A stretch of DNA of 33,227 nucleotides, taken from assembly GCA_018652265.1 (NCBI GenBank), contig JABICL010000018.1:1-33227 (forward strand). The letters run 5' to 3'. Made by a program: the position numbers and the translations under genes. Below the pieces are notes generated by a model. It searched no databases and was not told where the DNA came from. It worked only from the letters and a program-made list of their open reading frames with translations. Source of the stretch: Candidatus Peribacteria bacterium (GTDB taxonomy: Bacteria > Patescibacteriota > Gracilibacteria > Peribacterales > Peribacteraceae). Below are positions 1-33,227 of this stretch, piece after piece (position 1 is the first letter of the stretch; each line of letters opens with the position of its first letter).

Positions 1-24
1 CGGGCCACATTTGCGAGTCGAATG

Positions 25-66
25 ACCCTGAGTGAACGGAGCGAAGCGTAGTGAATCGAAGGGCCA
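25..66. repeat. palindromic intergenic repeat (CCTGAG...CGAAGGG type)
   Basis: A GC-richer stretch built of GAGCGAAGCG-like words and bounded by CCCT and AGGG. It resembles the short CTGAG/TCGAAGGG dispersed repeats seen in many bacterial genomes. Related pieces occur at 4683-4724, 14488-14584 and 23790-23825. Confidence 0.5.
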
Positions 67-137
67 TTATCAAACAAGCCATCAAAAGCGTAGGTTGGCC
101 AATTTGAATACTGTATCCTCATTTCTACTAAAAGCTA

Positions 138-160
138 GCCTGCCACAACAAGTGGCAGGC
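138..160 (-). terminator. hairpin, probable terminator of the 199-714 gene
   Basis: Perfect 9-bp inverted repeat GCCTGCCAC (138-146) / GTGGCAGGC (152-160) with a 5-nt loop. On the minus strand it lies 38 nt after the stop codon of the 199-714 gene and is followed by TAGCTTTT, a weak U tract. Confidence 0.55.
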
Positions 161-198
161 TTATGAAGCCAAATAAATCTCAACGAGGATCGATACGA

Positions 199-714
199 CT
201 ATTCAAAATGAGCAGAGTAGGCCGTCTCGTACAGTCCCTCACCTTCACATAGAGTAGTCTCAGAAGACTCCGAATAGAAGTCTGCATCATCAAGGTCGTC
301 TTCCGCAGACGCTATGTAGTATAGCGCCTGAGTAACGTCATCCAGCGCTAGGCAATCCTCTGCTGCAGTCAGATTTGAATCCGCAGCAGAGATTGCATCT
401 GTGAGATTGCCACGCGTTAAGATCTCATACGTATCCATACGTACGTTGGCATCGAACAAATCCTGTCCACAATCTGGGCATTGCAATCCTACAGTCACAA
501 TCATGGCCTCAATGAGGCCAGCAACTTGAATGCACCAGTCATCGTACTCATCGACAAGATCCCACAGATCTCCGGAACGATCCCAAAGCTCTGAGATTGC
601 TGCGTACTCGTCTTCGTACTCCTCTTCCGCGATCACGCTACTAGAAGAGGAAAACACGACTGCTACCGCAAACAAACAAACTAAAAACCAGTGGAAAGAA
701 CGTGAATATTTCAT
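199..714 (-). CDS. small secreted acidic protein, unknown function
   Basis: 171 residues. An N-terminal signal peptide (about residues 1-29, hydrophobic core 10-21, likely cleavage after VIA) precedes a strongly acidic, probably helical chain. The mature part has five Cys (61, 79, 82, 121, 156), including a CPDC pair at 79-82 that could bind a metal or form disulfides outside the cell. The ATG has a GGAG eight bases upstream, one of the few clear Shine-Dalgarno sites in the window. It is divergent from the next gene and followed by a hairpin. No family was recognised; it acts outside the membrane if the signal peptide is real. Confidence 0.75.
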   Translation of the reverse strand: MKYSRSFHWFLVCLFAVAVVFSSSSSVIAEEEYEDEYAAISELWDRSGDLWDLVDEYDDWCIQVAGLIEAMIVTVGLQCPDCGQDLFDANVRMDTYEILTRGNLTDAISAADSNLTAAEDCLALDDVTQALYYIASAEDDLDDADFYSESSETTLCEGEGLYETAYSAHFE

Positions 715-760
715 TCAAGAAACTCCATTTCGAAAGAACAATTTGGCTTCCGCGAGATGT

Positions 761-778
761 TATACATATAAATGTATA
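761..778. promoter_or_regulatory. AT-rich palindrome between divergent genes
   Basis: TATACAT (761-767) and ATGTATA (772-778) form a 7-bp inverted repeat with a 4-nt loop, midway between the divergent starts at 714 and 860. It could be an operator or overlapping -10 elements. Confidence 0.3.
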
Positions 779-859
779 TGTCAAATATTCTTTCCAATTT
801 TTTGGGAAATTACTTTTTAACTCTTCATACACTTGACTAAAAATAGTCAAAGTAGGATC

Positions 860-1435
860 ATGCGATCCTTTTGTAATTTTTTTACCAGAAAAATCATGCC
901 CGCAGAAGTAAGTCTAGAAAAATATGTATCAGAAGAAACACTGAGTACCTACACGCCAGGAACAGTAAGTGAGCCAGAACCTAAGTCAGGCTATGCAAGG
1001 GAAGAAAAAATAAGAGCTTTCCGTGAAGCAAATCCTCATATTACAGAAAATAGCGATGCTGCACTTGCAGCAGTAGATGCAACTAGGAAATTAGATGCTT
1101 TTCGTGATGCAAATCCAACAATCATAAAAGAAGGATCTGATAAAATAGTAGCAGGAAGAAAAGCTGCCAGAAGATCTGCAAGAACAATAATAAGCTCTAC
1201 ATCAGAAGAATCTCAAGCATCTCCCGAGCAAATGCAACTTTTCTTAAGAATGTATAACTCAAGTCTGCAGCAAATAAGACAGGAAATAATGTATGCAAGA
1301 GGCAAAATAAATGGAACAGGTGGAATGTCTGTTTATTGTACTGGCATGGCATGGTTTAATAGTTTTAAGACGTTATGCGGCAATGCAACAATTGTGCCTA
1401 CAGATATTAAAAGTGCAATTGGTGCAAACTACTAG
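860..1435 (+). CDS. small protein with an internal 27-residue duplication, unknown
   Basis: 191 residues from the ATG at 860. Alternatives are TTG 833 and ATG 896; the last begins MPAEVSLEKY and is also plausible. A duplicated unit is visible: AFREANPHITENSDAALAAV is followed about 27 residues later by AFRDANPTIIKEGSDKIVAG, each trailed by basic helix. No convincing signal peptide or membrane segment. The start region is palindromic: TTGACTA/TAGTCAA at 833-850 and AGGATC/GATCCT at 854-869, with the 860 ATG in the loop. It ends 3 bp from the convergent GT-C gene. Function unknown; probably lineage-specific. Confidence 0.6.
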   Translation: MRSFCNFFTRKIMPAEVSLEKYVSEETLSTYTPGTVSEPEPKSGYAREEKIRAFREANPHITENSDAALAAVDATRKLDAFRDANPTIIKEGSDKIVAGRKAARRSARTIISSTSEESQASPEQMQLFLRMYNSSLQQIRQEIMYARGKINGTGGMSVYCTGMAWFNSFKTLCGNATIVPTDIKSAIGANY

Positions 1436-1438
1436 CTT

Positions 1439-3310
1439 CTATCTCCCAATCTGCCCCAGCGCAGACCTAGCACTTGCGTTATTTGGATCTATTTCTAATA
1501 CTTGCTCAAATTCATATACCGCATCATCAATTCTCTTTTTGCCATAATAAAGAATTCCCAAATTAAGCCTAGCAGCGACGAAGTTTGGATGTATTTCGAT
1601 GGCACCTTCGTATGCACTTATTGCTTCAGAGTTTTTGCCAAGTTGAGAATAAGAAACACCTAGATTGTAATAAGCCTGAATAAACATGGAATTGGCTTCT
1701 ATAGCATTCAGATAATTCTCTACAGCTCTCTCATAATCCCCTCTCGAAGCATACAATGCACCTATATTTGAGTAAGCCTCTGCATAACGAGGATCGAGTT
1801 CTAGAGCACGATTATAATTATCTAATGCATTTCCAAAATCATTAGATGCCGCATATACAAGCCCAAGGCCAAAGTATGGCTCAGCATTCTCTGGATCTAA
1901 TTCCATAGCTTTTCTGTATTGCTCAAGCGCTTTAAGTGTATCTCCATTTTTTCTATACACAGCACCAAGGTTTCCATAAGTTTTTGGATGAGGTTTTATG
2001 GAAAGTGCTATCTCAAATTCAGCAATCGCTTTATCTAGATCATCTTGCCTTCTATAAACATTACCAATGTTATTGTGAGCTCTGTGTGACATGTTGGGAT
2101 AGCGCTCTATCACATTTGTGAACAAAGACTCTGTACTTGCCCAGACTCTAGACTGAAAGAATGATAGTGCCGCAAAAATACATATAACTATCAAGAATGA
2201 ACAATGAATAATTAACAATGAATAATTATGGAGTAACTTTTTCTTAAATTTAAATAGCAAAGCGCAGATTAGAATCAACACTCCAATCATTGGAATATAT
2301 GCATATCTATCTGATGCAAAATATAGATCTCCGTCTTTTGCAAAGTTTGTGAAGCTTGGAATTAGATTTATAAGAAAGAATAAGATAGAGAAAACAAATA
2401 ACTTATTTTTTCTGAAATAAATAAGCGAAGACATAAGTCCAATTACCAAAATTACTGGAACAAAGTAGATTGGATCGAAGATTGAAATACTATCCCCCGC
2501 CGGATACAAAACAGAAAGTCCTGTTGGAATAAATATTTTTGATATATAGAAAATTCCGCTTCTACAAGCCATAATTACGGTATCAGTAAATCCTATTCCT
2601 TCTATAACTTCTGCCTTACCAAAGATTGCAACTATTCCAAATATTATACTCAATGCAAAATAAGGAATTTTTTCTAGGATAACTCCTCTATCTATCTTTC
2701 TATCTTTTAAGTAATCAATTAGAAGTAATACCAAAGGTAGAGCTATTACTGAGACTTTTGAAAGTAACGAAAGAAGAAAACACAAGATCGACAATTTATT
2801 TACATACAGGCGGTGAGTAGTTTGTAGTGAGTAGTGAGTAGATTTTAAATAACTGACCAACGCACCAAGAAAGAAAAATGTCGCTAGTAAATCTTTCCTC
2901 GCGCTAGCCCACACCACTGCCTCTGCATTTAACGGATGAACAGCAAATAGAACTCCACAAAATAGTGCAGCAAATCTGTTTTTCAACAGAAAATATGCAA
3001 ACAAAAATACCAGAAGTGAATTAAGTGTATGAAGCAACAGATTTGTAACGTGATACATGAATGGATCCACTCCCCCAACCAAGTAATCAATCTGATATGA
3101 GATAAAAGTAAGAGGTATATAAAGTTCAGGATCATATGTAGAAAATGCAGCAGCAACGGAGCTAACCGACAAATTTCTAACAATAGGATTCTCGTATATA
3201 AGCAATCCATCATCCCATCGAACAAATTTATTGTTCAAAGATTGCGAATAAATCAAAAGATTTATCGCCAGGAAGAAAATTACTACGATTACTGCTCTTC
3301 TGTTTTTCAT
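1439..3310 (-). CDS. GT-C membrane glycosyltransferase with C-terminal TPRs (TMTC/O-mannosyltransferase-like)
   Basis: 623 residues. The N-terminal ~390 residues are polytopic, with about ten hydrophobic segments. The first outer loop carries the Asp-Asp motif typical of GT-C enzymes (WDD, 32-34). HPLNAEAV (125-132) and LLSKVSVIALPLVLLLIDY (182-200) match conserved blocks of TMTC/DUF1736 proteins. Residues ~400-620 are about six TPRs. Eukaryotic TMTC proteins O-mannosylate cadherin-type Ig domains, so a role in glycosylating exported Ig-like proteins encoded nearby is a reasonable inference. Two 7-bp repeat arrays lie inside the frame, at about residues 158-166 and 361-372, in predicted loop or TM-edge regions. 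No Shine-Dalgarno site. Confidence 0.8.
   Translation of the reverse strand: MKNRRAVIVVIFFLAINLLIYSQSLNNKFVRWDDGLLIYENPIVRNLSVSSVAAAFSTYDPELYIPLTFISYQIDYLVGGVDPFMYHVTNLLLHTLNSLLVFLFAYFLLKNRFAALFCGVLFAVHPLNAEAVVWASARKDLLATFFFLGALVSYLKSTHYSLQTTHRLYVNKLSILCFLLSLLSKVSVIALPLVLLLIDYLKDRKIDRGVILEKIPYFALSIIFGIVAIFGKAEVIEGIGFTDTVIMACRSGIFYISKIFIPTGLSVLYPAGDSISIFDPIYFVPVILVIGLMSSLIYFRKNKLFVFSILFFLINLIPSFTNFAKDGDLYFASDRYAYIPMIGVLILICALLFKFKKKLLHNYSLLIIHCSFLIVICIFAALSFFQSRVWASTESLFTNVIERYPNMSHRAHNNIGNVYRRQDDLDKAIAEFEIALSIKPHPKTYGNLGAVYRKNGDTLKALEQYRKAMELDPENAEPYFGLGLVYAASNDFGNALDNYNRALELDPRYAEAYSNIGALYASRGDYERAVENYLNAIEANSMFIQAYYNLGVSYSQLGKNSEAISAYEGAIEIHPNFVAARLNLGILYYGKKRIDDAVYEFEQVLEIDPNNASARSALGQIGR
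2195..2229. repeat. heptanucleotide array inside the GT-C gene
   Basis: Five consecutive 7-bp words of the YAATKAA family (GAATGAA, CAATGAA, TAATTAA and variants). The reverse complement of the array at 4796-4830 uses the same word family. Confidence 0.7.
2813..2840. repeat. heptanucleotide array (GTGAGTA) inside the GT-C gene
   Basis: Four consecutive 7-bp units, three GTGAGTA and one GTTTGTA, encoding part of a short loop after the fourth or so hydrophobic segment. Confidence 0.7.
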
Positions 3311-3393
3311 TCACAGAGGAGAATACAGGAATATTCGGGGATAGGTTAGTTTGCTACGGAGAAGTTTCGCTACAAGCTCACTCAAGCGTGTAA

Positions 3394-4074
3394 TTAGTGT
3401 GTAGTGGTAACTGCGTGCTCAGTGGTACGAGAAGCAGTAAAAACTGTTTCGCTAGATGCATCTGAAATTTCTGCCTTTCTTCCTTGTTGGATTAATTTTG
3501 CCCTTTCAAGGGCAACTCTAGCTTCGCATATCACTCTATTTAATTCTTCAGAATCAACACTTCTAAGAGATGGATCTGCTTCATTTGCTTTTTTTATTTC
3601 TGCAGAAAGAAGTTCCTTTGCGCTAGCAATTATTTCTTCAGCTAAATTCTGAATTTCAGCAGGATCATTTTTTGCTCCAATAAGACTAAGTCTATTTGGA
3701 TCATATATTAAATCTAATAAAGATTTTATAACTGCTATTAATTCAGCATTTTTATTATTTCCATTTCGAATTAACTCCAAGGCATCTCTTGTTAAAGATG
3801 CATCCTTAATATAATCACCAGCAATTTCCGATCTTCTTCTATTTGTATGTTGCATAGATGCAACTGATAACAGATTCCCAAAACGACCAGTAACACCTGA
3901 TGGGCGAAGAGATGCTTGAATTAAATCTCTAATCCTAGGCCTCACAACCGCATCTATAGAATCCTCTAACCCCGTTGCATCTAAAACATGTTTGTTTGTT
4001 TTTTCTAAATCACATGGCTCTTGTCCATCTAATTCTAATTCTGGAGGTTCTTCTATTGCTGTTGCAGTAGACAT
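3394..4074 (-). CDS. small helical cytoplasmic protein, paralogue of the next gene upstream
   Basis: 226 residues, no signal peptide or membrane segment. It starts MSTATAIEEPPELELDG and is helix-rich and charged. The segment EIQNLAEEIIASAKELLSAE followed by a KKANEADPSL stretch aligns with EIQQLASALCSEARRRLSTD followed by an EKVNRENPAW stretch in the 4117-4641 gene, so the two are diverged tandem duplicates. The start ATG is fixed by a promoter of the same geometry as the paralogue's. Ser/Thr-rich C-terminal tail. Function unknown. Confidence 0.65.
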   Translation of the reverse strand: MSTATAIEEPPELELDGQEPCDLEKTNKHVLDATGLEDSIDAVVRPRIRDLIQASLRPSGVTGRFGNLLSVASMQHTNRRRSEIAGDYIKDASLTRDALELIRNGNNKNAELIAVIKSLLDLIYDPNRLSLIGAKNDPAEIQNLAEEIIASAKELLSAEIKKANEADPSLRSVDSEELNRVICEARVALERAKLIQQGRKAEISDASSETVFTASRTTEHAVTTTH

Positions 4075-4083
4075 TTGACGCGC

Positions 4084-4111
4084 ACTCTACTCTTTCAAAT
4101 ATGAAAATCAA
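4084..4111 (-). promoter_or_regulatory. promoter TTGATT-16-TAGAGT, 9 nt from ATG
   Basis: -35 TTGATT (4106-4111), 16-bp spacer, -10 TAGAGT (4084-4089), then 9 nt to the ATG at 4074. The same spacing is found in front of the paralogue. Confidence 0.5.
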
Positions 4112-4116
4112 TAGGA

Positions 4117-4641
4117 TTATTCAGTATCTGAATCATTGTCCAACAACCCAGCTACTTTGGCTCTTTCTACGATTCTAATATTTGTTATCTGCTCTTCTAA
4201 ACTCTTTCTTGCTGCTTCAAGGCCTCCAATTTCCATTTGTGCCCATGCAGGATTTTCTCTATTTACTTTTTCAAAATCTGTAGAAAGTCTTCTTCTTGCT
4301 TCAGAACACAATGCAGAAGCAAGCTGCTGAATTTCTCCATCACTATCTACAACATCAAGCCCCATATCACTATCAGGTATTTCTGCCACCCTTGCAATAC
4401 TACTCAATCTGGTTCTATATGATCGAATGACTCTATTAGTATTTGGTCCACCTGGCTTTGAAAGTAAAAATAATGCACGAAATACAAGAAGCATTTCTCT
4501 GGCTGCATCTGCATTTTTTTCTTTTTTTACTTTATCATCAAGAAATTCTATTTTTGAAAAACCAATGGATAAAATATATTCCTTCAACCCATCTGTATTT
4601 AGTGTTTCTAAAACACTTGTTTCTGCTGAATTTTTTGTCAT
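4117..4641 (-). CDS. small helical cytoplasmic protein, paralogue of the downstream gene
   Basis: 174 residues from the ATG at 4641, starting MTKNSAETSVLETLNTDGLK; a GTG three codons upstream is less likely. No signal peptide. It shares its C-terminal half with the 3394-4074 product (the EIQ-LA block and a terminal ER-KVAGLL helix). Its own promoter (TTGATT-16-TAGATT) sits 9 nt before the ATG, with a palindromic repeat just upstream. The family is unknown to me; the separate matching promoters suggest co-regulation of the pair. Confidence 0.65.
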   Translation of the reverse strand: MTKNSAETSVLETLNTDGLKEYILSIGFSKIEFLDDKVKKEKNADAAREMLLVFRALFLLSKPGGPNTNRVIRSYRTRLSSIARVAEIPDSDMGLDVVDSDGEIQQLASALCSEARRRLSTDFEKVNRENPAWAQMEIGGLEAARKSLEEQITNIRIVERAKVAGLLDNDSDTE

Positions 4642-4650
4642 AGGAAGCAC

Positions 4651-4678
4651 AATCTACTCTTCTGGAAATAAAAATCAA
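4651..4678 (-). promoter_or_regulatory. promoter TTGATT-16-TAGATT, 9 nt from ATG
   Basis: -35 TTGATT (4673-4678), 16-bp spacer, -10 TAGATT (4651-4656), 9 nt to the ATG at 4641. The geometry matches the promoter at 4084-4111. Confidence 0.5.
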
Positions 4679-4682
4679 GCAA

Positions 4683-4724
4683 TGCTTCGACACGTACTTC
4701 GACAAGCTCAGGATGACAAAGCAT
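4683..4724. repeat. palindromic dispersed repeat
   Basis: Contains GCTTCGACACGTACTTCG and CTCAGGATGACA. The first block recurs at about 14489 with one mismatch, and the CAGCATGACA-type end recurs at 14575 and, inverted, at 31921. Confidence 0.6.
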
Positions 4725-4730
4725 GACATT

Positions 4731-4773
4731 CTACCTTCCTACTGCGCTACCTTCCTACTGCGCTACCTTCCTA
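4731..4773. repeat. 16-bp tandem repeat, 2.7 copies
   Basis: Two perfect copies of CTACCTTCCTACTGCG plus a partial third, intergenic. Unlike the other arrays here, its period is 16 bp. Confidence 0.75.
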
Positions 4774-4795
4774 TTTTCACTACAAAAAATCTTCC

Positions 4796-4830
4796 TTAAT
4801 TATTAATTGTTAATTATTAATTATTCATTT
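4796..4830. repeat. heptanucleotide array overlapping a stop codon
   Basis: Five in-phase 7-bp words (TTAATTA three times, TTAATTG, TTCATTT). It includes the TGA stop (4825-4827) of the 4825-5637 gene. Confidence 0.75.
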
Positions 4831-5637
4831 TTTTCGCAAAAATAGTGGCACCCCAAGCAAGCTAAACAACCCCACAAGACCCAGAGCAGGACCCGTAGCA
4901 GGCTGCCTGGTTACCATAGGAGAAACGCCACTTGGACGACTAGCTGCCATATGAGCTTGCTGTTGAGTTTCTCTGGCTATCTGTATAGGCATCTGATCCA
5001 GCGGAGAGAAAGATGGAACAAGTCCACTTCCTACAGTGAATCTATTTATCTTCAACATAGAAGGCCATACAGATTTAGCAGGAGCAACTTCTGTGACTGC
5101 CTGATTTAGATTTATAGTTGGAGCTGGTCCAGTATTCTGCGCTGGAACTACAGGAGGCTGATTTTGGATCACAGCAGGTTGAGATGGCTGCACATTTACA
5201 TGTGGCTCATTGGTTACCTGTGGTTTCACATTTGAATTTGCAGGAACAGGATCTACTTTTTTATCCGCTCCAGTTCCAGTATCAGCTTTATCTTCTCGAA
5301 TAATATCTCCTAGATTTGGAATAGGAGGTAGGTCATCCATATTTAATTCACTTTCTATTACAGCACCAGTTCCAGCATCTTGATCGGAATCATCGAAAGT
5401 TAGATTTGCAGTTATATAAGTAACACCCTGTGCAAATATAAGGCCAATTGCAATTATCCCAGTCATTCCTACTGCAAGATTATTTACATTCTTTCTCTTT
5501 ATCTTTACACGTTGTGGTTGCACAGATCCTTGCACCCCAGCATTTACAGACTTAGGTGACGTAACTTCATGCACGACTACATTCTCCTCTTCAGGAGAAT
5601 CATCTGTGCTTTGCCAGTCAGGATCTATATGTGTCAT
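4825..5637 (-). CDS. membrane-anchored proline-rich surface protein with QPATG sorting-like tail
   Basis: 270 residues. An acidic N-terminus and a basic patch (RVKIKRK) precede a hydrophobic segment (54-77). A Pro/Gln/Val-rich extracytoplasmic linker (~90-170) follows, then a short globular part. The C-terminus has PATG (246-249), about 16 hydrophobic residues and RKK, the layout of a sortase cell-wall sorting signal or a second anchor. The start overlaps the preceding stop by one base (TAATG), so it is the last gene of the five-gene operon. Ends in TGA within a 7-bp repeat array. Likely an envelope-spanning partner of the cohesin/dockerin proteins; exact role unknown. Confidence 0.7.
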   Translation of the reverse strand: MTHIDPDWQSTDDSPEEENVVVHEVTSPKSVNAGVQGSVQPQRVKIKRKNVNNLAVGMTGIIAIGLIFAQGVTYITANLTFDDSDQDAGTGAVIESELNMDDLPPIPNLGDIIREDKADTGTGADKKVDPVPANSNVKPQVTNEPHVNVQPSQPAVIQNQPPVVPAQNTGPAPTINLNQAVTEVAPAKSVWPSMLKINRFTVGSGLVPSFSPLDQMPIQIARETQQQAHMAASRPSGVSPMVTRQPATGPALGLVGLFSLLGVPLFLRKK

Positions 5638-6782
5638 TACTTAGATGAACGAATAAGTACGATGCTAAAGCCAGCAGAAATAATTGCAGCGATCAGTAAG
5701 ATATGTGCAGGAAAGCCAGTGCCACCAGCTATCTTTCCACCATCAATCACAGATCCTGTAATATCAGATCCTCCTGTGTTTGATCCGCCAGTATTTCCAC
5801 TTGTTCCAAAAGGTGCAGTAGAGCTACTTGGATCCCCTACTTCTACCATTACTTCATAACTAAATTCTGTTTCTCTTTCTCTAGAGTCAAAAGCAGTTAC
5901 AGCAAAATAATAATCCTGACCTATAGGAAGGTCGCCAACAGTTACACCTTGGATTCCACCTCCCGGCATCTTGTGAACTGTTCTTCTGTGTACATATCTT
6001 CCAGATACTGTTCCATAATATAAGTTATATCCCTGTACGCGAGCATCACTTAGAGAGTTCCATATCACGTATACATCCGACTCATTAGTAGATACTCGAA
6101 TTCCAGAAGGCTGTAATCTGGTAAAGCCATCATCAGTATTGTTAGCAGGAGGCGGCGTAACAGTAGGGCCAGGATTTATTTTGCAATCACCAAAACAAAG
6201 TTGTAAATCTCTTGGTCGTACTTTAAGCACATTTACCGTTCTTCCTGCTTCTACTACCAAAGCTTTTGTTTTTCCTTCTTGTCCAAGAAGAGAAAATTCA
6301 TAGAAAGAAACCTTCGACTCACTATCTTCTGCAAGAACTTCAAATGTTACGCGAGCAAAATTAAGTTGTGAGCTATTTACTCCTCCGCTTACATTACTTG
6401 CTCCTATTTTTACTAACCCTTGTATTTCATCGAATGTTTTTTCTCCAGGTGCAACCAAAGGAAATTCATCACCCACAGAAACATCGACTCCTTTAAGCAA
6501 CATAGGATCATAAGAAATCCAACTCTGAATAGATTGGATAGGCTGAGCAGATGGATTATTTAGAATAATATCAATGTCGAGTTTGTCTCCGACTTTTAAT
6601 CCATATGTACTTAGCGTATTTGCATCCTTCTGAATAAATTCAGAACATCCAGTCGCCTTCTCGCAATGTGGACGAAATCTTACGCTTACATCATTAGTTG
6701 CAGCATGCACACTGCTTACATTTATCAAGCAGATAGCTACTGGAATAATTACAAGCCACAATTTGGATAAGTTTTTAATCAT
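5637..6782 (-). CDS. secreted cohesin-like + FnIII protein with C-terminal membrane anchor
   Basis: 381 residues from the ATG at 6782, which overlaps the upstream stop as ATGA; longer readings run back into the upstream gene. Signal peptide 1-27 (VHA|ATN), cohesin-like beta-sandwich about 30-190, Cys pair 196/200, FnIII domain about 224-316 (including GYNLYYGTVSGRY and YYFAVTAFDSR), Gly/Ser/Thr linker 317-355, TM 358-377, tail RSSK. The block PIQSIQSWISYDP matches PIQSARSWVRFDP of the preceding lipoprotein, so the two cohesin-like domains are tandem duplicates. It likely displays a cohesin on the cell surface for dockerin partners encoded upstream. Confidence 0.8.
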   Translation of the reverse strand: MIKNLSKLWLVIIPVAICLINVSSVHAATNDVSVRFRPHCEKATGCSEFIQKDANTLSTYGLKVGDKLDIDIILNNPSAQPIQSIQSWISYDPMLLKGVDVSVGDEFPLVAPGEKTFDEIQGLVKIGASNVSGGVNSSQLNFARVTFEVLAEDSESKVSFYEFSLLGQEGKTKALVVEAGRTVNVLKVRPRDLQLCFGDCKINPGPTVTPPPANNTDDGFTRLQPSGIRVSTNESDVYVIWNSLSDARVQGYNLYYGTVSGRYVHRRTVHKMPGGGIQGVTVGDLPIGQDYYFAVTAFDSRERETEFSYEVMVEVGDPSSSTAPFGTSGNTGGSNTGGSDITGSVIDGGKIAGGTGFPAHILLIAAIISAGFSIVLIRSSK

Positions 6783-7369
6783 AGTGTTATATGTGATGGT
6801 ACTTGCAATATATTCATAGGAATATTCTCGTTTAGTATCACAACGGCAGTATGACCATCGCCTTTTGCTTTCCAATCATAAAAAGTAAGAACTGTGTCAC
6901 TATCTCCTAATTTTTCATAATCAAAAGACATAAGCATAATTTCTGTATCAGTTATAGATTCTGGAGATGCTCCTCCGAACTTTATAAATCCACGATTTAT
7001 ATCTATCCCCTGTTCATCTGGTGCAAACAGAGAGAATCTTGTATCTCTTAGAACCAAATTACTTACAGTAATTGCTTCTGGATCAAATCTTACCCAAGAT
7101 CTAGCAGATTGAATTGGGCTTGATTGTGGATTTTTTACAACAACGTCTACAGTTCCACTTTTTTCATCAACAGAATTAACTACCAATTTTATATCAGCGG
7201 TTAAAACTTCTGCAGATGCACTGTGCTTAAGGCCATGTTTTTGCACTTTACTTACACCATCCGAAGATTCACAAGATGAAAGTATTACTGCAATCATAGA
7301 AAACACAATTAAGAATTTCAGAATTCCGCTTCCTTGTGATGTGCCAGTGCTTGATAAAGTATATTTCAT
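6779..7369 (-). CDS. lipoprotein with a single cohesin-like domain
   Basis: 196 residues. Hydrophobic stretch 17-31 ends in a lipobox-like LSSC with Cys33, so probable lipid anchoring after signal peptidase II cleavage, although the n-region is long. Residues about 56-190 form a cohesin-like domain: VDVVVKNPQSSPIQSARSWV, then a FDP turn, then a GFIKFGG strand and an acidic loop before the last strands. Six bases separate it from the preceding dockerin gene, and it overlaps the next by ATGA, indicating translational coupling and TGA as stop. Anchors dockerin-bearing proteins by analogy with cellulosome-type surface attachment. Confidence 0.75.
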   Translation of the reverse strand: MKYTLSSTGTSQGSGILKFLIVFSMIAVILSSCESSDGVSKVQKHGLKHSASAEVLTADIKLVVNSVDEKSGTVDVVVKNPQSSPIQSARSWVRFDPEAITVSNLVLRDTRFSLFAPDEQGIDINRGFIKFGGASPESITDTEIMLMSFDYEKLGDSDTVLTFYDWKAKGDGHTAVVILNENIPMNILQVPSHITL

Positions 7370-7375
7370 TATTTT

Positions 7376-10300
7376 CTAGAAATTAAAACTGGGAAGCTCT
7401 CCACCCATACCATTATTATTTGATCCTATGCCTGGACCAGTAAATGGGCTTTGATTGCCGCCATCATCTGGCGCACTAATAGCAGATGCATCTGGACATA
7501 AAAGAGAAACATCTTCGAGCCTATATTCAGTTCCATAAACAGAAGATAGAAGTGCGAAATCAGAGAAATTCACACGCCCATCCCTATTTAAATCTGCAAT
7601 TGGAAGAACTAAACATCCATTTTCATTATCATTAAACCTTGGGAAAGAAACTATAAAATTAAATTCAGCAGCTCCTCCCGGTGCTTTTATTCTTCCTGGT
7701 GCCATTACTCCAGGAATCTTTATTCTCATATTATCCCCTTCTCTAAGTCTATCCAAAGTAAGCCTTAGTGTACGTGCATCACTTTGTAATTGAGATTTTA
7801 TTATTCTATTTGATGCACCAGATACCAAAGATTCAAGCTGTGCTCTGGCAACGATTACATCCGGATGAACACTACTTGGAATAACCTGATTTTCAAATAT
7901 AACATCAATGTGTTCTGAATCTATTACATTCACATTTTTTATATTTGGAACTGCCCTTCCTCTTTCATAAGCAGTAAATACAAGCGAGCCACCACGGTCT
8001 GCACTAAATCTATTACCATATATATCCGTAAGAGGATTGCCATCTGATACTACTGAGAATGTATAAGTTTCACCTCCAATAAGAGGATCTGATTCTAGAT
8101 ATAGAATCCTACTAGTTGTATCCCAAGATACTCTATCTAATTCTGTATCATTAAATGCATCCAAGGTTGGTCTTATTGTAAATTGATCACCTCCACGTTC
8201 TATGGACGATGTATTTATAGGATTACTTACAACAAGTTCAAATTCATCTTCATCCACAGGAACAATCATTACAAGCTCAGGAGCAATACGAAGTTTATCT
8301 GATACTCCTTCATCACCTATATATATAGGTATGCTTTCATGAGATGTATGTCCTTTTTCATCTATAGCTGTTAAATCAATTATATATGGCTCTGTGCTTG
8401 CAAGTGTAGTTGGAGGAATTGATATATCAGTAAGCACAAACCATCTGTAACCTATGTCCTCTGGAACACTACGTTCCATACAAGCAATTGCCATAGAAGA
8501 TCCGCAAAGTAGCTCTATATCATTTGCTCCTTTTTTAGATGATCCACCAGCACGTCCTATGGAACCCATATTTGCCATAACTGTCATCACATCATCATCT
8601 GCATCACTTACCAAAACATGAATTTCACCTTTTCCTTCACCATCATTTGCAAATACACGTGGTACCTGGAATGAATTGTAAACTCTTATAGAAGGAGCAA
8701 CTCCATCATCTGCACCACCTTTTTCTACTCTAAGCCTTGCGCCACCATGAACTGTATTACCAGTATCATCTACTGCAGTTAGCTTTATGTTATACACACC
8801 AGTTTGTAAATCTTCTGGAATAGTAATTTTCTTTGATTTGAATGTATTCTGTCTTGCAACTGCATCAGAAGGATAATTGATCACGCTATCTAGTTCTTCG
8901 AATTCAAGACGAATATCCGTAAAGTCTGCCATTACAGTAAGCTTGTCATCTCCTACTCCATTTTCATCACCAATTTCTACAAAGAGCTGAGTATCACTTC
9001 CAGGAGAAACAACGTCTGGTACAAATCTGTTATTCAAAAATTCTGGAGCATCTCCTCCCAAATCTCCAATTGTTACTCTGATTCTGTCGTTTACTAGATT
9101 TCCTTGTTTGTCTTCTATTTGTACTCCAATATCATATCCTGCACTCTTCACTGTTGTAGGAATTTTTATCTTCTTGGAAGTAAATATGCCCTTAGTTCCT
9201 TCTTTGGTTGAACTGCTACTTTTATGCGACATAAATTCATATGGAAGATCCAGAGGAATAAGATTCAATCTCACAACCTCTATATCCTCTATACCATCTG
9301 CATCTTCTACCTCTATATTGAAGAATATTTCTGACTCTTCGTTTGCAGGCAATTTATTTGGCACAGCACTTTTAGTAACTATTACAGGCAATCCTCCACT
9401 ATGAACCACAGCGCTTACAGTTACCGGCAATGTTTCTACTGCGCTATTTCCAGAACTATCAAATGCCTGAAGCCTAAGTGAATAAATGCCAGGAGCTAAA
9501 TCATGTGGCATATCGTACTCACCTTTATATGTAACTGGCTGAACACTTCCAGCAACAGGATCTATCATGCTCTCTAGTTCTATTACATCACCTCCAACAT
9601 TTACCAAATCTATAGCTACCTGACTTATGGTATCTGATCCATCTAAATCAGAAACTCCTACATAGAAAGTTGTCTTACCTCCAAGTGGCACTATTTCTGG
9701 GAAAGTTTCTAAGCGACCAGAGAATATAGGTGCATTTCCACTAACTACTCCATCACCATCACCACCTGTTGAACTTACAGAAAGATTGTATCCGGTTTGT
9801 GTTTGATTTCCATCATTATCTCTAGCGATGAACTCTATCTCATAGATGCCATCTGCAATCTGATTAGATAATGTGAAATTGTTCAAAACATATGGAACTG
9901 TAGTAAGAGCTGCACCACCAGAAGGCAGGCTTACTGCTGGAGAAAGCTCTTCTATTCCACCTCCTATAGAGGTAAGTCTTGCTTGTACAGACTGCATACT
10001 ATCTACTCCTTCGTTATCAGTAATATCTATGTAAAAACTTACATTATCTCCAGGAGCAGGAACCAAAGGCGTAGTTTCTATGTCACCAATAGATGGAGTC
10101 TCTCCTTGAACCACTATTGTTCTAAGCTCTAGAGTTTCAACTTCTTGATCACGTTTTCCTGCACGATTCTCCACCCTTATAGTTACAGGATAATCAGTAT
10201 TTGTTTGTAATGAATTAGAAAGATTTCCAGTTACTTTAAACCAAACAATAGATACTCCTCCTGGGCCAACTGCAAGCTCTCCTATACAAGCAGAATCTGC

Positions 10301-11338
10301 TCTACAGTCTGCATCTGTCATATTTATATCTGTCTTACCAAATCCTATATTTGGCGATCCTCCGATACTTGTAAAATCTACAGATCCAACAATAGGTTCA
10401 CCCGCTCCTAATGGATTAAATATAGGTATCCATAAATCTACAGTTGTAGGTCTTTCCGAAGAACTATATCTCATTGGATTTGGAGATAAGAACATTAATT
10501 CTTCCAAAATATCTACAGGTGCAGATGCTCCAGGATTTTCAAATACTGCAATCTTTTCGTCTGCATATAAGCTTCCAACGGAGACCGTGTAAGATCCAGA
10601 AAGTGTCTGCTCTGGAATTTGAGCAATAATCTCTGTAGGACTTGTAGAAATAACATTTATAGGACGATTATTTACTAGAACTGTAGATCCAGAAGAAAAT
10701 CCTTTTCCTCTAATTACCAAAGTATCATTTCTAACAAGTGGGAATATTCCAGGGCTTATATCAGATATAAAAGTAACAAACTGAAGCTCTGCTGCATTAT
10801 TGTCCGTAACAATTTCTATATTTCCATCATGCGACTGAGTCATTTTTGCATTGTCTACAATGTAGTGTGCTCCAAGTATCTGCAGAGAAATATCGTCGTT
10901 AACTGTATTTGCAGGATGTGATGCTAGATCTAATTCAAACTCCAAGAGACTTACACCGTGATTTATGGATCTTGGATTACCAGCCAATGCAACATTTACA
11001 ACTCCAGGTACAGGATAATGAACTGACATTTCAAAATTCTGCAAAGCTGCTGCACGATTTACTTTTAGTATCTCTGCCTTTGCAGGATCTACCATAAACG
11101 TCAGGAATATTCCTTCAAAGTTTGTTAGATTTTCTCCTGCCTGAAGTAACACACTTCCCCTCTCGTTTGGACGAGCTTGGTATCCTTGGCTTATAAATAT
11201 TCCAGTATTTGGCACTACTGTACTTGAATCTATTTGAAAAACAGCAGAACGAAGTTCTGGTGAAATATTTTTAGATACCAGAGCGCTACTCACTGCGAGT
11301 ATTACTATTGCCGGCAGTATCATGAGAAAGCGCTTCAT
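7376..11338 (-). CDS. giant multi-domain surface protein: cohesin-like, IPT/TIG, Ig-like repeats, single-hand dockerin
   Basis: 1320 residues. Signal peptide about 1-22. Cohesin-like module about 30-180. IPT/TIG domain about 188-268 (ISPGIFPLVRNDTLVIRGKG). About five diverged Ig-like modules of roughly 100 residues from ~405, each with a SPGSDTQLFVEIGDENGV-type strand and an acidic turn. Two Big_5-like domains from ~960 to 1235. A dockerin-type EF loop DLNRDGRVNFSDF at 1249-1261, then a disordered Gly/Asn tail. Only one of the two usual dockerin loops is present. It starts directly after the preceding TAG stop with no gap. It probably works as a non-catalytic scaffold or adhesin outside the cell. 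Confidence 0.85.
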   Translation of the reverse strand: MKRFLMILPAIVILAVSSALVSKNISPELRSAVFQIDSSTVVPNTGIFISQGYQARPNERGSVLLQAGENLTNFEGIFLTFMVDPAKAEILKVNRAAALQNFEMSVHYPVPGVVNVALAGNPRSINHGVSLLEFELDLASHPANTVNDDISLQILGAHYIVDNAKMTQSHDGNIEIVTDNNAAELQFVTFISDISPGIFPLVRNDTLVIRGKGFSSGSTVLVNNRPINVISTSPTEIIAQIPEQTLSGSYTVSVGSLYADEKIAVFENPGASAPVDILEELMFLSPNPMRYSSSERPTTVDLWIPIFNPLGAGEPIVGSVDFTSIGGSPNIGFGKTDINMTDADCRADSACIGELAVGPGGVSIVWFKVTGNLSNSLQTNTDYPVTIRVENRAGKRDQEVETLELRTIVVQGETPSIGDIETTPLVPAPGDNVSFYIDITDNEGVDSMQSVQARLTSIGGGIEELSPAVSLPSGGAALTTVPYVLNNFTLSNQIADGIYEIEFIARDNDGNQTQTGYNLSVSSTGGDGDGVVSGNAPIFSGRLETFPEIVPLGGKTTFYVGVSDLDGSDTISQVAIDLVNVGGDVIELESMIDPVAGSVQPVTYKGEYDMPHDLAPGIYSLRLQAFDSSGNSAVETLPVTVSAVVHSGGLPVIVTKSAVPNKLPANEESEIFFNIEVEDADGIEDIEVVRLNLIPLDLPYEFMSHKSSSSTKEGTKGIFTSKKIKIPTTVKSAGYDIGVQIEDKQGNLVNDRIRVTIGDLGGDAPEFLNNRFVPDVVSPGSDTQLFVEIGDENGVGDDKLTVMADFTDIRLEFEELDSVINYPSDAVARQNTFKSKKITIPEDLQTGVYNIKLTAVDDTGNTVHGGARLRVEKGGADDGVAPSIRVYNSFQVPRVFANDGEGKGEIHVLVSDADDDVMTVMANMGSIGRAGGSSKKGANDIELLCGSSMAIACMERSVPEDIGYRWFVLTDISIPPTTLASTEPYIIDLTAIDEKGHTSHESIPIYIGDEGVSDKLRIAPELVMIVPVDEDEFELVVSNPINTSSIERGGDQFTIRPTLDAFNDTELDRVSWDTTSRILYLESDPLIGGETYTFSVVSDGNPLTDIYGNRFSADRGGSLVFTAYERGRAVPNIKNVNVIDSEHIDVIFENQVIPSSVHPDVIVARAQLESLVSGASNRIIKSQLQSDARTLRLTLDRLREGDNMRIKIPGVMAPGRIKAPGGAAEFNFIVSFPRFNDNENGCLVLPIADLNRDGRVNFSDFALLSSVYGTEYRLEDVSLLCPDASAISAPDDGGNQSPFTGPGIGSNNNGMGGELPSFNF

Positions 11339-13036
11339 CTATTGTGTAATTGAATGAAGAACAAAAAGCACATCGGAGAAAGTAACTTGATTATCTCCAT
11401 CTGTATCACGTAGCAAGTGCTGCTGTTGAGTAGACATTCTTCCTGTACTTAATCTAAGTGCAAATACAGCATCTTCTATTGTTAAACGACCATCTGTATT
11501 GAAATCACCTATAAGAGCAGATTCTCCAGCATCTAGAAGTACAGCTTTAGCTGTGTTTCCATATGAATCACTCAGTGTGAATAGGAATGTAAATGGTCCA
11601 TCATAGAAATCAACATATGAAGATATCGGTATAGAACACTGCGCCATTTCTTCTCTGGAAACAGATCCATCAAAAGCTAGATTACAAGTTGAATCTTCTA
11701 TAACTGTACGATTTGTAGGAAGGTTATTTGGATCTGTAAAAGCTCCATCGAGGAGCTCTATTTTTACACTTTGCAAATGTCCAACACTTACATTGTGCTG
11801 AACCAGAATATTAAACTCAGTAGCAAATCCAGGCGCAACTAGCGAAGCTGCATCCTGCCCAATTGGGGCAACTGCAAGAATATCAAACTGATCACTAAAA
11901 GATCTTATATTTGCAATTGGAGAATTACATGTAATTGCAGTAGCTTCTCCACTTACATCTTTGAATCCATGCGCATTTGGATGAACTTTTAGAATTCCAG
12001 TTGTAGCTCTAAGTGGAACACGAACTCTTATTCTTGTATCTGTCCAATTAACTCCAGGGAATACCTGAACTATTTCTGGATCACCATCAATCGTTGGGAA
12101 ACTTACATATCCACCAAAAGCTCCAAAATCAGTACCGTTTATCGTAATGGTATCTAAGCCAGCATCATAAGATGTAATTTGTCCAAAGTTATTCACTATA
12201 CATTGCTGATTATTTCTACATGCAGCGAACTGAGAACAAGAAGCAAGACCATCTACAACCTCTTCACACATTCCTGAAACATAATTTCCATCTGGACATT
12301 GAACTGGATCACACGACTCTACAAGTGACTGCCATGAACCATTACATTCAAAAGTAACTATATCTCCAGCGCTATTACAAGTAGGAGTTGGTTGATTTGT
12401 TCCAGTGCAATCATCTCTTTCGTTTAATGTAATCATTACATCATAAACAGCAGGATAAGCATCTTCCTGTTTGCCTAAACACCATGTGCCACCAGATGCC
12501 ACATTGAACGATGTGCCATCTTCACAGCTTGCCTCATCGTATCTTATGTGAACAAGATCTGACTCTATGCGTATGCCTGTAATGTATTCTATGTAATCTG
12601 GATTTACGATTATGTCGTACTGCTTATCTGCCTGATTACCTGTCACAGGTTCTTCTCCTACTGGAATATTGAAGACAGTGCATCTACCAGTTTGCGAAGT
12701 GAATCTACATCTGTCCACTGGACTTGCTGGAATTATTTCTCCAGAGTAAATATTCTGAAGAATAAACATTGCTGTGTTTGTAGCAGAAAATTCACTTAGA
12801 ACTATAGGCTGAGCTGAGCTGCCATCTACAGGCTGATACTGCAAAGTTACATTCAGATTTGTTGTTTGCGATATTTGTGCCTCTGTAACAGAGATAGGCT
12901 CCATGCTAGTCTTCAAACCCAAAACAAATGAGAGTGTTCCACAGAGCATGAACACCATTACCCTAAATTTATTTCCAGAAAGCCGTCTGTTTATTTTGTT
13001 TTTTTGTTTTGGCATTACTTTAATTATTCCTCTCAT
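11339..13036 (-). CDS. secreted Cys-rich, IPT/TIG-like protein with a complete type I dockerin
   Basis: 565 residues from the ATG at 13036; an ATG at 13015 (MPKQKN) is the alternative and is favoured if TATAAT at 13035-13040 is the -10. The basic N-terminus and hydrophobic segment (about 27-42) form a signal peptide or anchor. A beta-rich module (50-190), a Cys-rich segment (about 195-275, with spacings suggesting disulfides), an IPT/TIG-like domain about 280-370 and a second beta module follow. The C-terminal dockerin has two Ca-binding loops, DFNTDGRLTIED (511-522) and DTDGDNQVTFSD (544-555). First gene of the operon; it likely docks on the cohesin-like domains encoded downstream. Confidence 0.8.
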   Translation of the reverse strand: MRGIIKVMPKQKNKINRRLSGNKFRVMVFMLCGTLSFVLGLKTSMEPISVTEAQISQTTNLNVTLQYQPVDGSSAQPIVLSEFSATNTAMFILQNIYSGEIIPASPVDRCRFTSQTGRCTVFNIPVGEEPVTGNQADKQYDIIVNPDYIEYITGIRIESDLVHIRYDEASCEDGTSFNVASGGTWCLGKQEDAYPAVYDVMITLNERDDCTGTNQPTPTCNSAGDIVTFECNGSWQSLVESCDPVQCPDGNYVSGMCEEVVDGLASCSQFAACRNNQQCIVNNFGQITSYDAGLDTITINGTDFGAFGGYVSFPTIDGDPEIVQVFPGVNWTDTRIRVRVPLRATTGILKVHPNAHGFKDVSGEATAITCNSPIANIRSFSDQFDILAVAPIGQDAASLVAPGFATEFNILVQHNVSVGHLQSVKIELLDGAFTDPNNLPTNRTVIEDSTCNLAFDGSVSREEMAQCSIPISSYVDFYDGPFTFLFTLSDSYGNTAKAVLLDAGESALIGDFNTDGRLTIEDAVFALRLSTGRMSTQQQHLLRDTDGDNQVTFSDVLFVLHSITQ

Positions 13037-13040
13037 TATA
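13035..13040 (-). promoter_or_regulatory. candidate -10 (TATAAT) of the cohesin/dockerin operon
   Basis: TATAAT overlaps the first possible ATG (13036) and lies 19 nt before the second (13015). The -35 region is weak (TTCTAG at 17 bp). If used, the operon's first protein starts at 13015. Confidence 0.4.
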
Positions 13041-13124
13041 GCGCAAAATCAGCTTTTCTAGAATATCGCAAGCATTGACGCAAGTAGTAATTGATTGTCT
13101 TACTTAACAGCATTTATTTTGGTG

Positions 13125-13130
13125 TATAAT
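13125..13130 (+). promoter_or_regulatory. -10 box (TATAAT) 8 nt before the holA ATG
   Basis: TGTATAAT ends 8 nt before the ATG, so transcription would begin at or within a few bases of the start codon. No clear -35 element. Confidence 0.55.
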
Positions 13131-13138
13131 GCCAAGGA

Positions 13139-14095
13139 ATGCAGAATATTTACCTTTTTACAGGCGAAAACACATTCTCGACTGCTGAGGAGCTCAAAAG
13201 GTGGAAATCTAATTTCATAGAAAAACACGGAGATGCAAATTTGCAGACCATATCTGGTAAAGAAATGGTTTTTCGGGATTTGCTCAACGAAGTTCAATCT
13301 CAACCATTCTTATCTGAAAAAAGATTGATAGTTATAGAAGGAATGCCTGGAGGAATATCCAAAGAAGAACTCGAAATTCTAAAAAAAGATATTCATCCAG
13401 ATACCTTGCTTGTCTTTGTTGAATCCAGTCTCGATAAGAGAAAAAGTGCTACAAAGTTTCTTATGAAACATGCGGAAGTAAAAACTTTCAATCCCCTTTC
13501 GCAAAAAGATCTTGTTGGATGGATAATAAATTTTTGCAAATCGAAAGGTGCTGAAATTGATTACAAAGTTGCATCACATCTCATAGAAACGGTTGGCACA
13601 GATCAGTGGCATTTAAAAAGTGAATGCATGAAATTGATTGCCTATTCGTCGGGCGGTTTAACTTCAGAGAACGTCGATAAAGTGTGTATGCCAAGCGAAA
13701 AACATACTGTTTGGCTACTTAGTGATCTTATCGGAAAAGGACTAACTCGTGATGCTGCCGTGTTAAATAAAACTCTTCATAAGAGTGGAGAAGATGCTTT
13801 TCGTTTATGGAATTTATTTTTATGGATAGTAAATAATTTAAGTCAGATTTGGATGTATCAGAAAGAAAAAAATCTTTCTATTGGCGAGCTGACCAAAGAA
13901 GCTGGCATACCTTTTCCAAGTGCAAAATCTCTTCTGCCACTTACAAAAAAAATAGACGAAGATAAAATGAAGAAAATTGTCGAACGAGTTGTATCTGCAG
14001 ATTTTGCTCTGAAAAATGGTGAGATAAAAGCAACTGCCGGAGAACCAATTGAGTTGGTTACTTTGATTGAGAGGGAGATGGTGGGGATAGGTTAG
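13139..14095 (+). CDS. holA: DNA polymerase III delta subunit
   Basis: 318 residues, close to the family's ~330-340. HolA is the clamp-loader subunit that opens the beta sliding clamp. The N-terminus MQNIYLFTGENTFSTAEELK is the expected degenerate AAA+ start (no functional Walker A). The middle has the FNPLSQKDLVGWI segment, and the C-terminal helical collar domain (~200-318) includes RLWNLFLWIVNNLSQIWMYQ. It stands alone on the plus strand, divergent from the dockerin operon. Its TAG stop overlaps the convergent gene's stop by three bases (TTAG at 14092-14095). The promoter sits so close that the mRNA is probably leaderless. Confidence 0.9.
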   Translation: MQNIYLFTGENTFSTAEELKRWKSNFIEKHGDANLQTISGKEMVFRDLLNEVQSQPFLSEKRLIVIEGMPGGISKEELEILKKDIHPDTLLVFVESSLDKRKSATKFLMKHAEVKTFNPLSQKDLVGWIINFCKSKGAEIDYKVASHLIETVGTDQWHLKSECMKLIAYSSGGLTSENVDKVCMPSEKHTVWLLSDLIGKGLTRDAAVLNKTLHKSGEDAFRLWNLFLWIVNNLSQIWMYQKEKNLSIGELTKEAGIPFPSAKSLLPLTKKIDEDKMKKIVERVVSADFALKNGEIKATAGEPIELVTLIEREMVGIG

Positions 14096-14463
14096 CCCAA
14101 CTCCGAAATCGCCTTCAGGATCTCTGCTTCTTTTTCCTCTTCTCCCACTTCATGATCCCCTTCCTTTGATCTGCGAGATTCGCGCTTTTCGCGTCTCTGT
14201 CTTCCTATCTCTTCTATATCGACGTCTCCACCTACTTTTTCCATCTCCTTCTTATACTTCTCGTCAATTGCTGCAAGTTGAGTTTTCTCGTTATCCAAAA
14301 TTTGCTCTAAATTTGTAATCTGTTCAGGAGTCATTACTGGAAGAATGTTTATCCAGTACTGCCTTTCTTCATCATTCATACTCTCAGAAGCAACAATAAG
14401 TTCTATAAGCTCCGGGAACTTTGCTCTTATTTCATCTGGCACAATAATCTTATTATCTGACAC
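14092..14463 (-). CDS. small conserved patescibacterial-type coiled-coil protein
   Basis: 123 residues from the GTG at 14463, chosen because a TATAAT ends six bases upstream; reading back to 14502 would place 13 residues inside the promoter and a repeat. The core reads MNDEERQYWINILPVMTPEQ and continues into a Leu/Glu-rich coiled coil (NLEQILDNEKTQLAAIDEKY), then a very charged Arg/Glu tail. I associate this ERQYW..LP.MT.EQ pattern with small uncharacterised CPR proteins from memory. No signal peptide; cytoplasmic. Function unknown. Confidence 0.65.
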   Translation of the reverse strand: MSDNKIIVPDEIRAKFPELIELIVASESMNDEERQYWINILPVMTPEQITNLEQILDNEKTQLAAIDEKYKKEMEKVGGDVDIEEIGRQRREKRESRRSKEGDHEVGEEEKEAEILKAISELG

Positions 14464-14469
14464 AGTAAG

Positions 14470-14475
14470 ATTATA
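14470..14475 (-). promoter_or_regulatory. -10 box (TATAAT) 6 nt before a GTG start
   Basis: TATAAT with 6 nt to the GTG at 14463 predicts a leaderless transcript. Confidence 0.5.
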
Positions 14476-14487
14476 GTTGAAAAAATA

Positions 14488-14602
14488 TGCTTCGACACGC
14501 ACTTCGCCTCGTAAAACTTAAGCTTCACTCGCAAGCTCGCTCTGCTTCAAGTTTTACTCGCTCAGTACGGCTCAGCATGACATTCTTCTTACTTTTTACT
14601 TT
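14488..14602. repeat. palindromic repeat plus short heptad array
   Basis: GCTTCGACACGCACTTCG (shared with 4683) is followed by an inverted repeat GTAAAACTT (14511-14519) / AAGTTTTAC (14549-14557) enclosing CTCGCAAGCTCGCTC, then CTCAGCATGACA. Two TTACTTT heptads (14589-14602) sit just before the end of greA. Confidence 0.65.
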
Positions 14603-14608
14603 TCTCCT

Positions 14609-15136
14609 TTAACTTATCTTAACTATTTCGTATTTAAACTGTCCTCCAGGAGCTTCCACTTCTACAACATCCCCCTTAGATCTTCCAAGGAGAGCATTTC
14701 CTATTGGAGATTCATTACTTATCTTATGCTCAATAGGATTAGCTTCTGTAGAACCAACTATAGTATAAGTTTCAGGATCTCCCCTTTCGCCCTTTTCAAG
14801 CACTGTGACAGTAGATCCTATATCTACAACCTGAGACTTTCCTGCTTGTTTTCCAGATATGATTTTTGCAAGTTTTATCTTCTTCTCTAGCTCTAGAATT
14901 CTTCCTTCTACGAATGCCTGCTCGTTCTTCGCTTCTTCATATTCAGCATTTTCAGAAAGATCACCATAAGAAATAGCCTCTCTGAGTCTTTCTGCAACCT
15001 CCTTTCTCCTTACGTTTTTCAGCTCATCAAGCTCCTCTTTTAACTGCTGGAGACCTTCTTTTGTAATAAGAATTTCCTGCTCTTCCTCAGAAGTAGCAGC
15101 TGTATCATCTGTTATAAAATCATCTTGTTTTGTCAT
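14609..15136 (-). CDS. greA: transcription elongation factor GreA
   Basis: 175 residues from the ATG at 15136; a GTG 12 codons upstream is rejected because the promoter lies between. GreA stimulates cleavage of backtracked RNA by RNA polymerase. After a ~20-residue acidic extension, the N-terminal coiled coil (LITKEGLQQLKEELDELKNV) carries the classic tip block AISYGDLSENAEYEEAKNEQ with the acidic residues that reach the polymerase active site. The C-terminal FKBP-like domain includes SNESPIGNALLGRSKGDVVE. A strong promoter (TTGTGT-17-TACAAT) ends 9 nt before the ATG. Monocistronic, flanked by repeats. Confidence 0.95.
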   Translation of the reverse strand: MTKQDDFITDDTAATSEEEQEILITKEGLQQLKEELDELKNVRRKEVAERLREAISYGDLSENAEYEEAKNEQAFVEGRILELEKKIKLAKIISGKQAGKSQVVDIGSTVTVLEKGERGDPETYTIVGSTEANPIEHKISNESPIGNALLGRSKGDVVEVEAPGGQFKYEIVKIS

Positions 15137-15145
15137 AGCAGGAAG

Positions 15146-15174
15146 ATTGTAGGGAAGGCAGTTGCACGACACAA
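15146..15174 (-). promoter_or_regulatory. greA promoter TTGTGT-17-TACAAT
   Basis: -35 TTGTGT (15169-15174), exact 17-bp spacer, -10 TACAAT (15146-15151), 9 nt to the ATG. The predicted leader is only about 2-3 nt. Confidence 0.65.
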
Positions 15175-15187
15175 GCTTTAATATCGA

Positions 15188-15760
15188 TTAAAACGCATAT
15201 ATTGCCCGTCTAGATAGCGAAATATCATTACCAAACAAAAATATATTCTCTTTCTGAGCTGTTATAAATGCCTCACTAGTATCAAAATGTTTGCTAATAA
15301 TCACATCAAATCCTCGTATTTTTTCCGATTTTTTGGACACTCCTTGCTCGTCCTCAACAATGTCCTCAACAATCTCACCATTAGGCATCTCTCTACTTCT
15401 TACAATTCCTTTTGGAAATTTAGATGCAAATATCTCATGTAGATCAGAAATATGCTGCCCTGACATCTCAGAATTAGATACAAAAATCCAACGTACCCCA
15501 TCAGAAATAAATGAATACTCGCCGGAAGGAAGAATTGGAAGCCAATTAAAAATGTCTGCATATACGAACTTAGCCATCTTATCTATATCCTCTTTTACGT
15601 TCGTTCCACGAATAATTATTATGTCATCTTTATTGTCTATTTCATCATAAAGTGTTGTAGTAACTTTAGTATGAAAATCATATGGTGATTTTATATGCGA
15701 AATAAAGAAAAATAAAAATCCCATCAGTAAGCCAAAAAACAATACTTGAAATACCTTCAT
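15188..15760 (-). CDS. N-terminally anchored membrane protein, unknown
   Basis: 190 residues from the ATG at 15760 (MKVFQVLFFGLLMGFLFFFI). It is chosen because TAAGGA lies seven bases upstream, one of the few good Shine-Dalgarno sites here; ATG 15799 and TTG 15850 are longer alternatives. One N-terminal hydrophobic segment (3-22) precedes an extracytoplasmic mixed alpha/beta domain with repeated acidic stretches and RGTNVKEDIDKMAKFVYADI. Reminiscent of uncharacterised CPR membrane proteins; no family recognised. A degraded fragment lies just upstream. Confidence 0.6.
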   Translation of the reverse strand: MKVFQVLFFGLLMGFLFFFISHIKSPYDFHTKVTTTLYDEIDNKDDIIIIRGTNVKEDIDKMAKFVYADIFNWLPILPSGEYSFISDGVRWIFVSNSEMSGQHISDLHEIFASKFPKGIVRSREMPNGEIVEDIVEDEQGVSKKSEKIRGFDVIISKHFDTSEAFITAQKENIFLFGNDISLSRRAIYAF

Positions 15761-15846
15761 AACATATTCCTTATTTTTTGCTATCTCGATAATTTGCATA
15801 TCATTCTCAGAAAAGTACAATGGCAAGATTTGTTCAGGTCGTCGAT

Positions 15847-16041
15847 TCAAAACACTTTAAATTTAAATCGAGAACGACATGGAGAATCACACACATCAAA
15901 GACAAACACAAACACTTTCTTATCTTGATCATTTACACCATCTGAAACTAGTAGGGAGAATGATGTCCCCCCACCTAGATCTTCTATCACCTCTCTCACT
16001 CCCATACAGGAGGACTGATAGAGATCACACATACTATTCAT
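15847..16041 (-). pseudogene. possible remnant of a PKD/Ig-like surface protein
   Basis: A 64-codon open stretch contains GGTSFSLLVSDGVNDQDKKV followed by FVFVFDV, which fits the last strands of a PKD/cadherin-like domain (compare FSLTVSDGVNDS-type sequences). No signal peptide or full domain precedes it. It ends in TGA immediately before the next gene's upstream region. It may instead be a small real gene. Confidence 0.3.
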
Positions 16042-16043
16042 GA

Positions 16044-16356
16044 GTATAAACCCTAGGGGCCATCATCCTCTCTGCTCTGCGGTATAGCGCTTCAGAATAA
16101 GAGGTTATCTGAAACGCTGACTAAAAAACTCTCCAGTGTTCTTTCTGCGCCTTGCGTAGCCTAAGAACCGGTAAGGGGACCTCGCCAGGCCACGAGGAGA
16201 AACAAGGCGCCAAAGCAAGGCAGGAATAATAATGAGAAACCTCCTCATAACCCTTTCACATTTTAGGCTCAGTGGTGGACCATCTGGGAAATCATTGATA
16301 GCTCGCAAAGGGATAAAACAAACACAAAAAAGCTTCTCATCTGGGAGGCTTTTTTG
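16044..16356 (+). ncRNA. candidate structured RNA of unknown class
   Basis: About 310 nt without a convincing gene. On the plus strand it ends in an intrinsic terminator. Pairings that could form: GGTTAT (16103-16108)/ATAACC (16247-16252), GCGCCTTG (16147-16154)/CAAGGCGC (16203-16210), and CCTCG (16180-16184)/CGAGG (16193-16197) nested inside the second. I looked for RNase P, tmRNA, SRP and 6S hallmarks and found none. TATAAA at 16044 is only a weak start marker, so the 5' end is a guess. A 67-codon minus-strand reading (16105-16308) is not convincing as a gene. Confidence 0.35.
16326..16355 (+). terminator. intrinsic terminator, better paired on the plus strand
   Basis: A6, stem GCTTCTC (16332-16338), loop ATCT, GGGAGGC (16343-16349), T6. 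On the plus strand the two imperfect pairs are G-U wobbles; on the minus strand they become A-C mismatches. It could still serve the minus-strand TPR gene that ends at 16361. Confidence 0.65.
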
Positions 16357-16360
16357 TCAA

Positions 16361-17842
16361 TTATCTCTGAATCAGACTGTTATGCCTGTCTGCGGATTTC
16401 TTTGCCAAGATGTTATCCACACCAATAGATAAGTTATATGACTTCTTATAAGAAGATATAGCCTTGGAAAACTCCCCTATTCTTTCTTCTAGCATTGCCT
16501 TGTGATACCAGGCAGACGATAAATTTGGATTCTGATTAACAGAAGCATTCAGAAATATTGCAGCGTTATCGACGTCCCCTTCTTCTAGAGCTACCCATCC
16601 CACCATATCCAATACTTCAGGAATATCACCAAATTCGTCACGAATATCATCTAGTATTTCTTTTGCTTCTAAAAGACCATCTAAATGCTCTACTAGAAGA
16701 GATATCAGGTTCACATATACATTTACCTCTACTTCTTCTTCATTTTCTATAATTGACTGATAGTAAATCGCTGCGCTTGCAAAATCCCCCTTATTTTCGG
16801 ACATAACTGCCAACTTCTCCATTAAGTGTTTTTGTTTTGGAAAACCATTTTTGAGTGCGTACCCTAAGAATCTTTCAGCCTCATCTATGTCTTCTAATTT
16901 CTCATATGTAAGACCTAGAAAATACTGAATTTCTGATTTTTCAGGATCTAAATCATAAGCATTACTAAATGCAAAAAGAGCGCCATCATCATCTTGCAAA
17001 ATCAATCTACAATATCCAAGAATTATCCAAGCATCACGATAATCGCTCTCTTTTGAGACTACATCACTCAGAAGCATTTCTGAGACCGGACATTGCCCTA
17101 CGCTTGCTAGGGATCTTGCAATAAGAGTTTCTAAGTGAACATCTTTTCCCTCTTCAAACAAATCAAATTCATCATAAGCACCTTTCACAGATTTAACAGC
17201 ATGCAGTACAAAAGGATCTTTGCTAGCTAATAATAGCTCCAAAGAATTTTGAACTGATTCATGCTCTCTATTCAAAATATCTACCAACAAAAGTCCATAT
17301 GCATTTTCTGTAAAAGTAGAGTTCTTTTCGAAGAAAGATTTTGCAGAATCTATTTCACCATTCCGAATTAACATAAAACCTCTCAGAGCATCTATGACTT
17401 GTTCACTTACTCCACGGAAAGAAAGTAAGCCTAATATCGATTCAGCTCTTTCTTGATCCCCTATAAGAACAGCTATTTCAAATAACTTTCTCATTATGAG
17501 GATATCTCCACCCTGATTCTCAAAATCATATATCTCATTAGATATACCACCTATCTCTTCTGGAGAAAGCTTGGAATAGAGTGTCAAAACTTGCTGATAA
17601 AGTTCAAGGGCAGAGGTTAACTCTCCAGCAGAAAGAGCAGCATCTGCTTTTTTTACAAGAACATTTATAGAAAATTCATTGTCATCGAAATTATCCGATA
17701 TCAACTTATCGGAATTGTTTGCAGTATCTATATTTATAAACTCCTGAATCCTACCCGTATTCCACATTGCATAAGCTGCAATGATTATTAATATGCAACT
17801 AACGGCTGCCAATGCATACGAAAAAAACGGTTTCACAGACAT
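16361..17842 (-). CDS. membrane-anchored TPR protein
   Basis: 493 residues. One N-terminal TM (about 8-27) is followed by an array of ~10 tetratricopeptide-like repeats, e.g. SALELYQQVLTLYSKL, AWIILGYCRLILQDDDGALF and AWYHKAMLEERIGEFSKAIS. Acidic overall, with no catalytic motif; TPRs mediate protein-protein contacts, presumably on the outer face of the membrane. The ATG at 17842 has AAGG six bases upstream. Its promoter region is separated from the upstream operon by a palindromic element (17873-17959). Specific partners unknown. Confidence 0.8.
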   Translation of the reverse strand: MSVKPFFSYALAAVSCILIIIAAYAMWNTGRIQEFINIDTANNSDKLISDNFDDNEFSINVLVKKADAALSAGELTSALELYQQVLTLYSKLSPEEIGGISNEIYDFENQGGDILIMRKLFEIAVLIGDQERAESILGLLSFRGVSEQVIDALRGFMLIRNGEIDSAKSFFEKNSTFTENAYGLLLVDILNREHESVQNSLELLLASKDPFVLHAVKSVKGAYDEFDLFEEGKDVHLETLIARSLASVGQCPVSEMLLSDVVSKESDYRDAWIILGYCRLILQDDDGALFAFSNAYDLDPEKSEIQYFLGLTYEKLEDIDEAERFLGYALKNGFPKQKHLMEKLAVMSENKGDFASAAIYYQSIIENEEEVEVNVYVNLISLLVEHLDGLLEAKEILDDIRDEFGDIPEVLDMVGWVALEEGDVDNAAIFLNASVNQNPNLSSAWYHKAMLEERIGEFSKAISSYKKSYNLSIGVDNILAKKSADRHNSLIQR

Positions 17843-17872
17843 ATGATACCTTATGCTCCTTTGTGTTTACAT

Positions 17873-17959
17873 GCTTTCCTCGAGTGAGTCCGCCGGAGGC
17901 GGATGAATCGAGAGGCGCCTCTCCACTCGTTCGCCATGGCGAACTCGGTCGAGGAAAGC
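17873..17959. repeat. MITE-like palindromic element
   Basis: Perfect 11-bp terminal inverted repeats GCTTTCCTCGA (17873-17883) / TCGAGGAAAGC (17949-17959). Inside are CCGCC/GGCGG and a perfect 16-bp palindrome GTTCGCCATGGCGAAC (17929-17944). A second copy with the same ends is at 31940-32002. Confidence 0.75.
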
Positions 17960-17967
17960 CTTGATTT

Positions 17968-18573
17968 TTACTCCTTATCAATATCTGGAGTGAGCTCTCC
18001 ATCAACCCCTCTTGCTATCTGTTCTTTTGCTTCAGCTTCTGCAACATGTTTTGGAATCACATTTTCCACAGCGCCCCAAACAGCATCTTCTTCTTTTGGA
18101 AGAATAATAGTTACCTGATCTCCAACCTCTGCTCTATAGAAAGTAACCGAAGCAAGAAGAACGCGATATGATTTTCCTTCGGATAGCACTTTGTATTGTG
18201 CATCTTCATGAATCAAAGCTCCAACTACCAATCTTCTATCTACAGGATTTATTTGTTTATATACAAACTTGCCTTCGTCAGTAATTGTAAGTTTCATTCC
18301 ATCCCCCTCTACCAACTTACTTTTACTCGCATAGTTTGCAGGTACCGGATATGTTTCCCCCTCTGGATCTATCATATTTTGACCATCAAATATGCCTTCT
18401 ATTACTTTTCCATCAGAAACTGACGCGCTGGATTGAATTGATGCTTGAGCAGCATGCTTTAATTTAGAAGGATCTGCGATACCAGTAAATTCTGAAAGCA
18501 TATTACGAGCAGTCTTCAGAGAAGAGGTAGCTGAATCTATTAGCTCTTGTATTGTTAGAAGCTGATCATCCAT
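17968..18573 (-). CDS. conserved patescibacterial protein of unknown function
   Basis: 201 residues from the ATG at 18573 (MDDQLLTIQELIDSATSSLK); reading back to a GTG at 18615 would overlap the end of pfkB. An N-terminal helical part (1-60) is followed by a beta-rich domain (about 60-185) with VIEGIFDGQNMIDPEGETYP, SKSKLVEGDGMKLTI and YKQINPVDRRLVVGAL. I recall this block from uncharacterised proteins widespread in CPR genomes but know no function. No signal peptide. It lies 19 nt downstream of the kinase stop in the same operon. Confidence 0.7.
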   Translation of the reverse strand: MDDQLLTIQELIDSATSSLKTARNMLSEFTGIADPSKLKHAAQASIQSSASVSDGKVIEGIFDGQNMIDPEGETYPVPANYASKSKLVEGDGMKLTITDEGKFVYKQINPVDRRLVVGALIHEDAQYKVLSEGKSYRVLLASVTFYRAEVGDQVTIILPKEEDAVWGAVENVIPKHVAEAEAKEQIARGVDGELTPDIDKE

Positions 18574-18592
18574 ATTTTGTTTGAGGAATAAC

Positions 18593-19621
18593 TTATAATT
18601 GAGAAACCGAAACACTTGAATCTTTTAGCCTATTTCTGATTTCGGTGTCTGTTAGAAGCCCTGCCTGTGTACCTATATGTTGTATGACAGAAGCGCTGCT
18701 TATCATACCTGCGCATAATGCATCAGACAAGCTCATATCCTCATATATAGCCCAAGTAACACCAACAGCAAATGCATCTCCAGCTCCTGTAGTATCCACT
18801 ATTTTTATATCTTTGATTGCTTCTGCATTGAAGGTTTTCTCACCATCTGAGATATAAGCACCATTAGCTCCATCTGTGACACACATAATCTTAGCTCCTG
18901 CAGATACTCCAGTTTTCAATGCATCTTCTATTGAACTAGCTCTAGTAAACTTGAGAGCTTCTTCTGAATTTAAAAATAATATATTTGTATGCTTAAGTAA
19001 GTCTTTTATAATTTTTGCATCGAACCCATCTCTTATTTGTGAGCCCCCTGGATTCCAAACAAATTTGCAAAAATTTGTTTGTCCCGAGCGACCAGCGGGA
19101 GTCGAGGGACTGATCAAATCAACAACATCATCCAAAATCACGCACGAAACATCTGTTAAATGATTTAGAAATATCCATTTACTTTTCTTCAGAGAATCTT
19201 TTGGAAAAATAGGATCACATATATGTGCATTTACATTTGGAGAATATATTATTGATCTTCTTCCAGACTCTTCATCTACCAAGATTACAGAAAAACTTGA
19301 TACCTCATCTTCGACTATAAGAGCTGCATCTATAGATACACCTTCGTCTTCCAGATTTTTTTGTATTCTCTTTCCCCATTCATCATCTGCCATAACTCCG
19401 CAAAATTGTGCATTCATTCCCAGTCTAGAAAATCCTACAGAAGTGTTTGTCGCTCCTCCTCCACAACTTTCCGAAACACATTTTGCTTTTACTTTTCCTC
19501 CAAGAGGAAATTGAATATTGTCATTTGAAATTGTATGTGGAGCACATATAAAAACATCAAAAGCAGCACCACCAATAGAGGTTATATCGATACTCCCGTT
19601 TTTATCTGAAGCTTTTTCCAT
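18593..19621 (-). CDS. PfkB/ribokinase-family carbohydrate kinase with an in-frame repeat insertion
   Basis: 342 residues. It phosphorylates a sugar or nucleoside with ATP; the substrate cannot be read from the sequence. PfkB signatures: GGGATN (54-59) in the substrate-binding part and DTTGAGDAFAVG from 276, with the expected catalytic base Asp282 in GAGD. A KFVWNPGG strand lies mid-protein. Residues about 171-181 (SPSTPAGRSGQ) are encoded by a palindromic repeat unit (19081-19110) that normally sits between genes, so this kinase tolerates a loop insertion. The ATG directly abuts the upstream TAA, indicating an operon with the surface protein. Confidence 0.85.
   Translation of the reverse strand: MEKASDKNGSIDITSIGGAAFDVFICAPHTISNDNIQFPLGGKVKAKCVSESCGGGATNTSVGFSRLGMNAQFCGVMADDEWGKRIQKNLEDEGVSIDAALIVEDEVSSFSVILVDEESGRRSIIYSPNVNAHICDPIFPKDSLKKSKWIFLNHLTDVSCVILDDVVDLISPSTPAGRSGQTNFCKFVWNPGGSQIRDGFDAKIIKDLLKHTNILFLNSEEALKFTRASSIEDALKTGVSAGAKIMCVTDGANGAYISDGEKTFNAEAIKDIKIVDTTGAGDAFAVGVTWAIYEDMSLSDALCAGMISSASVIQHIGTQAGLLTDTEIRNRLKDSSVSVSQL
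19057..19110. repeat. palindromic element inserted in the pfkB coding sequence
   Basis: AAACAAATTT (19057-19066) / AAATTTGTTT (19071-19080), a perfect 10-bp inverted repeat, abuts GTCCC (19081-19085) ... GGGAC (19106-19110) enclosing CGAGCGACCAGCGGGAGTCG. The second part is of the intergenic TCGAGGGA repeat type. Confidence 0.6.
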
Positions 19622-21817
19622 TTATCTAAGGCGAACACCATAATCGTAGCTTGTAGCGATACTTGCAAGTAGCTTTTTTCTATCATTGTTTTTTTTCGCT
19701 ATAAGAATGCAGATACTTACAATTGCACCAAGCAGAACAGTCCATACTATAGATATCCCTCCACTTTGTGGCATTTGCACCTGAGAAGATGCTGCAGATA
19801 TATTCACTTTTCCATTTGTTATACCAGGTCCACCCATTGGAGCTATAGGAGACTCATTCGCACTAAAATGAAATCCTGGCTTACCTCCGCTACCTGGAAC
19901 AACAGTAGATTCAACTACGTCATTTATTACTTCTCCACCATCTTTAACTGCACTAATCAAAATGTAATAATTAATACCATTCATTAAATCAATAAATTCA
20001 TATGAATTTTTAGTTCCACTAACTATTCTTTGCTCTGTGTACATGCCAGGCTGTACTCCATATCTAATACTAAATTTAGATGCAGAAATATCATTTGGCA
20101 TAGTCCAATTTATAAATGCGCCATTTACTCTTGGCGTAACGATAGCTCCAAATATAGATCCTTGAGTTGCAGCAGATACTACTTCGCTTTTACTTACACT
20201 CTCACGATTTTGTGGATCCAAAGCAGAAACAGCAAAATAATATGTCTGGCTGCTATTTAATCCAGTGAGCCTAGCAGATGGAGCGCTAGAAGCGGTATCG
20301 ACATGACTACTAAGATCTTGAGCGCTAGGGCCAAAGTAAATACGATATTGAGCTGCGTTATGAACAGAAGACCATGAAACCAATACATCTTTCTCTACTG
20401 GCTGTGCTTTTACGCCAGCTACAACAGGCAGTCCTGTAGATTGCACAGTAAGAATCAGACTTTGTGAATTTCCATTACCAGCACTATCTTTTATAGTAAC
20501 TTGAATCGTATAGCTACCTGGCTGATCTGGAGCATCAATAGTTGCTTGATATGTACTTTTGCCATCATCACCTATTACACCTTCTGGCATTACTACTGGC
20601 TGATTACCTCCGACTTTTACACTTGCTTGATTACCTGAATCTGCAGAAATAGATACAGAAAATGCAGTGCCAGCCAAAACTGTATCTGGCATAAGAGTTG
20701 CATTGTGTATTTGTGGAGCTTCTGCATCTACTGTAACTTTTGCGGATTGTGACTCACGACCTATACCTCCTTCGCCTTCGCGAACCATAAACTCATATTG
20801 AGTTTTATTTGGATCCAGAGAAACTTGGAATCTAAATTTTCCATCCTTATCTGATTCACCAATTTTCAAAACTTCTGCTTCGCCATTAACAGTATTTAGA
20901 TTTACTAGTTCTAGATTTATATATGCAGGAGCAGTACCACTTATAGTTGCATTGTTTGCAATGGATCCTCCATCCTTTGGCATTTCTATTGCAATCTGTC
21001 CTTGCCCCACATTACTTGAACGACCAACTACTCGAAGCTCTATCTCACCAAACACATTTTCATCTTCATCATCTGAAATATACATAGTATGAGTTCCTGG
21101 GGTTCCAAACATAATAGCCAAAGGAAGATCTACTACTCCCCTATCTGAAGCAAAGAACTTAACGGCGCTTATAGGAATCTGTGCATCAGGATCTGTAGTT
21201 TCCACTATTACTTCTCCTATGTAGTCATCTACTCTTTTATCATTTCTATCTCTCGCAATTATAGAAATATCCATTTGTTCATTTATACGAACAACTCTGT
21301 TTTCTATTTCTATATCGAAGTGATCTATAAATCCACTTCTATTGTTATCCTCTTCTTCTTTATCTCTGTCGTACTCATCAAGCAAACTTGCTCCGAGTGA
21401 ACTCCTTCTACTTTCAGATGTATCTCTTGTATCAGATATTGGTGAAGAATCTCCAAGAAGTTCTCGAACAAGTTCTGCTGGAACATCTTCGAATACTTCA
21501 AACGATCCAGAGGTAATCTTATTTCCATCGCTGTCTTCTAGTTCAACATCATAATAACCAGCAATAGTAGTATCTTCTGCTCCAAGTTCTAATGTTGCTT
21601 TACCTCTACGCACTCTTACGCTTTCCTCTATAACATCTTCATCTGGATTAAAGATTACAAAGTTAACTTGCTCACTCTCATAATCATCCAAATCTTCTAT
21701 AACAATCTCTGTGCCAAATCCTGCGAAGGTATCTGCATCGAGCTCCTCTGCAGCCACACTTGTGGGCAGAAATAGTGCTATCAAGCCGACAATTATTGAT
21801 ATGTATTTGATTTTCAT
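19622..21817 (-). CDS. surface Ig-like/FnIII protein with MPQSG sorting-like tail
   Basis: 731 residues from the ATG at 21817; a TTG three codons earlier falls between the -10 and the likely transcription start. Signal peptide 1-22 (SVAA|EE). Acidic beta domains to ~260, Ig-like modules about 265-460 (IAIEMPKDGGSIANNATISG; YTIQVTIKDSAGN), two FnIII domains about 465-640 with YYFAVSALDPQNRES, a Gly-rich linker, then MPQSGG, a ~20-residue TM (ISIVWTVLLGAIVSICILIA) and KKNNDRKK. The tail resembles a sortase signal but continues 20 residues past the TM, so a simple TM anchor is equally likely. First gene of a three-gene operon. Confidence 0.8.
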   Translation of the reverse strand: MKIKYISIIVGLIALFLPTSVAAEELDADTFAGFGTEIVIEDLDDYESEQVNFVIFNPDEDVIEESVRVRRGKATLELGAEDTTIAGYYDVELEDSDGNKITSGSFEVFEDVPAELVRELLGDSSPISDTRDTSESRRSSLGASLLDEYDRDKEEEDNNRSGFIDHFDIEIENRVVRINEQMDISIIARDRNDKRVDDYIGEVIVETTDPDAQIPISAVKFFASDRGVVDLPLAIMFGTPGTHTMYISDDEDENVFGEIELRVVGRSSNVGQGQIAIEMPKDGGSIANNATISGTAPAYINLELVNLNTVNGEAEVLKIGESDKDGKFRFQVSLDPNKTQYEFMVREGEGGIGRESQSAKVTVDAEAPQIHNATLMPDTVLAGTAFSVSISADSGNQASVKVGGNQPVVMPEGVIGDDGKSTYQATIDAPDQPGSYTIQVTIKDSAGNGNSQSLILTVQSTGLPVVAGVKAQPVEKDVLVSWSSVHNAAQYRIYFGPSAQDLSSHVDTASSAPSARLTGLNSSQTYYFAVSALDPQNRESVSKSEVVSAATQGSIFGAIVTPRVNGAFINWTMPNDISASKFSIRYGVQPGMYTEQRIVSGTKNSYEFIDLMNGINYYILISAVKDGGEVINDVVESTVVPGSGGKPGFHFSANESPIAPMGGPGITNGKVNISAASSQVQMPQSGGISIVWTVLLGAIVSICILIAKKNNDRKKLLASIATSYDYGVRLR

Positions 21818-21828
21818 AAAATCCAATA

Positions 21829-21834
21829 ATTATA
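21829..21834 (-). promoter_or_regulatory. -10 box (TATAAT) 11 nt before ATG
   Basis: GCTATAAT ends 11 nt before the ATG at 21817. No Shine-Dalgarno in between. Confidence 0.5.
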
Positions 21835-21855
21835 GCAGAAAACGCGATTTACTGC

Positions 21856-21861
21856 TACAGT
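21856..21861 (+). promoter_or_regulatory. -10-like TACAGT 7 nt before ATG
   Basis: TGCTACAGT, an extended -10 form, ends 7 nt before the ATG at 21869. Confidence 0.35.
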
Positions 21862-21868
21862 TCCCTAG

Positions 21869-22396
21869 ATGAGACTATTTGGGCCTATTCTGCTCACATT
21901 TCTACTTACATCCTGTTTCGGGGGATCCTGCAGTGAAAGCGTATCTGCTGGCCCTATCTCGATGTGTATAGGCAGCGACTGGGAACAAGTTCCGGAAGAA
22001 ACCCTTAGAGAAGAGGGTGTTCCAGAGGAAACCTTGGCTGCTTTTCAGCTAAAAGAACAACGTGCAGGACAGAGAGATAACATAGTGGTAACAGAAGAGA
22101 ATTTGCCATCACCTGTAAGCTCAAAGTTATATGCAGATGTAAATTTGCAAGCAGTAGGAGCTACAGAGGAATATACAATTATAGAAAATCGCGAAGTAGA
22201 AGTTGGTGGCACAGAAACTATTCTCCACATCTTCACCGCCAAACCAGTTCCTGATCTGCCTGCCAGACGTTTCTACCAGATAAGCCTTACTAAGGGTATG
22301 AAAGGCTACGTAGTTACTGGAACACTACCTTTCACAGTCGATAAAGTAATAGAAGATGGGCTTATAGAGATGATTATGAGTGGGAAGTTAAAATAA
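21869..22396 (+). CDS. lipoprotein, possible PsbP/DUF1795-like fold
   Basis: 175 residues. Short lipoprotein signal MRLFGPILLTFLLTSC with Cys16 as lipidation site, then a second Cys pair (21, 33). The mature part alternates strands and helices (NREVEVGGTETILHIFTAKP, RRFYQISLTKGMKGYVVTGT), an arrangement like the single-domain PsbP/DcrB (DUF1795) lipoproteins; this is only a resemblance. Divergent from the surface-protein operon with about 50 bp between starts. Downstream is a hairpin at 22401-22431. Confidence 0.75.
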   Translation: MRLFGPILLTFLLTSCFGGSCSESVSAGPISMCIGSDWEQVPEETLREEGVPEETLAAFQLKEQRAGQRDNIVVTEENLPSPVSSKLYADVNLQAVGATEEYTIIENREVEVGGTETILHIFTAKPVPDLPARRFYQISLTKGMKGYVVTGTLPFTVDKVIEDGLIEMIMSGKLK

Positions 22397-22400
22397 CAAA

Positions 22401-22431
22401 ACAAGCTTCATATTTTTCATACGAAGCTTGT
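22401..22431. terminator. hairpin between convergent genes
   Basis: Perfect 9-bp stem ACAAGCTTC (22401-22409) / GAAGCTTGT (22423-22431), 13-nt loop, just after the lipoprotein stop and before the minus-strand lysine-rich gene's end. No good U tract on either side. Confidence 0.4.
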
Positions 22432-22445
22432 ATGCAGACATGAAT

Positions 22446-22586
22446 CTATTTCTTCTTTTTAGGAGCTGCTTTTTTTACAGCTTTCTTTGTAACCTTTTTC
22501 TTTGGAGCTGCTTTTTTTACAGCTTTCTTTGTAACCTTTTTCTTTGGAGCTGCTTTTTTTACAGCTTTCTTTTTTGCCTTGACCAT
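22446..22586 (-). CDS. 46-residue lysine-rich histone-H1-like protein
   Basis: Translates as MVKAKKKAVKKAAP and onward in 14-residue tandem units (KAVKKAAPKKKVTK, about 2.7 copies), ending KKKK; 26 of 46 residues are Lys. The composition matches the C-terminal tails of histone H1, bacterial H1-like proteins (HctB, AlgP) and some HU proteins, which bind DNA or RNA through charge. The DNA repeats with a 42-bp period. It lies 54 nt downstream of the RimK-like gene on the same strand, so they may share a transcript, though TATACT at about 22605 could be its own -10. Overlooked easily because it is short and low in complexity. Confidence 0.7.
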   Translation of the reverse strand: MVKAKKKAVKKAAPKKKVTKKAVKKAAPKKKVTKKAVKKAAPKKKK

Positions 22587-22640
22587 GAAAAAATTGGGGA
22601 ATGAAGTATACGTCGCTATAACGGAAAATCTATTAATTTG

Positions 22641-23540
22641 TTACACACTATTTTCCGAAACCATGTTCAAGCGTATCTGTACAAATTCAAGAATCTGACG
22701 TGCGACATTAATTTTTGTTGCCTCTTCAAATCCTTTAAAGCCTGGAGTTGCATTAACTTCGCAAATACGAAAAGAAGATCCATCAAACAATAAATCCACT
22801 CCAGAAAGTTCTAAACCAATAGTATTTGTAGATTCTATAGCAAGCCATTCCATTTCTGGTGTAACATCTGCATTTTCTACTTTTCCACCAATTGAATAAT
22901 TGGCTTTAAACGACCCCGGCTTTGCCTTGCGAAGCATTGCACCAATAACACGACCTCCTACAACAATTACTCGCAAATCTTTACCCAAGCTATCTTTCAT
23001 ACATTCCTGAAAAATTATATTAGACTTAGGGTCAATCATATCTACTACATCGCTTAATGCATTCTCAGTATCACATATCATTGTACCTCTACCTTGTGAT
23101 CCAGTAATTTTTTTCAAAACCAAAGGAAAAACAAATTCTTTTTTTATGAGCTCCAAATTTAATGGAAACTTAGCAAGCATTGTCTTTGGTATAGGAATAT
23201 TTTTTCTAGAAAGCATTTGAATAGTAGCAAGCTTGTCAGCAGCAACACGAATTGCTCTATTATTATTTAAAATAAAAACACCAAGCTGCTCCAAATGTCT
23301 AAGTATCGCCAGTCCAAAATAGCTCTGTCCTATACCCCTAGGTATTACACAATCTGGCAACTTATCAACAGTGTTACCATGCAACCTTATACTTCTTTTT
23401 CCTTCCTGAGTAACTATAAGATCGCATTCATGTGGCAATACTACATGTAGATCTATATCCATTTTTTTTGCTTCTTCGGTAAATCTATTTATTCCATAAC
23501 TGGAGGCATCTTCTGTGTTTGTCAAAACCCATATTTCCAT
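22641..23540 (-). CDS. RimK-family ATP-grasp ligase
   Basis: 299 residues, the usual size. ATP-grasp ligases of this family join an amino acid (often glutamate) to a carboxylate through an acyl-phosphate. Seen here: the RimK-type N-terminal domain (MEIWVLTNTEDASSYGINRF), NNNRAIRVAADKLATIQMLS before the ATP-grasp core, LVLKKITGSQGRGTMIC for the nucleotide-binding lysine and glycine loop, GKDLRVIVVGGRVIGAMLR, and EVNATPGFKGFE with the Mg-binding Glu/Asn. TATAAT ends 11 nt before the ATG and there is no Shine-Dalgarno. The target could be ribosomal protein S6, a cofactor, or the lysine-rich product downstream; the last is speculation. Confidence 0.85.
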   Translation of the reverse strand: MEIWVLTNTEDASSYGINRFTEEAKKMDIDLHVVLPHECDLIVTQEGKRSIRLHGNTVDKLPDCVIPRGIGQSYFGLAILRHLEQLGVFILNNNRAIRVAADKLATIQMLSRKNIPIPKTMLAKFPLNLELIKKEFVFPLVLKKITGSQGRGTMICDTENALSDVVDMIDPKSNIIFQECMKDSLGKDLRVIVVGGRVIGAMLRKAKPGSFKANYSIGGKVENADVTPEMEWLAIESTNTIGLELSGVDLLFDGSSFRICEVNATPGFKGFEEATKINVARQILEFVQIRLNMVSENSV

Positions 23541-23551
23541 AGTAGAAAAGA

Positions 23552-23557
23552 ATTATA
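23552..23557 (-). promoter_or_regulatory. -10 box (TATAAT) 11 nt before ATG
   Basis: GATATAAT upstream of the RimK-like gene; TTAGTT about 16 bp further upstream is a weak -35. Confidence 0.5.
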
Positions 23558-23640
23558 TCAAAAATTTATAGAAAACTAATATCAGAATAATGAGTAAAAA
23601 TTTGAACATCTTAATGTATAATGTCAAAGTTGAACTTTTA

Positions 23641-23646
23641 TATAAT
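23641..23646 (+). promoter_or_regulatory. -10 box (TATAAT) of tRNA-Cys
   Basis: TATAAT ends 9 nt before the first tRNA base. A second TATAAT lies at 23617-23622. Confidence 0.45.
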
Positions 23647-23655
23647 GGCTTAATT

Positions 23656-23730
23656 GGTCCGGTAGCCAAGTGGTAAGGCAGAGGTTTGCAAAACCTTCAT
23701 TCGCGAGTTCGATCCTCGCCCGGACCTCCA
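23656..23730 (+). tRNA. tRNA-Cys (GCA)
   Basis: 75 nt including an encoded CCA. Acceptor GGTCCGG pairs with CCGGACC, D stem GCC/GGC, anticodon stem GAGGT/ACCTT with loop TTGCAAA giving anticodon GCA, T stem GCGAG/CTCGC with loop TTCGATC. The discriminator base is T (U73), as expected for tRNA-Cys. Confidence 0.95.
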
Positions 23731-23789
23731 CAGTTGAATTCGAGCTGAACTCAAGCACGAAGTGCGCAGAGTGAAGCCGAAGATACTGT

Positions 23790-23825
23790 GTCCTCCGAAG
23801 CTCGCCTTAGCGAGCGAAGGGGGAC
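23790..23825. repeat. palindromic repeat downstream of tRNA-Cys
   Basis: GTCC (23790-23793) and GGAC (23822-23825) enclose GCTCGC (23800-23805) / GCGAGC (23810-23815). Similar in type to the element inside pfkB. The rest of the tRNA-to-lipoprotein gap (23731-23866) holds further GAAGTGCGCAGAGTGAAG-like repeat debris. Confidence 0.55.
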
Positions 23826-23869
23826 GTACAAGATTTATGAGTCGCAAGATACTTTAGCGTAGGTGGGTG

Positions 23870-23875
23870 TACAAT
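23870..23875 (+). promoter_or_regulatory. -10 box (TACAAT) 9 nt before ATG
   Basis: GTGTACAAT ends 9 nt before the ATG at 23885 and argues against the in-frame GTG at 23867 as start. Confidence 0.5.
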
Positions 23876-23884
23876 ATTTATAAA

Positions 23885-24202
23885 ATGCTCAGAACACTAT
23901 TCATTATTGCACTACTTACTTCCTGCTCCCCAAAGCAGGAGATAGACGAAAAACGTATAACTCAACACGTAAGAGATAACATAAATAGCTTCATAGAAAT
24001 GGAGCCAGTTCTAGGAGCAGATTCTTTTTATGCATATGAAATTGATTTTTATCCAGAAAATAAACTTATCGCATATTTCGAAGATGGACACATAGGAGGA
24101 TACCTACTCGCAGAATATAACTTACAAAAAGGGCAGATAGTCATACTGCCTATAAAAGAAGTCCCTATAGAAAGACTGGATGAATTGATGAATGAATTGT
24201 AA
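23885..24202 (+). CDS. small lipoprotein, unknown
   Basis: 105 residues from the ATG at 23885. Lipobox LLTSC within MLRTLFIIALLTSCSPKQ gives a lipidated Cys14. The mature ~90 residues are acidic and alpha/beta (DSFYAYEIDFYPENKLIAYF). No family recognised. Its last 11 bases overlap the start of the VCBS/SLH gene in another frame, so the two are probably co-transcribed and translationally coupled. Likely an envelope accessory of the surface protein that follows. Confidence 0.7.
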   Translation: MLRTLFIIALLTSCSPKQEIDEKRITQHVRDNINSFIEMEPVLGADSFYAYEIDFYPENKLIAYFEDGHIGGYLLAEYNLQKGQIVILPIKEVPIERLDELMNEL

Positions 24203-27071
24203 AATTGGCACCAAATTGCAATTTAAATCATTTAGCAAAGGCATTCTGAATTTGAGCATATTATCTGTGATAGCAATATCTCCGATTCTTGCACCAGTGT
24301 CGGAAGCTGCAGCTCTTACTTTTACAGAATATCCAGTAGATAATACTGTCCTTCGTATAAGAACAATCTATGCAATAGATATAGATGACGATGGAGACAC
24401 AGACATCATGGCTGCAAATATGATTTACGACGATATTTATTGGTTTAGAAATGACGGATCAGAAAACTTCACAAAGGTAACCATAGACAGCAACTTCGTT
24501 GATCCAGAATTTATATTCCCAGTAGATCTAGATGAAGATGGAGATAAAGACATAGTAGTTTCAGCTGCAAATAGTGGAGACAAGATCGTATGGTACGACA
24601 ATGATGGATCTGAAAACTTTACAGAGAGATCTATAGACTCTTCTGCGCCAGGAGCTGCAGGAATTACTGTTATAGACATGGATAGCGACGGTGATCTAGA
24701 CGTTGTCGGAGGTATATATAGTGAATCTTACATAAAATGGTACGACAATAATGGCTCAGAAAGTTTTACAGAAAAATCAGTTTATTATTCAAACAATGCT
24801 GGATTTTGGGATGTCGACGCTGGAGACATGGACAAAGATAACGATATAGACATAGTCAGTTGCAAGGGTATATACAACGACGTCGTATGGTACGAAAATA
24901 ATGGATCAGAAAGTTTTACAGAACACATAATAGATGGTTCTCATAGATCCACTGATTCGGTAGATATTGTAGATTTAGATGGAGATGGAGAAATGGACGT
25001 CGTAGCAGGATCCAGATATTTAGATGGTGTTGCCTGGTACAAGAATGATGGATCAGAAAGTTTTACAGAATATACAATAGATGATTCCTTATCTTTCGTA
25101 GATGATGTACACACCGCAGATTTAGATGGCGATGGAGATAATGATGTTCTTGTAACTTCATACGACGATAATGATGTCCTCTGGTACGAAAATGATGGAT
25201 CAGAGAGATTTACAAAGAGAACGATAGATTCGAACTTTGGATCACCAAAACAAATAACTGTAGCAGATATAGATGGAGATGGAGATTTGGATGTTGCAGC
25301 TGGATCAGTTGCATCGGATGATCTTTCTTGGTGGGAAGCAGCAGGAGATTCTACTCCTCCATCTGTTTCTACGCTGTCCCCTACCGACGAATTAACCGGA
25401 GTATCACAAACTGCAAATCTAGTAATTGCATTCAATGAAAACATAGGGAAAACAGGAACAGGAACTGTAACTATAAAAAAGACATCCAATGATTCAATCG
25501 TAGAAACAATCAGCGTAACAGGATCACTAGTAACTGGATCGGGTGGAACAAGTATCACAATAAATCCATCAGTAACACTAGATGAAAATACTTCTTACTA
25601 TGTGCAAATTCATCAAAATGCATTCCCCGATGAATCCGGAAACTTCTATGCGGGAATCTCAGATACTTCTACATGGAACTTCACTACTGTTGACCTCACA
25701 GATCCAGTTATTTCATCTGAATCCCCTGCCGATGAAGCAACAGATGTATCCACAGGAAGCAGTATTACTTGGACCACTAATGAAGCAGCATCCAGCCAAG
25801 TTCAATATGGTTTTACAAATGCATTCGGATCTTTAACTACTCTTGCAGATACCAGTCCACGAGTCACAAGCCATAGCGTATCTTTGGGGGATTTAGTTGA
25901 ATGTTCAACTTATTACTATCGTGCAATATCCGTAGACTCATCTGAAAATACAACTACAGGCTCTACACTGCAATTTACAACAACTGGATGTACAAATGAT
26001 GCAACAGTAGAGACTCAAAGTGGCAGCGCTGTTACAACTTCTGGAGGCGGGACTGTAAGTGTGATAACCAATAGCTCTGGTGCAGAATTAACAATCCCCA
26101 CAAGCTTTTCAGACAACGATGCAACATTTCAGATAAAAAGACTAAATAAAACTACTACTCTTGCTCTTATCTCCAATCCATCAGGACTCACAGAAGTTGG
26201 AAATCATATATATGATTTTCGTGCAATAAGTGGGGCAACACTTGTTACATCTTTCGATGAAGATATCACAGTAACTATGCAATACACAGATACTCAGATT
26301 TCATCTTTAACTGAATCTTCTTTGTGGATTTATAGACATGATGGCTCTTCGTGGAACGCGCTTAGCTCATGCACAGTTGATCAGGATACAAATACTGTTA
26401 CATGTAGCACTCAAAGCTTTTCTACATTTGGACTCTTTGGAAGTACTCCATCTTCAAGTAGCGAAACCTCAACGAGCTCTGTAAGTAATGGTGGCAGGAG
26501 AGGAAGCATTGCATCTATGCAAAAACTTATAGATACAGCATTTGAAAAGTTTTTGAAAAAAAGGAAAGGGTACATAAAGGATGGAAAGGAGTTAGAGGAA
26601 AAAGAGGAAGATGAAAAAGAAAACGAAGTAATCGAAGAAGCAAATACTAACTTCGAATTTGTAGATGTTCCATCAAACTCATGGTTTACAAAATATGTTT
26701 ACAATCTTGCAAATAGAAAAATTATAGAAGGATATGCAACCGGAGAGTTTAAGCCAGAAAAAACCGTAACAATCGCAGAGGCACTTAAGATGCTTATAAA
26801 AGCAAAAGATATGCAAGCTATAGAATCTCATCTCACACTAAACAAATCTGCTAGAAACACGTGGGCTTCCCCATATGTTGCCTGCATAGAAGATATCGAT
26901 TTATCTGCACTAGGCCCATCTACAAATGTTCATAGCCCTATTACTCGGAAAGAAGTAATAAATCTCGCAAGCGCTATATTAAAAGAGAAAAATCTAAAAA
27001 TGGTCGATAGACCAAATGAATATATAAACAGAGCAGAGATTTCTAAGCTGATTAGTTTAATTATTGAATAA
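24192..27071 (+). CDS. VCBS/FG-GAP repeat surface protein with C-terminal SLH domains
   Basis: 959 residues. Signal peptide about 1-40 (SEAA|A). Seven VCBS/FG-GAP-like repeats of ~47 residues (about 55-375), each with a Ca-binding loop of the DIDGDGDLDV kind and a VWYENNGSESFTE strand. A Big_5-like domain (about 385-500, STLSPTDELTGVSQTANLVI), an FnIII-like domain (500-600), further beta domains, a highly charged linker (~780-820), then SLH repeats: one clear (823-870, FVDVPSNSWFTKYVYNLANR) and two weaker to the end. SLH domains bind cell-wall polysaccharide, so this protein is probably part of, or attached to, an S-layer-like coat. Confidence 0.85.
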   Translation: MNCKIGTKLQFKSFSKGILNLSILSVIAISPILAPVSEAAALTFTEYPVDNTVLRIRTIYAIDIDDDGDTDIMAANMIYDDIYWFRNDGSENFTKVTIDSNFVDPEFIFPVDLDEDGDKDIVVSAANSGDKIVWYDNDGSENFTERSIDSSAPGAAGITVIDMDSDGDLDVVGGIYSESYIKWYDNNGSESFTEKSVYYSNNAGFWDVDAGDMDKDNDIDIVSCKGIYNDVVWYENNGSESFTEHIIDGSHRSTDSVDIVDLDGDGEMDVVAGSRYLDGVAWYKNDGSESFTEYTIDDSLSFVDDVHTADLDGDGDNDVLVTSYDDNDVLWYENDGSERFTKRTIDSNFGSPKQITVADIDGDGDLDVAAGSVASDDLSWWEAAGDSTPPSVSTLSPTDELTGVSQTANLVIAFNENIGKTGTGTVTIKKTSNDSIVETISVTGSLVTGSGGTSITINPSVTLDENTSYYVQIHQNAFPDESGNFYAGISDTSTWNFTTVDLTDPVISSESPADEATDVSTGSSITWTTNEAASSQVQYGFTNAFGSLTTLADTSPRVTSHSVSLGDLVECSTYYYRAISVDSSENTTTGSTLQFTTTGCTNDATVETQSGSAVTTSGGGTVSVITNSSGAELTIPTSFSDNDATFQIKRLNKTTTLALISNPSGLTEVGNHIYDFRAISGATLVTSFDEDITVTMQYTDTQISSLTESSLWIYRHDGSSWNALSSCTVDQDTNTVTCSTQSFSTFGLFGSTPSSSSETSTSSVSNGGRRGSIASMQKLIDTAFEKFLKKRKGYIKDGKELEEKEEDEKENEVIEEANTNFEFVDVPSNSWFTKYVYNLANRKIIEGYATGEFKPEKTVTIAEALKMLIKAKDMQAIESHLTLNKSARNTWASPYVACIEDIDLSALGPSTNVHSPITRKEVINLASAILKEKNLKMVDRPNEYINRAEISKLISLIIE

Positions 27072-27084
27072 ATTTTTTATTCAA
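27064..27084. terminator. AT-rich hairpin spanning both stop codons of convergent genes
   Basis: TTGAATAAA / TTTATTCAA with a TTT loop. It contains the plus-strand TAA (27069-27071) and minus-strand TGA (27081-27083), so each gene's stop lies in one arm. The low-GC stem makes it a weak terminator at best. Confidence 0.4.
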
Positions 27085-30000
27085 CTTACAAACTCATTCC
27101 ATGACTTCACCTTCATGTTTGAAGGATCGATTCTCTCTATAGATTCAATGATTCTTTTTGCAAGCTGAACATTGGTAATTAGGGGTATTCCCCTATCAAT
27201 TGCAAGTCGTCTCATATGGTAACCATCTGTCATCTCAGAGCCCTTATAGTGTTGAGGAATGTTTATAACCAGATCCAAACGACGATTTTCTAAGTACTCT
27301 CTTATATTTGGACTTCTAGGCTCGCCTATTTTGTAAAGCAATGCCGAAGGCACTCCACGAGACTCAAGAAATTCATGCGTTCTTTGTGTTGCATACAAAA
27401 TAAATCCTGACTTATTTAAGGATTCCATAGCGGACAACATATCTACTTTGTCTTCCAATTTTCCAATCGTTACCAGTATGTTCTTTTTTGGAAGCGTAAA
27501 TCCAACTGAAAGAAGAGATGAAATAAGAGCCTCTTCTGCAGTATCTCCGAAGCATGCAACTTCTCCTGTACTTGCCATCTCTACACCAAGCCTTGGATCT
27601 GCGCCTTTTAGTCTAGAAAAACTAAACTGTGCCGCCTTTACTCCTACATGATCTAGATCAATTGTCTGATATTTCTTATCAGTTGGAGCTTTTCCAAGCA
27701 GCGCTTGCGTCGCTAGTTTTATAAAATTAATATTTGTAACCTTGCTTGCAAATGGGAATGATCTACTTGCACGAAGATTACATTCTATAACTTTCAAACG
27801 ATTATCTTTCGCAAGAATCTGAATATTAAATGGACCAGAAATACAAAGCGCTTCTGCTATCTGCTTTGCAATAACTTTTACTCTACTCAATGTTTCTAGA
27901 TTTAATTTCTGCGGCGGAAGAACTATAGTCGCATCACCAGAGTGGACCCCTGCATTCTCTACATGTTCACCAATTGCATATAACAAAACTTTTCCATCTT
28001 GCGCTACTGCATCGAATTCTATTTCTTTAGCCCCTTGCTCAAATTTAGAAACAACAACAGTAGCTCCACTAGCCACGCTAGTTGCTTGATTTAAGTATCC
28101 TTCTAAATCTTCATCGGAATGAACAACTGCCATAGCAGCGCCAGACAAAACATAACTAGGACGCACTATTACTGGATATCCACATCCATCTGCAAAAGTT
28201 TTTGCAGCACGAATATCTGAAAATTCTTTCCACTCTGGCTGATCAATATTTAAATTATCTAGCAAAGAACTAAACTTGTGACGATCTTCTGCTCTATCGA
28301 TATTTTCAGGCTTAGTCCCAAATATAGCAATGTCAGCAGCTGCAAGCTTGGGGGCAAGTGAATTTGGAATTTGTCCTCCCATAGAAACCGTAACTCCTTC
28401 TGGAGTTACAATATCAATTATGTCCATAACCCTCTCGAACGAAAGCTCATCGAAGAAAAGCTGATCGCATTCATCGTAATCTGTACTTACAGTCTCTGGA
28501 TTACTATTTACCATAGATACTTCGTAACCTTGCTTTTGAAGTTCGCGCACAGATTCCACACAACACCAGTCGAATTCTACAGATGATCCTATGGAATATG
28601 GACCGCCACCGAGAACGATTGCCCTTGGGCGTTCTGCGTTCTGCGTTCTGCGTTCCGAATCTTCGCTTCGGATCGCGGATCGCGGATCGCGGATCGCAGT
28701 GTCAAAATCAACATCATTCTCCGTCCCATGATATGTCATATACAAATAATTAGTTTGTGCTGGAAACTCTCCAGCAAGAGTATCTATCTGTTTTATAACA
28801 GGAAGAATCTCTAATTCTTTTCTTCTCTTTCTGATGTCTACTTCATTTTCTCCTCTAACACTTGCAATAGCGCTATCAGAAAATCCAACTTTCTTTGCAG
28901 CCCTTAGAAGATCCTCTGGAATAGGACCAGACTTATGATGCTCTATTTCTCTTTGAACTTTGGAAGCGCGTTGCATTTTGTCTACGAACCATTTATCTAT
29001 ACCTGTAGATTTATTTATATCTTCAACTGACCAATCATTTCTGAGGGCTTCATACACAGCAAAAACTCTACGAGGAGTGGGCTTACTAACCTCTGCTTCT
29101 AAATTTGAAAACTCAAGTTTAGAAATAAATCCATCAGCTCCCACATTTATCATTCTAAGGGCTTTCTGTAATCCTTCTTCAAAAGTTCTTCCAAGAGCCA
29201 TAACTTCTCCCACAGATTTCATTTCAGAGGTTACATGATCAGATACATGCTGAAATTTCTGTAGATCCCATCTAGGAACCTTTACTGCAACGTAATCAAG
29301 TGCTGGCTCAAAATCTGCACAAGTTACTCTGGTAATAGCATTATTTATTTCTGGCAAAGACTTATTTAATGCGAGCTTAGCTGCAACGTGAGCAAGTGGA
29401 TATCCAGTAGCCTTGGAAGCTAATGCAGAGGATCTACTCAAGCGTGCATTTACTTCTATCACTCTATATTTCTCTGATTCAGGATCCAAAGCATATTGGA
29501 TATTACATTCCCCAACTATACCAAGATGCCTTATTACTTTGAGAGCTATAGATCTAAGCATCTGATATTCAGAATTGTTTAGAGTCTGACTTGGAGCAAT
29601 AACTATAGATTCACCCGTATGAATACCAAGTGGATCAAAATTCTCCATATTACACACTGTTATGCAATTGTCTTTTGAATCACGAACAACTTCGTACTCA
29701 ATCTCTTTCCACCCAGTAAGATCTTCTTCTACCAAAACTTGAGGAGATTCTACAAAAGCAATCTTGAGCATTTCCGCAAGTTCGCTCCCATTTTTTGCTC
29801 TACCACTCCCCTTTCCTCCAAGTGCAAATGCTCCACGAATAATGACTGGGAATCCTATCTCTTCTCCTGCTTTCATAGCTTCAGGTTCGCAGTTACATGC
29901 AAATGACCTAGGAACCGAAACGCCTATTGATTTCAGCTCTGCATTAAACAAAGCTCTATCTTCTGTTTTTCTTATGGAATCCACAGGAGTTCCTAAAACT

Positions 30001-30389
30001 TTCACATTGAACTTTTCTAAAACCCCAGATTCATCCAGTGCAACCCCACAATTAAGGGCTGTCTGACCACCAAAGCTTAATGCAATTGCATCTGGCCTTT
30101 CTTTTTCTATAACTTTTGTAACAAACTCTGGTGTAACAGGATAAAAATATACCTCATCAGCAAGTCCCCAACTGGTTTGGTTGGTTGCTATATTTGGATT
30201 TACCAAGATCACTCTTTTTCCTTCCTCTTTAAAAGCTTTTATGGCCTGAGAGCCAGAATAATCGAACTCTCCAGCCTCTCCTATTTTTAAAGCACCAGAT
30301 CCGAGAAGTATTATTGTCTTAATTTCAGGAAAATTGCTCCCCCCGGCTTTTATAGCCGATTCGGAACCCTGCTCTGAACCGTTATTCAT
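27081..30389 (-). CDS. carB: carbamoyl-phosphate synthase large subunit
   Basis: 1102 residues; the family is ~1060-1080. It makes carbamoyl phosphate from bicarbonate, glutamine-derived ammonia and two ATP for pyrimidines and arginine. N-half start LLGSGALKIGEAGEFDYSGS, ATP-grasp block GWKEIEYEVVRDSKDNCITV, RVIEVNARLSRSSALASKAT; second half from about 590 (RAIVLGGGPYSIGSSVEFDW, IECNLRASRSFPFASKVTNI); MGS-like allosteric domain about 960-1102. The wording (SGALKIGEAGEFDYSGSQA; GECNIQYALDPE) is the Bacteroidetes/eukaryotic CAD type, not the E. coli type. Residues 565-587 between the halves are encoded by 7-bp repeats. carA is not in the window. Ends in TGA. Confidence 0.95.
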   Translation of the reverse strand: MNNGSEQGSESAIKAGGSNFPEIKTIILLGSGALKIGEAGEFDYSGSQAIKAFKEEGKRVILVNPNIATNQTSWGLADEVYFYPVTPEFVTKVIEKERPDAIALSFGGQTALNCGVALDESGVLEKFNVKVLGTPVDSIRKTEDRALFNAELKSIGVSVPRSFACNCEPEAMKAGEEIGFPVIIRGAFALGGKGSGRAKNGSELAEMLKIAFVESPQVLVEEDLTGWKEIEYEVVRDSKDNCITVCNMENFDPLGIHTGESIVIAPSQTLNNSEYQMLRSIALKVIRHLGIVGECNIQYALDPESEKYRVIEVNARLSRSSALASKATGYPLAHVAAKLALNKSLPEINNAITRVTCADFEPALDYVAVKVPRWDLQKFQHVSDHVTSEMKSVGEVMALGRTFEEGLQKALRMINVGADGFISKLEFSNLEAEVSKPTPRRVFAVYEALRNDWSVEDINKSTGIDKWFVDKMQRASKVQREIEHHKSGPIPEDLLRAAKKVGFSDSAIASVRGENEVDIRKRRKELEILPVIKQIDTLAGEFPAQTNYLYMTYHGTENDVDFDTAIRDPRSAIRSEDSERRTQNAERPRAIVLGGGPYSIGSSVEFDWCCVESVRELQKQGYEVSMVNSNPETVSTDYDECDQLFFDELSFERVMDIIDIVTPEGVTVSMGGQIPNSLAPKLAAADIAIFGTKPENIDRAEDRHKFSSLLDNLNIDQPEWKEFSDIRAAKTFADGCGYPVIVRPSYVLSGAAMAVVHSDEDLEGYLNQATSVASGATVVVSKFEQGAKEIEFDAVAQDGKVLLYAIGEHVENAGVHSGDATIVLPPQKLNLETLSRVKVIAKQIAEALCISGPFNIQILAKDNRLKVIECNLRASRSFPFASKVTNINFIKLATQALLGKAPTDKKYQTIDLDHVGVKAAQFSFSRLKGADPRLGVEMASTGEVACFGDTAEEALISSLLSVGFTLPKKNILVTIGKLEDKVDMLSAMESLNKSGFILYATQRTHEFLESRGVPSALLYKIGEPRSPNIREYLENRRLDLVINIPQHYKGSEMTDGYHMRRLAIDRGIPLITNVQLAKRIIESIERIDPSNMKVKSWNEFVS
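28631..28697. repeat. double heptanucleotide array inside carB
   Basis: GTTCTGC three times plus GTTCCGA (28631-28658), an 11-nt spacer, then GGATCGC four times (28670-28697). TCCGAA/TTCGGA forms a small hairpin at the junction. It encodes an Arg/Ser/Glu-rich linker between the two CarB halves. Confidence 0.85.
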
Positions 30390-30398
30390 GTCTCACGG

Positions 30399-30427
30399 AG
30401 AATAGCGGGTGGGACTTTGATTTCCAA
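30399..30427 (-). promoter_or_regulatory. carB promoter TTGGAA-17-TATTCT
   Basis: -35 TTGGAA (30422-30427), exact 17-bp spacer, -10 TATTCT (30399-30404), 9 nt to the ATG at 30389; predicted leader about 2-3 nt. Confidence 0.6.
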
Positions 30428-30471
30428 GTGAAAATTTAAGAAAATCTAGCAACGAACTGTATTGTAAAAAT

Positions 30472-30597
30472 TTTTCAATTTCTAATTTCTAATTTCTAAT
30501 TTTCATTCAATTTTCAATGTTTCAAATTTCAAACATTGATGATTGTAAATTGATTATTGAATTAAAATTGAAAATTGTTACTTGAAAATTATTAGAA
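30472..30597. repeat. 126-bp degenerate heptanucleotide tract with dyad symmetry
   Basis: Eighteen in-phase 7-bp words can be read. The left half is of the TTTCTAA/TCAATTT type and the right half of the ATTGATT/GAAAATT type, i.e. roughly the reverse complement. The centre is CAATGTTT (30515-30522) / AAACATTG (30531-30538). It fills most of the carB to 30657 gap. Confidence 0.7.
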
Positions 30598-30640
30598 CAC
30601 AGACTCATTTTCATCTCTTTAGTTCATAAGCCTTTCGTTG

Positions 30641-30646
30641 TACAAT
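30641..30646 (+). promoter_or_regulatory. -10 box (TACAAT) 10 nt before ATG
   Basis: GTTGTACAAT ends 10 nt before the ATG at 30657; AAGG lies 5 nt before the ATG, so a minimal Shine-Dalgarno may exist in the very short leader. Confidence 0.45.
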
Positions 30647-30656
30647 CGAAGGTATT

Positions 30657-31916
30657 ATGAAAAAATTGATAACAATCCTTGCATTCGTATTATTTCTCGT
30701 TCCTTCGATAACTCTTGCTGCTACTTATGAAGTAGAGGTAACAGCAGCAGATCCATTGGAGAGATCTCTGCACAGTGGCATGGAAATAACTCATGACTTC
30801 ACTATAGAAAATAAAGGTACAAAAGCAGATACTTACGATTTGCAACTAATATCTGAAATGGGGTGGGGAGTAGAAAATGATTTACCTGCTGCAGTTTCTA
30901 TAAGCTCAGAATATTCAGCAACAATTCCAGTAAAGATATTTATCTCTAAATCAGTAAATCCAAATGCAAGAGGAGGAGTAACTCTAAAGGCTATCAGTAG
31001 AAATGATCATATAAATGCAACTCATAGCGCTACTCTATTTATTCAAGTAGAAGGAGCCGTTCCAACACCTAGTATAGATGGTCCATCTAGTGGGGAAACT
31101 GGCGAAAGATTATACTTTACACTTATGGGAATAGACGAAGGATCATTTATAAAATCTAGAGGATTTAACTATGAAATTGATTGGGAAGGAACCGGAAAAG
31201 CAAATGAGGTAATAACCGGAAGAGCAGATGGCACAAATGCAAATCACATTTATACTCGCGCAGGTGAATATACAATCATCGTGAATGCAATAGATAGAAC
31301 ATATCAAACCAGCAAACAGGTAACTCAAGAAATTGTAATAACAGGAGAAGATACAGTCAGTCCTACAAGAAAAAGACAAGCATCTCATTTGCATTCTGCA
31401 AATCCATGCACAGGAAAAAAAGGGCTCTCATTACATGCGTGCATGAATTCAATTCGAAAAGAAAATGTTCCTCGAGCAAATATATCCGATCGTAGAGATA
31501 TAAGAGCAGCAAGAATATTGAATAGAAATTCAAGAGCAAATATGCTCAAAGAAAGAGCAAGAAGCAGAAACAAGCTTTCTCCTTTTGAAATATATAGAGA
31601 AAATATAAATGGTAGAACAGATTCTAGATCTGCAGAAGAAAGATTGCACTCTGCAAGTGGTGACTCCAGAACAAAAACATTGAGAAGTATCTCAGAAAGA
31701 CGTAGAGCACTTAGATCACAGACTGTTGATCTAAAAAAATCTCAATCAGCTTCCGGTAACAGAAAAACAGCTACTAAAGCACCAGTATGCGTAAGAAGAG
31801 ATGGGATAAGACTAATTAACTGTCTTCTAGATAACGGAATAGAGATAAACAGATGGACTGCAGATGAAGAGACTATAGAGATATGGAAGAAGCTTAATAC
31901 TGAGCTAACCGAATAG
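30657..31916 (+). CDS. secreted NEW3/PKD-like protein with long basic tail
   Basis: 419 residues. Signal peptide 1-21 (LAA|TYE). Residues ~22-130 resemble the NEW3/NPCBM-associated Ig-like domain (HDFTIENKGTKADTYDLQLI; a PVKIFISKSVNPNARGGVTL strand). About 135-225 is PKD-like (NYEIDWEGTGKANEVITGRA and HIYTRAGEYTIIVNAIDRTY). Residues ~230-385 are a strongly basic Arg/Ser-rich region of repeated short words (RRDIRAARILNRNSRANMLK; RSISERRRALRSQ). A small Cys-containing end follows (CVRRDGIRLINCLLDNGIEI). The basic stretch could bind acidic surface polymers or extracellular nucleic acid. No anchor is visible. Function unknown. Confidence 0.75.
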   Translation: MKKLITILAFVLFLVPSITLAATYEVEVTAADPLERSLHSGMEITHDFTIENKGTKADTYDLQLISEMGWGVENDLPAAVSISSEYSATIPVKIFISKSVNPNARGGVTLKAISRNDHINATHSATLFIQVEGAVPTPSIDGPSSGETGERLYFTLMGIDEGSFIKSRGFNYEIDWEGTGKANEVITGRADGTNANHIYTRAGEYTIIVNAIDRTYQTSKQVTQEIVITGEDTVSPTRKRQASHLHSANPCTGKKGLSLHACMNSIRKENVPRANISDRRDIRAARILNRNSRANMLKERARSRNKLSPFEIYRENINGRTDSRSAEERLHSASGDSRTKTLRSISERRRALRSQTVDLKKSQSASGNRKTATKAPVCVRRDGIRLINCLLDNGIEINRWTADEETIEIWKKLNTELTE

Positions 31917-31939
31917 TTTATGTCATGCTGAAGAACCAA

Positions 31940-32018
31940 GCTTTCCTCGAGTGAGTTGTGCTGCCTCTCGACATTCGCCAAAGGCAAATGCTCGAGGAAA
32001 GCACAACGAGTCGAGAGG
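31940..32018. repeat. MITE-like palindromic element, second copy
   Basis: Three complementary pairs arranged in the order A-B-C-A'-B'-C': GCTTTCCTCGAG (31940-31951)/CTCGAGGAAAGC (31991-32002), TTGTGC (31956-31961)/GCACAA (32001-32006), CCTCTCGA (31964-31971)/TCGAGAGG (32011-32018). The outer A ends match the element at 17873-17959. Confidence 0.75.
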
Positions 32019-32030
32019 ATGCTCTCAATA

Positions 32031-33227
32031 CTATAACAACCACCTCAGAAACCACGGCACATAAACCCCCGTCTGTGGCATGTTCTCTAAATTGTAGTTT
32101 TGATTCACCCCGTTTGTAATTGAATCTGGATCAATAGATAGTTCGTCATCAAAAATATCTGGGATACCATCATTGTCATCATCTTCATCAAAGATATCTG
32201 GAATACCGTCTCCATCTGTGTCTTTGTTATCTGGATCTAATGAATCTGGGATACCGTCTCCATCGTCATCGTCATCTAAATAATCTGGAATACCGTCATT
32301 GTCATCATCGTCGTCAAAGATATCTGAAATTCCATCTCCGTCTGTATCTCTACGATCAGGATCTTCAAAATCTAGTATCCCATCTCCATCTGCATCTAAG
32401 TCATCTATATCTAATATTCCATCGTTATCGTCATCATTATCGAATAGATCTGGAATACCGTCTCCATCTGAATCTTTGCGATCGTAATCTATGTAATCAG
32501 GAATTCCATCTCCGTCTGCATCATTATCAAAAATATCTAATATTCCATCATTGTCATCATCGTCATCCAGGTAATCTGGAATGCCGTCCCCGTCTTTATC
32601 ATCATCCAAATAATCTGGAATACCATCATCATCGTCGTCATTATCGAATAAATCTGGAACTCCATCAAAGTCTGAATCTATATTGAGTAGTAGATCTAGA
32701 ATGTCACCTGAAATATTTGGAAAATCTCCTAAATCAAAATCAGGGATATTTAATCCTAGATTTCCATCACCTATATTTACTGGGAATAAATTGGAGCCGT
32801 CTGCATCATCTCCATTTTTGTAAGCAAGCATGTTAGATATGTAATCTGCAAACGGGCTATCTCCATTTGGATCATTTGGATCTGCACCAGTAATTCCATT
32901 CCCAAAGCCAGGCAAATTAATTCCATTACCTAGATCTCCAATGGAACCTCTTATGCCAGAACCTATATCTCTTACAGAATCTCTCAAGCCACTTCCGATT
33001 CCACCTAGGTTCAATCCATTTGAACTTATGCCGCCCAAGCCAAGATTCCCAAGTCCTCCACCGGAGGGAATACCCCTATAGCCAGAAGGCAAACTTCTAG
33101 ATCCTCCACCTCCGCCAGAAGAAGAGCTACCACCTCCGCCAAAACTTAATCCACCTCCTCCACATGGCCTTTTGTAATCAATTACATTTATAGGCTGAGT
33201 AAGACAGTAGCCTATCGGATCTCGAAC
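32031..33227 (-). CDS. thrombospondin-type-3 calcium-binding surface protein, 5' end outside window
   Basis: The frame stays open to the window edge, so the start is missing; 398 codons are visible. In order: a segment with two Cys (about 33162-33206), a Gly/Ser linker (33093-33161), Gly-rich low-complexity sequence, then from about 32690 to 32120 an array of ~12 TSP3-type Ca-binding repeats (DGDGIPDYLDDDDDNDGILD kind). The end has MPQTG followed by only VYVPWFLRWLL. TSP3 arrays form rigid Ca-loaded stalks in secreted adhesins. MPQTG fits a sortase-type motif, but the hydrophobic tail is short and lacks a clear basic end. Plus-strand His-rich readings across the array are shadows. Confidence 0.85.
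   Translation of the reverse strand, partial: VRDPIGYCLTQPINVIDYKRPCGGGGLSFGGGGSSSSGGGGGSRSLPSGYRGIPSGGGLGNLGLGGISSNGLNLGGIGSGLRDSVRDIGSGIRGSIGDLGNGINLPGFGNGITGADPNDPNGDSPFADYISNMLAYKNGDDADGSNLFPVNIGDGNLGLNIPDFDLGDFPNISGDILDLLLNIDSDFDGVPDLFDNDDDDDGIPDYLDDDKDGDGIPDYLDDDDDNDGILDIFDNDADGDGIPDYIDYDRKDSDGDGIPDLFDNDDDNDGILDIDDLDADGDGILDFEDPDRRDTDGDGISDIFDDDDDNDGIPDYLDDDDDGDGIPDSLDPDNKDTDGDGIPDIFDEDDDNDGIPDIFDDELSIDPDSITNGVNQNYNLENMPQTGVYVPWFLRWLL

Follow-up and report, generated by a model that had tools for sequence, protein, structure and literature searches.

The window, that is, the whole stretch of 33,227 nucleotides analyzed here, is contig C21 of a 1.07-Mb genome from the lineage Ca. Peribacteria (Patescibacteria). 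Between positions 4825 and 13036, its minus strand carries five genes in the order DocA, Giant, CohLP, CohFn and ProTM, divergent from holA (Table 1). The ORF list and translations place DocA and Giant directly against each other (0 bp), separate Giant from CohLP by 6 bp and give CohFn and ProTM an overlap of 1 bp. The overlap of CohLP and CohFn is 4 bp with the CohFn ATG at position 6782, where the signal peptide begins, and 97 bp with the listed TTG as the start instead. ORFs, strand and order of these contiguous genes are as the first-pass annotation had described them. Cohesins and dockerins are the snap-together modules of cellulose-digesting complexes. The operon encodes three cohesins (in CohFn, CohLP and Giant) and two dockerins (a full one in DocA and a one-loop version in Giant), and the proteins that contain them bear export or membrane signals.

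Table 1. Genes of the operon and the modules recognized in their products
Feature	Position	Strand	Description
DocA, 565 aa	11339..13036	-	Hydrophobic segment near the N-terminus (residues 23-41), middle region without an assigned domain, two-loop dockerin at the C-terminus
DocA dockerin	11342..11518	-	Two canonical Ca loops, DFNTDGRLTIED and DTDGDNQVTFSD
Giant, 1320 aa	7376..11338	-	N-terminal hydrophobic segment, cohesin, TIG, Ig-like modules, Big_5, one-loop dockerin, ~50-residue tail
Giant N-terminal cohesin, residues about 44-166	10841..11209	-	Model, Foldseek, ortholog profile
Giant IPT/TIG, residues 190-254	10577..10771	-	Pfam TIG 1e-7, over cut-off
Giant one-loop dockerin, from residue 1249	7529..7594	-	DLNRDGRVNFSDFALLSSVYG; matches second half of Dockerin_1
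CohLP, 196 aa	6779..7369	-	Lipoprotein signal (ILSSC) and one cohesin
CohFn	5637..6782	-	Signal peptide, cohesin, FnIII, Gly-rich linker, C-terminal TM
CohFn cohesin	6192..6605	-	Pfam 3.1e-8; Z 13.6 to ScaC cohesin 4uyq
CohFn FnIII	5799..6125	-	Pfam 2.7e-4, sub-threshold; GYNLYYGTVSGRYVHRR motif conserved in relatives
ProTM, 270 aa	4825..5637	-	N-terminal DPDWQSTDD motif, TM (within 51-79), Pro-rich region, QPATG-TM-RKK tail
ProTM QPATG sorting-like motif	4891..4905	-	[TS]G-TM-basic tail recurs across class

CohFn was called a membrane-anchored cohesin-FnIII protein in the first-pass annotation, and this description holds: the cohesin is recognized both by Pfam and in the predicted structure (pLDDT 83), and the FnIII domain remains below the Pfam threshold. 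The best Foldseek match of the model is 2w1n, the cohesin-FnIII double module of Clostridium perfringens GH84C. The order of the modules is identical in the two proteins, but the clostridial module lies inside a glycoside hydrolase, whereas CohFn is a stand-alone membrane protein. When the FnIII motif is used as a DNA pattern, it is found at 26 places in GTDB genomes, 25 of them in records named Peribacteria, Peribacteraceae, Peribacterales, Peribacter or Peregrinibacteria and one in a record named "bacterium".

The N-terminal cohesin-like module of Giant is confirmed by its model and by an ortholog profile. Pfam finds no cohesin at this N-terminus in the window protein, and it matches one Giant ortholog at 8.8e-5. 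A profile of nine orthologs searched against the PDB, on the other hand, finds almost exclusively cohesins (best 5.7e-6). The AlphaFold model (pLDDT 74, pTM 0.70) has cohesins as its top Foldseek matches and superimposes on CaCohA2 (6kge) with a Z score of 13.5 and 2.2 Å over 117 residues. The cohesin folds of both Giant and CohFn were thus recovered in the structural comparison. The Pfam match of CohLP is weak (0.058), and a single-sequence search of the PDB returned no cohesin, just unrelated weak matches. Against a cohesin profile trained on CohFn proteins, with CohLP itself outside the training set, it matches at 3e-24. By homology, then, CohLP is a cohesin, and its earlier designation as a cohesin lipoprotein stands.

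DocA carries the paired calcium loops of a full dockerin, as had been proposed. The isolated region matches Pfam Dockerin_1 at 0.0041, below the cut-off, and EF-hand families match it as well; Dockerin_1 matches 16 of the 20 members of the dockerin alignment (best 8e-8). The family profile finds dockerins among the solved structures, the best being ScaH at 3.2e-6, intermixed with other EF-hand proteins. Through its dockerin sequence DocA is akin to dockerin proteins of about 110 residues in the relatives (range 104-146 aa), whose N-terminal consensus, SFxxGIxTAGDV, resembles by eye the DocA counterpart SFVLGLKTSMEP in its SFxxGI motif. Because the N-termini are alike, DocA looks like the small dockerin gene of the relatives with an insert of about 450 residues. 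A search of viral contigs found no relatives of DocA.

Giant has only one loop. This one-loop dockerin is kept near the C-terminus of five orthologs (L043, L045, L041, L047 and L114), of which L047, from genome G036, has two loops instead of one. A single-repeat dockerin has been reported in C. clariflavum. A lone one-loop dockerin may not fold by itself.

The last protein, ProTM, had been described as a Pro-rich envelope-spanning protein. In a corrected reading, ProTM is better taken as an N-terminal membrane segment followed by a Pro-rich spacer and an LPxTG-like sorting tail. Its QPATG-TM-RKK tail combines a sorting-like motif with a TM and basic residues, the first residue of the motif differing from canonical LPxTG. 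The window genome encodes one sortase (PF04203 2.8e-19; TIGR01076 over cut-off), and a DLPETGA protein lies about 5 kb from it. A cupredoxin-like domain is matched, below threshold, in five of the six Peribacteraceae ProTM orthologs scanned; it was not found by Pfam in the window ProTM, and the aligned cupredoxin-like sequences of the relatives show no evident copper ligands of the usual Cys-His kind. An NxxTVG-type motif recurs class-wide in the variable Pro-rich part of ProTM and its relatives (INRFTVGSG in the window, TNPYTVGS or VNTHTG elsewhere). Another motif, [LFI]x[AG]x[LIV], recurs after the first hydrophobic segment in DocA, Giant, ProTM and relatives. Overall it is only mildly enriched (39 observed, 23.9 expected); it is perhaps a processing site.

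Elsewhere in the window, a TSP_3-repeat protein (32031-33227) ends in another sorting-like tail, MPQTGVYVPWFLRWLL, and a 959-aa protein (24192-27071) contains FG-GAP repeats, Big_5 and an SLH domain. A 623-aa protein (1439-3310) with about ten hydrophobic segments, TPRs and an FVRWDD motif, homologs of which are found near the operon in several relatives, is possibly a TMTC-like glycosyltransferase.

The following observations indicate that the operon is a closed cohesin-dockerin set. The Pfam cohesin and dockerin models find their matches in the operon, plus one weak match each elsewhere in the window genome. On contig C1, the weak cohesin match belongs to a protein with a DLPETGA tail, which is not matched by the cohesin profile; on contig C44, the weak dockerin match is likewise not matched by the dockerin profile. 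Pfam and profile searches of the 1.07-Mb genome thus give no further credible cohesin or dockerin beyond the operon. Pfam recognizes no enzyme domain in the operon and no glycoside hydrolase among the window genes scanned. The first-pass reading, a self-contained cohesin-dockerin operon with no glycoside hydrolase in sight, agrees with these results.

The operon shares with the cellulosomes of Clostridia the cohesin fold, type-I-like dockerin loops and receptors that anchor to the cell surface. It differs from them in that each window protein has one cohesin, where a scaffoldin has several, in that no dockerin-bearing glycoside hydrolase or other enzyme was found, the operon having no enzyme domain and the genome no other credible dockerin, and in that no carbohydrate-binding module was found in the operon. 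A cellulosome reading is rejected, since neither enzymes nor a multi-cohesin scaffoldin were found.

Cohesin-dockerin systems outside cellulosomes have been described from archaea and from other bacteria, and the window genome, which has both modules and lacks cellulosomal enzymes, probably belongs with them. According to work cited in PMC9012536, cohesins and dockerins of archaea bind each other with no degradation of cellulose involved. The archaeal cohesin 2xdh gives a Z score of 12.2 with the Giant cohesin model. The archaeal and ANME systems resemble the present one in having docking modules without cellulose degradation; the scaffoldin-like proteins of ANME, however, have up to five cohesins (PMC9012536), whereas the present operon is compact and conserved, lies in a reduced bacterial genome and includes a one-loop dockerin.

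Matches to CohFn, some of them FnIII-only, are present in 48 of 59 genomes, counting that of the window. In other Peribacteraceae, a dockerin gene recognized by the dockerin profile lies directly upstream of CohFn in 29 of 30 loci, mostly at a distance of 50 bp or less or overlapping (the largest overlaps, at L070 and L077, are probably due to over-long ORF starts). This pair is usually followed by ProTM and lies beside holA. The gene order is therefore found again in related genomes, and other families of the class also have the five-gene form. Relatives of Giant were found in G043, G054, G045, G056, G036, G049, G058 and G046, and within the Peribacteraceae Giant occurs in the window only. 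G043, G054 and the code-25 genome G045 have the expanded form, as do G056 and G036, in which no separate DocA was found adjoining Giant. In G049, two dockerin genes, Giant and CohLP share one contig and CohFn is on another, and in G058 the set is spread over several contigs. Among the resolved genomes, eight have Giant together with CohLP, and the other Peribacteraceae searched have neither; for G046, which has a relative of Giant, the CohLP status is not resolvable.

In a sample of 380 genomes of the phylum, full-length CohFn is confined to this class, and matches elsewhere are FnIII-only or small and cohesin-only. The latter include L104-L111 of other Patescibacteria classes, mostly of 216-273 aa, which have no dockerin neighbours within the stretches fetched. 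In the CohFn tree, the window sequence adjoins a clade of 30 other Peribacteraceae sequences (97/95 for the clade, 85/56 for its join with the window). This position fits an ancestral five-gene operon that was later reduced. The window lies basally in the Peribacteraceae and may keep the ancestral arrangement; we infer that the class started out with the five-gene form and that most Peribacteraceae later reduced it to DocA-CohFn-ProTM. Alternatively, the additional genes may have been gained in the lineage of the window.

By combining these observations, it is possible to describe how the products might work together. The operon rather likely encodes a non-enzymatic surface complex joined by cohesin-dockerin docking. 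Self-assembly through predicted docking is the best of the readings considered. CohFn, held by its C-terminal TM, and CohLP, held by its lipid, would be the cohesin receptors of the membrane. DocA would dock chiefly to CohFn and the C-terminal half-dockerin of Giant chiefly to CohLP, main pairs that are suggested by the co-occurrence of the genes. The N-terminal cohesin of Giant would offer an additional site, letting the assembly extend, and ProTM would be a sortase-anchored partner of the complex. The pairing may be looser than this, as in G037 a protein with a C-terminal one-loop dockerin adjoins a CohFn relative. Evolutionary distances of the dockerins and CohFn correlate when neighbouring genes are controlled for (partial r 0.23-0.34, permutation p 0.01-0.03), but the dockerin distances correlate equally well with the FnIII part of CohFn, so that the correlation is uninformative on the cohesin face. 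The enzyme-free modules and the conservation of the core across relatives suggest that the product is probably a coat made up of Ig, TIG and FnIII modules, with a structural or adhesive role.

It is possible, but rather unlikely, that the receptors point away from the cell and capture dockerin proteins of a second cell, whether of the same species or not, so that the operon would attach cell to cell instead of building an assembly on a single cell. The N-terminal hydrophobic segments of DocA and Giant may stay uncleaved, which would imply docking in cis or between cells rather than recruitment, and membrane segments at this end suit pairing in trans, as do the Ig, TIG and FnIII modules. Similar roles have been raised by the authors of the ANME study (PMC9012536). 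In the cultured, host-dependent Patescibacterium Southlakia epibionticum, an epibiont, the dockerin protein SEML1_0315 is essential (PMC10633639). However, the two partners are conserved side by side in one genome, which cis assembly fits at least equally, and there is no evidence of a host.

There is a small chance that docking has been lost and that the cohesins and dockerins are kept as beta-sandwich and EF-hand spacers of adhesins. The high divergence of the sequences, including a Giant cohesin that Pfam misses, and the presence in G019 of CohFn with no detectable dockerin would fit such a loss. The calcium-loop residues are nevertheless retained, the Giant loop is strongly conserved among orthologs, and dockerin genes are repeatedly paired with cohesin genes, as in the dockerin-then-cohesin pairs at separate loci of G043 (L117, L118) and G008 (L122).

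Docking alone might also build a surface filament or lattice if Giant polymerized head to tail, N-terminal cohesin to C-terminal half-dockerin, or if two half-dockerins paired into one dockerin, which is doubtful. It is very improbable that the operon is a reduced cellulosome whose dockerins recruit secreted enzymes unrecognized here, as the cohesins are single, the window genome has no other credible dockerin and none of ten sampled proteins of relatives, taken at dockerin or cohesin matches, has an enzyme family (they have Dockerin, EF-hand, DUF4215, Ig-like, TSP_3, CBM96 or Cohesin families), even though a CBM96 protein of G008 with a dockerin-like C-terminus adjoins a cohesin gene and the G035 dockerin proteins L128 and L129 show by eye a protease-like TGDSGD motif.

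The genome paper on Peribacteria describes large Cys-rich surface proteins, S-layer proteins and a sortase and does not mention cohesins or dockerins (PMC4736985). The Cys-rich extracellular proteins of Ca. Peribacter belong to the same lineage, and in the relatives dockerins occur on Cys-rich DUF4215 proteins. We found no paper on a cohesin in Peribacteria in a literature consisting mostly of papers free of subscription. In the present operon, cohesin and dockerin modules are conserved together, free of enzymes, in a lineage that is uncultured and has reduced genomes. Its variants run in a natural series, from three genes up to five, and the one-loop dockerin of Giant would test the minimum that a dockerin needs. 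The operon thus gives concrete targets for how Peribacteria build or use their surface.
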